DNA of 64,000 nt, taken from the NCBI GenBank assembly GCA_033032175.1, contig CM065328.1, positions 8,494,690-8,558,689 of the forward strand, written 5' to 3'. Of the stretch, positions 1-64,000 are shown in pieces. The notes beneath the pieces were generated by a model, which saw nothing but the letters and a program-made list of their open reading frames with translations, was not told where the DNA came from and made no database searches. Position 1 is the first letter of the stretch; each line of letters starts with the position of its first letter. The translations under genes and the position numbers were made by a program. The DNA is from Saturnia japonica. Its lineage: Eukaryota > Arthropoda > Insecta > Lepidoptera > Saturniidae.

Positions 1-573
1 TCACCAGTACCCTTTTCTGAAACGACTTTTGCTTGGGACAGGATTTAGCCGGTTCTCCTGGGTTCAACCACTGTGATAAGCGTTGCCGATTGTCGTAAAG
101 GATCCATTTTTCGTCACAAGTAACAATACGATTCAAAATACTCTCGTTATTATGACGGTTGAGTAATGTAATGCAGAAAACTCAATAGAAGTCTCCGGCC
201 GTCCACGGGGATTGTTTCGTAGGTCAAAATTTCCAGAACGAAAACGTTGCAACCAAAAACGTACCGTGTTTTCTTTTACAGTAGCTTTCCCATACACATC
301 ATTAATCCTTCGAACTGATTCTGCAGCGCTGATGCCACAATGGAACTTATATTCGTAAATAAGGCGATATTTTAAATTTTCTATTTTGTGAAAAGAACAA
401 TGTCAAAGAAAAATAAAATGGTGCGAAAACAAATGAATCACTAAATTCGAAACACATATACACAAGCCTAAATTTGGAATAAATTTGAATTTCGAATTAC
501 TAACCAGACGCCAGATATTTGAGATCAAAGTGACCAGTTCAACTAAACGCCAATTTCATATGTAACGACCTAA
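1..573 (-). mobile_element. Mariner (IS630-Tc1) element, internally deleted, runs off left edge
   Basis: On the minus strand this reads as a mariner transposase remnant. It starts with the helix-turn-helix region (motifs ISAAESVRRINDVYG and FRSGNFDLRN at about 350-195), then jumps with a shift of frame to the catalytic core (VTCDEKWILYDN, with the first Asp present, and QWLNPGEPAKSCPK at about 120-20). Compared with a mariner protein of about 345 residues, roughly 75 residues between the DNA-binding part and the core are missing, and at least one frameshift is present, so it is dead. The outer end at 543-573 is the terminal inverted repeat. The rest lies left of the window. Confidence 0.9.
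543..573 (-). repeat. Mariner terminal inverted repeat (5' end of left copy)
   Basis: Read on the minus strand it contains TTACATATGAAATTGGCGTT, preceded by ttaggtcg. The same sequence with R=A (ATTAGCG) starts the right-edge mariner at 63812. The match between two copies 63 kb apart marks it as the element end. Confidence 0.85.
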
Positions 574-1924
574 TAATAAGCAAATCGGTCGGCCCAGCTG
601 TTCTTAAGTGATTCACTTACCAGCGAACACCATTTCATTTCTAATTATAGGTATAGATGATCCAAATCTTAGCACTTGAAAGACTATGACTTAAATTGTA
701 ATCAAATCATTGAATACTAAATTAATTGCATTTAAAAAATCACTCAAATACAATGAAAATCATATCAAAATTAGTTTCAAGTATAAAGAAACTTGTGTCT
801 AATACTTGCAAACAACAATAGGATAAAGAAAATTCTTAGGTTATAAATAAAAGGAACGGGTATATCGTCCACTAAATGCCTTTTTGTTGTCACTGGCAAT
901 GGTGCAATCGATTTACACTGCGAGACAAAATAATAGAAAAGTTGTTTATTGTAAGAAATTAATAATAGTATACAATTTACTCAAAATACAAGAAAGCTTG
1001 GAATTCTCCGATGTTGATGGCTTGTTATCGTTGATTTAAAAATAATATGGTTTTGTAATCATACACAAAATATTGAGCAAAAGGTGTAAGGGGTGTATAA
1101 TCATTAATCACATCTATAGCAACTGGGACGCTAAAGCCAACCTCACTTATACATACATGATACACCGTTGCTTATTAACGAACGAGGAAATGGTGAAAGT
1201 GGGGTGGTATGGCTGTTCTGTCTGACTGGATCGCGATTACCATACATGTGGTGAAAAGTTCGTCATAGTGAGTTGGTTTTGCGTGCCGCGTTTCAGGAAC
1301 AGCCTATGCATTTCAATTATGTAGTTAAATTAATTCAGGCTGGCATGACAGCTGCGACCGTCGATGGATTACGATCTCTCGGTAGTTGCCGTTATGTTTG
1401 GATTGTACTGTGCTTACCATCAGGGACCGTACCGTCAATTTGCCGTGCTACCATATAAAAAAAAATTTGGTTATATGCAAATTACATATTGACCAAGACT
1501 CCAACCACAAACGTTTTTAAAATTGTTTACATTATGATGAAGATTAATTAAAATATAATGTAAAAAATAATATTTGCGGTAACGGTTCAATTTTTTGTCC
1601 ATTCAGTGTATATTCGTGTACAATAGACGTCACAAACAGATTCCCCTCGTCCGCGCAACATATTTTATTTTATTATTTTTAGGTTTGTTATTTATTTGTC
1701 TCGGTTTGTTGTTAAACAAGCATTCCTTTACGGAATTTTAATTCGTTACATTAATAATGTGTAATCTGTTTTTGTTTATCATAAAGATAACAATGAATTG
1801 AGTTTTGAGTTTGTTATATTATTATTAATTTTAGTATTTTAGTATATATATTAATAAACCTATATTTCTGTCTGTATATCTTTTTTTTCATATTTTGTGA
1901 CAAATATCTATTACAGTTAAGAGT
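574..1924. other. No gene or clear repeat seen
   Basis: AT-rich sequence. The only reading frame of note (1273-1458, 61 residues) resembles nothing I know and has no exon signals. I see no inverted or direct repeats that match other parts of the window. Confidence 0.5.
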
Positions 1925-2075
1925 AAGAGAGGTAGGAAACAGAAAAATATCTTTAGAGTTATCTCTCTACTTGGAGCAACCCGACTGGTGGAGTACCTCC
2001 ATCCTTAAATAACCTTATGTTGTGTTCCTGGGGTGATTAGGGTATCCAGAGCTCCTTGGGGAAGGGGAGTTCAAA
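1925..2075 (+). repeat. Dispersed lepidopteran repeat R (LINE 3'-end type), old copy
   Basis: Carries the landmarks ggaaacagaaa, ggtggagtacctccat and ccagagctccttggg, shared with 31545-31790 and, more weakly, with 5865, 26765, 51220 and 60333. I know this sequence as a very common 3' end of non-LTR elements in Lepidoptera; the exact clade is not clear to me. Confidence 0.6.
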
Positions 2076-2784
2076 CAGAGGTAGAGCTCAGAGAAATTTA
2101 TTTGTAAATTCTTGTGCAAAAATTAGACACAATTAATAAATATAAAGAATCAAATCTGACTACTATACTATACCTTATTTGAGTGTAGTTTCTGGAACAT
2201 TAGTAGTATTCAAAACGGTTTAGAGGTGTAACAATTAAGAAAGGTTAGCTTCGACAAAATTGAGGAATAAAAAACACTAGTGACGTCATAAGTATTCATT
2301 TTACAGGTTAAAATAGAAAAACTTCGTAAAAAAAATTATTATTCGTGGAAACTTTTGAAACGGTTGGAAGTTTAACAATTCTTCACACAGCGTTCCTATG
2401 CGGTTGGGAATGAATTGTGCAAGCTAACAGAAACTTGTGCTCTTCAAGTCTCCTTGACTGTACTCGGCTGCAGGCAAAAACATGCTTCGTTGCGAGCCAA
2501 CAATTCAACAGCAAGTGTTTAGTTGTTTATTGTATTATTCTGTTGATTAATCGGTAGTAATTATGAACAATAGAACAATCGATTGTTGATATCAATACAT
2601 AATTAGGGGTATTATTCTCAAAACAAGGAAAATTTACGAGAGTGTCCTTTTTTGCTGTCGTCTTCGAGGACTGGTCGACTTATTCAGTATTAAAACAATT
2701 GAAAGTTAATAGATTAATCAAATGATTTTTTAAAGACCATCGATTACTATTGAATGTACCAAACCCGATGTTTTATCAACACTA
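2076..2784. other. No gene seen
   Basis: AT-rich spacer. A piece near 2641-2670 (gtcgtcttcgaggactgg) resembles the tail region of repeat E, but nothing codes. Confidence 0.4.
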
Positions 2785-3115
2785 TCACGTGGGGTTTTTA
2801 TAATATTGGAATACAATAGTTGGAGTTTTTGGCGGGATCTTGATGTGACATGTTATGGTTTTTGACGCTATATGTCTTGCGTATATGTTTTGCGTGATAT
2901 TGTTTGGTTTTTGTGCATAAGTGATGTGAATTATAAATATAAGTTGAAAGCATGCATTCTGAGATCCCACAAAAACTCTCTAGAAAGTTCTAAAAAGGTT
3001 GCCACCATCTTGTTAGGCTACTTAAGTCATCATAAGATAGGATACTATATTCAATTGATGATTGTAGTAATGGTCGAGGACTAGTTGCCAAGTTAGGAAG
3101 AAGAAGAATATAATA
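2785..3115 (+). repeat. Retroposon-like repeat E with (AAG)n tail
   Basis: Opens with tttttggcgggatcttga, runs through ttgcgtgatattgtttgg and gatcccacaaaaactc, and ends in gttaggaagaagaagaa. Copies lie at 11755-11995 (+), 53630-53965 (-) and, in part, 27835-27925. The fixed 3' AAG repeat is typical of a SINE or a LINE tail copied by target-primed reverse transcription. There is no coding capacity. Confidence 0.65.
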
Positions 3116-3229
3116 GTTTCATTTTCAGTAGCGTTCCTACTGGTTACACCATGGCAGCTGGTGTTCATACCAAACTCATGCAGATTCACTCGTAGCCTCA
3201 TGATGAGGGATGAAAGTCATATTACAACT

Positions 3230-3405
3230 AGAAGAAGTTAACTAAAGTATGAAGGTGGACGAAGGAGTAGAGGAAGATCAAAGAAGGCATGGATTAATTG
3301 TATGAGAAATTATATGTGTAAATACTGAGATGAGTCCTGATATAGGAGACTTGAAGAGAACAACGTGTTATGCTGATCCTACTTAGGTGGGATAAAGGTA
3401 TGAAG
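3230..3405 (+). pseudogene. RTE-type LINE, C-terminal and 3' UTR remnant
   Basis: Frame translation gives RRSRGRSKKAWINCM, the basic stretch found at the C-terminus of insect RTE-type reverse transcriptase proteins (usual form RGRPKKRWMDCVKDDM). It is followed by CADPT-like remains and the usual tail aggtgggataaagg. In-frame stops are present, so it is a relic. Confidence 0.6.
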
Positions 3406-4080
3406 AAAACGAAAACATACAAGTACAAAGAAAAACCTGCAATAAAAAAAATGCGCGTTCAGTACAATTAAAATCAAAATGGAGGAAAAGTACTTCGAGA
3501 GTAAATTGAATATTAAAGTGAAAAGATGAAACGTGGAGGAGTGGAGTGTTTTGAAATAAATGTAAAACAATTTAAATTCCATCGGATACGATATTTTGTT
3601 GACCTTTTTCGCTGACACTTTTCCTATAATAGCGAATTTCAGACGTCGCGTCGCTCTTGTTTAAGACAGAGTCTTGTGGATATTCCCGTAGATATAGATC
3701 GGTAACTCGAAATAGAAAGAGCATGGTTTACGCTTGTGTTAGAATAAGATAAGGATACTAGATCATTTTCACAGGTGTTATCAGCTTGTATCGGCTTACA
3801 TAAATCGTTATCTTAACAAATCCCACTAATTTTTTGCAAAGTTTAATATTTTAAAGTGTAATTTAATGTTTAATTAATAGACGTGTTTTATCGTGGTTAC
3901 GTGTACTCTAACTGGATGTAACTCGTGTAATAAAGTAAATCAACATTATGGGTATTACGAACACTAGAGTGTTCCGTTTTTGGTCTCATCTTATTCAATC
4001 TGTTACCGATCTATACTATACTAAATCTATGGATACTCCATGTTGGAAATGTACATAAGCTCGCATCCTGAGATGGCGAG
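3406..4080. other. No gene seen
   Basis: AT-rich sequence with one unrecognised minus-strand frame (3379-3618) that is lysine- and phenylalanine-rich, as expected by chance at this composition. Confidence 0.4.
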
Positions 4081-4470
4081 ACCGCGGGAAGGCTTGTGAT
4101 AGGCGGACTAATGGCAGGTGCAATCGTTCTGCGCAGACGCTGCGCCTCTCCGCCCCCTAGCTCTGCTGGCACGTAGGCCAGTCTGCTTCGTGCTTTGGCC
4201 GTGAACTCGCGTTTGTTTATTTTGTACGCGCTACGTCATTCCGGACGTTTGACTTGCGTTGAGATATATGTGATTTACGGTGGTTGAAGTTTTTGCATTG
4301 TATAAATTCAAAGAATTGGTGTCCCAGGAGGGTTTTATGAACAGATTGCTTGCGTGATAGTGTCCTGTGGGATTTGAGGCTGCACACACACTTACACACA
4401 TATACTTCACAATCTGCAGTCCAGGTCGACGGGGCAAGGTCAAGGTCACCGCCCACTCCTGACGAGGTGA
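4081..4470 (+). other. GC-rich island ending in a consensus splice donor; possible 5' exon
   Basis: 4081-4250 is clearly richer in G+C and CpG than the flanks. At 4463 the sequence gacgaggtgagt fits a donor site (GAG|GTGAGT) on the plus strand. Just upstream at about 4436-4448, caaggtcaaggtca contains TCAAGGTCA, the consensus bound by FTZ-F1 type nuclear receptors. No start codon leads into the frame ending at the donor, so this would be an untranslated or internal exon. No acceptor partner was found. Confidence 0.2.
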
Positions 4471-5864
4471 GTCTCTTTTGTTTGTTATTGGAATAATTAC
4501 TGTGTATCGCAGCAATAGCTTCGAAAGAGATAGATTCGCGATTGATTGAATTAAAGGCCCAGCACATATTACGCGAACCTTCTCGAACACTCCATCTAGA
4601 ATGTTATTTTCTATATATACATATAATATATAAAGCATGTGGTATATACATATAACACGACAAAGTGACAACTCTGTGCCTGTTGGTGAACAGTGTACAA
4701 TCCAGAAACAACGACGACCACCGAAATATCAAAAATCTGTCGACGGTTTCGCTGACATGTTGTCCTGCAAGCCTCTCGGCAGTTGAATATTCACTGGCCG
4801 ATTTCTCCGGTGTATGGTATGTATGGTGGTCGCGATGTAGTGGGTCACTGCTGCTGTGTCCTATCACTCTACAATATGGTATTTATGTCTCAAACATAAT
4901 TTCATAAAATAGTACATTTTTAATATTTTTTTTGCTTTAAAATGGTGATTACCCGTGACTCCGTTTGAGTGTCATACCTATAAATAAACATCAGATTGTA
5001 AAGCCATGTGATTGGTCGTCATAAAGTAGTATAAATTAGTTCTGCTCTTTCGGAGATAAGCCTCGATAAACAAACAGACGTACAATTAATTAAAAACCGC
5101 GTTATTTGATTTTTGTAACCATGCAACTAAACATAATATGATCTTAAGTATAAGCCATTATTTCGAAATCACTAAAAGATACTTCAGTTTTATTTCTATA
5201 TATGTATTTCTATTTTAGAGTATTTACCTATTAGTTTTCAATAACTAATAATATTGCTAAAACAAGTATTATTTCAATAAATGTAATATTTAATAAACTA
5301 TGAAAGGCCTTTTTCTGAAAGTAATTATCTGTGAATATAATAGTGATTTCGATAGGATTTGTTGATTGTATACTTTGAAACACTGTGTCGAATGATTAAA
5401 AAATCTGACTGTATAAAATAACATCATTTATTTGCGAATATATTTGAAAACTATAAAATACCTGTTAAAGGAATGTGACCGAGACACAAAAACACAATAT
5501 TCTTAAGATAAAATATTTATTCTTTTTCACGATGGCGCCAGGACGTGTAGTTAAAAAATCATAAAAAAATCTATTGTAATTGATGACGGCTTCCCAAAAT
5601 ACCTAACCTAGTACCGTATCAGAAACTCATTATGTTTAGAATCCTCGAGTCCTTAGATGTTGTTATTGAGTATGTATTTATTAAATAAAAAACAAACCAA
5701 AAAAATTATCTATATTATGTCCAACGTAGCCCTTATTCCCGCACTTGTTTCCAGTGTCGAGATCTGAAGACAGTTTGAAATTGAAAAGAAAACTATACGA
5801 GTATTGTAAAACTCATTTTGAGATATTCAGTAATATTTTATGATCGTTTTTTATGCAACTAAGG
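4471..5864. other. No gene seen
   Basis: AT-rich sequence. Several overlapping frames of 60-146 residues on both strands at 4217-4907 are unlike any protein I know and have no compositional sign of coding. Confidence 0.4.
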
Positions 5865-6090
5865 TGGCACACAAGCATACGGCCCGCTTAATCGAAAGTG
5901 GTCACCGTAACGTATGGACGCTCGTAATATCATAGTTATCACCCAATAAGTTGCTGACCTTGAACCTCGCTACCGAAGCTCAGGAAACCTTACTAACCGC
6001 AGGAATACAAAACAAGGTTTTTTGGCAACGATCTTCTGTAGGGTGGAGATCTTTCACCAGTCGGACTGTCCGAACACAAGGAATTTTCTC
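5865..6090 (-). repeat. Dispersed repeat R, diverged copy
   Basis: Contains gtggcacacaagcatacggc, then gacgctcgtaatatcat, ttctgtagggtgga and cagtcggactgtcc, in the same order as 60333-60530 and 51220-51400. A frame at 5951-6196 runs across it and is not a gene. Confidence 0.55.
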
Positions 6091-6189
6091 TGCACCCTAC
6101 CTCGTTTTGAACATCTCTTCCCCAAAGAGCTCTGAAAACCTTACTCACAACAAATTTACAAAAAAAATTCTCTGTGCCTTTACCTTTCT

Positions 6190-6295
6190 TAAATAAAAAT
6201 ATCTAGGCGAACGAGCTTAGCCCGGTATCTTACATTTCATTCAAATCATTGGAGCCGTTTCCGAGAAACCAATTAGATTAAACATTGCATCACGA
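6190..6295 (+). repeat. Repeat J terminal arm, single
   Basis: Shows aaatatctaggcgaacgagc and ggagccgtttccgagaaacc, the two landmarks of the arms of the inverted-repeat element at 23830-24739. Only one arm is seen here. Confidence 0.5.
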
Positions 6296-6553
6296 ATGAA
6301 CCTAGAACGAATCAACGTGAGTAACATCAGCTAAGTACTTATCAGACAAAGCGGAGAACTTTATCAATTTTAGACACCACTGTACGTAGAACATCGGGGT
6401 AATAAAACAGAAGCACAAGAGTGCGGTGGAGCGGCAGTTCGGTCACGGGCAATGAAAGTTTCAAAACGAGCAACTCCTACTTGCTAGAGCGGTTTCCATC
6501 GTTGAGTCGAACATCGAGCTACGAAAATATTTATTCTTATAGCTAATATTGTT

Positions 6554-6791
6554 TAAGCGCGACTGCTATGCTCGAGATCCTGGATTCGATTCCCAGATCC
6601 AGCAAACTGTTATTTTGGTTTTCTATAATATTCTGAGTAGCATCTCGGAGTTTGGCTTAGTACCCGATTAATTGCAATAAGCTCGCCCTCTTTTACATGG
6701 GACCTAAAAACATACCCGGCGAACGGGTGTACATTAGTACAGCTCCACCTAACCCTTCGGGGATACAGGCTTGATGGTATATTATGTTATA
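6554..6791 (+). repeat. SINE A (tRNA-derived), 5'-truncated
   Basis: Starts within a tRNA-like head (gcgcgactgctatgctcgag) with a polymerase III B-box (gattcgattcccag), followed by the family body (gtttggctta, gcaataagctcgccc) and the 3' end cccttcggggatacaggc. Other copies are at 21850, 25895, 41433, 43696 and 52945. Confidence 0.8.
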
Positions 6792-7239
6792 TAATATTGT
6801 TTTAATAATGAAGAATTACTATTTATGTAATAATCAAAGGTTACGGTATAAAGTGATACACACACTAACTCAAATAAAATTTTAAAATTTAATGTGGCTT
6901 TTTATTCAAACTGTTTTAGTGTATATTTCAGAAGTACATTTTTCTAAATAATATTTCTTTTGGCGTTTTTACTAGAAGGCAAAATAGAGTGTTAAGCTCA
7001 TATCAAATGACGGCAGTGCGATATTATAAAGCTATAAAGTTAGCCATCAATGACAATGACTTGAAATCAATTTGAATAACTATTTTATTGTGTATGTTTA
7101 TTTGTATTTATTTGTACTTTAACGTATGAATTTTTATTTTTTAAATTATTTAAAAAATGTTACATAAATAAACATTAATTTGATGTATGATATTTATAAA
7201 AAAAATTAAAACCGAAATTATTAAAATTTAATTTAAAGA
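6792..7239. other. No gene seen
   Basis: AT-rich spacer without recognisable repeat or coding sequence. Confidence 0.4.
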
Positions 7240-7395
7240 AATTTTTTTTTTTTATTTCTATCTAATTATGCTCTTAGTCATACCGGTCTCAGCCGGCTTT
7301 TACAGCTTCACTGCGACTTGGGGACGAGCGCTTAAGGTACTCAGCAGCGAAAGTGTGGTAACATGGTCAAGGATGCCAAAGTGGCCGTACCTGGG
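7240..7395 (-). repeat. Jockey-like LINE 3' end (family D), old copy
   Basis: After a T-run (a poly(A) on the minus strand) come cggcttttacagcttcac, gacttggggacgagcgctta and gccaaagtggccg, matching the 3' untranslated region of the LINE at 56495-57417. It is more diverged than that copy. Confidence 0.65.
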
Positions 7396-9664
7396 CTTGG
7401 GCTATTGCTGAAATAACACAATTTTTCTTACTTACGTACCACTTAGTACACATAATTGTTTTTTAAATAACGTTATTATTATTGTTTTGATATTCCGCCA
7501 CATGATGCGTACGCAGCTCTCAGTTTCACCTAATAAACCACTGCTTCCACTAAACGCCGCAAAAGAAGTAAAATTACAGAAATGATAATTATGTTAAATA
7601 ATTATATTTTTAGCACAATATCTACTTGATAATGGAAAAAAAACTCATCTGATATTTTGTAGAATCGCATATGTTTGATTTTATTTTAGCTTTCCCATGA
7701 TCAAAGTTTTAAAGTATCACATTTTGGTCCTTATAGTTTTAGGTTTATAATATTCGCGGTGGATTACTTCGGTTCGTCATACATTTTATGTCAAAATTTA
7801 AGTTAGTTATAGGTAACTTTTTAGCTGTCAGTATATAGCAAGATATAAATTATTAATCAATATATTTTAACATACTGTGAAAGTCAAGTAATATTCTAAA
7901 AATTACGTTAATTTTGGGAATAATATTTTTGTTGATATCTATTTACTCTTATAAATTTCGTAGCTCGTTTTATTTCCATCTATGTAATTTAAACACTATA
8001 GCTGTATAATTACTAGGTACAATTAGCCTACTAAGTGCTACTTAAGTTTTGAACATCTTTAATTGTGACTAATTTGTAACATTTTGTATAAATTGTACTT
8101 CGATGTAACTAATTGATGCTAGATAGTGTTGTAATATGAACTTATTGTCTTGCCCGGTAACTTTTACATTTATTTACTATTTTTATTTGTTTGTTTGATT
8201 CCAAGTCAAGTTTTGATTATTGTATAAATAATAAAAATGTTAATTTATTGATATATATGAATATATAACAATGTATATATAAAATAAACAATATTTAGTT
8301 TCTCTGAAAAAATATTTCAAAAGTTTATTTATGGTTTTCATAATACATCTAGGTAAATTGTTTATGACAGTTTTTAATATTATCTGTAAACAATAAAACA
8401 ATTATAAAGTTATTTCTTTATAACAAATTTCAAAAAATAAACAACAGGAATCGACACTTAGGTACGACTTTAAAAACAATCTAAAGCATAGATTGATAGA
8501 TAGATAAGCATAGATGTCATAGATTATTTAGTGAGCGCGAATACGTATTACATACACAAACTATAAAGACATATTTTAATTTTTGATACATATATTTTCT
8601 TTACATATATATTATAATTACCAATAATAATAATAGGTCTTCCGTTAATTACAATTCAGAATGGTGTTGGGGTCGGACAAAATCTTATTAAATCTCATTT
8701 AACAAAAACCACTCAATAAAAATATCTAGTTATTTATTTAGAGAATATATCTTTATACCAATGCTAAACGCTGACTGGAATTATTGAGTATACACTGTGG
8801 TTCATTATAATTCACAACTCATCCGAGTACTGCGACAACTTAACAAAGTCCTAGTACAGGTTCCTCTAGTCGACTTATTTGCTGATGAATGCCAAGATTT
8901 ACGCGCCATAATGAATGTATTTAGTGAAGGATGAAATGAGTAGATTGGTCTATAATAGGTACCTACCTATATGCTATAAATAAATATCTGTAGTAAATAT
9001 TATAATATTTGTAATTTCCTATGTTGAAATGTTTGTTTCGCGCGGTTACAAATTAATCTGTTAAACTGTATTATTATGTAAATTATTGTAATAATTATAT
9101 TATGTAAATTAATTATATAAATAAAATGGAATAAATGGCTGTTCGTAGCTAAGCGCATCACTTGAGCTTGAATGGACCGCTTTGGTTTATTTTTTTTTTT
9201 ACTTTAAAATGTTCGTAATAGTTAATTTTATTTATTATCATGGAAAAGTTATCAGGAAAAAGGATAGGTGGCGTTGTGGTGCGCTTTTAAGTAAACATTA
9301 TTTATATATAATCAATATAATATATATTGTATGTATAGCGAATAGCGGATCTATATAGATAATATTTTATATTAAATATTGTATATGCTAAGAATTTCCA
9401 TAGAAGATATCTGTATTAACGCTTAGGTATTTAATGGCATAAGGTGTATGAACATATCAAATAAATTTAATCATTAAAACTACAAACACATGTTACCATA
9501 CCAAATCTCATCTAGTGAGAAGGGGTCCAAATAAAATAAAAAACATCTTACGTAATCAATGGTCCTCCACTAAACTAGGAGTATGTTCAGTTTTAAAACA
9601 AATGGCCGCGTGTGTGTTTGTCCTATCTATTCATACAATAATGATATATTTCGATACAGACAAA
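7396..9664. other. 2.3 kb AT-rich stretch, no gene seen
   Basis: Dominated by A/T runs and short TA-rich motifs such as tatatatgaatatataac. No frame longer than 60 residues, no repeat matching other parts of the window and no RNA gene signature that I can see. Confidence 0.5.
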
Positions 9665-10450
9665 CAATAGGAAGTATGTTAGTAGCGAAATTGAGTGACA
9701 AGGTAAGAAGTAGTTACATGGATCGAGAAAGGGATGCTTAGACGGTTTGGGGATCTAGAGAGGATAAATGAGAGAAGAATGACTAGACAGATTTATAAAA
9801 CGTTTAGGTGTGCCCGCGGCTTCACTCAGGTGGACTGCAGAATGTCATCGATCGGGCAAACGTGTGAATCTTGCTCATCCGCTCCAGATTATTTTAAAGA
9901 CATAAATGCTTATTGAAGGTGTTCCTTGGAAGATAGACATATACTCTCGCTGATTTTTTTGTAGGTCTTATTAATGTCTACAATCATGTAGTATTTTTTT
10001 TTAAATATCTCTTATGGTTTACTCAGCGTAAGCCATTTAAGCACCCGAGTTGATTCACCATGACCAGTTTTTTTTATTTGCGCGGAACCTTAATTATTTT
10101 TATAAAATAAAAGTAGCCTAAGTTACTCTTCATAGCATCAGCTATCTACTAGTGATAGTCCCGTCAAAATCGGTCCAGCTGTTAACGGAAATTACTCGGA
10201 ACAAATAGAAAAAAATAAAAAAATGGGAAAAAATGGGTTTTATGTTATAAGTTTTGTTTATACTTTCATATCCTATTAGTAAAAAGCTGGTATTTTGAAA
10301 TTACAAACAGAAACATCAATTTTATTAATTGTTTAGATTTGAATGGAAATTTTGGAAGAAAAAGACTTAGATGAAGGGACGTTCTGAAGGAAAGTAAGGT
10401 CAAGAGTACTTCTAAACTGACGAGCATGCATGAAAAGATTTTTGGGGGTA
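9665..10450 (+). pseudogene. RTE-type LINE C-terminal relic, interrupted by a Helitron-like unit
   Basis: 9665-9803 encodes MLRRFGDLERINERRMTRQIYK, split by frame decay, which fits the segment after the polymerase domain of insect RTE-type proteins (usual form MLRWFGHLERM...). The coding trace resumes at about 10340 with NGNFGRKRLR and DVLKESKVKSTSKLTSMHEK, the next segment of the same protein. The 534 bp between is the Helitron-like insertion at 9804-10337. A stop codon lies within the right piece, so the copy is dead. Confidence 0.65.
9804..10337 (-). mobile_element. Helitron-like non-autonomous unit, family X, copy 1
   Basis: On the minus strand it starts TCTAAACAATTAATAAAATT and ends gccgcgggcacacctaa. 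Three more copies at 46127-46617 (-), 60679-61216 (+) and 63000-63493 (+) start and stop at equivalent points; the best ends in gcacagCTAG followed by T. Start at TC and end at CTRR with no target duplication are Helitron traits. I do not see the short hairpin expected just before the end, so the class is tentative. Insertion inside a LINE frame confirms that both ends are real. Confidence 0.55.
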
Positions 10451-10711
10451 TGTGAGGAACAGGGTGTAAAGTTCCTCATCCACCATAGAAAAGAGAGGTT
10501 CCTCCGACCTTGGGATAATGTGAGGAACAGGGTGTAACGTTCCTCATCCACCATTGCAAAGGGAGGATCCTCCGACCAGACGGGTGTTATGTCTGGCGGG
10601 CTTCTGCGTAACGGTTGTTGTCGGGTTCTTTGTATATATGTTCAATTGTTGAGTTAATTTTAATATCGCGGTTTAGGATGCGTCGTATGTGGCGAGATAG
10701 ATGTCGCTACA
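10451..10711 (-). repeat. Solo-LTR-like copy of the small LTR element, with a 68 bp tandem duplication
   Basis: 10560-10711 matches the reverse complement of the LTR at 19399-19598 (landmarks ggaggatcctccgaccagac, gtgttatgtctggcgggc, gtcgggttcttt, tagatgtcgctaca). The side next to the LTR 3' end consists of two tandem units of 68 bp starting at 10451 and 10519, each with tgtgaggaacagggtgtaa and cctcatccaccat. The first unit reads agaaaagagaggttcctccg and the second gcaaagggaggatcctccg, the same variation as seen between the two LTRs of the nested copy. Confidence 0.65.
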
Positions 10712-11754
10712 GATTGATGAATGTTGAAGAAGCGAAATATTTATTCCAGGATCGATCGTAGCAAGAGAAAGAGCGTGGTTTCTTCCTAGCCCATTGAAAA
10801 AGAGGCGTGATTTATGTATGAATGGAGATAATAAAGATTTTCATCAAAAAACGTTGTCAAATAAAGTTGAACGCAAATGCTTTACATAAGTAATCAAAGC
10901 GTAACTTGAAATACGCTTGATATACTTTATAAATTGGAATTTACGTTAGATTTGGTTCGTGGGACGCGGATAAACCAATTCAAGTATTCTGGGATAATGT
11001 TTGTTAGGAATTGTATCGGATTGGAAGGAATTTACGTCTGATTACAGCTCTGTTGGAGACGGAAATCTTTGGGATCGATTTAGAATTTTATTCAGACTCA
11101 AGTTTTTTTATTATACATAACGTGTCGCTATAATGACGGCATTAATTGGGCTCAAGGTTTGAGCCAGTGGTTAGTAATCATATACAAATAAGAATAAGAT
11201 AAAATATTTCGTAAAATGAAAAAATATAATTTTCAAACAACTAATTATTAATAAATTAGATAATCAAATTCGCATCACTCTATGTAACAGTTTCAATTAT
11301 GAAGCTACTTACTGGTGCGGTCCGGGTTTGGAGCGACCGAAAGCTGATGCCAAATCATTTTGTCGTATTGTACATTTTGTTTTGATTTTGTTTTTAATAT
11401 TTTATATTTTATTAAGTTTTTTTTTATTTCATATTTTTATTTTTTGTTTGTGCATCTTTGTGACAATAAATAATTTTTCTTTCTTTCTATAAATAACTTA
11501 CTCGGAGTGGCATCGCGGCAAAGCCTCGCCGCCATAAGGCTATCTCGTTCCTGTATTATGCAGAAGTGTCAAGTGTCTCCTTCTAATAGTATCTCTTTAC
11601 GTTTTTATTTCATTGTTGCATTTTAGGGAAGCTGTGACCCCGGCGGATGATCTGAACACTTAAGTTGTAAGCTTCAAAAATTTTAGTTAATTCAAGAAAT
11701 AATTCTCTGAAATTGCGAAATCGGATACGCGTTTTCATTTAATGTCATTGGTGG
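10712..11754. other. No gene seen
   Basis: AT-rich spacer, with a T-rich stretch at 11385-11470 and no coding sequence. Confidence 0.4.
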
Positions 11755-11995
11755 TGTTTTGCGTGATTTAGTTTGGTGTTTGTGCATAACTGAAGTGGAT
11801 TATAAATATGAACAAAGACCATGCAATCTGGGATCCCACAAAAACTCCCCAGAAAGTTCTAAACAAGGGAGCCACCATCTTGTTAGGATACTGAAATTGT
11901 CATAAGAAAAGACACTATATTCACTTGATAATGCCAGTAATTGTCTTCATTAAAGACGACAAGTTGGCAAGTTAGGAAAAAGAAGAACAAGAAAA
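11755..11995 (+). repeat. Retroposon-like repeat E, 5'-truncated
   Basis: Begins at ttttgcgtgatttagtttgg and keeps the order gatcccacaaaaactccc, accatcttgttaggata, gttaggaaaaagaagaac seen in the 2785 copy. Confidence 0.6.
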
Positions 11996-12254
11996 ATTAT
12001 GTAACAGAATACATCAATGGTGATTTATTAAAAACATCGTGTTCATATTATTAACAAAAAATAAAAGAGAAAACTTATTAAACAACTTTTATTGAATTTT
12101 AAGATTTTTCCCTCCTCTCCATTGTAAATTATATTAACGTCAAATATGAACATAATTTTTATTGAGTTCAGACGTTGTCAATTTAGCGTCGTCTTCGCAA
12201 ATGCTGTTATTAAATTATTATTTTTAGATTCTTAAACTACCTATGTCAAGTTAT

Positions 12255-12535
12255 TATGCAACTATGATAGTATACGGACATCGCGTCGATCGACGTGTGT
12301 TCGACTCCCTGCAATGAGCCTGAGCTTTCGGTGAAGGAAAATATCGTGATGAAACCATAGCACGGTGGTAGGGCTTATTCTAATGCCCGCCTGGCTAGCT
12401 ACCACCCTCAAGTTGAAAATCTGTCGCCAAACACCTATAAGTGTGTTCCGGCAGCTGCAATTGACAGCCGGTTCTCCCACTAGGCTCAGCGTCTCACCAT
12501 TTTAACATTAGGTGATATTTCGACCAAACGCTAAC
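12255..12535 (+). repeat. SINE B (tRNA-derived)
   Basis: Decayed tRNA-like head with B-box gttcgactccctgcaatg, then gagctttcggtgaaggaa, catcgtgatgaaaccatag in related copies, and body landmarks gctagctaccaccctcaag and cggcagctgcaattga. Copies at 26108 (-), 48208 (+), 48637 (+) and 55040 (+). Confidence 0.75.
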
Positions 12536-12569
12536 CCTATAAAGACTAAAAAACTATACCTAAATTATA

Positions 12570-12690
12570 TATAATATTTGAGCGACCGAGCTTTGCTCGG
12601 TGTAAAAAAAAAATCTATCTAGGTATACTTAGAACGTAAAATATTATCTAAATACAAAGTTTCATCCAAATCGGTGGAGCCGTTTATTTT
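12570..12690 (+). repeat. Repeat J terminal arm, single
   Basis: Has gaccgagctttgctcggt, a 7 bp stem hairpin (ACCGAGC / GCTCGGT), then aatattatctaaatacaaag and ggtggagccgttt, as in the arms of 23830-24739. Confidence 0.55.
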
Positions 12691-12937
12691 ACTTAACTTT
12701 GTTCTAATTGGATTGATAATAGTACAGTAATAATACCTATTTTAAAAAAATCCGCCATACCAGAAAACCGGCACTACGTAATTAAGAGCAATAAAAAATC
12801 GGTTAAGAGCGAGTCATACTTAGGTAACGAGGGTTCTGTTCAACAACGTTCTGTATTTGGGTCAATCAACTATTTTACTCACACTTTGTACATATATATA
12901 ATAGTTATACACAAAAGTAATTTCTACATTTACAACG

Positions 12938-13087
12938 GGTTACCTTCAGGAAGAGAGCTTATTCTTCCCTAAAAGGCCGACAACGCATCTGCGAGCCCTC
13001 TGTTGTTGCGGATGTTTGTGGGCGGCGGTGATCACTTTCCATCAGGTGCGCCACCTGCCCGTTTGCTCCCTTTTTATCTTAAAAAAG
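12938..13087 (+). pseudogene. CR1-like LINE, C-terminal end and 3' UTR
   Basis: Contains gagcttattcttccctaaaa, ggccgacaacgcatctgcga and gtgcgccacctgcccgtttg, matching in reverse the last codons and tail of the CR1-like LINE at 58706-59284. Only the 3' 150 bp are present. Confidence 0.65.
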
Positions 13088-13755
13088 TGAGTAGCTTCTA
13101 TTGTATTTGTATTCACAGGTACGGGCGCGACGGAGCCCTTTAACCTATTAAAAGCCCTAGGACTTTGATAAGAAAAAAAACGAACAGTAATCTGTTCTTT
13201 ATCTAAAGTGTGGGTTGGGTATATTACTTGATTTACCGATGATCATCTCCCTTCCTCTACAGAACCACGCGAACTAGTCTACGGAGTCATACCAAACAGA
13301 TGTGGAATAGTTTCATAACGTATTCCCACTGTCCTATAATATTGGGATGAAAACAGTTTCACCAACGGTCGCCGTTGTGAAATATACTTACTATCAGGTA
13401 TAATACAGTAATTTTGTCGAACTAATATAAAAACACATGGCGTATGCATTACCGCCTTTACAATAAAGAAAAAAAACGGAAAAGACACGTTTCTGTACGT
13501 TTTTGGACTGCCCTTATTTTCTTTAATTAACTATTCGCATATTTGCCAAAAAAAAAAATTCTATAAAAATTCCAACCGGCTACCAATTATGGTTCAAAAG
13601 ATAGAAAGAAAGAATATCGGACGGACATATGACAGCGTAGTCTTAGGCTACATGGTTTCTTTTTCTGAAATGGAACCCTAAAAACAATCAATTAGAAACC
13701 GTCTGATTGGTTATCTCATGGGAATAGAATATAAATGTTATTTTTGTCTTGAATA
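13088..13755. other. No gene seen; holds a small shared motif
   Basis: 13366-13408 (cggtcgccgttgtgaaatat, then ttactatcaggt) is shared with 53590-53627 and in part with 32225-32240, a sign of one more dispersed repeat (family I). Otherwise AT-rich spacer. Confidence 0.4.
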
Positions 13756-13759
13756 ACCT
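13756..13759 (+). other. Target-site duplication of the small LTR element (left)
   Basis: acct at 13756-13759 recurs at 19599-19602 directly after the 3' LTR. An upstream a is also shared, so the duplication is 4 or 5 bp. Confidence 0.8.
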
Positions 13760-13866
13760 TGTGGCGACATCTACATAGCGACACATAGCGACATCTGTCG
13801 AGTCACATATGACGCATCGTACTATCCTACATTGCGCTATAGAAATTAACTCAATCGTTGAATATA
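13760..13866 (+). repeat. 5' LTR of the small element, first part
   Basis: Runs from TGTGGCGACATC to the promoter-like TA tract caatcgttgaatata, where the Gypsy element is inserted. Contains gacgcatcgtactatcctac, also in the 3' LTR. Confidence 0.85.
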
Positions 13867-14207
13867 TATAAGACGACTATAGTCATTTACTTTGACATGT
13901 AAAATAAACTGTAAGCGTTGCTCTGTAAACAAAGTTTTATTTCATTAAATTTAATAATTAATTAATATTTTATACTAATATACACTAAATAATAATATCA
14001 TGTTAATTAACCAACCTGTAAACAAAGAAACGACATTAAAAGTTTATATTTCCTAGTTACATGTCCTTTCTTTAGTTTTACAATTCATTTTTAATATTTG
14101 ACACATCTGTCACCTTTTGTGTGTCACAATATTCTTTTTAATAATAGATAAACTATATACAACCTACATTACTTAAATTAGAATTAAAGAAATATATTTT
14201 CTTTACA
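13867..14207 (-). repeat. 3' LTR of the Gypsy element
   Basis: 341 bp, from TGTAAAG (minus strand, at 14207) to CTTATA (at 13867). It starts with the usual TG but ends in TA rather than CA. Contains an AATAAA signal at about 13935-13944 on the minus strand. Confidence 0.9.
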
Positions 14208-14219
14208 TCTCCCCCCTTT
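14208..14219 (-). promoter_or_regulatory. Polypurine tract
   Basis: Minus strand reads AAAGGGGGGAGA directly before the 3' LTR (TGTAAAG). This is the expected RNase H-resistant primer for plus-strand DNA synthesis. Confidence 0.9.
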
Positions 14220-14268
14220 GGAAGAAAATTTACAAGAAAATTTTCGTTAATTTTACTCATACTCTTCA

Positions 14269-17200
14269 TCATATCTCGTTATTTTTTGTTGTAGGGACTG
14301 GAATAAGTTTCGTGATATGAAAAAGGTTAGACTCTATTTTTCTGTGTCCTGTATCTATTTTATATATTGAATTTGAAATTTTTTCAACAATCTTATAGGG
14401 TCCAATTTTCAGTTCATCTAATTTTTTTCTGTTCAATTTATTTCCATTTTCCACATATACCATGTCTCCTAAATTAAATTCACAGTGTTTTCGATTTTTA
14501 TCGAAAAGTATTTTATTGTAATTATGTGACTTTATTGTATTTTCAAGCGCTGTTTTTCTGTCTCTTATCCAATTTTTATTTGATTCTCTTTGTTTTAGTT
14601 CGTTTGGTATGAATGTTACATCTGTACCGTATAAAAGATAACTTGGTGCAAAACCAGTGACTGAATGAATCGTATCATTATATTTATTTACGCATTCTTG
14701 AGCTACTGATGCCCAGGCTCTCTTTTTTTCTTTTTCATTTATTTTGCATCTCATTTTGTTCACTAATGTTTGGTTCAGCCTTTCATTTAGGCCATTTGAG
14801 AATGGTGTATTTACTGCTGTAAAGATCATAGTTACTTTCTTTTCATGTAAGAATTTCTTAAATTCTTTTGAATTGATTCCGGGATATTGATCGGTGAGAA
14901 GCATTCCGATATCCTCAGTTTCTGCAACATTCATCACTAGTTTTATATAATCATTTGCATTTTGAGTTTTTGAAGTGAGAATAAATGCGTATCTAGTAAA
15001 GTGATCTACTAACAGATGTAGATATTTTTTTGTTGATCTTGAACCTCCAAAACCCCCTATTGTATCTATAGATATTATTTCGAAAGGGCTTGTGGCGGGA
15101 CCTAGATGAGACATAAAGCCAAATTTGTCGTGTCCTCTTGACTTATTTTTAATACAAACCTCACAGTTTTTACAAACTTTTTTTATGTTTTTCATCAAAT
15201 TTTTCGCTGTGTAGAGTGAGCTTATCGTTTTTTGCATTTGTCCAACTCCAATATGGCAAAAGTTTTCATGTATATCTTTTAAAAGTTTGATACTTAACTC
15301 TTCTGATATAATAATTTTTTCCTTTCTTTTGATTTTTTTAAAATATATATTATGTTTTTCAACCAATTTATTTTTGTTATTTTGTATTTCCACATTTTTA
15401 CTTTGGTCTATTATAATTTCTTCTAGTTTAATTAAATTTACTACCTTTAATTGTTCATCTGTATTTTCATACGACTCCAATACTGGATTCCTGCTTAGAC
15501 AGTCTGCTTCCAAATTTTGTTTTCCTGGAGCATATTTTACTTTAAAGTCATATTGCGATAAATAATATGTTAAGTCACCCAGCTCTTCATCGGTTCTAGA
15601 TTTCAGATTCATATTCTCTAGTGGCTTGTGGTCTGAATAAACTGTAAAAAATTTACCTATCAACCAGTATTGCCAGTATTTCACCGCTTCTTTGATAGCT
15701 AAACATTCTAAGTATATTGCCTTTTTTTTCTTTTGGGCTTCATTAAGTTTTTTAGAAAAGTAAGCTACTGGTTTTTCTTTTCCGTCAGACTGTGTTTGTT
15801 TTAAAATGGCGCCAACACCTTCTATAGAAGCATCTGTATAAATATTAATGGGTAATTCTGGATCAAAAACTTCAAGAATTGGTTGGGTGCATAACAAGGT
15901 TTTTATCATTTCAAATGCTTTTTTACATTTTTCAGACCAAATAAATTTTGTATTTTTCCTTAATAAATTATGTAACGGATCCAATATTATTGTACTCCTT
16001 GGTATATACTCACGATAAAAATTTATTTTTCCTAGAAATTGTCTTACATTCTTCTGCGTTTTTGGTACAGGAAAATTCTTTATCGAAACCAAATTATCCT
16101 TTAATGGTGTGATAGAATTGTTCTGAATTATATAACCCAGATATTTTACAGAGTTTGATGCAAATGTGCATTTTGTTAATTTTAACCTGAAACCTTCTGT
16201 TTTGATCGCATCTAGCAACAGTGTCAGATGAATAATATGATCAGCAAACGTTTTAGAAAAAATAAGTATGTCATCTATATAATTAACAGTAAAATTAGTA
16301 AGTTTATATTTTCTCAATATATTACTTAAAATCCGCTGGAAAATAGCAGGCGAGGTCTTTAGGCCAAAAGGTAGGCATGTCCATTGGAAATGACCTTCCT
16401 GTGTTATGAATCCTGTCTTTTGTTTATCTTCTATTCTTAATGGAATAGACCAAAATGCAGAATTTATGTCAAGGCTTGAGAAAAAATTACAATTTCTAGT
16501 TTTTAATATTAAATCTTCGATTAACGGAAATGGTTGCGCTTGTGGCACCACTATTTTATTTAAATCCCTAAAGTCTATACATAGTCTTGATTTCTTGTTA
16601 TCTTCTTTCTTAAATGCCAGTGTAACGGGTGCTGCAAATGGACTGTAGGATTCTTCTATCAACTTATTATCCAGTAACTTTGCTATTTGTTCTCCTATCT
16701 CTTTTTTATCTTCTACAGTGCATCTATAGGGCCTTTTACAACAATATTTATCTACCAACAAGTCTATCCTCGCTTCATATCCATTAACAGTACCGACATC
16801 AAATTTATTTTTGGCAAAAATTGATTTATATTTGCTAATTAATGTGTTTATTTCTGACTTTTGATACTCATTTAAATGATCTATTTTTATTTCAAAATCT
16901 TCTTCTTTTACATGTTCGTTAAAATTTATTTTGAATTCTTCTTCATCTTTTGTAATAACTTCTTCATTTTCAGTATTTATACTCTGTTTCTGAGTTATCT
17001 GTAAGTCTTCATTTTGGATTAGTTTGAACTCTTTAATCAAGTCCAATCCAATCAAAAAATCATATTTGAAATTTTGTTCATTAATAATGTATACATCAAC
17101 ACTTTTTTCCAATTCAAAGATTTTTATTTTCAACGTTGTCAAACCACTTGTCTTTATAACACCATTAATCGTTATTAAATTTGCTACGTTCAAATGATTT

Positions 17201-17328
17201 TCTTTTCTGCTTAGTTTCAATAACTTAGAGTTGATCAAAGAAACATTCGAACCCGAATCATAAACCCCATATATTTTTAATTTATTGTCTATTAGTAGTT
17301 TGACATTTATTAATGGTGTTACTATTCG
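14269..17328 (-). CDS. pol: Pro-pol polyprotein (protease, reverse transcriptase, RNase H, integrase)
   Basis: Expressed by -1 frameshift from gag; the frame is open from 17328. Counting residues from 17238: the aspartic protease signature DSG lies just upstream (codons 17259-17251, YDSGSNVSL). Reverse transcriptase spans about 160-400, with RLCIDFRDLN at 218-227, LPFGLKTSPAIFQ at 289-301 and the catalytic YIDD at 320-323. RNase H has D469 (YTDAS), E511 and D536 (YSDHKPL). Integrase has the zinc-binding H657, H662, C689, C692, then the catalytic D725, D783 and E819 (35 residues between the last two), and a C-terminal GPY motif at 946-948. The product would replicate the element in virus-like particles and insert it. 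There is no stop or frameshift. The clade is Ty3/Gypsy; I cannot place it more finely. Confidence 0.95.
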   Translation of the reverse strand, partial: RIVTPLINVKLLIDNKLKIYGVYDSGSNVSLINSKLLKLSRKENHLNVANLITINGVIKTSGLTTLKIKIFELEKSVDVYIINEQNFKYDFLIGLDLIKEFKLIQNEDLQITQKQSINTENEEVITKDEEEFKINFNEHVKEEDFEIKIDHLNEYQKSEINTLISKYKSIFAKNKFDVGTVNGYEARIDLLVDKYCCKRPYRCTVEDKKEIGEQIAKLLDNKLIEESYSPFAAPVTLAFKKEDNKKSRLCIDFRDLNKIVVPQAQPFPLIEDLILKTRNCNFFSSLDINSAFWSIPLRIEDKQKTGFITQEGHFQWTCLPFGLKTSPAIFQRILSNILRKYKLTNFTVNYIDDILIFSKTFADHIIHLTLLLDAIKTEGFRLKLTKCTFASNSVKYLGYIIQNNSITPLKDNLVSIKNFPVPKTQKNVRQFLGKINFYREYIPRSTIILDPLHNLLRKNTKFIWSEKCKKAFEMIKTLLCTQPILEVFDPELPINIYTDASIEGVGAILKQTQSDGKEKPVAYFSKKLNEAQKKKKAIYLECLAIKEAVKYWQYWLIGKFFTVYSDHKPLENMNLKSRTDEELGDLTYYLSQYDFKVKYAPGKQNLEADCLSRNPVLESYENTDEQLKVVNLIKLEEIIIDQSKNVEIQNNKNKLVEKHNIYFKKIKRKEKIIISEELSIKLLKDIHENFCHIGVGQMQKTISSLYTAKNLMKNIKKVCKNCEVCIKNKSRGHDKFGFMSHLGPATSPFEIISIDTIGGFGGSRSTKKYLHLLVDHFTRYAFILTSKTQNANDYIKLVMNVAETEDIGMLLTDQYPGINSKEFKKFLHEKKVTMIFTAVNTPFSNGLNERLNQTLVNKMRCKINEKEKKRAWASVAQECVNKYNDTIHSVTGFAPSYLLYGTDVTFIPNELKQRESNKNWIRDRKTALENTIKSHNYNKILFDKNRKHCEFNLGDMVYVENGNKLNRKKLDELKIGPYKIVEKISNSIYKIDTGHRKIESNLFHITKLIPVPTTKNNEI

Positions 17329-18452
17329 TTTTTTTGATCCATTTCGTTTAACTCAGCTTCTATCACTGAATTATTGATATGTTTAATGGTATTTTTCTTT
17401 AATGTATCATCTTCTTTTGTCCTAAACCAGCACTTAGATTTTGAGTGGTACCGAGGGCCTTTATTTAACTTTTCACGTGTTTCACATAAATCTTGATCTT
17501 CATTTTTCCCATTAGGTCTTGGATTACTACATTTTTTCTTAGCTAAAAAAATTACTTTGTTCACCATATGTTCATACTTAGTCACTTCATTAAACAAATC
17601 CACTGTATCTTTTACGGCTTCTCTATCAATCTTATTAAGTACAAATTCTGGTAAACCAGCAGCAACAAGATCCACTAAAGTATCTGCGTCAATTGATCTT
17701 CTCATATCCAATAAAAGTTTTTCTTTTCTTATAGCATAATCTAACAGTGAACCGTTTTTGTATTTAAAGAATAGTGCATGAGTTACTGGGTTCCATCCCT
17801 TATTTGCAAATGATGCACAAAATTTGTTTTTCCAGGTTGACCATTCCGAGTTCATTGTTAATTTTATAATCATTGAGTTGTACCAATCTGTACAACTCCC
17901 ATCCAAAAACAGTCTGAGAATTTCAATTTTCTTTTCGTCCGTTATCAAATCAAATCGTAGGCATTCTTGTTCAAAAATTTCAATCCACTGGTTTGGATTA
18001 GAATTTTTGGTTGTAAATTTTTCAATCACAAACTCCTCTGCAATGTTTTTTAAATTATGTGGTTTAATTATATGTGTATTTTCTACTAATTTCTCAAATA
18101 ATTTTTCCAATGTACTTTCTTTTTCGAATGTAGTGACAAGTTGTTCACAATTCAGTTCTTCTAAAAATTGATCCCCAAATTGTAAATTATCATCCTCATC
18201 TATGTAAGTTCTTCTAAGTTCCTCTGTCATAGTTATCCAAACTCTTCTTACCTGATACCTTTTTCTTAAGCTATTGGTAACTTTATTATAAACAGATGAT
18301 TTCATTATTTCCTTGTGATGACTAACTGCTTGTAGAGCTTCTGGTATAGCGTATACTTTATTATCATTTGTGGCTATCGAAGTTATAGAGCAAATATTTG
18401 ATTTACCATCAGTTCCAGGTAATAATGTGAATTCAAAACGAAGTTTCTCCAT
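17322..18452 (-). CDS. gag: Gag-like structural protein, 376 residues
   Basis: The start chosen is ATG at 18452, only 27 nt after the LTR; the longer frame reaching into the LTR begins with a non-ATG codon. Residues about 145-285 (NPNQWIEIFEQEC, DGSCTDWYN, WKNKFCASFANKGW) match the retrotransposon gag capsid fold. Near the C-terminus is a zinc-knuckle-like motif with C323, H336 and C341, but the expected second cysteine is Arg326 (CGT, one transition from TGT). The stop at 17322 lies two codons after the slippery heptamer. Role: particle assembly and RNA binding for the element. Confidence 0.9.
   Translation of the reverse strand: MEKLRFEFTLLPGTDGKSNICSITSIATNDNKVYAIPEALQAVSHHKEIMKSSVYNKVTNSLRKRYQVRRVWITMTEELRRTYIDEDDNLQFGDQFLEELNCEQLVTTFEKESTLEKLFEKLVENTHIIKPHNLKNIAEEFVIEKFTTKNSNPNQWIEIFEQECLRFDLITDEKKIEILRLFLDGSCTDWYNSMIIKLTMNSEWSTWKNKFCASFANKGWNPVTHALFFKYKNGSLLDYAIRKEKLLLDMRRSIDADTLVDLVAAGLPEFVLNKIDREAVKDTVDLFNEVTKYEHMVNKVIFLAKKKCSNPRPNGKNEDQDLCETREKLNKGPRYHSKSKCWFRTKEDDTLKKNTIKHINNSVIEAELNEMDQKNE
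17328..17334 (-). promoter_or_regulatory. -1 ribosomal frameshift site A AAA AAC between gag and pol
   Basis: The gag codons CAA AAA AAC GAA TAG contain the canonical slippery heptamer A AAA AAC, two codons before the stop. Slipping back one base enters exactly the frame that encodes the protease and pol (CGA ATA GTA). I did not fold the downstream RNA for a stimulatory structure. Confidence 0.8.
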
Positions 18453-18468
18453 TTTAAATTTTAAACAA

Positions 18469-18479
18469 TAATGTCGTTT
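18469..18479 (-). promoter_or_regulatory. Putative self-primer binding site
   Basis: The first 11 bases after the 5' LTR, AAACGACATTA in sense, do not start with TGG and do not look like a tRNA 3' end. They are the exact reverse complement of TAATGTCGTTT at 18651-18641 inside the LTR. The match stops at exactly 11 bp on both sides. In Tf1 of fission yeast, the first 11 nt of the mRNA pair with such a site and prime reverse transcription. Confidence 0.6.
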
Positions 18480-18820
18480 TATAAGACGACTATAGTCATT
18501 TACTTTGACATGTAAAATAAACTGTAAGCGTTGCTCTGTAAACAAAGTTTTATTTCATTAAATTTAATAATTAATTAATATTTTATACTAATATACACTA
18601 AATAATAATATCATGTTAATTAACCAACCTGTAAACAAAGAAACGACATTAAAAGTTTATATTTCCTAGTTACATGTCCTTTCTTTAGTTTTACAATTCA
18701 TTTTTAATATTTGACACATCTGTCACCTTTTGTGTGTCACAATATTCTTTTTAATAATAGATAAACTATATACAACCTACATTACTTAAATTAGAATTAA
18801 AGAAATATATTTTCTTTACA
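18480..18820 (-). repeat. 5' LTR of the Gypsy element
   Basis: 341 bp, with no difference from 13867-14207 that I can find. Features in sense: TATAAA about 11 nt before TAATGTCGTTT (close for a TATA box) and AATAAA near 18553-18548. A transcript starting at 18651 and ending soon after the AATAAA would have a repeated region of about 120 nt. Confidence 0.9.
18641..18651 (-). promoter_or_regulatory. Candidate self-primer segment, possible RNA 5' end
   Basis: TAATGTCGTTT in sense, complementary to the site at 18479-18469. If the transcript starts here, its 5' end can fold back and prime. The start site is inferred, not seen. Confidence 0.5.
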
Positions 18821-18824
18821 TATA

Positions 18825-18919
18825 TATACAAGAACCCGACTACAACCGTTGGGCAGCTGCCCGCCAGACATAACACCCGTCTGGTCGGAGGATCCTCCCT
18901 TTTCTATAGAGCTTCTACA
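18825..18919 (+). repeat. 5' LTR of the small element, second part
   Basis: Resumes after the tata duplication (18821-18824) with caagaacccgactacaaccg and runs through gccagacataacacccgtct to cttctaca. The same order is in the 3' LTR at 19509-19598. Confidence 0.85.
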
Positions 18920-18920
18920 C

Positions 18921-18937
18921 TGGTGACCCCGAGCATG
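18921..18937 (+). promoter_or_regulatory. tRNA-type primer binding site of the small element
   Basis: TGGTGACCCCGAGCATG directly after the LTR and one C. It starts with TGG as a site for a tRNA 3' end should. I cannot name the tRNA with certainty. Confidence 0.7.
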
Positions 18938-19386
18938 AACGTCAGCGCAACCTTCTTCGCACAGCTACATCGTGACGTCATCATCACTTCCACAAGCTTT
19001 CGAGCAGCGAGTCATACAGCCAGCCAGCATCCACGGCTACTACGGGTATCCTGACCACCAGCATGCAGCGGACGCGCATTCCTGGTCATCACCCACAGTC
19101 TTCTCAGCGACCTTGGCACAGCACACTGCACTTCGACCGGTCAGCAAGCAGATACGCACTTCTCTCCTGGTCGACGTAGCAGCCAGCCACTACGCAGCAC
19201 TGCAACACTCCGACTCACTGGAGCATTCTTGCAGCATCACCCCGACTCACTGGGGCATCACCGCAGACAGTTCCGACTCACCGTGAACTATGCGGCATCT
19301 GGTTCCGACTCACTGGAACATTCCACTGGCCCGGCAAGCATCACAAGATGTATGGACGACTCAACCTGCTATCGACCTCCGGTCTC
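18938..19386 (+). other. Internal non-coding part of the small LTR element
   Basis: A frame of 104 residues (18972-19286) is rich in Ser, His and Ala and shows no gag, protease or pol motif. From 19208 to 19325 the unit ccgactcactgga(g/a)cat recurs four times as an irregular minisatellite. G+C is higher than in the surroundings. Confidence 0.6.
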
Positions 19387-19398
19387 GGAGGGGAGTGA
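19387..19398 (+). promoter_or_regulatory. Polypurine tract of the small element
   Basis: ggaggggagtga directly before the 3' LTR start TGTGGCG. Confidence 0.75.
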
Positions 19399-19598
19399 TG
19401 TGGCGACATCTACATAGCGACACATAGCGACACAGCGAGTCACATAAGACGCATCGTACTATCCTACATTGCGCTATAGAAATTAACTCAATCGTTGAAT
19501 ATATATACAAGAACCCGACTACAACCGTTGGGCAGCTGCCCGCCAGACATAACACCCGTCTGGTCGGAGGATCCTCCCTTTGCAACAGTTCTTCTACA
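19399..19598 (+). repeat. 3' LTR of the small element
   Basis: 200 bp, TGTGGCGACATC to CTTCTACA, followed by the acct duplication at 19599-19602. It is intact and shows what the 5' LTR looked like before the Gypsy insertion: the uninterrupted tract is gaatatatatacaag. Confidence 0.88.
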
Positions 19599-19602
19599 AC
19601 CT

Positions 19603-20204
19603 GAACTACGTAAGATGAAAATTAAAACCTAAAACTTCGACGTAAGTTTTCATTTCAAACAATTCAAACTTTGGAGGTCGGTAGACACAGCTATGTCTGT
19701 TTAAAGAAATTTTTATAATACTTTATTTGATATATTTATTTGAAAGTATTTTTTTCTTTAATATAATATGGGCCAAATTACTGTAGGTACTGTATTTGAA
19801 GTCCTGAGTTAAAAAAAAAAACAACAACAATGACAAATTCCATCGATAGTCGGAAATGCTTCATTGCGTCTCGTTTGCAGAAACCGATATCGTAGAACAG
19901 AGAAGAATTTCCTAACTTCTTTGTTCTTGCCGAAATCTTTCCTACCGTGTAGCTTGCTATGCCCGCCCTCTTGGTTCTGTAGTAACAGGAGATGATGAGA
20001 TAAGGTCAATCAAATCTTTAGAACACCCGCTATGACACAGACGATAAAATTCGCTGTGCGAGGCAATGTTCCCTTGTAATTGAGGTTCTATGTTCTTAGT
20101 AACGTTTATACCTATCATTCACAATGCGGTAGGCCATGTGGCTACATAACATGGTCTATACTATTGTTTGGATTACTTTACTGTCATAATATTTTTTTCC
20201 CTGG
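19603..20204. other. No gene seen
   Basis: AT-rich, with an unrecognised minus-strand frame at 19809-20009 that reads into an A-rich run. Confidence 0.4.
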
Positions 20205-20345
20205 AAAATACCCTGGAGCCTCAGACGGCTTTTACAGCTTCTTCACCCTGGCTTGGGAGCGAGCGCTTAAGGCAATCAGCCGCGAAAGCGTGGCAACATG
20301 TTCAAGCGTGCCAAAGTGACCAAACCTCGATCCTCGCCTCGATCT
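20205..20345 (-). repeat. Jockey-like LINE 3' end (family D), diverged
   Basis: cggcttttacagcttcttca, cttgggagcgagcgcttaag and cagccgcgaaagcgtggcaa match the 3' untranslated part of 56495-57417. Confidence 0.65.
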
Positions 20346-21014
20346 AAACTAAGTTATAAGTATTATAGTTATTATATTACTATATACATAATAGTTAAAA
20401 AGCAGTTTCAAACTGAAATTGAAAACCGTTTCACTGTTTATTCACTAACCCGTACTTATTTCTATTTAGTGATCGTCGAGTTTTTTTCTCAATCGAACTT
20501 CTGTTCGTGCAATCGTTACCTACAATAAAGATAAGGTACATATTTGTTCCTACAATAACTATATATTGTGATTGAGATATTTTATATATAATTTTGTTGT
20601 CGTAAAAATTCCGCAAACTAATCGTAATAAATTACCCAGTGTCACCCGGGGGCTAAGTCAAGACAAGGAATAACTTTTACAGGAGGACCCCGAGATATAA
20701 GTTACATCAAATAAATTCAATGCATTTGCTTTTATCAATTTTATAATCCGATGGCTACTACGCACTATGCCGGTGGCACAGTGAGCCAGTTTTTGCTGCG
20801 CAAGTATGCCATCGGCACAGGCCAAAGATATCGGCAGTAAGATACAAGTATCATTTCATTTCTCGCAGTTGTGGCGCAGCGGCTAATTTTTTGTAAGAAG
20901 CCCGCCATCATGGGGCTTAGTACCGTTAATGGTAAAATTTTGTATTTTATTATACAACATTTTGTACTGCACAAAGAAACAGATAAGAAACACAGAGCAA
21001 TGAATTAATTTCGA
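20346..21014. other. No gene seen
   Basis: AT-rich. Frames at 20298-20616 are chance readings. A stretch at 20860-20930 resembles no other part of the window. Confidence 0.4.
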
Positions 21015-21085
21015 ACCAAGTCACGGTAAAGCTGTAAAAGCCGTCTGAGGCTTCAGAGCCCTTATGGCTAACAGCGTAGACAGTT
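21015..21085 (+). repeat. Minimal LINE-tail retroposon (family D), old copy
   Basis: Begins at accaagtcacggtaaagctg and runs to ctaacagcgtagacagttaa with a poor A tail. It starts at the same base of the family as the 95-97 bp copies at 37448-37544 and 57614-57708. The target duplication is not convincing. Confidence 0.55.
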
Positions 21086-21849
21086 AAAAAGTTAATGTTG
21101 CATTGCCATCCAGTTTTGAGCTGTTTAAATTTTTATATTTAACTTTGATGCTTACAATACGTTTACATTTAACTTAACCAAACAATTGAAGTTTACTGGG
21201 TGGTAGGACTGGATCGCGGCTACAGTATACCATGCTTAATACCAGCCATAGCGGCTTACTTAGGCATATCGCGTTCCGGTATCAGCAAGTATACATCCAA
21301 CAATCAAGCTAGGTGGTAAGAATCTACACCCGACTGAGTTGCTACCAGCATGTAGATGGTGATAAATTCATCACAGTGAATCTCTTTTGGTTTGTCACAT
21401 TTCGGAATCATATCTATCCACATACCGATAGGTTTGAACACTGACATGGCAGCAACGACTTGTAATAGATTTTTATTCTCTTGGTGGTAACCGTTACCTT
21501 TGGATTGGCAGTCAATTTGCTATGCTGCTTTAAAAAAAAGGTACTTCTGTATATTGATAGTTATGGGTATATGTACATCAAACTATTTTGTACGTTAAAA
21601 AAATGCACAATAAAAAAACTTTGATGGTTCGCTTTGCTATAGGCTGGCTAAAGCCACAAAGTGCAAAATATTAGTATATCCAGTCTGAGAAATGGCAATA
21701 TGCTCGAAATATCCCACTCATTCTTTATAGATCCAAATAGATCATCATCCAGATAGAGTGATGTCATTGGACTTGGATGGGTAGAAACTCTCAATTCTCT
21801 CACAATGAGATAGAGATCATCAATACATCAGTTAAAAAAACATACTACA
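21086..21849. other. No gene seen
   Basis: AT-rich spacer without recognisable coding or repeat content. Confidence 0.4.
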
Positions 21850-22093
21850 CGCCTGTATCCTCGAAGGGTTAGGCAGAAGTGTACTAATATACACCCATCG
21901 TTTGCCGTGTATGTTTTTGAGGTCCTATGTAATTAGGGGCGAGCCTATTGACATTAATCGGGCACAAAGCCAAACTCCGAGGTGCTACTGAGAATTTCAT
22001 AGAAAAACCCAATAACACTTTGCTCGACCTGGGAGTCTAACCCAGGAGCTCGATCATAGCAGTCACGCTTTGGCCACTAGGCTAATGAGGCAC
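21850..22093 (-). repeat. SINE A (tRNA-derived), near full length
   Basis: On the minus strand: head gtgcctcattagcctagtgg (A-box region), a decayed B-box, body with gtttggctttgtgcccgatt, and the 3' end cccttcgaggatacaggcgt. This is one of the most complete copies. Confidence 0.85.
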
Positions 22094-22152
22094 ATCGGTA
22101 AAAAGTGCAACTAATGAAAGATAAATTCCCAGAAATTAACAGATATATATTT

Positions 22153-22861
22153 GGGTGCTTTTTTTTACGACTAATTTTTTTTTCATTTCCTTAACGAAGG
22201 GAAATACCTAAAAAAAAAGTCCCTCAAAATTTGAGCCCTTAATATTAATATTAATGCTCACCCAAGGCATGCAAAGATTTCCCGCTTAAAATACACGCAA
22301 ACTTTACGCTTAAAATTTAACACTTCACGATAAGAAGGTAACTTATTAATTTTTATTTCAGTTGTTAACAACTGAAATAATTGTAAATATTGTTACCAAT
22401 TTTTTCACACATTTTTATAGCTCCAGAAGTCAACGTAACCCTAACTTTAACGCAGAATACGTTTCATGACGTTAGGCCACTCAGTTTTTTTGTAGCTCTT
22501 GTCATTTAGGAGATAGGGGCAAAAAACAAGAATTTCATGGAAAAATTGGGTTTGGGTGACCCGTATGACCTCGCCGGTGTGAGTTACGACTTCAGCGCAA
22601 TGAGCACTTTTGTAGAGCATTTAATTCTAAAGAAAACCTACTAATGTCCTAGACTATACAATAAAATGCCTCTGAAATGTAGAATTTTAAAGAAAACAAT
22701 TTAAGTTTGCGTGTATTTTAAGCGGGAAATCTTTGCATGCCTTGGGTGAGCACTTAATATTAATATTAAGGGCTCAAATTTTGAGGGAATTTTTTTTTAG
22801 GTATTTCAACAAAATTTCGAGATGGGTGTGAAAAAAAAATTAGTCGTAAAAAAAAGCACTC
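22153..22861. mobile_element. Non-autonomous element with about 150 bp inverted arms
   Basis: Left arm 22153-22304 and right arm 22703-22861 are inverted copies: gtgcttttttttacgactaa against its complement, cctcaaaatttgagccctta, caaggcatgcaaagatttcc and gcttaaaatacacgcaaact all recur in reverse. One block of about 20 bp differs between the arms. The 398 bp centre has no coding sequence. The flanks are TA-rich (atatatatt / ctaatatatata), so the target duplication cannot be fixed. Long-arm, non-coding elements of this size are usually moved by a DNA transposase in trans; the superfamily is unknown. Confidence 0.8.
22353..22380. repeat. Perfect 28 bp palindrome inside the inverted-arm element
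   Basis: Half-site TTATTTCAGTTGTT followed directly by its reverse complement, with no loop. Confidence 0.9.
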
Positions 22862-23436
22862 TAATATATATATAGATAGAAAGCTGTAGTGACATAGAGT
22901 GAGCCTATATTCCTATGCTGTATACTTACAGCTGGTTTTAAGCTATAATATTCACTTAAAATCGGGTGAAGTGCTTTCCCGTTTACTATTTTGAAAAGGT
23001 AAAACTTTATAAAGCTTCTTAAAAATATATTTCATGTAACTTATAAGTTTTGTCTCCTTGTAATAAACCAGAAGGCTCGTATAGACCGCCGGGATATAAA
23101 GTTAGTTGACTTCATGTCCGACTCTTAAGTCGTAAAGGGATTTTAGATTTGTTAACCCTTAGTACCTATTTTATCTTTACTAGAAATACATACATAGATA
23201 TCGCAACTGTAGTCTGTACTAGTACATTTTTTATAGTATTTCGGCATACACTGTTCCTGATGAGTAGCGCAGAATAATACAAAACAAAAGAGTTTTGCAT
23301 ACCACATTTTAAAAAAAATTGGCACGTAAAAGCGGTCACTGTGATTTAATATAAAAATTGTAGTTATTTTTATTCTAAACAACTGTTCATTGCATTATAT
23401 CGGTTAATATATGATATTTTGCTTTAATACAAAAAA
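22862..23436. other. No gene seen
   Basis: AT-rich, with a minus-strand frame at 23152-23382 that I do not recognise. Confidence 0.4.
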
Positions 23437-23510
23437 GGTGGCAAACAAGTATACGACCCGCATGATAGTAAACGGATGCTTGTAAAATATCATAAGGTTA
23501 TAATATAATG
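23437..23510 (-). repeat. Dispersed repeat R, short piece
   Basis: ggtggcaaacaagtatacga and ggatgcttgtaaaatatcat match the start of the 5865 copy. Confidence 0.5.
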
Positions 23511-23829
23511 GTTGGTAGTTATTTTTTGTCGTCTTAATTTATTATTATCTTCATAAGCTGTTCGTTAAATTATCTAATATATAAAAATATCTTAAAACCA
23601 CAGAATACATCTATGAATTAAAAAAGAATCGCGTAATTCGGTTTAGTTGTTCTTGATTTATAAGGAGACTAACGGACAGACAAAGAGATTATGCTATTTA
23701 TAATATGTACGGAGGATTAGGATAAATAATAAATATTATGGAATATAATACCTTATCTTTATTTGTCTTAATATAGTCGTTACAGGTCTTAAATATAGAC
23801 AATAGTTACATCAAATTATGACATATTAT

Positions 23830-24739
23830 AAACAATATCTGAGTAACCGAGCTGTTCTCGGTGTCTTATAAAAAAAAAGAAAAACACCTATGTACGTAAA
23901 CTTTGAATGTACTCGTAAAACATTATCTAAATGCAAAATTTTATCGCAATTGTTGGAGCCGTTTCCGAGAAACCAATTACATGTATGTATATATATACAC
24001 AATAATTTCTCACTTAATATAATAAGATAGATTACCATGCATTTGATAACATTTATTATATATTAATGGCAGAATCCTCACGTTTAAAACAGGAGTACAT
24101 TGACTCCGATGCCTCCCTTTACGATCTAAAGCAAGAAAACTAACAAGAATTACAACCACTGTCGAAAATTGGAATCGAATGTAGTGTGCGACGCTTTGCA
24201 ATAATATTAGATTGGATCCCTTATAGGGTTGATAGTCAGTGATTTCAAATTTACCTGAAAGTTCCAGTAATATTTCAGTTAAGAAAAAAGGGACAACAGT
24301 AAAGAAAATAAGTCATTTTTCTGTTAAATATGAAAATAAATCTGTTTTAATGCGAAAAGTTTTTGTGATATCACTAAATGCGATAGACGGTGCTGTGACA
24401 AATAGAAAGTTATTAACCACGTTCAAACGGCTGAAATTTGTCATTGAAGTTCTTTATATAGTGGAATACGAGTACGATACTTTTTATAAAGATATAAATA
24501 AAAAAATATATAAGTCAAGTTTCACTTAATGCGAATATCTAATACTATTAAGTGAGCAATTCTCGTGTATATGCAAATATATACAATTTGATTTGTAATA
24601 TGTAATTGGTTTGTCGGAAACGGCTCCAATTATTTGGATGAAATTTTGTATTTAGATAATGTTTTACATTACAAATTTACCAAGACAGGTGTCTGTTTTT
24701 TACAATAATGAGCAAAGCTTAGTCTTCCAGATATTGTTT
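23830..24739. mobile_element. Inverted-arm element, repeat J
   Basis: Left arm 23830-24020 starts aaacaatatctgagtaaccg; right arm 24535-24739 in reverse starts aaacaatatctggaagacta. Both carry ggagccgtttccgagaaacc-type and attatctaaatgcaaaattt-type blocks. The centre holds an unrecognised plus-strand frame of 96 residues (24239-24529), Lys- and Ser-rich. Single arms are at 6190 and 12570. It may be one element or two inverted copies side by side. Confidence 0.5.
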
Positions 24740-24794
24740 AAACATCATGTTTGTCTTTTGTGTTTTTTTTTTTATTTGATAAAATAAAATAAAT

Positions 24795-25142
24795 TCTAAT
24801 TACGATGATACTCCTGAAACTTTTCAGGTACATCGACTGCTTCAACTCCGATGTAGCCAATCTTCGTTCGGAATCTGCGTGCATATTGGAAATATCATTC
24901 TCATAAGTTTAATTGATTGCCGAAGGTAGTCGGGCTTTCAATTCATCGTATCTCACATCAAGTGCAGTATGTCGATGGTTCTACCCTAGTTTTAACTCTG
25001 GTCGTTTTGCTGCCAGTTTCTCCTATTTCGAAGGCTCGATGTCACATTTTTTCATCTGACGCTTCAGCATGTCTTTGTATCTTATGAGTTCTGACTTGCT
25101 TGCGTTTGTCCTTCTCAGGTTCAGGATAAAAGGTGCGTTTTG
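24795..25142 (-). pseudogene. LINE-type reverse transcriptase C-terminal relic
   Basis: Minus-strand pieces in broken frames: RYKDMLKRQMKKCDIEPS, and EKLAAKRPE shortly after. This pattern (RYKDxLKRxMKxCxIEPxxWExLAxxRPxW) is the usual C-terminal segment of a common insect LINE protein. Stops and frameshifts are frequent. Confidence 0.5.
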
Positions 25143-25171
25143 CCAATTGTTCCCTTAAATTCTAATAAACA

Positions 25172-25300
25172 TAATATTATTATAAATGTGAGAATTTTTT
25201 CCAGCATTTGTTCATCGATGACACTCAAACGGTTGGATGAATTGTAATGAAATTTAACATAGAAGTCGATTATGACATGGAATATTATTATTTTCTACCC
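25172..25300 (+). repeat. Helitron-like 5' fragment
   Basis: ttattataaatgtgagaatt followed by caaacggttggatgaattgt and gaaatttaacatagaagtcg follows the start of the common lepidopteran Helitron-like repeat also seen at 35360-35538. No 3' end is found here. Confidence 0.4.
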
Positions 25301-25894
25301 TACGACATGCTAGTAAATGATAGAATACATAATAATGGCAATACTTTTATGTTTGCCTTGAAATTTCTCCTCTGATTAATAAAGTTAATCAATTTATTTA
25401 ATACCCATCTAATTTTAGTTCAAATATTGTACTTTCACTTTAATCAAATATCTACTATATTTAAATTTTACCAACAGTTCATAACTATGCTTTATTTAAA
25501 ACACAAAAGCATGTAACTTATTAACACTGGCAGTTTTTAATTAAGCGCAGAAATCAAAGTTTACCTGTATTCCCTTAACGTATACTAGGGAAGAAGAAAA
25601 TACAATAGAATATGAAATCACATCGAAAAAAAAACCTTAATTCCTGGTAATTTTACTACATCTTATAACACTGATCCCGGATCGCGTGGAATTGTCGAAT
25701 AGCAATAATGCTGAATTGACTTTCCAGATATAGAATTCACTTCGTTTCGATCCCTCGTTATAACTTTAAAAAGTCATCGGTCACATATAAGTCCATAAAA
25801 GGATAAATTCTTGTAACAGCGTCATAAAACTAACCAGAATTAATTGTATTCAAATTCTATTAAGCTGTATGTAATTTTTTTGTTTAAAATAAAT
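25301..25894. other. No gene seen
   Basis: AT-rich spacer without repeat matches. Confidence 0.4.
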
Positions 25895-26107
25895 AACATA
25901 ACATACCATCATGCCTGTATTCCCCCAAGGGTTAGGCAGAGGTGTACTAATATAAAACCACAATTCGCTGAGTATATTTTTAGGTCCCATGTAATAGGGG
26001 GCGAGCCTATTGCCATTAATCGGGCACGAAACCAAACTCCGAGCTGCTACTGAGAATTTCATAGGAAAAACCCAATAACACAATTTTCTCGACCTGGGAT
26101 TCGAACA
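25895..26107 (-). repeat. SINE A body, lacking its head (3' half of a chimera)
   Basis: Minus strand: from the B-box gttcgaatcccaggtcgag through gtttggtttcgtgcccgatt to cttgggggaatacaggcatg. It joins the SINE B piece at about 26107 without a gap. Confidence 0.75.
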
Positions 26108-26299
26108 CAGATTTTCTGCTTGAGGGTGGTAGCTAACCAAGCGAGCATTACAAAAGCCCTACCGACATGATATGGTTTCATCACAATGTTGTCCTACACC
26201 GAAAGCTCAAGAAGGCTCAGGCACATTGCAGGGATTCGAACACACGTCGATCGTTTCGTAGTCCGTACACGCTACCAACTGAGCTATCATTGCTTCAAA
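26108..26299 (-). repeat. SINE B head and body (5' half of a chimera)
   Basis: Minus strand: tRNA-like head gaagcaatgatagctcagtt, then gttcgaatccctgcaatgtg, and the body up to gctaccaccctcaagcagaa. Then SINE A follows in the same orientation. Confidence 0.75.
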
Positions 26300-26764
26300 T
26301 AAATTCTTTATCTAATAAGCTGTCTGTAAATTGTTGTAAACAAAAATATCTAAGCATATCTATTTTAAGTGAGCAGTAGGTAGATTTTTTAAGTTATACT
26401 TCTTGGGTGCGTTGTATTTAAAAATTTAGAGACGCGCTTGCATCATGTGATGGAAGTCAAACATGATGAAGTTAGCTTTAGTCCAAGGCTGGCTTCATCG
26501 TGACCTTTCACTGTCAAATCAGAGTTTATGGCTGGAACTAGGTAGGTAATGAGGCTGTTTTATTTTAATTCATAAACATACGTTGTTTGAAATAGTTCGG
26601 TTATTGTGACCAAAAATTACCCTGGATATTTCTAACAAGGAAGCCTTGTTAGTGCTCTGAAAATTTTTATGAAGTGAAGCCTAATGGACCCTTGTCCAGC
26701 GGTCTTAAAAAGAAAAAAATAAAAACTGTCAAATTTAGGTGTATTGACCACGTCAGGTAACGTA
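26300..26764. other. No gene seen
   Basis: AT-rich spacer; nothing recognised. Confidence 0.4.
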
Positions 26765-26985
26765 GCTTATGTACGCTTGTAACAACAGAAATATTACTAG
26801 TGCGCTACCGACCAAGAATCCCCGTTCCTCAAGGAACTGTGTAAACTCTACTCACCAAAAGAACATAACGCTAGGTTATTTAGCTGTGATGTTCTTTACG
26901 ATGGAGGTATTAAAACAGTCGAAATGCCCGAAGTAGAGAGAAATCTCCTAAGAAATTTCTCTGGGCCCTTCCTAGGGTTGGCAAC
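26765..26985 (-). repeat. Dispersed repeat R, diverged
   Basis: gtacgcttgtaacaacagaa, gtgcgctaccgacc, taggttatttagctgtgatg and cccgaagtagagagaaatct follow the order of the 60333-60530 copy. Confidence 0.6.
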
Positions 26986-28979
26986 TTTTCTTTATATCAC
27001 ATATAGTATTCTCAAGATTTTTTACCTGAAAAATATAGTAGATGGCAAAAAAATAGTAGGTTTTAAATAAATATTTTATTATTTATAGGAATATTTTTAA
27101 CAGCTTGATATATAGATAATGATAATAATCACATTTAAAATTACATTCGAAGTCTCATTCAAAAAGAATTAAATGCTGCGATCTGCGTTCCGCTTTACGA
27201 GTACGCTCAAATGAAATAAATAATTAACCATTTTTTTTTTTTCCTATAAAAATATAGTAGGATTATATATTATATAATATTACATAATAGGTATTATATA
27301 TTAGGGTTGGCAACCATAGTCTTACCTCTCTTAATTTACATACAAACACATAAATTTCCGATAACAATTTTTTTTGAATCCTAAATGTTTGTTACGTAAG
27401 AAAAAGTCGCCGCGATGTATCTAAGCACTGGTAGTACCTATTTTGAGCAATGTACATAAATCCCTTTTATCTTGTCACGTATTGTTAGTGGCGCGCGTCT
27501 CTCGAAATATATTATGTGTCTCGGACAAGATTTAAGTAATACCGGGCTTTGTGCGAAATATTGTTCAATTTACAAGGAGGGCTTTGTTGCTTCCACACTT
27601 AAATTTTACCTTAAACTTGTTTTTTTTGGTCATTTTGTTAACAACTCTCGTACAAATGAGGTACTTGAATTAAAAAGGTTTTATACAATTTGTTGTAATA
27701 TTTCAGGTTGCATAATTTTTACTAAATTTATCTACGTATTTTTTAATATTGTATTTTTTTAATGACAAATTTTATCCATTTCTCTTTTTTTTTAATGCTT
27801 AAGAACATTTTAAATGTGGAATAATGTGCAGACGTGTTTTTGGCGGGATCTAATTGTTATGTGGTTGTTTTAATAATTTACATTTTTAAACACTATATTG
27901 TTTAATTTTGGTGTTTATATATGTCATTTCATTTTCTGCTTAAGTTATAACAATTTGCAACTAAACTATTATACGTTTATTTGTCACATTTGACACTGGA
28001 GAAATTACCTATTCTGAAAAGCTATACTACAAAAATGAATAGATCTTACGGCTTATTCACAAATCAACGCTAATTCTATAATTAATCAAAACTAGAAAAT
28101 TTTTAACAAAAAGAAAACCAATTTCAATATATTTTGAAGATGGGTTCATAAACAAAGACGTTATGGGCCTATGGCTAGAATTTAGTAATTAAGTAGTAAA
28201 ATGGATTTACATTTATCACTGATTTCTAACACCAGTATGTTTTTGACCCGCGTTATTTTGTAATTATCCTTGTTTTTTTACGCCAAAGAAGCTTTCGTGC
28301 GTATAAATAAGTAGTAATTTTATTTCTAATAATCTATTTTTTTTTACTTTAACTAAACTACTATATTATATTGTGACAGAAACTAAGCTTACAACTAGTG
28401 TAAGAATATAGCCGTATGGAAATAAATCGTTTGAATGTTTACAGTTAATGTGAGAACCTTCTATCAGGTGCCCCTTTACGACATATAAGATTTTACGCTT
28501 TGAATAAATATCGTTCCTCATACCTATCCTATACCAGATACTTTGTTTTTTTCTGGCTCGGTAGAATAGTGATAAAAAATAATAGACTTATCGTAGCGCA
28601 GAAAGTCACTCTATTATTGAGTTGAGAGGCAGGGGGTTCGGTCGATCGACTGATGAGTAAATATTATTTAATATTGTTTTGTTACATACAGTTGTTTATT
28701 ATTATTATTATTAATATGTCTGTAATAGTTTGAAGCGTAATACGTTATTACATTTAAACTAAAGCCTTAAGTTTTAAAAGGAATTTACGCAATGTTAACA
28801 GTTTATGTAAATTTCTTTTAGTATGTATTGTCTGAACATCTTCCCAGTGGCCAAAGATCCCTCTCATCTTCTGCTGTACTAACTGTATTAATTAAAATTT
28901 CTTATTTACTTTTTAGTTCCTTATGTTAAAAAGTTTGTTTAATTTTAATTTTTTTTTTATACTTTTTTAATCGACATCA
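26986..28979. other. 2 kb AT-rich stretch, no gene seen
   Basis: An unrecognised frame of 96 residues at 27472-27762 has no exon signals. 27835-27925 contains tttttggcgggatctaattg, a fragment of repeat E. The rest is A/T-rich. Confidence 0.4.
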
Positions 28980-29390
28980 AAAAAGAAGGATGTTCTCAAT
29001 TCGAATGTGTACCTGTATATTCATTTCAATGAATGTTCAGTCATAACTTCTTTGTATATGAACTGATTTAGATGATACTTTTTTTGTTACAAAGAAGATA
29101 CCTCAGGGGTGGTCCCATTTTAATTTAATTGGAATTGGGCCTTCGATTTCAAAGATACACTCCTCAAAGTCATTGAAAATGGTTTTCTTTTTCGGTTAAA
29201 AATTGTTTTTAGTATCAGAATTCATTCAATATGTCGCAGAGAGATGATAAAACGGAGATTTGACTAAATCTCCAAGTTATATGATCAATTTACGGAAGAG
29301 GTTAAAAACAGCTCTGTGGGGTGAAGAAAGTAAGTGATTTGACCAAATCCCTTAACTGTTTTAGTGAAAAGATGAAAACACAATCATTAT
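28980..29390 (+). repeat. Old dispersed repeat (aaaaaagaaggatgttctc type)
   Basis: The block aaaagaaggatgttctcaat, then ggggtggtcccattttaatt and gggccttcgatttcaaag resembles a sequence I know as common in insect genomes next to old transposons. Only one copy is here. Confidence 0.35.
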
Positions 29391-29483
29391 TATTTATATA
29401 ATTTATTTTTATTATTAAAATTATATTTTATTCTATACCAGCAAGTATAACGGTAAATTTTCTTCGCAAACAGTTATTCATTC

Positions 29484-29585
29484 TGTAGTGTATTACGAGT
29501 ATTTTATATGTAGGTACATAGAAATAAACATACAGTTATGTGGGGTGGCGGGTACATGTTTCAGTATGAAATAAATCTCTGACAG
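29484..29585 (+). repeat. Truncated 5' LTR
   Basis: Matches 31189-31290 with a single base difference that I can see (ggtggcggg against ggtggtggg). It ends at ctctgacag, where the pol sequence begins. Confidence 0.88.
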
Positions 29586-31108
29586 CGTATAATTATGATA
29601 TTGAATACATTCGTACGACACTAAACAGCGCGGACGGGTTGTCGCGATTGCCGGTGCCAGATAAGAATTCGGTTTCGCAAAAACCACCAGAGCAAACTTA
29701 TTTGCACTTTGCTCAGGACGTATTTTTGTTAAATCACAATGATATTAGGAAGGGTACGGAAAAATATAGTATTTGTAGTAGAGTGTTAGCTTACATTAGA
29801 GATGGGTGGCCGGAGAAGTGTGAGATAGTAGGTATGCAGCCATACTTCAATCGGAAAAATGAGTTATATGAAGAGTTAGGATGTATAATGTGGGGTCATA
29901 GGGTGGTAATCCCGGAAAATTGTAGGGAAAAAGTTTTAACTCTATTGCATGAACCTCACATGGGTATCGTAAAATCGAAGTCATTGGCTCATAGTTACGT
30001 ATGGGGGGCAGGTTTAGACGAGGCTATCGAGATGATGTGTCGCGGGTGCAAGACGTGCGCGGCGCACGCGAATGCGCCACCCAGGCAAACACCACGACCG
30101 TGGCCTTGGCCTAGTAGGCCTTGGTCGCGAATACATTTAGACTTCATGGGTCCAATTTTTGGGAAAACTTACCTGGTGGTAGTCGATGCAATGTCTAAAT
30201 GGATCGAAGTGTTTAATGTAGCCAGTACTGCAGCGAGTAGTACGTTATAAAAGTTAAATGAGCTTTGTAGTAGGTGGGGTCTACTCCGACAAATAGTAAC
30301 AGATAACGGTCCTCCTTTTACCAGCAAAGAATTCGAAAAATTTGTTCAGACTCATGGAATAGAACACATATTTACAGCTCCATACCATCCAGCATCGAAC
30401 GGTGCCGCTGAAAATGCTGTTAGAACCATTAAAAGAGTTGTTAAAAAGGCAGTGTTTGAAAAGGAAAATATCACACAGGCATTGAATACATATCTGTTAT
30501 ACTATCGGAATACCGAACATGCGTCTACTGGCGAGTGTCCAGCCGTTTATATGTTAGGTAGGCGATTAAGAACGCGATTAGATATTATTAAGCCCAATAG
30601 GGAATTACGAGTAAAATAAGCGCAGCAGCGACAAGTATACGACGCGGGGGGCGCGGAAAGAGTAGTAGATGCGGAGGAGGATATTTGGTATCGCCAATAT
30701 CTCAAAGGGGAGAAATGGCTTCCAGGTAGAGTGGAAGCTTGCAGTGGACCGTCTAATTATAAGGTAACCGATGAGCAGGGTAATCAAGTACATCGTCATA
30801 TCGATCAGCTAAAGCGAAGGACTAGGAATTCCTTAATTTGCCCAAATATAGGCCAACATATGGATAGCGAACGCGAGCGGGACCGAGTGGAGAGATCGCA
30901 GCCGGAGCGGGCGAAAGAGAACGATGGTCAGCCACCAGATTTAGACCAAAGTTCGAAAGCTACTCGGGATACAAACAGTGCATCAGAATCCCGTGAACCT
31001 CTTCAAGATAACCCGTCTACACCATTACCTGTACAGCAACCTGTATTAATAAGTAAATCTCGGCCTGTTAGAAAATGTACAATGAATAAGCCAAACTATA
31101 AAGAATAA
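29586..31108 (+). pseudogene. RNase H end plus integrase of a Ty3/Gypsy pol, two stops
   Basis: The first codons give AYNYDIEYIRT and ADGLSRLP, the end of RNase H in Gypsy pol. Integrase follows: zinc-binding HEPH and CRGCKTC (about 29950-30060), then the catalytic Asp at 30140 (HLDFMGP), Asp at 30302 (TDNGPPF) and Glu at 30410 (SNGAAEN). The one frame stays open to 31108 except for TAA at 30248-30250 and TAA at 30617-30619. The pattern resembles the K02A2.6-like branch of arthropod Gypsy elements. The absence of frameshifts suggests modest age. Confidence 0.85.
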
Positions 31109-31188
31109 GAACCATGTATTATTATGATTGTAAAATAATAATAAATAATTGTTTTAGGTAGTTGTAAGGTTAATTAAGTGTGGAGAGA

Positions 31189-31335
31189 TGTAGTGTATTA
31201 CGAGTATTTTATATGTAGGTACATAGAAATAAACATACAGTTATGTGGGGTGGTGGGTACATGTTTCAGTATGAAATAAATCTCTGACAGTGCACGAGTG
31301 TTTCAGTTTAAATCTAAATTTAACGAAATATTACA
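31189..31335 (+). repeat. 3' LTR of the deleted Gypsy copy
   Basis: 147 bp, TGTAGTGTATTACG to ATATTACA, after a short purine tract (ggagaga). Contains aataaatct as a possible polyadenylation signal. Confidence 0.85.
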
Positions 31336-31544
31336 CATTCCTTGATACCAAATCGTGATGGACTGATACAAGCCTACTTCTCTTATCTCCCCCACTATTT
31401 ATTTAGTTTTTGAGTTGTTTTATGTATATCAATTTTAATATTACACTTTCCACAATATTATTTGATGGCAGACTTGTTTATATGAAAGAGATAGCTTTAT
31501 CTTTAAAACAAGACTTATATGAGTTTTGAGTTGTTTTAGGAGAC

Positions 31545-31790
31545 GTAAGGAACAGAAAGGTTTCTTTGTAGATTTCTCTATAATTGGGGTAGTTCGGCCG
31601 GTGGAGTAACTCCACCCTACAGAGGATCGCAGCCAAATAACTTATTATTGTATTCATGCGTTGAGTAGGGTTACCAGAGCTCCTTGGAGTAGGGGCGAAC
31701 GAGGTCGGTAACGCACTGGTGATATCTACGATATCACAAGCGTCCATAGGCTACGGTATCCGCTTACTATTAGTAAAAAACTTAAAGTTA
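31545..31790 (+). repeat. Dispersed repeat R, best-preserved copy
   Basis: Landmarks in order: ggaacagaaaggtttctttg, ccggtggagtaactccaccc, gaggatcgcagccaaataac, ccagagctccttggagtagg, ggtaacgcactggtgat and caagcgtccataggctacgg. The minus-strand frame at 31478-31747 is a by-product. Confidence 0.7.
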
Positions 31791-34560
31791 GTATTGTATA
31801 AAGAAATATAACTAAGTTAAATATCTTTAATAGATTTTCACCTCCTAAACAGTTCAAAAGATTATTACAGCAAGACGGTAATTAAATGCAGTCGGTAAGG
31901 TATTTTAAAAAATAGGTTTTAACAGAAATCTATAAGCTGTCGCACTATATACGCAAGATTAGATATTGCGAGAAAAAGAGACAACCTTCCACTATAGAAC
32001 TACTAGGGCTGGTATCCGAAGCCACAGCAGCTACACAGTAACTGTGTACTATCCCTGGTATAATATATAATTCTTATATTTTCCGTAGAATGAAGATATA
32101 GAATCGCCCCTCCCGGACATCATATTTCCATGCGATATCGGAGCCTTCAAACGAAGCGTGAGGAGGCATTCTGCAGGCCGGTACGACGGTGATGACTGTC
32201 TCCATGGATTTAGTCACCTTGCGACGGTCGCCATTGTTTCTTGACTTATACTACCTCATTACTACCTATAATGTAATGTGCAGTCATTATGCGGAGGTTG
32301 GGGAAAAAATCTAAGTTAAGCAAAAAACGGTTATTATCAATATTTGTGCAGATAATACCATCATTGTATTATGTTATAATTTACGTAATTTAATAAAATA
32401 TTCACGTCAATTTATTATTTTATTATATTTGTTACATTGACAAAATATATTTAGATTAACAATACATTTCTAATAACAGTAGTCAACTTTTTTTTCAACT
32501 TATTGACAACTAAGACCTGCCAAGTTAGAAAATGATTTGAAGAACGTACATTCTTACAGCTTAGTTATGGTACTTGGTCTCTTTTTCACATTTGTGTATT
32601 TGTTGGGATATTAGTTTCGAAATCAAATAATATTATTTATAACAAGAAACTGACTTCCTAAAGATCGTTTTAGTATATAAGCTGTCAGGGTATAATATTG
32701 TTTACGTCAAAACGATATTTTCCTCCCTCTTAATGTAATATAGACGATAATAACATTAATAATTGCTCGGGACGACAATGCCATAGAAAATTATTATTTT
32801 CAAGGAAATTTCGAAATAAAATTAACGGAGGGAATGGAAGCCATTAATATAATTTGTGGTGGTACGTAAATTTATAAATGATTTGTATATAAAGATTTAA
32901 CTTCTGCGCGAATTTGTCTGTACTTTTATCAATCGATGTCCTTTTCCAGGTTCCAGGTTAACTGTATGTCAAACATAGCGGTCGGTTTAGAGATTTAGTC
33001 GAGACAAACAGAGGGATAGGCAGACTTATTTTTACATTTATAATATTAATGTGGTGACTATAAGCCCCTCTCTTAGAATGCCAAGCATCACGATTTTTTG
33101 CCGGTAGCCTCTAATTTATCGTTACTATGGTGGCCATTCTGCTTCCGTATCCGTGAGGCCAAGCTCCACAGTGTTACGGTTTTCATACATCTGTCGTCAA
33201 ACTTCGAGCAAAAGTTACAGCATCTATTACTTTGGTCTGTTCCCTTATTGTATTGTGACGTATTCTATCTTTCAGTTTAATCTTTAGTAAGCTGTATTCT
33301 ATTATTCTTAGACTCACTTAAGCTTTCTAATCCTTTAATTTTTATTGATTTATTTATTCATTTGCATCATGTATGTACATTTGTTCTTATATCAAAAATA
33401 TCCGAATACATGAACCCTGAATAAGGTATGGCAAATTATTACATTTGTTTTTCAAAAATATGTTTATTTATCTAACTTATTAATTATTTATTTATTTATA
33501 CATAAAATTTGTTTGTGTCACTGTCATACATTTATTTATATTGGTCATTAATCTCTATAATCATCATGTCAAATATTTATTACATAACTTATTACTATTC
33601 ATATTAATGTCAAAATTATTCTTCAAAATTGTTCTATGTGGTTGTCATTCATTCATAAATTATGTTAATGTTAATGAGATGTGAGACAAGGTAAGACACA
33701 TTAACCCATTACATTCTTTTTTAATAATAAGTTCATATCTGACTTCATAACCTTTTTATAGTTGAGAGCAACTCCAACTCTCTAACTAAAAGAAACCGTT
33801 AATAATCACTGTGCTTCGTGGAATGTTCTAGAAGTCCGTGTGAAGGTAAAATGAGTTAATCTTAGACGGAGATCGCTTTCGGATCCGTTGAAATTAAATT
33901 TCCTTTCAAAGTTATCCTACCCCGTTCACTATTCCTTATATTTACCTAACGAACGCTCCAGTATTTGCAGAGCCAATGTTCACATTGACTTTGTTTATGT
34001 ACCTACTCAAATCCTATCTATATAAAACTATAATAAATATATTGGATTATGAACGTGAATTAGGTACTATTATAGTTTATAAAAAAAGATTTCATATTTT
34101 CCCCTTAATTTCTAGGGATTGCTTTTTTGTTTCTGTTTGAAAGCGTTAATCTATGGAACTACCAATCATATTTGAACATTTCTTATTGCATTTTAGGGCC
34201 TCTATTTATAGGAAGCTTATAGATTATATAATTTCACGCTATGGCTTTTAAGAAGCGAATCAGTAATCATGAACGTCAAGCAAGCTATACGCAATACGAA
34301 TTAATCGAACAAATTGAACACGGGTAAATTCGATTGGCACTGCTTATATGTATATAGAATTCGTTGAAGCTGGCTTGAGTGTCTCAAGGACTTATCTAGC
34401 ACTGTCTTATACCACATTTAGTTAAAATGTTGTGTAACGTTGTAAAAGTTAAACAGAAGCACCATGGTGCTACAACTCGTCCCAGCCTTATATTAGCGTT
34501 TTTGTGCCCCCCTCCTCCCTACGGTCATGCTGTGCCGGATGAATAAAACACTTTTATTAT
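31791..34560. other. 2.8 kb AT-rich stretch, no gene seen
   Basis: 32150-32240 has gcattctgcaggccggtacg and gcgacggtcgccattgt, a motif set shared with 53510-53605 (family I). The remainder is AT-rich with no coding sequence that I can support. Confidence 0.4.
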
Positions 34561-34566
34561 ATTTTC

Positions 34567-34680
34567 CTTTGCAACGTTTGTCGCAATTGTGGCAGTACGG
34601 CTACGACTCATAAATGTACTCAAAGTGGAATTGTTTGTACGCAGTGCGTTATACTGGGCCACAGTGAAAGTAAGCTTAGT
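34567..34680 (+). pseudogene. Zinc-knuckle relic of a retroelement
   Basis: The frame reads CNVCRNCGSTATTHKC, then CTQCVILGHSES, which resembles the paired CCHC knuckles of gag-like or LINE ORF1 proteins. No further coding context remains. Confidence 0.35.
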
Positions 34681-34928
34681 AAATTTACTTTGATGTTGTC
34701 ATCAAATAATTATTTATAAATAAATATACACGAGCGTTGAAGATGTGAAGGATAACATAGTAATGAAACCATTGCGTGGTTATTTCTTAAAAAATAAATA
34801 ATATATAAAGTGGTAAAGTAATTCAAAGGTATAAAAAGCACTTACATTTAAGCTCACTTTAAATAGTGACGAATAACGTAGAAGATTAGCTTCAGAAACC
34901 ACGTTGACACACAAACACGTAGAACAGT

Positions 34929-34951
34929 GTGTGTGTGTGTGTGTGTGTGTA
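34929..34951. repeat. (GT)n microsatellite
   Basis: About 11-12 GT units. It gives rise to the Thr-His runs in minus-strand frames, which are not genes. Confidence 0.9.
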
Positions 34952-35119
34952 GTAGAAAGAGAGAAGCGTTCAGTATAAAATGTTGAGCGGGGAGCGCGGT
35001 GTAGGAAAGAGCTGAAAACGCACGACGCTGGTCGAATGACACGTAGCGACATCCCATTTAGAACGATTTTACTCCCGTCCAACTCCGCTGAAGATTAACA
35101 ATAATCACAATTATTATGT

Positions 35120-35345
35120 TTGTAATGGGGACAAAATTTAACACACTGTCATTTAATTCCAAACAAAGCAAAGCTTGTATTGTGTTATCTAAACAGCTGA
35201 TATACATACATATATAGAGATATTTAACACCCAGCCATACAACTGACAATTATACTCACCACACAAATGTGAGTCATGAGCGGGAATCAAACCCACGACC
35301 TCTCGGTTCAATAGTAAGGCTTACCACAACTGCGCCATGATGCTT
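35120..35345 (-). repeat. SINE C (tRNA-derived)
   Basis: Minus strand: gcatcatggcgcagttgtgg (A-box region), B-box gtgggtttgattcccgctca, then gtataattgtcagttgtatg, agctttgctttgtttggaat and tttgtccccatta. A second copy is at 61530-61735. Confidence 0.8.
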
Positions 35346-35359
35346 TAATTCCAACGATA

Positions 35360-35538
35360 TTAAATTATACATGCGAAAGTTAGTTTGCTTGTTAGTATGT
35401 TACTCAATCACGCAAAAATGGCTAAACGAATTTGATAAAAATTGCTAGATAGATAGCTAATAACCAGGATTAACACAGAGGATACTTTTTATTCCGGCAA
35501 AGACCCAATTATGGATGAAGTCGCAGGCAGAAGCTAGT
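35360..35538 (+). mobile_element. Helitron-like unit, short copy
   Basis: ttatacatgcgaaagttagt, cacgcaaaaatggctaaacg, ggattaacacagaggatact and the end gaagtcgcaggcagaagCTAG followed by T. This order is that of the most common non-autonomous Helitron-like repeat of Lepidoptera. Confidence 0.65.
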
Positions 35539-36462
35539 ATTTAATATTGTAAATCTTATTCATAATTCATAGTGTTATTTTTGAAAAATATTGTTCACAT
35601 AAACATACCAGGGAAACAGAACTTTTCTATTTAAGTCTGTTAAAAATATCCAGATGCATGTCAATACTGCTTTAGAGTTAACTATGTGCAGACACTAAAA
35701 TATTTCCAACAGGACAGAGTCACATTTTTGTAGCGAGAGGGAACTTTTTTTCACTACACTCAGCAGTTTCAACGGAGCGACGCAACGCTTAAAATCTGGG
35801 TTTTAAAACGTTAGCACATAAGCATTAAGGGGAAGTTTGTATAACTAGTTACGTAGACGATCATAAACTGATTAGATTATTGAGTTTATTTTATCTTGTA
35901 TGAACGTTGTAATTGGATTTAGCAATAGTGAAGAAGGTGGATGAACTCCTATCCAGACCTCACTCGGCTCTTATGGAAAGTATCTATTTATATTTACAAT
36001 GCTTTAAAGGAAAATAAAACGGTTACCGAAATATCGAAATCCATCGTTCTGCTATGCTTTGAATGACGTGACGCTTGAAGAACCTAAGAAGGAGTGAACA
36101 CATTGGGTGGGAAATGGTCCCACAGTTTAACGGTACGACAAATACAATATGTATAAAAACCCCGTCGAACCTGAAAAGGGTATGTAGTTACCCCAATGAC
36201 ATTACCAAAAAAAATATCAAAATTTTATTTATTATGAAAATAAAAATGTTATTGCGATTTAAAATTAACATATTTAGTTTCCCTAAAATTTAAAAAATTT
36301 TTAAAATGTGATAACACCGTCTCCAGCCCCCGGTGCGGCGCGGCGCGGCTCATCGGTACGTTTGATCGTATGGCAGTACCTTGCGCCGTGCCGCCTGTAT
36401 TGCCATGGAAGTTTCCTCATTTAACTTTTTTTTTACATTTTATTAGGGGTAATTTTTCTTAC
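35539..36462. other. No gene seen
   Basis: 36085-36150 (aagaaggagtgaacacattg, ccacagtttaacggtacgac) is shared with 42567-42620, an unnamed repeat. 36310-36400 is a short GC-rich block with gcggcgcggcgcggc. Confidence 0.4.
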
Positions 36463-36838
36463 TTATAATCTGAGATAGATAACATAAACAGAATAAAATC
36501 TTGATACCTGAAAATATCTCCACGCATGCGACGGGGTTTTTAATACATATTGTATAAGACATAAAGAACTTTTAGTTTTTACCGAGATGGAGATTACCGT
36601 AAAACTGTGACTCCAAAGCCCAGCGCTTCTGGTTATGTAGTGGAAAGGAGAGGAGGGAATTAGATTGAAAAGCTCACTATGATACTTACGGTATAACATA
36701 CTCAGCGAGATAATGTTCTTACGCAGCTGAAGCGGTTCGATGTATTTGGTAACGTCTGCATTAATAACAATGCCGGCAGTCCGTCTCTGCAACCTGTCCA
36801 GAGTATCGAGGAGGTATTTTGCGGATCCATTCTAGAAA
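36463..36838 (-). pseudogene. CR1-like LINE C-terminal relic
   Basis: The minus-strand frame has LDTLDRLQRRTAGIVINADV, LQLRKNIISLSMLYRKYHSE and PFHYITR, the C-terminal domain after the polymerase in CR1-type LINEs of Lepidoptera. About 120 residues are kept in one frame. The 3' end is lost. Confidence 0.7.
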
Positions 36839-37435
36839 TGCCAATAGTATTCCATACACATCCGAACTTATGGCTCCTAAAGAAGAATATATCGCTTAAA
36901 TTTGGTTACGAATGTTTTGAAAGTTATCTGTAGGATACTATAAAGCTTAAAAATCTCAAACATTTGCTTAATAAGTTATTTTATTACGTTCATAAATCGA
37001 CATAATAATAACAAAGTTAAATAATAACGTTATTAAATTTACCCGGTTCATAAACAAACCGGATGTTTTATTTATCTGGTTCGTCCCGGATATTAATATT
37101 GACGTCTCCCCCTTAATATTAGAGGACGAAAACCGTGCATAATTAATATCTTTGAGCGGACACACACTGCATATTCATGAGCTAGACGCCTCAGCATAAA
37201 ACTAGATTATTAAACTGTTTTCTATCGTCTCAGATGGAATTTAATTATGCGTGTTATTTGAAAACGAAAGTTATTGTCTTTGTAATTTTGATGAAAGGAA
37301 GGTTTAAACGTTATCTATATTTGAAAATGGTAATAAAACTAAACCTAGAAATGACTCGCTCTTTACTATTTTATTTTCTCATTTTATGGATGCATCGAGA
37401 CCTTTTTTTTTCTTTAATCACTCTACTACTAAGCT
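36839..37435. other. No gene seen
   Basis: AT-rich. Frames at 36968-37165 and 37234-37617 are chance readings, the latter crossing the LINE-tail insertion. Confidence 0.4.
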
Positions 37436-37447
37436 ATTATCCAATAT

Positions 37448-37544
37448 TTTTTTCAGATCTGACTACACTGTTAGCCTTAGGGGTCCTGAAGCCGCTGCGG
37501 CTTTTACAGCTTCACCGGACTTGGACAGGTCACCGGACTTGGTC
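37448..37544 (-). mobile_element. Minimal LINE-tail retroposon, 97 bp, 12 bp target duplication
   Basis: Flanked by attatccaatat at 37436-37447 and 37545-37556. Minus strand: starts gaccaagtccggtgacctgt (with an internal repeat of the first 12 bases), then aagctgtaaaagccgcagcg, ctaaggctaacagtgtagtc and a short A tail. It is a fully bounded insertion of the 3' end only. Confidence 0.85.
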
Positions 37545-37556
37545 ATTATCCAATAT

Positions 37557-38150
37557 CAATTATTATCGTTTTTATAGTGTACTAGACGTGGGAGGTGTTT
37601 CCGGCGGCAACATGTAAAAAAAAAATCACACTCTATAAAATCTCTATAGGGAATTAGGTAATTTTTCAAAAATTTCATGCTTCTAGATCAATCGATTTAA
37701 TCTGGGCATTTTCTAACAGCATGTTTGCCCCGTGCCTACATCTTTGTTGCGTGATTGGAACAACTTAAAAGAAGGGGTATTTATAAGTAACAGCTTGGAA
37801 CTATTGCCTGATTATGAACTAAAATAGCAGTTCTTTATATTTCCGGTACCACATATTGATGTATGACACAAAAGAAAACTATTTCAATTTGTAACTCTTT
37901 ACTAAATTTGAATTATAGTGGGTGTTAATTTGAAACCGGTTATAGGTGTGTTATATCTTTTTCACCCCTGATATATTCCCCTAGTTCTCACAATATTTGA
38001 ATTTACAGCATAAAATTTTTCATCGACAAATATTTGCTATGAGCATATATCCATATTGGTAATACATAGATAGGGATTCCTGCATCGAACGTGTTCAGAT
38101 AGTCAACAAATAAAATATTAATATTCAATATTCGAACTGCAGAGTGAAAT
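37557..38150. other. No gene seen
   Basis: AT-rich spacer; nothing recognised. Confidence 0.4.
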
Positions 38151-38379
38151 TCAAAAACCGGATACTTTTAAAACCGGGTAGCGATTTAAAGGCCGGATAA
38201 CAAATGCGAGCTCAGTAAAGTACACAGTATCAGTATCAATTCCCACGGGGAAACGTTGTGGAGTATTCATTTGGATTTCAGACGGTGTAATCGACGCTCG
38301 TTCTAGACGGAACACTTCATTTACGCTGCCGCGACAAAGGATTCTACGGTGCTTTAAGGATACCGTTTCGTTTGTCTGA
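38151..38379 (-). other. Unrecognised candidate exon, about 75 codons
   Basis: On the minus strand a frame runs from 38379 after taaatttcag, a fair splice acceptor, to a stop at 38151. It has a balanced composition (ILCRGSVNEVFRLERASI, TPQRFPVGIDTDTVYFTEL) and higher G+C than the flanks. I do not recognise the protein. It could be a real 3' exon or a relic of an unknown element. Confidence 0.22.
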
Positions 38380-40112
38380 AATTTACCATAACATGGATTA
38401 ATAAAAACAGGCAACAGACGAGCGCAAACAGTTTTTCATATAAAGTACTGTTCAAAAATTCATTTTTCTTTTATTTATTTTACATTAATAGGAAAACTTA
38501 TAGGTATGTAGAAACAGTAGTAAAAATAATCGAAATAGAAGGCAATTGGGATGTTCTTACAAATAGAAATTCTTAGTGCGCAACTGAGCTGCGATCTGGC
38601 GAGCATACCTATCTATTAACATTCGGATGCTCGTATTTGTTTAGCCCCAGATAGATAGATTTGTTTAGCAGGCCCCCCCAGATATGTACATCTATGCCCG
38701 AATCATGCAATACATTATCTTGCTTGCCAGGCACTTACGCACGTGTATAGCTAAAAATTATAGGACATACATAACACGGCTAATTAAGCATGCCATTTTG
38801 ACGTTTGTTACTTAGTGTACGGTGTTCGCGATCCAATTCTCAAGTCCTAGATTTTTTTAAACATTTTAAAAAAAAATTATTGAACATTTTTATTGCCAAC
38901 CTATTTAGGTATGGTATAAGCTTCGACACTCATAAAAATCGTTCAAGCCGTTTTTGAGTCAAATCCGGATTACAAAGAGAGTGACAGTAATTTTTTAGTG
39001 AAATTTTTGTGATTAATATCTTTTATAAATCCTCTTCTTCTTCTTCACATATATAAAAATCGGTGTTTGTATGAGTGTTCCCTGTAGTGTATTGACTTTA
39101 AGAAGTAATCTATTAACTTCGTCTAAAAAACCTACGACTGACTACTACCTACTAAACTACCTACCAGCAAACATACCTCACTCTATCAAATCCTAACAAA
39201 GTTCCATACATACCTCAAACATGTCATCACCAGGCACACCGTAGGGGTTGGGGCTCACAGTCAATGGCTCCCACTCCAGAAGTTGCTCATCATTAAGGCA
39301 GAATGGTATATTTTACGAGCTTGCCTACCACTCGAATGTTGGCTTTTGTTATGAAGAGTCATCACCCGCTCTTTAACAATAAATAAATATTGATTTTGTC
39401 CTATGGCTTATTTAAGGAGTAGACAGCCGCTCCATTATATATAAGACTAATATTTAGTCGAATAAACCCCAATATATAAATAAGGATATATAAATATAAT
39501 TCCACCTCACTCAATATCAGTAATAATTGCTGCATAAAATCAGCATAAACGCTGCATAAGTAAACAGCTTTAGACGCTGCATAATAATACCGGCACAAAT
39601 GCCGAAAATAATCTCAGCCTTTAAAATTCTGTAAATATCTTGGACAACAGCCAAGAAATATAATAAAGATAATAGTACATATAATTAATATTATATAATA
39701 TACTATAAATAAAATAAAATATACTATCCCCATATACACATATACTTAATAATATAAGACCTAAAAAGAAATTTTTATAAAAGGGAAATGTTTTATATTG
39801 ATGTTTATTTATTTCAAATTTATAAAAATAAGCAGCTAACCAAATGATATTCCAAAAAATATATATATGTAAAACATATACCAACACTAGATAAAGTGTG
39901 TTTTTGAATTTTTAGGAAAATCATTTGTTATATTATTATTGAATGTTATATTAGTTATACTAAATAGAAGTATTTAAATAAATACTGTCAATGAATGATG
40001 TGAAGAATTTATATATATATAAAATATTATATGTCCAAAATATTTTTCAAAAAAATTTACTATCACGAGTGTGATCGTTTCAGAATTTTGAGGGAATTAT
40101 AGGGGTTATTTT
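38380..40112. other. 1.7 kb AT-rich stretch, no gene seen
   Basis: 39520-39605 repeats gctgcata / cagcataa in short order. 38945-38985 (aagccgtttttgagtcaaat) recurs at 42810-42850. If the primer site at 40113 belongs to a real element, its internal part should lie here on the minus strand, but no gag is visible. Confidence 0.35.
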
Positions 40113-40125
40113 ACGTTGGGCGCCA
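40113..40125 (-). promoter_or_regulatory. Retrovirus-type primer binding site of an otherwise lost LTR element
   Basis: The minus strand reads TGGCGCCCAACGT, a classic primer site for a lysine- or asparagine-type tRNA. It lies two bases after ...CATAACA, a fitting LTR 3' end (plus strand tgttatg at 40128). So the sequence to the right of 40128 is probably the U5 end of an LTR on the minus strand. Confidence 0.5.
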
Positions 40126-40127
40126 AA

Positions 40128-41432
40128 TGTTATGATTATAATTTAATTTAGGATAGTTATGTATAAATTTCCAGCATACCTTACAATTTTCAGTTAATAT
40201 AGGTTTTACAAATTATTATTACACAATTTTAATGTCCATAACCGAGACGTTCTTCTTGCCCCGACAGCTCAGCGTAGAGATCCTTGCCTAGGATCTAGAA
40301 TAGAAGTCAGCACGGTGTAGGCCGTATCAGGATACACTGCTCAAGCAGACGACGCAGCACCAAATATCTTATCTATTGAGATTTCCTCATATGTAAAAGG
40401 AAAAGTTATTATTTGTATTATAAATACAAAATCCAGGTGATACTTTCCCGGTAGTGTTCTTTCAATGTTCAGTAAGTATTTGTCGTTTTGACAAAGGGTA
40501 TTTCACCCATATTAATATTAAAATTATAAATATGTTATAAAATAAACTATCTTTTCGACTCCCAGGTCTGTTGTACAATAATTTGGTTTTTATCAAAACA
40601 CATGATAATTATGATATAAACGTTACTACTATTCAAAGGTCTGCCGTACAATGCCTAAAACATGATCAGATCCATCCTGAAGAATCTCTCATACTCTCTG
40701 TTCTAATTTTCTCTTTTGTTTTCGTTTGAATTCAAAACTTCATCTTACTAGACTTTTCTTATTTTAAAAATTCAAAATAAATCTAATCATAGATTTATTT
40801 TGCTAAACTAGAACCTGGATAGAATATTTGTCTATACCTGAGAAACTCCTAATTGCGCATGCTCTATTACTATCAAAGAATTATCAATGACAGAGATTGT
40901 CATTATATTGCAATGTAAACAATACGAACCTAAAATATTAACAAAGCTGTTATTAAACCAAAATTATCAAGTTATAAATTATCTAAACGCATCAATACAT
41001 AAACCTATCATTAATTGGTATCCTGGAAATAAAAGAATAGGTACACCAAAACAATAATAAGGTAAATCAAATGAACTTATGATGAATAATATAAAGTAGA
41101 TATTAAATAAGATTATCTTCCAGATAAATAATATAACAGGCAGTAGCAAGACGACCGCAGTGCAGAGCGGACGTGTACTGGTGAGGTGTTCGTAATTTGA
41201 TATATATATCAGGACAATACATTCCTTATGGACTCCAAAACTTCAGACAATCTTCATATTAGCTCAGCGGGTGATCCTTTTGAGTTTCCTAGCTTTCGGA
41301 TCAATGTTCCCTGTGAACTCCAAGCAGCACAGCAAAGCGTTGCCGAGTTTTCTAGTTCGGAATAAAATACAATATGTACGGACAGAAATACAAATTTGTT
41401 CACATAAATATTACCACGTATACTTGTGATCT
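40128..41432 (-). other. Probable LTR U5 region, extent unknown, then AT-rich spacer
   Basis: The boundary at 40128 is set by the primer site. I cannot find the other LTR end or a second copy in the window. 40240-40370 is a G+C-richer block (ccgagacgttcttcttgccc) that could be transcribed LTR. No coding sequence. Confidence 0.3.
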
Positions 41433-41713
41433 AACATAACATAACATACCATCACGTCTGTATCCCCGAATGGTTAGGCAGAGGTGTACTAATTAAAATA
41501 ATAAAAATGATGTATTATTATTTATTATACTTCGCCGAGTATGTTTTAGATCTCATGTAATAGGGGGCGAGCCTATTGCCATTAATCGGGCACAAAGCCA
41601 AACTCCGAGCTGCTACTGAGAATTTTCATAGAAACACACAATAACACTTACCTCAACCTGGGGATCGAACCCAGGACTTCGATCATAGCAGTCGCGCTTA
41701 CGACCACTAAGCT
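41433..41713 (-). repeat. SINE A with a small AT insertion
   Basis: Minus strand: tgcctcattagcttagtggt, gggttcgatccccaggttg, the body and ggttaggcagaggtg at the 3' end in reverse. About 40 bp of A/T sequence at 41490-41530 is absent from the other copies. Confidence 0.8.
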
Positions 41714-42867
41714 AATGAGGCAGGTAGACAAAATAAATCACACCATTTATCTTGGTATTAAAATATGAAACCCATTTCATAATAACGAATACTGATCCCT
41801 ATATGCTTACGTCGCAAAAGATGAAGTGTGAAGATAAACAAGGTAGATAATTTCCGATACACAGCCACGCTCGGGGAGCGATAACAGAGTTCGAGTAAAT
41901 TTCCTCCCCTTTTTACCTTTAGCTCCCCTTTCTACCTACTCACTTAGTTCCCTGCCACTTACGGCTTGTTCAGACGTTGTTAAGTGCCTCCACTTATAGT
42001 ATTAACGGATAAGTTACATCACATAAGACATAATGATGCTTATAAATCTATCAATCAAAATTCGAAATCAAATCACAAACTAAAGACATGTTTTTTACAA
42101 GGCACTTGTGCGGAATAAACGCATAATACCTCTACCGTATAAGGGCTCAATTCATATATTAAAAAATCGTCAATATTATCGCATCGTGATACGTGATACG
42201 TTTTTATATTTTCGGTGGCAGATTTTCTTGTGTCCGTATTCACATGCTCACGAATCGAGAAAAAATCACGAATACGTTATTATTGTCGTACGTTTCATTG
42301 CTATTAAAATAATATTTCCCTATTTACAATTTATCTTTAAAACACTGTCGTAATTTTATTAATAATCATTTTAAAATAGATTTTATTATATTTCGATTTT
42401 AATAATGAATCGTCAATAACGGATATAATATGATTTTTTTATAAAATCATTCGGCACTTTTTCGGTACCTACTGTCTCTAATGTTAAGTACAGCACAACC
42501 CGAACACAACGGTGACCACCGACCACCGAGTGATCTAAATGTACGCATAAAGCACCCGATGTCATAAGAAGGAGGGAACACACTGGCCGGGAGAAGGTTT
42601 CACAGCTTCACGCTACGACAAAGATAAGTCATAGAGAACGGATCGTAGGTTCAATTCCTATTGCCTTTTCATCAAATACAAAATCAATTGAGAATTAATT
42701 TTCAAAAATAAATTTTGATTTCTATAAGTGTTATTTACAATGCTAATTATAACCTATCAATCGAGGAATAACATATCTAAGCTTCGTAAAACGTCATAAA
42801 AAATGTCAAGCCGTTTTTGAGTCAAATCCGGACATACCTGTAAACAGAATAATAGACCTCCTTTAGT
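41714..42867. other. No gene seen; small shared repeat
   Basis: 42567-42655 (aagaaggagggaacacactg, then gtaggttcaattcctattgc) has a tRNA-like B-box and matches 36085-36150 in part; it may be the remnant of one more SINE. The frame at 42108-42353 is not recognised. Confidence 0.35.
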
Positions 42868-43340
42868 CGAAAGCTTAATGCTGAGCGTCATGATGCTCCC
42901 GGTTCTTCTAGCGACAGAGTAGCTTCCACTTTTCGCGGTCTTTACCGTGGTTAAGTGCTTCTGCGATCTTTGTGTCTAGCTGTTTGGACACTTAGTCGGA
43001 CCACCTTATCGGGTTGCGTCCCTTTGATCTCCTTCCAGTTTTCCTGTGATAACCATTTTCTCCAGATTATAGGAGGGCCTTCGAGCTATATTGGGAAAGT
43101 ATTGCAGCACTCTCTGGAGATAGATGCTCGAAAGTCTCTGCGAAACCTTTAGCTCCTCGAGAATAGAGACGTTTGTTTTGTGCGCCGTCCGTAAAATGCG
43201 CAACATGCGCCACAAACACCATATTTCAAACGCGTCGATACGTCGTCGGTCTGCATCCTTTACGCTCCAAGACTCAGCGCAATATAGAAAAATGGGAAAA
43301 ACTAAAGTCCTGACGGTATACAATTCAACATTATAAATAT
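42868..43340 (-). pseudogene. RTE-type LINE reverse transcriptase, C-terminal part
   Basis: One minus-strand frame of about 105 residues (43323-43006) reads LVFPIFLYCAESWSVKDADR, RIDAFEIWCLWRMLRI, TNVSILEELKVSQRLSS and LQRVLQYFPNIARR, diagnostic of the thumb and C-terminal region of insect RTE-type proteins. Trace coding continues to about 42870. Early parts are missing, so it is a 5'-truncated relic. Confidence 0.85.
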
Positions 43341-43695
43341 TTGCTATAAATAAAAGTCATTAAAATCAATTTAAATTATTATCATTTATGGCTAACTTCA
43401 TCACAGTGTTAGCATGAGAGAGAATTAAAATATTTTTCTTTTGTTACGCTAAATAACAGAAGTAAAATATCTTTTTACTTGCCTATTTTAATAATAGAAA
43501 AACTGGTTCTGAAAAAGGTTTTCTCGCTTTAGCGCGCTCTTGTAGTTAATCTGATAACAACACAAGAGTCGTTGATGGATAGGGAAAATCCTCGGACCAG
43601 TACTGGAGAAAAAATCTCACAATTTTATAATATTGCACTTATTTTCCAACTTATTAGGGACTTATATTCTTTGAAATATATTTACATTGTAAATT

Positions 43696-44128
43696 ATAAC
43701 ATACCATCACGACTGTATTTCCCGAAGGATTGGGCAGATTGGCCACAGTTCACCTGGGTATGTTTTTAGATCCCAGGTAATAGGGGGCGAGCCAACTGCC
43801 ATTAATCGGGCATAAAGCCAAACACTGAACTTCTACTGAGAATTTCATAGAAAGACCTGTTATAAGTAGGTAACGTCACTAATGTGATAGATCATCACTA
43901 GTCGATAAGAAGGCGGGCTGCTAACGTGGCGTGAGAACCACGGTCAGCCCTCTGAGATGTAACACTTTAGAACATAAAATAAAACCAAGTTCAATTGAAG
44001 TCCAGGATTATCATTTACCAATAATAAACCGACCAAAACAAGTCCCAATAACACTTGCTCGACCTGGGAATCGACCCTCGGACATCGAGCATAGCAGTCG
44101 CACTTAAACCACTAGGCTAATGAGGCAG
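43696..44128 (-). repeat. SINE A split by a solo LTR
   Basis: Right part 44046-44128 holds the head (ctgcctcattagcctagtgg and the B-box gattcccaggtcgag) and left part 43696-43852 the body and 3' end. The two join in the normal SINE order when 43858-44040 and one copy of the duplication are taken out. Confidence 0.85.
43858..44040. mobile_element. Solo LTR, 183 bp, inside a SINE
   Basis: Starts TGTTATAAGTAGG and ends CCAAAACA, with near-identical 5 bp flanks agacc (43853-43857) and agtcc (44041-44045). The ends have the TG...CA form of LTRs, and aataaa occurs near the 3' end (44021-44036). The orientation is thus probably plus. No second copy in the window. Confidence 0.7.
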
Positions 44129-44806
44129 TTGAGAAAATTATAATTGTAGAAAATTACTTAATAATATAAGTAAGTAATGATTTTATAATCAATTTAAGAA
44201 TTACATATTATGTATACTTACCGTGTATTTTTCATGTTCATATAGAACTACAGATTTTAATAATATATCAGACGTCACTGGTATTTAGCGTCATTCACAG
44301 CTATATCTAAGTATTCTCAGAACTTCAAGTTTACAGTAAAAACTTGCGTAATAAGCATGTACAAGCACAAGCGGAGCCACTTGTCTAAGTTAGTTTCGAA
44401 CGAGAGCTTTAGAAATCTCAGGACGCATTTATCGCAAAACGGTTAATAAACGTCGCCCGTCAATCTTACTATCATCTCGGACGTAATGGATGGCCTGTCG
44501 ATACCAAACGGAGGTTAATCTGCGTGCACGTTTCCAATACACTACTAAAAAAAAAATTGTGACTCTCGGGATGCTCGGCCGAAGTGACAACTTAAACTAA
44601 TCAAAAAAAAAAAAAAAGACCAAACGAAAGAGGAAAGGGAAGCCGGTGAGGAAGTCACGCTTACGACCGCTATGCTGCGAGGGTGTTATTAAGATTGACT
44701 GAAACTAGGCTAGTACTAATGACGCAGTAACGCGTTACGTTACGAAGCGGTTTATCTACTCATAAGAAGTTAGCACTTCAAAAATATTATCTAAAAATGT
44801 ATAAAA
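44129..44806. other. No gene seen
   Basis: AT-rich, with poly(A) runs at 44548 and 44605. Nothing recognised. Confidence 0.4.
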
Positions 44807-44962
44807 AAGGAAACCGTGACTGACTGATTCATTAATATATAACTTAAAACACTGAGAAGGGATTTTTTCAAATTTAACCTACAAAGGTGTGTAACGGTAG
44901 TTCAAAATTTCTGTGGAGAAGTCATATCTAACACGGGTGAAACCGTGGGTCACAGCTAGTAT
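44807..44962 (+). repeat. Helitron-like unit, distant
   Basis: Runs from aaaaggaaaccgtgactgac to acgggtgaaaccgtgggtca with the end cacagCTAG followed by T, the same terminal form as family X and 35360-35538. Confidence 0.45.
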
Positions 44963-46126
44963 TAAATAAAAAGGAAACGAAAACACTAGACTAGACAACA
45001 ATATTTTTCTATTTTTGCTTTTTATTTGTTTCCCAGACATCGTACTTAAATATTATATAGCCTATGTCACTCACACAATTAAGACAAATCATACGATACC
45101 TCGTATGCTTAAGTCAATCAAGCCGTTTAGTCTTCAGACCGTGCCAAAGAAATAGACATACATAAATGCACTCGAAAAACATAACCCTGTTTATTCGCAG
45201 TCGGATAAAATTATTACAAAATTTGAATATATCCCGTACAAGGCGTTAATGGTTGACAAGTTGACTTAAACCAAATTTCAAAATTGTTTCATATTGCCAT
45301 TGTTAAGTACAGCACCCTGATGTATTCTAGGGCTGGTTCATTTATTGGTAATCGTAATCGGGTACTTTAAACTTGATAATAATTAATAAAAGCAGCAGTC
45401 GACTTAAACATTTAATGTGTAAAAAAAATTGACAATAGTTGACACTAATGACACAGGTAGGTGTGTCACGATTAAGAAATATGTTAAACAGGCACAGAGT
45501 TGCCTAATTTATATGGTGAATAAATTAGTGTGTCGATAGGCATACTTGTTCGTTGTACACCGTACTTGTGAATTAAATAAGATTTACCGCTAAAATGTAA
45601 ACTTTAAAATGGCTACCCATAAAAGAATGTGAGTGTTACTGTATAGATGTGGAAGCATGTGTATTATGAGTGAATGAATAGACTGAATTCCATTGGTATT
45701 GAATTTTAATAGCTGTTACAGTATCAAATAATCAAATAAAAAACAGAATGGAAACAGACGCGCCATTTCGGTGAAAAAATCTTCGAAGGGGTTAATGATA
45801 CAACCATTTTTTACTTCCTAGATTCTTGATGATAAAAACGTTGAAGAGGTTTTTTAAGAGAAAAATCTGATTCGACGTTTTTCAACCTTATTTGCAATGC
45901 AGGGAAATTTATTTCGAACTTTTGGTATAGCATTTGATAGATCGTCCAAGGTACATAATGTGTATATATAATTTAAAAATTTTGAACGTTTATTTTCATT
46001 ATTTTTTTATTCCAATATGTAACTATTTTAATGACGGGAAACATATAACTAAACAATCCAACAGCTGTCATGATAGTTAAATAGACGTTTAGTTTTGTTA
46101 GTTTGTTTAGTCATTTTTATGAAGAC
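44963..46126. other. No gene seen
   Basis: AT-rich spacer. 45110-45165 (aatcaagccgtttagtcttc) weakly recalls the 42810 repeat. Confidence 0.4.
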
Positions 46127-46617
46127 CTAACTGTGCCGTGGCTTCGCTCTCGTGGACTACAGAATGCCCGCGCGAATATTGCTCCCTCCCTCCCAGCTAT
46201 TTTAAAGACAAAAATGCTTATTGTAGGTGTTCCTTAGAAGATAGACGTATACTCTTCTGATTTTTTGTAGGTCTTTTTAATGCCTACAATTATGTGGTAC
46301 ATTATTTTGCTGTATCTCATAAGGTTTACTCAGCGTAAGCCATTTAAGCGCCCGAATTGATTCACCATGATTAGTTTATTTATTTTTGTCTAAAATAAAA
46401 GTAGCCTAAGTTACTCCCTATAATATCAGCTATCTATCAGTGAAAGTCCCGTCTAAATCCGTCCAACCGTTTCGGAGATTACCCGGAACAGACAAACAGA
46501 GTGAAAAAAAAAATTTTTTTTTTTTGTTAAGTTTTGTATATACTTTAATATGCATTTATTAAAAGGCTGTTATTTTGACATTATATACAGACACTTCAAT
46601 TTAATTAATTGTATAGA
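46127..46617 (-). mobile_element. Helitron-like unit, family X, copy 2
   Basis: Minus strand: A followed by TCTATACAATTAATTAAATT, then ggttggacggatttagacgg, gtaacttaggctacttttat, tcatggtgaatcaattcggg, and at the far end gccacggcacagttag. Length 491 bp. Confidence 0.6.
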
Positions 46618-46689
46618 TTAAAAGAGATATCTTGTTGTCACATAAACACCTTTGAGAAATAATCTATTTTAACACCAGTTACACTACAA

Positions 46690-46915
46690 ATGAGAAGAAT
46701 CTCAACTAACTCTCATCAAGTGATGATGCCACTATCGTATGTCACGTGGCATACATAGCAAGTGACATCATACGATCGCTCGTGATACGGAGAGGGCGCT
46801 GCGCGTCGATGCGGCGGCGGTGCTCCTATAAAGTACAGGGAGCTGATTGATGGAGGAGATGGAGGCCATTCTAGTTGTGTTCACTTAAGAACGTTACTCT
46901 GCCAGGTTTTTTTTC
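46690..46915 (+). repeat. Repeat H, LTR-like promoter block
   Basis: tgacatcatacgatcgctcg, a G+C-rich block, ctcctataaagtacagggag with a TATA-like box, and tcacttaagaacgttactct. 55295-55430 shares the start, the cggcgcggttgcagtgtttc equivalent and the end. The layout resembles an LTR, but ends are not fixed. Confidence 0.4.
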
Positions 46916-47219
46916 ATCAGGTATAATGTAAAGCAATACATAATCGCACAGTTTTTACAATACAAAGATATTTAGTATAGCACTTACTATCCGTGCGCCC
47001 GATCGGTTTTCTTATTTAGAAATTATCCTATCGCTAATCTTCTATTAATATTTACAAAATAGTTAATAGGTACAGCCAGTTACTTATTAGTAGGGTGCAA
47101 GGTGCTTCTTGATATGGGTCACTACTCACGTCGCCATGATAGAGTACTTCAAATAACAGTAAATGCTAAAAGAAACCTAAAACCTTCTCAATCCTAGGTT
47201 CTTCACCTGATTGGACTAT

Positions 47220-47680
47220 TTTAATGAACACATATGTAAAGCATAATAGAATCCCAGAGGATGTGGGTGTTTCGTCATCCAGACCGGACATATTCTTTAT
47301 TCTCGAGAAATCTAGCGTATAGAGTACTTGTAGAACTTACTGTACCGTGGGGAAACTAAAATACCTACCTAAAGACCACGCAATAAAAATGAATAAATAT
47401 TACGGTCTACGTAATGAGCTACCCAAAAAGGGCTATGAGGTTAACTTATATGCGGTAGAAGTGGGAGCGAGCGGTACTCGAGCATAATCGCTCTATAACT
47501 TGCTAAAAGACCTCGGCCTGTCGATGGCTGAGCAGGGATGGTATCGCGGGCAGTCAAGATGAGCGCTGATGTGTATTATAAGAGGGCCCCTTAAACATAC
47601 TCCTGGGTCTCAAGTTCCGAAGGGTGCTCGTGTTTCCCTCTCTCTGTCACACGATGGATCCGGCACCCGCACGGTGAATC
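47220..47680 (+). pseudogene. Retroelement protein relic (LTVPW / EVGA type)
   Basis: Pieces in broken frames: RPDIFFI, VLVELTVPWGN, KYYGLRNELPKKGYEVNLYA and VEVGASG followed by SLYNLLKDLGLS. These match, in order, a protein block that recurs in invertebrate non-LTR elements (ELTVPWE..., KYxxLxxEL, VEVGxRG). At least two stops are present. Confidence 0.45.
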
Positions 47681-48207
47681 CATGGAATGCTAAGATGTTT
47701 GTCTCTTAGGGATCGAATTTTCAAAAATCCTTTCTCAGTTCTCATGTAAGTTCCTATTTGTGAAAGAATTAAAGGAGACGAAGAAATAAGAAGTTGTTAC
47801 CGAAATAAACTCCTACAAACTTTACTTCTTTGTAATACACAATTAGAAATTTTTAAGAGGTCATAAGATAAATACATTCCTCCTATTATACTCTATGCTT
47901 CAATATTTCACCCTCATAATAAAAGACGGACGGATCGGATACAATATAGCTTTGTTTTATGTCGAATACGCTGGAAATCTGCTAAGCAAGCAATTTCGAG
48001 ATTAAATTCCTTGAATCCGGGTCGCTGGAGGAAATATAAAAACTTTGCGATCAAAAACGTTTCCACCACTACTGCGGGAAACTCGATTTTGCTCGTTTTT
48101 TCGTCTATTTTTTTAACATTTATTGATCTTAACCAGACCATTGATGGCCTTTCTATAAATTAAAATGGAATTCGAGATTAAAAATGTAAACAAAGAAATG
48201 TAATTGA

Positions 48208-48520
48208 AGCAATGATGACTCAGTTGGTAGCGTGGTCGGACTCCGCGTCGATCGACGTGATTTCGAATCCCTGCAATGATCCTGAGCTTTCGGTGATGGA
48301 AAACATCGTGATGAAACCATAGTATGGTGGTTAAGCTCTTGATAATGCCCGCCTGGCTATAGCTACCACCATCAAGTTGAAAATCTGTCGCCATTAGGTG
48401 TGTTCCGACAAACTGCACTTGAAAACCAGTTTTTCACTAAGCTTAGCGTGCTACCATCTTGGGCTACATCGTCATTTAAGATCAGGTGAGATTATAGCCA
48501 CAACGCTAATAAACCTGAAA
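48208..48520 (+). repeat. SINE B, near full length
   Basis: Head gaagcaatgatgactcagtt with ggtagcgtgg, B-box tttcgaatccctgcaatgat, body gagctttcggtgatggaaaa, gctaccaccatcaagttgaa, tgtgttccgacaaactgcac and the end gtcatttaagatcaggtgag. Confidence 0.85.
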
Positions 48521-48636
48521 CGATAAAAAAAACCATAAACATTTTCCTATACAATGTAATTATTAACTTAATTCCAGAACACAGACCTATTTAGGCTTAA
48601 TATGTAAACATATTAAACTTCAATTATTTTGAAACA

Positions 48637-48915
48637 ATGATGGCTCAGTGGTAGCTTGTAAGGACATCGCGTCGATTGATGTGAGTTCCAATCCCTGCAG
48701 TAAGCCTGACTTTCGGTGAAGGAAAAACATCGTGATGGAACCATAGCATGGTGTTTTTTTTTATGCATGGCTGGTTTCAATGGTTAAAGTTGAAAATTTA
48801 TTGCCAAGTGCCTATAGGTATGCTCCGGCAGCTGCAATTGAGGCTTCGCATGTTATATTGGACCAAATCAACACTTAACATCAGTTGAGATTATGGACAA
48901 ACGATTAACCTATAA
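48637..48915 (+). repeat. SINE B, second copy in tandem orientation
   Basis: acaatgatggctcagtggta, gttccaatccctgcagtaag, catcgtgatggaaccatagc and ctccggcagctgcaattga. It lies 116 bp downstream of the previous copy in the same orientation; sequence differences show separate insertions rather than a duplication. Confidence 0.8.
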
Positions 48916-51219
48916 AGGATTTAAAAAAAAACATCATATAACACGTTATCTCCAAACATTTTTTTTTGTATTTCTTCTCTGACACTGATATATTTTGAGC
49001 AAGATGTAGAGGTGGCCGTGATTTTATACAAGTAACTTAGGCTCCACCTTCACGAACGGGTATATCTTTGTTTTATTTTATTTTATAATTTTTAGGAAGG
49101 CTTATACTACTATATCGGCAAAAAAGAGAAGAAACAAACAATTAAATAACAGATTAAAAGCCTCGATATTATCATACTGTCACTTCATTCTGTAACAACT
49201 CTATGAAAGTGATTCCACACGGTGATATTATCGCGGCGTGGCGACGAGTGACATTGACGAGGAAAAAGCTAGTGACTCGATGCGCGCTTGGCTCGAAACG
49301 CTACTTACTCACAGCGTGCTCGTGGCGAGACGCGACCTACTCGAAGTGAGCTCTTTTTAACAAAACAATTGTGCAACGAGCTGTGGCGGACACGCGGCAT
49401 TCCATCGCGATCCGCGGCAATTCGTTGTGGTCAAACGGCGAAACGTCGCGCTTCGTGACGACACCAAGCGGAAAAATTGTCATCTCGTGGAGATCACCCG
49501 ACGTTAGCAGGGTGGACTCGCGGAGATGGCGCCATAACGTAACGACCCTTAATAAAACAACCGTTATTACTATTCAAATTCATCTAAGTATATGTTTTCT
49601 GCCTGTTTCAAAAGTTTGTTCATTATGTTGCGCCTGTTTATAAGAAGAGTGATTTAGAGTATGTAGTTCCTCGTTCAGTATGCAGTTAGTATCGAGATCA
49701 CGTGTTAGGGGCTGGCCCGCATGTCATACTGTAATTGATGTTCTGTCGAAGCCTCTCTGTATTCAGTGACGTAATGAGCTTACATCACGAAACTGGTTTA
49801 TCATATAAAACTGTTCGAAAACTTGTTATAAATTTCAAAGACATGATTTTTATATTAAACTACTAACAATAAAAACTATACTAATATTAGGACGCTCAAG
49901 AAATTGTTTGAACGCGCTAATCTCTACACTACGACCTTATTACCTTGTACAGGGGGAGCGATTTCACTGCGAACCATCTCTAGCAAAATCATATTGGGCG
50001 CAATGCATCGCGTCTACAAGCGCGAGTTTAAAAATTCACGTGTAATCTTAAAATAACACGAGTCGCAGAGAAGTTGAGGGGTTATAGGCTATATATATAT
50101 ATATATATCCAGTTCTGTCGTTTGGGAGCTACTATGCCACAGATAGACACATGGTAAACCTAAAACATTTAACTTGTTTTGCGTCGGGGGTAATAATAAA
50201 GAATTATGTACATCATTGCAGTGGTTCTTCACTTATAAGCACATTAACGGACAAACAAGCAAAGAGACGTGTTTTAAAATGAGGAAGGACATAGTATAGG
50301 TATGGACAAACAATCAGAATGCTTATAAATAAAGAAGTAACCTATTGAGATCCAGAGGGGTATATAAAAAGAATGCTTAATGATGAAACTGAATAAAAAC
50401 TCAAAACTTCAATATTCAACAATATTATGGAAAAAAGTGCCTAGACCCACCGGGGAAAAAAAAATATTCAGAGAGGATTTTATTATAAAACGAGGCAAGT
50501 TGAAAGTAAGCAGACAGTGATAGTTAAGTGCTTAATGTATCCGTAGAGAGAGCGTAGCTTGGAAATTGAAATTGCTTGAGCCGCGATACCGTTGCCGCGA
50601 CTTTTTTGTCGCAAGCAAGTAATATTATTCCAACGTATGCTTTTGCGTCTAGGTTTAAGGAATGATTTGTAGACCCATATGGTATGGAAATTATAATTTT
50701 TTCAGAAGAAGTTTACTACATTCCTTTAATCTGTACTTATAATAAAAGAGTAAAGAGTCGAAATCATTCGAAATCGAAGTCATTGAAGATATTTGAGAAA
50801 AAATAATAGGATAATACAACGATGAATGTAGGTAGGTACCCAAATAAAAGAAAAGATAATGTGTGCAGTATCTGTTAAAAGTTCTCAAGTAAATAATTTC
50901 AACATAAAGTAATTGGCAAGATTATTATTATTTCCTATAAAGGTATGTATCATTGTCTTACTAATTATACGTTTTTATGTTGTAGGAAGACGAAAACTTC
51001 CGTTGATCTGTTGCTGGCGAAAGTTGCTAAGAAATTTCAGATAAATTATTGACGATGGATTTCCGCAAAGTAACGCCTTCGTCAATCAAATAACAAAGAT
51101 TAATATATCAGTAAAAATAGATGAAACAAATAATAAAATAGCTAATTAAAAGCCTCCACATTTGATAAGCTTCATAGTCAACAGGTAATCAGGTATCCGG
51201 ACAGACAAATACTGCCTGT
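48916..51219. other. 2.3 kb without a supported gene
   Basis: 49210-49550 is CpG-richer than its flanks and holds a plus-strand frame (49371-49643) that I do not recognise. 50088-50108 is a TA microsatellite. The remainder is AT-rich. Confidence 0.4.
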
Positions 51220-51400
51220 TCTTTTTTATACAACAAGTATACAGTCTGCTTGATGTTAAGCAATTACCGTAACCTATAAATGCTGACAATACTATGGTAT
51301 CACTAGCGCGTTGCTAATAGGTAATTTGACTGCGACCTTCTGTAAGGTGGAGTTATTCGACCATTTGGGCTGTCCCTAGGAGAGAGATATCTTCAAATAA
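51220..51400 (-). repeat. Dispersed repeat R
   Basis: caagtatacagtctgcttga, aagcaattaccgtaacctat, tcactagcgcgttgctaata, gcgaccttctgtaaggtgga in the family order. Confidence 0.65.
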
Positions 51401-52019
51401 ATTTGTTTGATGTTGATGTGAATGGTAGTTAATTTGGTAAACGTTGGACGTTTGAAGAGACGCGTAAAATGGCTACAGCAAGTAAGCTGCTGAAGGGTTA
51501 AACACCAGTCATATTCGTGTACTAAAAAATACAATGCTGTCATAATCTGTGCATATAGGATAATGGATCTCATTTCTAGCAAGTTCTCAGTTAATTTGTT
51601 AAAATGTATGAAAATAATAATTTTAATTTATATCTTCTTTAGATATAAATTTGCTTTCATGTTAGTTCAATATGTACAAATTGTTAAATTTCATGATCTC
51701 CTGTAATTGTAAGATACAATGTTCATTCGAGAGATTTTATCCTTATCATAGACTCTATCAATTGGTGCAATAACATAGTGCATATCTGTTTTTAGCTTTT
51801 TTAGTTGTTTCGATTCCCAGTACACAGATAAGTTTTTTTAGAATATCTGTAAATGCTGTTATTATAATTTAAAAAGATAAAAGAACGTTTCCTTAATTTC
51901 CAGTCCTCACGAGGTCAAAATGATTTAAGTTGGATATTATCAAAGATTATACGGGTCGAATACCATAAGGTGAGATTGAGGTAAGGTGAGGTTTTTGCCT
52001 ATCTATTTGTATATCCATA

Positions 52020-52440
52020 TTTAACTTAAAAACGGTTTGACCGATTCTTATAAAATTTTGTAAACGGAATACATATATCATTGGTCAATTGATAGGGAAT
52101 AAGAAATTTCAAAATAACATTAGAAAGATAAAAAAGTATTAAAAAATTTTTTCGTTAATTCTTGACCGACTGTGTTTAAATTTTGTACACGGGAAGTATA
52201 AGTCATTAAAAATTTGGAAATAAAAAATTTATAATTTTAAAAAAATTAAATTTTCGTCTATTGGCAACCGTTTCTGATCAAATTATGTAGACGGGAAGCA
52301 TACGACACTGATACCTAAGCTATAAGGATAGTTAAAAATATATATAGGAATTGTAAAAAAATGTAGTTCTATTATCTATTAACCGATATCATGAAATTTT
52401 ATACACGGAAAGTGTAATATACACTACTTTGACAAAAAAT
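52020..52440. repeat. Degenerate tandem array, about four units of 110-125 bp
   Basis: Each unit has accgat / gaccga, then aaattttgta and acggaatac / acgggaagtata: at about 52040, 52162, 52278 and 52382. Units are so diverged that only these cores align by eye. Confidence 0.5.
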
Positions 52441-52459
52441 GGGCAACTGTTCTTTGTAG

Positions 52460-52640
52460 GTGGATAAGCCAACAAAGTCTTCGAGTTTTCTTTGTCGGTA
52501 TCTCAGTATTCTATTGAACCACCAAGGGACATCTTCTCTATTTACAGGTCTCCGGACCTTTCTAATACCAGGAGCTGACTTTCTTCTCTTTGTATTAGAG
52601 TCCAGGCTCACAGCAGTTCGTAAGTTCGTAACAGTTTTAA
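52460..52640 (-). pseudogene. Possible LINE relic (VPWW linker region)
   Basis: The minus-strand frame has SAPGIRKVRRPVNREDVPWW and NRILRYRQRKLEDFVGLSTY. The VPWW...R.R.R motif resembles the region between endonuclease and reverse transcriptase of Jockey and R1-like LINEs. It is short and there is no neighbouring coding. Confidence 0.35.
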
Positions 52641-52944
52641 ATAAATAAACTTTATATTGAAGTCTTGTTAACAGCACCGTACCTTAAATAAAGTCTACTT
52701 TATGAGAGTTATTCAGTTTTAATATTTTGCTAGCGAAATAAGCTCTAATAGCAAACATTTATAATAAAACATTTCATTAGACCTGTTCAAATAACATTGG
52801 CCTGATAGTCAAATAGTCTTTCTTATCTCTCCAGTTAAGACCTTAAATAATATTATTCTAGGCTACCTATACAAATAAAATTAAGAACGGATAATATCTT
52901 TATATTTAAGCTATTTTAGAGCTACATATATTATATATGTTTAA

Positions 52945-53105
52945 ATATATAAGCATATCATTAGGTCCCAAGTATTAGGGGGCGAGCCTATTGCCATTAA
53001 TCGGGCACAAAACCAAACTCCGAGCTGTGACTAAGAATTTCATTAAAAATCCAATAAAACTTTGCTCGATTTGGGAATCGAACCCGGGACCTCGAGATGA
53101 GGCAG
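52945..53105 (-). repeat. SINE A, truncated at both ends
   Basis: cattaggtcccaagtattag, ggggcgagcctattgccatt and, in reverse, the B-box gggttcgattcccaaatc. Head shortened to gcctcatctcgag. Confidence 0.7.
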
Positions 53106-53509
53106 GCTAATGTAATATAGATATAATTATGTATAATAGAAGAGTTAAGTAGGTAATGGTAAATATAAAATCAATTTATTAAAATGTTAGACTTAAACTT
53201 TAATTATATACAAATATTGTGTAAATAAATTACCTACCTACATACATAAACACAATTATTTTTTTCATTCAAACTGAAATCTGTGTATTCAGGAGTTGGT
53301 TGAAATATAAAGGAAGAGAAGAACTGAATGATATATTTGACTACTATCGAATCCGGGAAATTAAAAATCGAAACAGTAAAAAATTTCACTTACGTTTATT
53401 ATTCGTACGGAGTGGAGTATACTCCCGGCGACTGTCTTCCCGCTCACATATAACTAGGGAGTCTTAAAGAGAAGAGGAAAGAGACATCTTTAAGTAAGCG
53501 TTACCTACT

Positions 53510-53627
53510 ATCGTGAGGCGTGAAGAGTCATTTCAGCAGACCGGCATGACTTCGACGTCTGCCGATGAAATTTGTCGCACCGACGGTCGCCGTTGTTTGT
53601 GTACTATACTTAGTATCAGGTGCTGTA
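53510..53627 (+). repeat. Dispersed motif set (family I)
   Basis: catttcagcagaccggcatg and accgacggtcgccgttgttt, then ctatacttagtatcaggtgc. Shared with 32150-32240 and 13366-13408. Function unknown. Confidence 0.4.
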
Positions 53628-53629
53628 AA

Positions 53630-53965
53630 GTCTTCTTCTTCTTCCTAATTTGGGAACTATTCCTCTTTAATGAAGACCATTACTGCCATTATTAAGTAAA
53701 TCTAGTGTCCTGTGTTATGATAATTTCAGTTTCCTAACAAGATGGTTGCACCCTTGTCAGTACTTTCTAGGGAGTTTTTGTGAAATCCCAGAATGCATGT
53801 TTTCAGTTTATATTTTATAATCCACTTCACTTATGCACAAAAACCAAACTATATCACGCAAAACGTCACCAATATTAGATAACTTAGGGTCAAAACCTAA
53901 GAAAATTAATTAAAAATGAAAACCATAACATGTCTCTTCAAGATCCCGCCAAAAACTCCTGCTGT
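53630..53965 (-). repeat. Retroposon-like repeat E, near full length
   Basis: Minus strand: agtttttggcgggatcttga, catgttatggttttcatttt, gcgtgatatagtttggtttt, gggatttcacaaaaactccc and aggaagaagaagaagac at the end. Confidence 0.65.
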
Positions 53966-55039
53966 AAAGTCATTTTGCCGAGCTAGTATTAAAAAAACCT
54001 ATGAAAACATAGAAAAATTATTTATTATAAATAATGCCTAACTTTTCCATATGCATTATAAAGTATTAAATAAACTAAAAATTTCAACATAGCGTAAAAA
54101 AGCACGTGCAAAATTAACGTTACCAACCAGTCGTCGCGAGATACATAAATTATTTATAAAAAAACTGCACGAAGTTTAAAAGAGGATTTTTGTGCAAACG
54201 GAAAGTGTTTCGCGTAATTCGCGCGGGGATGCCGTCATGTGAGAAATATGATTTCAACTTGTATACGTTATAACGTGAATTTTGTTAATTTCAGACGTAC
54301 TTATATTATGGTTACCATAAACGTTACAACGTTGGTAAACATATTTTAAAATAATTTATTATAATATATAGTTTGAAACGATTTTTTTTATTGTTCAATT
54401 TGTTGGATAAAATCTTCAGACGATCAATCAAACTTATCAGCTGCATCTATACCTTAAATTTTATAGATAGGCAACTCGAAAGGGAAAGAACGATATAGGG
54501 ATGCGAGACCATTTTCGTGTGCTATCGTTCTATGTAAATCGTAACCAAAAATTTTAATACTGCTTTACCATTACGTGTATTATTTTGTCAAATTTTTTGG
54601 TATAGGAGAACGGAGTTATTAACATACCTTTAGATCAGACAACTAATTGCAAAACAACAGTACTATCGCATAATGGGACATGTCTCCGGAATTTCGAGAC
54701 ACATGGTAACCATACTTCATATGCATTTAGCACATTCTAGTGCAATTTGTGAATTCGTACGTTGGAATTGGTATTTCAATCCATTTCTGAGTTTTTTCGC
54801 TTTATTAATGTATAGAATATTTTTATATGAACAACATATTATGTTTCTGTTTTTAATATTAAAAATGAATATACAGTATGCACATAGTAGCGCTTTGCCC
54901 GCGGTTTCACTCGAGTCCTAGTTGAGTTATGTCGTTCCTAGTTTCAATGTCTGCAACGAACTAGTGATTTCTCTTGTGTTACAAGCGTCTATGGGGTACG
55001 TTAACCGGTTGCTATCAGATGAGCCGTATGCGTATTTGC
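53966..55039. other. No gene seen
   Basis: AT-rich. 54983-55030 (aagcgtctatggggtacgtt, gatgagccgtatgcgta) is a fragment of repeat R. The frame at 54673-54921 is not recognised. Confidence 0.4.
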
Positions 55040-55250
55040 CACCAAAGTTATATAAAATGTTATTGAGTTCTGTATAATGGCAGAGCATTTTATAATTCCC
55101 ACCTGGCTAGCTACCACCCTCAAATTGACTATCGCCAAACACCAGTGTGTTTCATCAGTTACACTTGAGAGCCAGTCTTCCACTAGGCTTACCGTGCTAC
55201 CATCTTCGGCCACATCGTCACTTAAGATCAGGCGAGATTGTGGCATACAC
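55040..55250 (+). repeat. SINE B, 5'-truncated
   Basis: Starts within the body: cctggctagctaccaccctc, atcgccaaacaccagtgtgt, cactaggcttaccgtgctac and gtcacttaagatcaggcgag. Confidence 0.7.
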
Positions 55251-55294
55251 ATAAAATACATATACAACATATAAACATTAAAAAAAACTGGCTC

Positions 55295-55430
55295 TCTGGC
55301 AATTGGCACGTGACATCATACAATTGCTCGCGGCGCGGTTGCAGTGTTTCTTTAAAGCGTAGGGAACGGAGTAATGCCGGACATTCCAGTACTGCATTCG
55401 CATTAACGTTCTAACCCCAGTTCTGTAAGT
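55295..55430 (+). repeat. Repeat H, second copy
   Basis: cacgtgacatcatacaattg, ctcgcggcgcggttgcagtg and ttaacgttctaaccccagtt match 46690-46915 with a shorter G+C-rich centre. Confidence 0.4.
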
Positions 55431-56483
55431 GTCGTGAACAATAAATTCTTTGTTAAATTTATAAATTATTCTCCTTTCTCGTCCATGTCAAGAACATAAC
55501 TACACGATCTTTATAAATATTTGATTTAAAAATCTATCTGTTATGTATAATCCGTTGCGTAGAATCATACGATGCGTGTATTGTGAAGAGGCAAAAAAAT
55601 TGCTTGTAACTGCAAATAAATCTTTTAATTATTTTATTCAATTAAAAGTATTTATTAAAATAAATACAAAATATTGTTGCGCCAGCTTCACTCGCTGGTT
55701 TACAAAATACGAATGAGAATTTAAAACGATCTTTTAACACTGAAGTATTGACTCTTAAATTTATGAAGGGCGTAACGTTTATAAAAACTAAACTAAAGTA
55801 TGCTCGAAGTTAATTTATTGCTTCCACTATAGGGCTCTTTGCTCGAACACTATCCATTAGTTACATGTAATGAGATATTACTTAAATGCAGACGCAAATA
55901 TTGGTAAAGTCGTAGGATTATAGAATATAACCTAAATCCGTGTATTTTGGGAAATAGACCCACCGGACATGTAACGCGCTTCAATCACAGTGCACACTCG
56001 CAGAGCCTGTATTTACCTAGTACACAGAGCGTTGTTCCATTACACCATACGTCATTAGTCATTTTCATTAGTAAATAACGTGCCTCACGGTTTCACTTGC
56101 GTTTAATTTTGTTGGTTTTTATCGTATAATTATGCCCTGTTCAGATGAAAACGCATTTTGGAAACGCACGTCTACACTCACTACCGTATCTATTAACACT
56201 TTCTTTCACATGAACGTTGTGGCGCGCGTTAAGGCTGCGTTTAGGTAAAATATCTCTAGAGGCTAGACGAAAACCTTCGAAATTATATCGCCCGTTACAT
56301 CTGAACGGGGGTTATTCCGCTCTCGCTAAGCATACTTTTTAACCTACATTTTTTCCATGAATTATCATTTACTACTCAACTTCTGAAAGTCATAGTGTGA
56401 CGTTTAGTACCTACTCTATAACTTTCCTTAATAAATAGGTAGTCTATAAAATGTAAAAAGACCTTTTCAAACTCTTGAACTTT
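55431..56483. other. No gene seen
   Basis: AT-rich spacer without repeat matches that I can support. Confidence 0.4.
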
Positions 56484-56493
56484 ATAACATTAT

Positions 56494-56494
<1 letters not shown>
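56484..56494. other. Target-site duplication of the Jockey-like LINE (left)
   Basis: ataacattatg, repeated without change at 57418-57428. Confidence 0.92.

Positions 56495-56566
<72 letters not shown>
56495..56566 (-). repeat. 72 bp poly(A) tail (plus-strand T run)
   Basis: Uninterrupted T run on the plus strand; it yields poly-Phe frames that are not proteins. Its length may be affected by assembly. Confidence 0.95.
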
Positions 56567-56570
<4 letters not shown>

Positions 56571-57417
56571 CTGACTACACTGTTAGCCTTAGGGGCCCTA
56601 TCGTCAAACAGAGCCGCTGCGGCTTTTACAGCTTCACCGGACTTGGGGGCGAGCGCTTAGGGCACTCAGCCGCGAAAGTTTGTGACGACCCGCACGAGGG
56701 TGCCAGAGTGGCCGAACCTCGGCTCGGGCGGTCGTCGCGAATGCGAAAAAGTCGCGATCTAACTAATTCCCTAATCTTATGAGAATTCGAGCTAACTAAT
56801 ATATACTCATATGCACGTTCCCCTCCTCCTGGGAGGAAGGAGTGGACCATGCGTATGTGTATTTAATAATCGGAATGGTTTTTCTACACTAACTAGCGCA
56901 ATAGTCTAACTAGCGCAAAAAAAGAAAAAAAAAAGGTCCCTTACAGAACCTATGTACCTGTGTGGTGTGCACGTGTGTGTGTTCATACGTGTGTAATGTT
57001 GTGTGTGGGTAACTAAGTGTTGCACGTATAGTGTCACTTTGTATCGCGCGGGCGGCTGCCTGACCCAAGGGCTTCACACCGAGGAACGGACCTAGGCTTG
57101 GGTTGCCGCTAGAGAGGGTGGACGTGACGGGTGTGCGGGAGCGAAGTTGACCGCCCGTCCTCTGCGGAGAGAACGGTGGTTACGCGGGCGTGGGCGGTGG
57201 CACGCTCTGTTTGGAGAGACGGTGTCGGCGTAGAACGCGTTAGCTTTTTCGGTTTGGTCGGGCGGGTCAGTGAATATATTACGCGGCCGGCGTTTTCTCC
57301 GGCAGGCGTTGGGGTCGGGAACATAAGAAGCTGCCGCTTTTATTAAGGGGTTCGCGTGGTTCGACGCGGTGTCGAAATACGAGCGAGAAAGGTGTTTGGC
57401 GTATGCATGTATCGAGG
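56495..57417 (-). mobile_element. 5'-truncated Jockey-like LINE with 72 bp poly(A)
   Basis: On the minus strand: a short C-terminal coding piece (57417-57092, FDTASNHANPLIKAAASYV and RRPRNIFTDPPD), the end of a Jockey-clade LINE protein, in which the RPRNxxxDPPD ending is common. A 3' untranslated region of about 525 bp follows, with ggttcggccactctggcacc, aagcgctcgcccccaagtcc and gctaacagtgtagtcagttc. Then 72 A. Perfect 11 bp duplications flank it. The long pure poly(A) and unbroken duplication mean a very young insertion. The high G+C of 57030-57330 belongs to the LINE and is not a promoter. Confidence 0.85.
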
Positions 57418-57479
57418 ATAACATTATGTAAGGTTAATAGTAATATATATGAATATTAGGGTAGTTTGCAAGTAAACAT

Positions 57480-57786
57480 TATAGCGACATCTACATAGCG
57501 ATACAGCGACATCTATCAAGCCACATAAGACGCATCCTACTATCCTACATCGCGCTATAGAAATTAACTCAATCGTTGAGTATATATACAAGAACCCGAC
57601 TACAACCGTTGGGACCAAGTCCGGTGAAGCTGTAAAAGCCGCAGCGGCTCTGTTTTGGGATAGGGCCCCTAAGGCTAACAGTGTAGTCAGTTCTAAAAGA
57701 AAAAAAAAACAACCGTTGGGCAGCTGCCCGCCAGACATAACACACGTCTGGTCGGAGGATCCTCCCTTTGCAATAGTTCTTCTACA
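57480..57786 (+). repeat. Solo LTR of the small LTR element, with an insertion
   Basis: Matches the LTR at 19399-19598; the usual start TGTGGCG has become TATAGCG. Flanks acat at 57476-57479 and 57787-57790. Internal 57614-57708 is a separate retroposon. The duplication together with a single LTR points to LTR-LTR recombination. Confidence 0.88.
57614..57708 (+). mobile_element. Minimal LINE-tail retroposon, 95 bp, 12 bp target duplication
   Basis: Flanked by acaaccgttggg at 57602-57613 and 57709-57720. Starts accaagtccggtgaagctgt and ends cagttctaaaagaaaaaaaa. It is the last 80 or so bases of the LINE at 56495 plus an A tail, inserted as a unit of its own. Confidence 0.88.
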
Positions 57787-57827
57787 ACATGTTAACTAAT
57801 TATTAAATAATAAGTACATTATAAAAA

Positions 57828-57915
57828 TATATATAAGATGACTATAATCATTTATTTGGACATGTGAAATAAACTTTAAGCGAATGCTTTGTAAACAAAG
57901 TTTTTTTTCATTAAA
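57828..57915 (-). repeat. LTR fragment of the intact Gypsy family
   Basis: atatataagatgactataat, ggacatgtgaaataaacttt and gctttgtaaacaaagttttt follow the first 80 bases of 13867-14207 at roughly 85-90 percent by eye. It starts in a TATA run as the intact copy does. The remainder of the LTR is missing. Confidence 0.7.
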
Positions 57916-57949
57916 AAATAGGTTAATACTCCCTCGATAATTTAATGTA

Positions 57950-58280
57950 TGTCTGCAAAAACTTGGATAAGAGTTTTTGAAAACGACCGGCACAGTTATG
58001 ATACAAGAGGTAAACACAAATTGGTCATACCATGTTTTTTAACACTCAGTAAGACCAATAAAAGTTTTGTGGTTTTTACTCATAGTTTCAAGTTCTATAA
58101 TAAGATCTCCAAGCATGATACTGTTTGGCAGACAAACTGGTATTACTATCAAAAGTAACAGAATACCAAATTTCGACTCGGTTCGACCTGTTAAAGATGC
58201 TTGCATCCATTCATGTACTAGAAAAGAGCTGATAATCTTCAAACATCTGAGAAAATTATATAGAATGATAACTAAGAACA
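57950..58280. repeat. Old repeat G, copy 1
   Basis: aagtaacagaataccaaatt, aaagatgcttgcatccattc and ctagaaaagagctgataatc recur in diverged form at 61790-62050. Open frames on both strands are likely by-products. Identity unknown. Confidence 0.35.
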
Positions 58281-58453
58281 CTCTCGTAGTCCAGTCAAAT
58301 TAGACATAAAAATAGTGGTCAAATAACAAAAATTCCGACAGAGCTAAATTTTTGTAGAGACCTTGGGTACACCAGTAGAAATAAAGTGCCAAAAGTCCCC
58401 ATTGATCCCATGGGTGCTAAAAAAGTTATTCAAGGTTAAAATCAAAATATGTT

Positions 58454-59808
58454 GATTAGTTAGTACTGCTTACTGCAGGGATTCCAATTGATAAAAATAT
58501 TTACTTTCTAAAACGTAGAAAGGCTGAACAGCAAACATAGATATACTCTTCAAAAAGTTTATCTGCTTATCCAAAATATTAAAACCATATTTTATTTGTA
58601 CATGCGATACGACATCAGCAATATTCAGAAGGGGTAAAACATCAGTATTAAAATTATTTGAAAATGAAGGGTTCAATAGATTACGCTAAAGTATTTGCTT
58701 TTTTGTGTATTTGTATTTGCTTACGCATTTGGGTTACGCTAAAGAGGGCCAACGGACATGTGGCGCACCTCATGGAAACTGATCACCGCGCCCACAAACA
58801 TCCGCAATGCCAGAGGGCTCGCAGATGCGTTGCCGGTCTTTTAGAGAAGAATAAGCTATCTTCTTAAAGGTCACGAGGTCATAACGGCTCGGAAAGACCT
58901 CAGGCGACAACTGGTTCCACAGAGTGGTTGTGCGAGGCAGAAAGTGCCTTAAGAAACGCACTATTGTGGAACGCTGGACATCGAGGTGGTGTGGATGGAA
59001 TTTACGATTCTGACGCGATGTCCGATGGTGATATTCAGCAGCCGGGAACAATCCAGATAATTCCTCGGAACACTCCCCGTAATAAATGCGGTAGAAAATA
59101 CACAGTGAACCAACATCTCTACGCAGAGCCAATGGATCAAGCCGATCGGAAAGAGCTTGATCCTCAATAACTCGAGCCGCCCTATGCTGAATGCGGTCAA
59201 AAGGAAGAAGCTGGTATTTGTTCCCGCTCAGAGATGAGAACAATACTCCATGTGGGGTCGAATTTAAGTCTTATAAAGATTTAGGATTTAGTCTTATAGA
59301 TATTTAACTTTTGCAAAAAATACAAGGAACAAGAAACAAGTACAACTATCTTGTCTTCCTCCATCATCGGCTTCTGCTTATCAACACTTGTATCGAGAAT
59401 TATATGAAGTTTAGGCATGGCCTGGCAATCAATTAAACCCCGAAGACTGGGGCTGGAAATTAACAGACAATATTTTGGAACCGATTCAAACTCCAACCCA
59501 TCACCCACTTGCTCTGGAAAAACACCTAAACACTATTTTTGAATTTTAAAAATGATTGTAGTGCTAAATGTGGCTGTAGAAGAGTAGAGTAGTGTAGGGT
59601 AGAGTTGTCGTGTTCACCAGCGTGTACTAAATGTTCAATTGATTCCTATAAACGAAGATTCGTGTGATATCGATGCAGAGATAGCTGATTCATCTTCAGT
59701 TGAACAATTTATGGACATCCAGCAAGAAGAAGAAATCGAAGAAGACATGACTGTTGAAGTCGAATTTGAAGAGTATGAATCAGATTCAAATACTAACATA
59801 AATTAGAA
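58454..59808 (+). pseudogene. Broken copy of a multicopy arthropod protein (GCDTTS / NPEDWGW / Cys-rich type)
   Basis: Left piece: LVLLTAGIPIDKNIYFLK, then after a frameshift CDTTSAIFRRGKTSVLKLF. Right piece: FAKNTRNKKQVQLSCLPPSS, NQLNPEDWGWKLTDNILEPI, a cysteine cluster NDCSAKCGCRR with CSPACTKC, and an acidic tail (QQEEEIEEDMTVEVEFEEYE) ending at 59808. I know this order (HAFxGCDTTS, LPPTSxAAxxH, NPxxWGW, CxCKxxC) from proteins found in many copies in arthropod genomes; I have no trusted name for them. There are at least four stops or frameshifts. The N-terminal half is absent. Confidence 0.7.
58706..59284 (-). mobile_element. CR1-like LINE fragment inserted in the broken gene
   Basis: A minus-strand frame of about 150 residues (59243-58770) has DRIQHRAARVIEDQALSDRL, LALRRDVGSLCIFYRIYYGE, FLPRTTTLWNQLSPEVFPSR and YDLVTFKKIAYSSLKDRQRI: the C-terminal domain of CR1-type LINEs. 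The 3' end has a short tattt(g)-type repeat (58690-58735), as CR1 ends do. It separates the two parts of the plus-strand gene. No clear target duplication. Confidence 0.8.
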
Positions 59809-60332
59809 CTATACAGTTTAAAATAATCACCTACATCAATATCACTAATCATTATGCAGTAAATACAGTATTTTCCCATATAACTCCATTATAACAGATC
59901 GTGGAAAAGGTCTGCCAGGAAAACCACGTTAAAAAAAGCGCCAAATATACTACCTCATAGGTAGAGCATATAACTTATATGTATAATTATATGCTATATA
60001 ACTTTTAGAATAGCGATATCTTAGGAATGGTGATTTTTAGGAAAAAAAGTATAAGGAATATTTTTGTGGATAATTTTATGACCTACAATTTTTGTCTGGT
60101 CTATATTTTCGATAAAACTTGCCGTTTACAAGGGGAATTACAAAAATCCGTAAATTTTGACTTTGACCTAGAATAACTTTTTTAGCACCCATGGGATCAA
60201 TGGGGACTTTTGGCACTTTATTTCTACTGGTGTACCCAAGGTATCTACCAAAATTTAGCTCTGTCGGAATTTTTGTTATTTGAAATGTCTATTTTGACCG
60301 AACTACTCGATAAAGATTTTTTTTTATAGAAA

Positions 60333-60530
60333 AGCGTTGGTAATCGGTTACCGAAGCCTTTGGACGCTTGTAATACTATCGGTATCATTAGCGCGTTACC
60401 GACCTACTACAAGGAAACTACATAAGGTTATTTAGCTGTGATCTTCTGCAAGGTGGATTTATTCCATCAGTCAGACTGCCCAAAGTAGAGAGAAATCTCC
60501 ATTGAAATTTCTCTGTGTCGTAACTCTCCT
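60333..60530 (-). repeat. Dispersed repeat R
   Basis: cgttggtaatcggttaccga, gcctttggacgcttgtaata, cattagcgcgttaccgacct, taaggttatttagctgtgat, cttctgcaaggtgga and gcccaaagtagagagaaatc in order. Confidence 0.65.
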
Positions 60531-60678
60531 GTTTTTACAGTATTTTTATTGTTTAAAATTATTATCATTTTTAATGGATGTATACAGAGAGAATCACTTC
60601 CAGACATCACCTTCATTCACATAACGATCCATATCCTCCTATATTATCCTTTGGACATCTCTTCAAGTCACCTCTTAA

Positions 60679-61216
60679 TCTATAAATAATTAATAAAATT
60701 GAAGTGTCTGTTTGTAATATCAAAATAACCGCTTTTCACTAAATGTATATGAAAGTATATACAACACCTATAACAAAAACCCCATTTTTTTTTATTCTGT
60801 CTGTCTGTCTGTCCGTCCGTCTGTCTGTTTGTTCCAGGTAATCTCCGAAATGGTTGGACCGATTTTGACAGGTCTTTCACTGGTAGATAGCTGATATTAC
60901 AGGGAGTAAATTAGGTTACTTTTATTTTAGAAGAAGAATTGGGCTTCAGCGCAAATAATAAAAAAGTGGTCATGGTGAAACAATTCGGGCGCTTAAATGG
61001 CTTACGCTGACTAAACTATCAGAGATATAGCAGGTATACATAATTGTAGACATTAAAAAGATCTTCAAAAAATTAGCGAGAGGTATATGTCTATCTTCTA
61101 AGTAACACCCACAATAAACATTTTTGTCTATAAAATAGCCGGGAAAGGGTGAGCAAGATTCGCGCGTTGTCTTATGTAATTGTAATCCACGTGAGTGCAG
61201 CCGCGGGCACTGATAG
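60679..61216 (+). mobile_element. Helitron-like unit, family X, copy 3
   Basis: Starts TCTATAAATAATTAATAAAA after an A and ends gccgcgggcactgatag. Internal blocks match 63000-63493. A GTCT microsatellite (60806-60832) lies inside. The minus-strand frames at 60680-61281 are by-products. Confidence 0.6.
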
Positions 61217-61529
61217 ATCTGTTCAGCCATTTGAGAGATGTTTCCGTCGTCGTTTAAAAAACTGACAAGGACAATGGACACGCACAGTTTCCGTACAGTG
61301 CCGAGTCAACATAATGGATGAGCATTGCATTTGGCGAGCGCCCAAATTTACTGCTACACTCTGTATATAAACTAAACACATATATGTATATGAATGCACT
61401 ATGGTCGCAGCTAGTAACATAGCGTTCTAATTCACAGCGAAATCAATAACCTACATGCCTCAGTTTATTTACTTGGATAGTCTTATAGAAACGTTTCGTT
61501 ATTGTATCTTAAGTCTTGATATAATTGAC

Positions 61530-61735
61530 AGGCCTCGTGGTGCAGTGGTAGTAAATGCTACTATAGAGCCGAAAAGTCGCGGGTTCGATTCCCGCCCCTG
61601 ACTGTGTGATGAGTATAAATGTCAGTTGTATATGTCTGGGTGCTAATATCTATATATGTACAAGCTTTGCTTAGTTTGGAAATAAATGGACGTGTGTGAA
61701 ATTTGTCCCCATATTTAAAAAGAAACATTAAAAAT
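61530..61735 (+). repeat. SINE C, near full length
   Basis: Head ggcctcgtggtgcagtggta, B-box gcgggttcgattcccgcccc, then gtataaatgtcagttgtata, gtctgggtgctaatatctat, caagctttgcttagtttgga and aaatttgtccccata. The head would pass for a tRNA at first sight, but the shared tail with 35120-35345 shows a SINE. Confidence 0.82.
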
Positions 61736-61789
61736 TTTATTTAAAAAAATTAGCAAGGTAAATTGAAAATTTAAAAAGCCCTCGACAGA

Positions 61790-62050
61790 TATAACCAATT
61801 CATTAAGACCATTTCAAAGATGTCTCCTGCAGATTCAAGATAATGCTGCGTTATTAGGTCAGGTCGCTACCATATTCGTATATTATTGAAGTAACAGAAT
61901 ATTAGATTTTGATTAGATCAGACTTGTGGAAGATGCTCAAATCCATTTATCAACTAGAAAAGGATTCATAATCTTCAAACGGGTAAACAGATTTTCTTGA
62001 ATCATAGCTAAAAATAATCTCGATATAGTCAACTTTAAAACAACAAAAAG
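61790..62050. repeat. Old repeat G, copy 2
   Basis: gaagtaacagaatattagat, gaagatgctcaaatccattt and actagaaaaggattcataat follow 57950-58280 at roughly two-thirds identity by eye. Confidence 0.35.
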
Positions 62051-62540
62051 ATTTCCCCAAGATCTGAGAACTATGAACTTGTTCGAACTTGGTTAAGTAG
62101 CTTTAGTGTCCACCAACTACCATGAATACGGCATACTTATTTTCTATTTCTCTTTGATAATTAAAATGTCATCCAATAAGCATTTCTACGTAAAGTTAAG
62201 GTAGTTTAAACTTATTAATTCCCCGCGGAACCCCTGCGGTAATATTCAGTTGAAAAATATCTGTCGCTGAAAATCCGCACGTCAACTAAAATTTAAATAT
62301 TGCAACGAATTTCCAGACGGAGTTTTCATCAACTAAAAGCTTGAAGCCCCAGAAGCGACACGAGCAGTTATCATTACGTTTTTAAAAGGGTGAAGTAATT
62401 ACAAAAATATTTTACAAATAATTTTTACATAAGAGTGAAGAGATTGAAAGAAGAGTTATCCTTATCCTATATTATTCGCACCGTTCAAATAAATACAAGA
62501 CAAACACGATCAAGTTTCTCACCGGCTTTTCTCGATAACT
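62051..62540. other. No gene seen
   Basis: AT-rich spacer; nothing recognised. Confidence 0.4.
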
Positions 62541-62768
62541 GTGTTCCGAGTTCCGACTTCTGAACCTAGTGAAGAAATAAAGAAGGCGTGTAAACAGCCG
62601 TTCTACAGCGAGATGTGGCAAATGTTCGCCACTTATGATTTATGCGAAGCGGTAAATACTAATTTTAAAATAATAGGCGAGCAAGCGGATGACCATATGG
62701 AAGCACAAAAAATGGCAATAAATTACTTAAACGTTAGCGCTGGAATCGCGCGAACCGCGAGTGTGTGA
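62541..62768 (+). other. Unrecognised open frame, 75 codons
   Basis: Reads PSEEIKKACKQPFYSEMW, MFATYDLCEAVNTNFKIIG and EAQKMAINYLNVSAG. The composition looks more protein-like than that of other frames in the window, but it lacks an ATG at its start, and I see no firm splice sites and no known domain. It might be a relic of an unknown element or a chance frame. Confidence 0.15.
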
Positions 62769-62999
62769 CGTAAATCACGCGGCTTCTACGTGCTAAACAA
62801 CACAATGTATTTTGCCGCCATCTAGGGGGCTAAAGGTATGGTTACCAAACACGCGACAGAGTTTGAACCACGCTTAGGAAACTCGCGGTATAACTGGTTA
62901 TCAACAATCTCCCCAGATGGCGCAATCTCAAAATTAATTACCCATATTATTACTCCCGCGCGTAACCGAGTAGTGTTTCGATGTTTGTGAACCGATCTA

Positions 63000-63493
63000 T
63001 CTATATACAATTAATTAAATTGAAGTGGCTCTTTGTAATGTAAAATTAACAGTTTTTTTTTATAAATGCATATGAAAATATATCAGATACCTATAACAAA
63101 AAGCCCATTTTTTAAAATTTTTGTCTGTCTCTCTGTTTGTTTCGTGTAATCTCCGAAACGGTTGGAGCTGATGATATAGGGAGTAACTTAGGCTACTTTT
63201 ATTTCAGAAAAGGAATTAGGGCTCCGCACAAATAAAAAGAAACTGGTCATGGTGAAACAATTCGGGCGTTTAAATAACTTGTGCTGAGTAAACCATAAGA
63301 GATAATGCAAATTAATGTACTACATAATCATAGGCATTAAAAAGACCTACAAAAAAGTCAGCGGGAGTATACGTCTGTCTTCTAAGGAACAGCCACGATA
63401 ATCATTTTTGTCTTCAAAATAGCCGGGAGCGGGGGTACAATAGTTGCGCGGGTATTTTGTAATCTACCTGAGCGAAGCCGCGGGCACAGCTAG
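63000..63493 (+). mobile_element. Helitron-like unit, family X, best copy
   Basis: 494 bp. A at 62999, start TCTATATACAATTAATTAAA, end gaagccgcgggcacagCTAG, then T at 63494. Internal blocks: ctccgaaacggttggagctg, agtaacttaggctacttttat in two parts, tcatggtgaaacaattcggg and gcgggagtatacgtctgtct. No coding capacity. A/T flanks without duplication are what rolling-circle insertion leaves. Confidence 0.65.
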
Positions 63494-63808
63494 TTATTAA
63501 ATATATATAATGGCTTTTATCAGTGCTGCATGTTAACACGGTGTATCACAGGCTAAAGTCGGTACTGTTTGTGATTAATTACGAAACATACGTCATACGG
63601 TCGTATTTTCAGGCACAACCATTAATGCCAAACGGAATTACCAATGGATTGTATCCACGTGTAGTTATAATACGTGTTTATTGAATCATTCCATGAATTT
63701 AGCTGGTGCCTTGAATCACGTTCGCTAGTTTCCATTAGCTAATACTCACATAAATGTACATTGCTAAATCTGCAAATTTATAATGTACCTCTAATAGGAC
63801 CATTTGTA
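63494..63808. other. No gene seen
   Basis: Short AT-rich spacer between the Helitron-like unit and the mariner end. Confidence 0.5.
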
Positions 63809-64000
63809 CATTTAGATCCTTACATATGAAATTAGCGTTTTATATGGAAAAAGTAAAAGGAATAAATTTTTATGAAATTATATATTTCAATCATTCATAT
63901 TCATAATCAAAGTATACACCATTATTATCTATGCACTTTCGCCATTTTATAGGTAGTTCAGTGATTCCATTGCTGAAAAAATTGTGGAAGCGAGAATCAA
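63809..64000 (-). mobile_element. Mariner element, C-terminal end, runs off right edge
   Basis: The terminal repeat at 63812-63840 (ttagatcc, then TTACATATGAAATTAGCGTT) is the same as in the left-edge copy. On the minus strand, 64000-63893 codes for SRFHNFFSNGITELPIKW and CIDNNGVYFDYEYE, followed by a stop, the usual C-terminus of mariner transposase, with an open frame to the edge. Whether the rest is intact lies outside the window. Confidence 0.88.

What the first reader, a model, noticed from the sequence alone, without database searches (positions are those of the whole stretch)
18469..18651. Insect Ty3/Gypsy element with a Tf1-like self-priming signal instead of a tRNA primer site
The 11 bases directly after the 5' LTR (sense AAACGACATTA, 18479-18469) are the exact reverse complement of TAATGTCGTTT inside the same LTR (18651-18641), and pairing ends at exactly 11 bp on both sides. 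The site starts at the first base after the LTR, where a primer site must be, and has no TGG. ATG of gag is only 27 nt from the LTR, so there is no room for a primer site elsewhere. Known background: Tf1 of fission yeast and its relatives prime reverse transcription with the first 11 nt of their own mRNA. I do not know of a described insect case. Weak point: a TATAAA lies only about 11 nt before the segment, so the RNA start is uncertain. By a simple count, an 11-mer match placed at this one spot somewhere in a 341 bp LTR has a chance below 1 in 10,000 for random sequence; AT-richness raises this.
Basis: partly seen in the sequence, partly recalled or inferred. Interest (0 to 1): 0.88.

Follow-up and report, generated by a model that had tools for sequence, protein, structure and literature searches.

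The report
Self-primed insect retrotransposon with LTR intron
A jumping element in an insect-like genome seems to start copying its RNA into DNA with the first 11 letters of that same RNA instead of a cell tRNA, and its end repeats seem to hold a small intron that is cut out and put back in each round.

Summary
In detail: the 11 bases right after the 5' LTR are the exact reverse complement of an 11-mer inside the same LTR (chance about 0.0004-0.001, not below 0.0001). Five related families in the same genome (best RT 68-81% identical) have different post-LTR sequences, each matched in its own LTR; on five distinct pairs 56 of 56 cells pair, 4 of 12 positions change on both sides, and 0 of 500 shuffles reach the covariation score. 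No site seen starts with TGG. This supports Tf1-like self-priming in a clade without chromodomain; I saw no insect report in the papers searched. A second feature appeared: in 6 of 6 families the 10-13 nt after the primer recur 75-104 nt downstream, beside the poly(A) signal. The stretch between looks like a GT-AG intron, and three elements lack it in both LTRs. I infer splicing inside the LTR, with the short repeat as strand-transfer site that restores it. No RNA data exist here. Exceptions: 3 of 33 copies of this family, 3 of 24 other loci.

The parts
18480..18820 (-). 5' LTR, 341 bp, TGTAAAG...CTTATA
   Evidence: identical to 13867-14207; sibling flanks fit 4-bp target duplication
13867..14207 (-). 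3' LTR, identical
18641..18651 (-). self-primer P, TAATGTCGTTT; predicted first 11 nt of the RNA
   Evidence: exact complement of the PBS; co-varies with it in six families
18469..18479 (-). primer-binding site, AAACGACATTA, first bases after the LTR
18629..18640 (-). D1, CTTTGTTTACAG, directly after the primer; end of predicted exon 1
   Evidence: direct repeat with D2 in 6 of 6 families
18536..18628 (-). predicted 93-nt intron inside the LTR (GTTGG...TTTACAG)
   Evidence: GT-AG ends at the same place in six families; absent from both LTRs of three elements of families B and F; no RNA evidence, no such copy seen in family A
18549..18554 (-). poly(A) signal AATAAA, inside the predicted intron, just before D2
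   Evidence: sequence
18536..18547 (-). D2, second CTTTGTTTACAG; predicted 3' end of the RNA before poly(A) and strand-transfer target
18480..18535 (-). U5 (start of predicted exon 2)
14028..14038 (-). 3' LTR copy of the primer 11-mer
13923..14027 (-). 3' LTR copy of D1 (14016-14027), middle part and D2 (13923-13934)
17322..18452 (-). gag, starts MEKLRFEF 27 nt after the LTR; zinc finger CX2CX9HX4C of relatives has Arg at the second Cys here
14269..17352 (-). pol ORF (stop to stop): protease-like DSGS, RT, RNase H, integrase; no chromodomain found
   Evidence: integrase core and SH3 matches are just under Pfam's cut-off
14208..14219 (-). polypurine tract AAAGGGGGGAGA
   Evidence: same before the 3' LTR in the siblings where that LTR start was found

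Best explanation
This is a recently active Ty3/gypsy LTR retrotransposon (no envelope ORF, no chromodomain found) that primes its own reverse transcription. Predicted cycle: (1) Pol II RNA starts at 18651, so its first 11 nt are P. (2) The 5' copy of the RNA is spliced at ACAG|GT...TTTACAG|A inside the LTR, which joins P-D to U5-PBS and removes the poly(A) signal from the 5' end. (3) P folds back on the PBS directly after U5 and is cut off after nt 11. (4) RT extends P through U5 and D and stops at the new RNA 5' end. (5) The D end of this cDNA anneals to D2, which lies after AATAAA at the RNA 3' end, so synthesis into the intron, D1, P and U3 restores the whole LTR. Because D2 is copied from D1 each round and the PBS from P, both pairs stay identical while they drift. 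Shown from sequence: the exact P/PBS pair, its co-variation, the position at +1, D1=D2 in six families with ends at the primer end and at AG|G, and three elements lacking the segment in both LTRs. Inferred: the RNA start, the cleavage, the splicing, the strand transfer. The stated confidence is for self-priming; I give the intron part about 0.6.
For: Six families in one genome (window family plus families whose best copies have RT 68-81% identical) show post-LTR/LTR pairs A AAACGACATTA/TAATGTCGTTT, B AAACGACATTT/AAATGTCGTTT, C AAACAACATTA/TAATGTTGTTT, D AAACAACATTT/AAATGTTGTTT, E AAACGACATTTA/TAAATGTCGTTT (one copy), F AATCAACAATCA/TGATTGTTGATT. Pair count on 5 distinct rows (B and E identical over 11 nt): 56 of 56 cells paired, 4 pairs and 7 cells changed on both sides, covariation 0.367 against shuffled 0.103; 0 of 500 shuffles reach the score, the cells paired or the cells changed on both sides, 11 of 500 reach the 4 pairs and 45 of 500 the pair types; slid versions score 0.000-0.067. 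The four combinations at two positions in A-D need at least three paired changes (inference). Exact in 30 of 33 5' copies of family A and 21 of 24 other loci with a recognised site. LTR pairs of 13 of 13 B-F elements tested are 97-100% identical; in 12 of 13 the LTR match ends at the site or 2-3 nt into it. D1=D2 of 10-13 nt in 6 of 6 families; left end equals the primer end in 5 of 6 (C has one extra T); right end is always AG followed by G in D1 and A in D2; D reappears in 0 of 20,000 shuffles in five families, 6 of 20,000 in C. D1 equals D2 in 36 of 39 family-A LTRs. L115 (B), L130 and L132 (F) lack the segment in both LTRs. Fold from 18651: P/PBS pair probability 0.55-0.98.
Against: No RNA data. 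TATAAA at 18661-18656 would by usual spacing put a start near 18630, inside D1. Fold of the leader is no more stable than shuffles (z -0.57). RNA starting 29 or 90 nt upstream of P does not form the pair in the model, and neither does the natural segment-less copy L115 (all 0.0), whereas L130 does (0.5-0.91). L119 (78% RT, one copy with an open pol frame) has the site AAACGACATTC but no exact partner in the 420 nt searched. L009 (G-U), L011, L014, L131, L135 deviate by one or two changes; L014 is internally deleted. L009 and L046, taken as one element from their spacing, show the LTR change in both LTRs while the PBS kept the old letter. The families are related, so they are not independent, and family-A copies were picked by similarity to the window. 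Loss of the D1-D2 segment could also be RT slippage between direct repeats.
Confidence: 0.83

Rival explanations
1. Self-priming is real but there is no intron. D1 and D2 are direct repeats kept for another reason, and the segment-less LTRs arose when reverse transcriptase slipped from D2 to D1. (Confidence is for this sub-question, within self-priming.)
For: The deletion junction in L115, L130 and L132 is the same whether by splicing or by slippage, because D1 and D2 are identical. No RNA evidence for splicing; no segment-less copy was seen among the 39 family-A LTRs.
Against: Slippage does not explain why D1 and D2 change together in six families, nor why the repeat ends exactly at AG with GT (GTTGG, GTAGG, GTTTG, GTGAG, GTAAG, GTTAG) after D1, nor why its left end is the primer end in 5 of 6.
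Confidence: 0.3
2. The primer is a host RNA (internal part of a tRNA or another small RNA), and the LTR 11-mer has another role.
For: The tRNA set checked here is incomplete: the 43 loci typed are Lys, Thr, Cys, Arg, Ala, Ser only. The site core is fairly conserved; relative P0190, whose gene call seems to start inside the LTR, encodes YKTT at the matching place, read by eye.
Against: The site differs between families and each time matches its own LTR; a fixed host RNA would not track this. No TGG at any site seen. Longest match in 50 tRNA loci with flanks is 10 nt, in flanking DNA.
Confidence: 0.05
3. The RNA starts downstream of P, so P is only present near the RNA 3' end. Its pairing with the 5' site circularises the RNA, as in the Ty3 5'-3' bipartite primer site.
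For: TATAAA 18661-18656 predicts a start near 18630; Ty3 has parts of its PBS at opposite RNA ends (PMC4974528, passages).
Against: It needs a separate primer and does not explain why pairing sits at +1 after the LTR with an 11 (12) nt length, nor why D begins where P ends. TATAAA is expected 1.25 times by composition.
Confidence: 0.08

Closest known systems
Tf1/sushi group (Tf1, Tf2, Tj1, Tosmo, sushi; chromoviruses)
   Same: self-primer at the RNA 5' end is complementary to the bases after the 5' LTR; self-priming needs an RNA structure and cleavage (PMC10085805 and PMC4600332, passages; the length of 11 nt for Tf1 is from the finding and recall)
   Different: no chromodomain found here; animal clade with a Gag finger CX2CX9HX4C; repeat pair and intron-like segment between primer and PBS; LTR ends TA, where the fission yeast elements end CA
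Tcn1 and TAR lineages of plants
   Same: predicted self-priming (PMC6317226, passages)
   Different: plants; Tcn1 are chromoviruses, TAR are Ty1/copia
CsRn1 clade (CsRn1, PwRn1, AgCR, Kabuki)
   Same: animal Ty3/gypsy, well conserved Gag, 4-bp target duplication (PMC2582038, passages)
   Different: CsRn1 uses a tRNA-Trp site and a CX2HX9CX3C Gag motif; neither is found here
Ty3 5'-3' bipartite PBS
   Same: sequences near both RNA ends take part in priming (PMC4974528, passages)
   Different: Ty3 uses tRNA-iMet; here no TGG site
Dictyostelium Skipper elements
   Same: Ty3/gypsy without TGG (PMC5006619, passages)
   Different: Skipper has a pyrimidine tract and no LTR complement

Membership tests
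Ty3/gypsy (Metaviridae) | pol order protease-RT-RNase H-integrase | tested here: met
   Pfam RVT_1, RNase H, H2C2, rve in order (rve just under its cut-off); DSGS near the start; best solved relative Ty3
Tf1/sushi self-priming group | LTR segment complementary to the bases at +1 after the LTR | tested here: met
Tf1/sushi self-priming group | RNA 5' end is the first primer base and the primer is cleaved after nt 11 | not testable with these tools
   no RNA or cDNA data
Tf1/sushi self-priming group | chromodomain after integrase (chromovirus) | tested here: not met
   none found by Pfam at E 0.001; pol ends 10 aa after the SH3-like match
Tf1/sushi self-priming group | RT groups with Tf1/sushi in a tree | not tested
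   no tree was built
Tf1/sushi self-priming group | flanking duplexes of the 'pretzel' structure | tested here: inconclusive
   primer/PBS helix forms in the model but with no excess stability
tRNA-primed Ty3/gypsy | site starting TGG, complementary to a tRNA 3' end | tested here: not met
   no TGG at the sites seen in six families
CsRn1 clade | Gag CX2HX9CX3C | tested here: not met
   114 of 120 listed relatives hold a CX2C..H..C finger, 106 of them exactly CX2CX9HX4C without further C or H inside
CsRn1 clade | tRNA-Trp primer site | tested here: not met
   site has no TGG
spliceosomal intron | GT...AG ends, small size, loss in copies made through RNA | tested here: met
   75-104 nt in six families; three elements without it in both LTRs; slippage gives the same loss
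spliceosomal intron | spliced RNA | not testable with these tools
   no transcript data

The most novel reading that the evidence does not exclude
A clade of insect Ty3/gypsy elements has LTRs that contain a spliceosomal intron. Splicing of the 5' copy, cleavage of an 11-nt self-primer, and strand transfer through a 10-13 nt residual repeat to the RNA 3' end together form one cycle: each round removes the intron and the 5' poly(A) signal and then restores them from the 3' LTR.
Probability: 0.6. Interest if true: 0.93.

Novelty: new variant of a known kind. Interest (0 to 1): 0.87.

Why it matters
In the passages read, self-priming is tied to Tf1/sushi chromoviruses and a few plant or fungal groups. 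A co-varying primer/site pair in an abundant animal clade without chromodomain, whose Gag relatives carry names from moths, an ant, an aphid, a beetle and a leech, suggests that the mechanism is wider or arose again. The LTR intron model, if true, would be a new answer to how a terminally redundant RNA uses its poly(A) signal only at the 3' end, and would make a 10-13 nt sequence the whole strand-transfer repeat. Both make firm single-base predictions for RNA and cDNA ends.

Tried and rejected
DNA of relatives from other sources: viral contigs, genome contigs and phages (61) gave no relative; plasmids gave 3 records at 27-31%. Three protein searches gave relatives but no DNA (22, 34, 57). Of the 120 Gag proteins listed, 11 have an N-terminal extension and only that of P0190 seems, by eye, to read through the site. 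Window copy search: only a truncated 84-bp LTR piece at 57832-57915, without the primer region, plus short weak matches. tRNA test incomplete. TATA grammar rejected as discriminating. L008/L113 looked like a diverged relative but is an internally deleted sibling. A letter search listed Mos1 mariner papers that hold AAACGACATT or its complement; taken as coincidence. A genome-wide search for segment-less LTRs of family A did not complete. Loci dropped from the pair counts: L125, L134, L137 (no usable gag start), L143 and L144 (40% lineages, leader not in the fetched piece). The list of sites used for the 24 loci was drawn from those loci.

Literature: self-priming in insects was sought; LTR introns in 128, 131, 136. 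No report was seen in listings or in passages read. The library lacks most subscription papers, so this is weak evidence of absence. Levin's Tf1 papers are known here through other papers' passages or recall; one was not held.

Full report
WHAT IS THERE. The minus strand of 13867-18820 is a complete LTR retrotransposon: identical 341-bp LTRs, gag, pol in an overlapping frame and a polypurine tract. Pol carries RT, RNase H and integrase domains and no chromodomain was found; its best solved relative is Ty3. The own genome (580 Mb, no name given) holds at least 46 places, the window's included, with RT 98-100% identical over 350 or more of 421 residues; only 99 of 2972 candidates were scored. 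So the family moved recently. That the host is an insect is inferred from the named Gag relatives. Unoccupied copies of its target repeat lie in the same window (19403-19532, 57484-57613).

OBSERVATION. The 11-mer after the LTR and its partner in the LTR are exact. Chance at one spot is 8 in 20,000 shuffles, 26 in 20,000 for six offsets, and 58 of 58,861 when other window positions are tried. The LTR end was ambiguous in the window, since the target is (TA)n. Two siblings (L033, L035) fit only a 4-bp duplication, and four more are consistent with it, so the site begins at +1; of the other ten pairs examined, three had no matching flanks and seven gave no 3' end.

CO-VARIATION. A protein search of the own genome found related families. 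I fetched about 0.9 kb around the expected leader for 18 loci, then 9 more plus 3 further pieces, and located gag starts with relatives' Gag N-termini. Five further families show the same architecture with changed letters: B AAACGACATTT/AAATGTCGTTT; C AAACAACATTA/TAATGTTGTTT; D AAACAACATTT/AAATGTTGTTT; E AAACGACATTTA/TAAATGTCGTTT (one copy); F AATCAACAATCA/TGATTGTTGATT. On the 5 distinct pairs (B and E are the same over 11 nt), 56 of 56 cells pair and 4 of 12 positions change on both sides. No shuffle of 500 reaches the covariation score, the cells paired or the cells changed on both sides; 11 of 500 reach the number of pairs changed on both sides and 45 of 500 the number of pair types. Sliding the partner destroys the signal. 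The shuffles do not allow for relatedness. A to D show all four combinations at two positions, so at least three paired changes are needed. In family A 30 of 33 5' copies are exact, the window's included; in the others 21 of 24 loci with a recognised site. Not exact: L009 (G-U wobble; the same change in L046, taken as its 3' LTR), L011, L014 (internally deleted copy), L119, L131, L135. L119 is the only family-level exception (one copy). Five loci had no recognised site and were left out. LTR pairs were checked for 13 elements of families B-F: all 13 are 97-100% identical; the match ends at the site in 6, 2-3 nt into it in 6, and 13 nt before it in L136.

A SECOND REPEAT. Right after the primer the representative of every family has a 10-13 nt sequence D1 that recurs as D2 75-104 nt downstream, 0-5 nt after AATAAA: CTTTGTTTACAG, CTTTGTTTCAG, CTCTTTACAG, CCTGTGTTTACAG, CTTTTATTACAG, CTCTTATTTTTAG in A to F. 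The repeat starts exactly at the primer end in 5 of 6 (C has one extra T) and ends exactly at AG, followed by GT in D1 and by A in D2. GT...AG from D1 to D2 looks like an intron of 75-104 nt. Elements L115 (family B), L130 and L132 (family F) lack it in both LTRs, so that form went through reverse transcription. In family A 36 of 39 LTRs have D1=D2; one D2 is mutated (L014) and two were not parsed by the script. No segment-less copy of family A was seen, and the genome-wide search for one did not complete.

MECHANISM. The simplest account that explains both paired features is a cycle in which the RNA starts with P, the 5' copy is spliced at D1|U5, P pairs with the PBS and is cut off, the first cDNA is U5 plus D, and its D end anneals to D2 at the RNA 3' end. 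Then the PBS is always copied from P and D2 from D1, so each pair stays identical while it drifts, and the limits of D are the primer cut and the splice site, as seen. Transfer to D1 instead of D2 gives the segment-less LTRs. Splicing would also remove the poly(A) signal from the 5' end only. All RNA steps are inferred. RT slippage can explain the segment-less copies but not D1=D2.

LIMITS. No transcripts, no cDNA ends, no other species' DNA, no tree, and an incomplete tRNA set. Folding is only weakly informative: the pair forms from a start at 18651 (0.55-0.98) and in L130, not from starts further upstream and not in L115. The Tf1 comparison rests on passages in PMC10085805, PMC4600332, PMC6317226 and PMC5006619. 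Searches showed no insect self-priming report and 128, 131, 136 no LTR intron of this kind, in an open-licence library only.

Noticed in passing
window 17322-18452 (gag): 114 of 120 listed relatives have a finger of the type CX2CX9HX4C; the window copy has Arg at the second Cys (LCETREKLNKGPRYHSKSKC), so this copy's Gag may be impaired.
   Followed up: partly
window near 18459 (leader) and 18787 (U3): The window copy lacks about 31 nt of the leader that at least 29 of 31 siblings have, and 23 nt of U3 that all 31 have.
   Followed up: partly
window 57832-57915: Truncated relative of the LTR (88%, R-U5 part) that ends in a TA-rich target; its 5' break lies at TAATGAAA, just upstream of the poly(A) signal position.
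   Followed up: partly
window 19403-19598, 57475-57613, 10554-10679: Repeat family that was the insertion target; the copies at 19403 and 57475 show the unoccupied site CTTG(TA)n..CAACG.
   Followed up: partly
window 8590-8606: 17-bp exact match to the LTR start after a TA-rich stretch; may be another related LTR.
   Followed up: no
window 41649-41721: Rfam tRNA match at 32.6 bits inside a repeat family; probably a tRNA-derived repeat.
   Followed up: no
window 18473-18490: Hairpin GTCGT...ACGAC spans the LTR end and the PBS and could compete with the primer pairing.
   Followed up: no
NZ_CP087956.1: A 5.3-kb record labelled Wolbachia plasmid from the moth Corcyra encodes a related RT (31%); may be a host retroelement.
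   Followed up: no
L009 and L046 (taken as one element): Both LTRs carry the primer change A to G while the PBS keeps the old letter; a test case for how the PBS is regenerated.
   Followed up: partly
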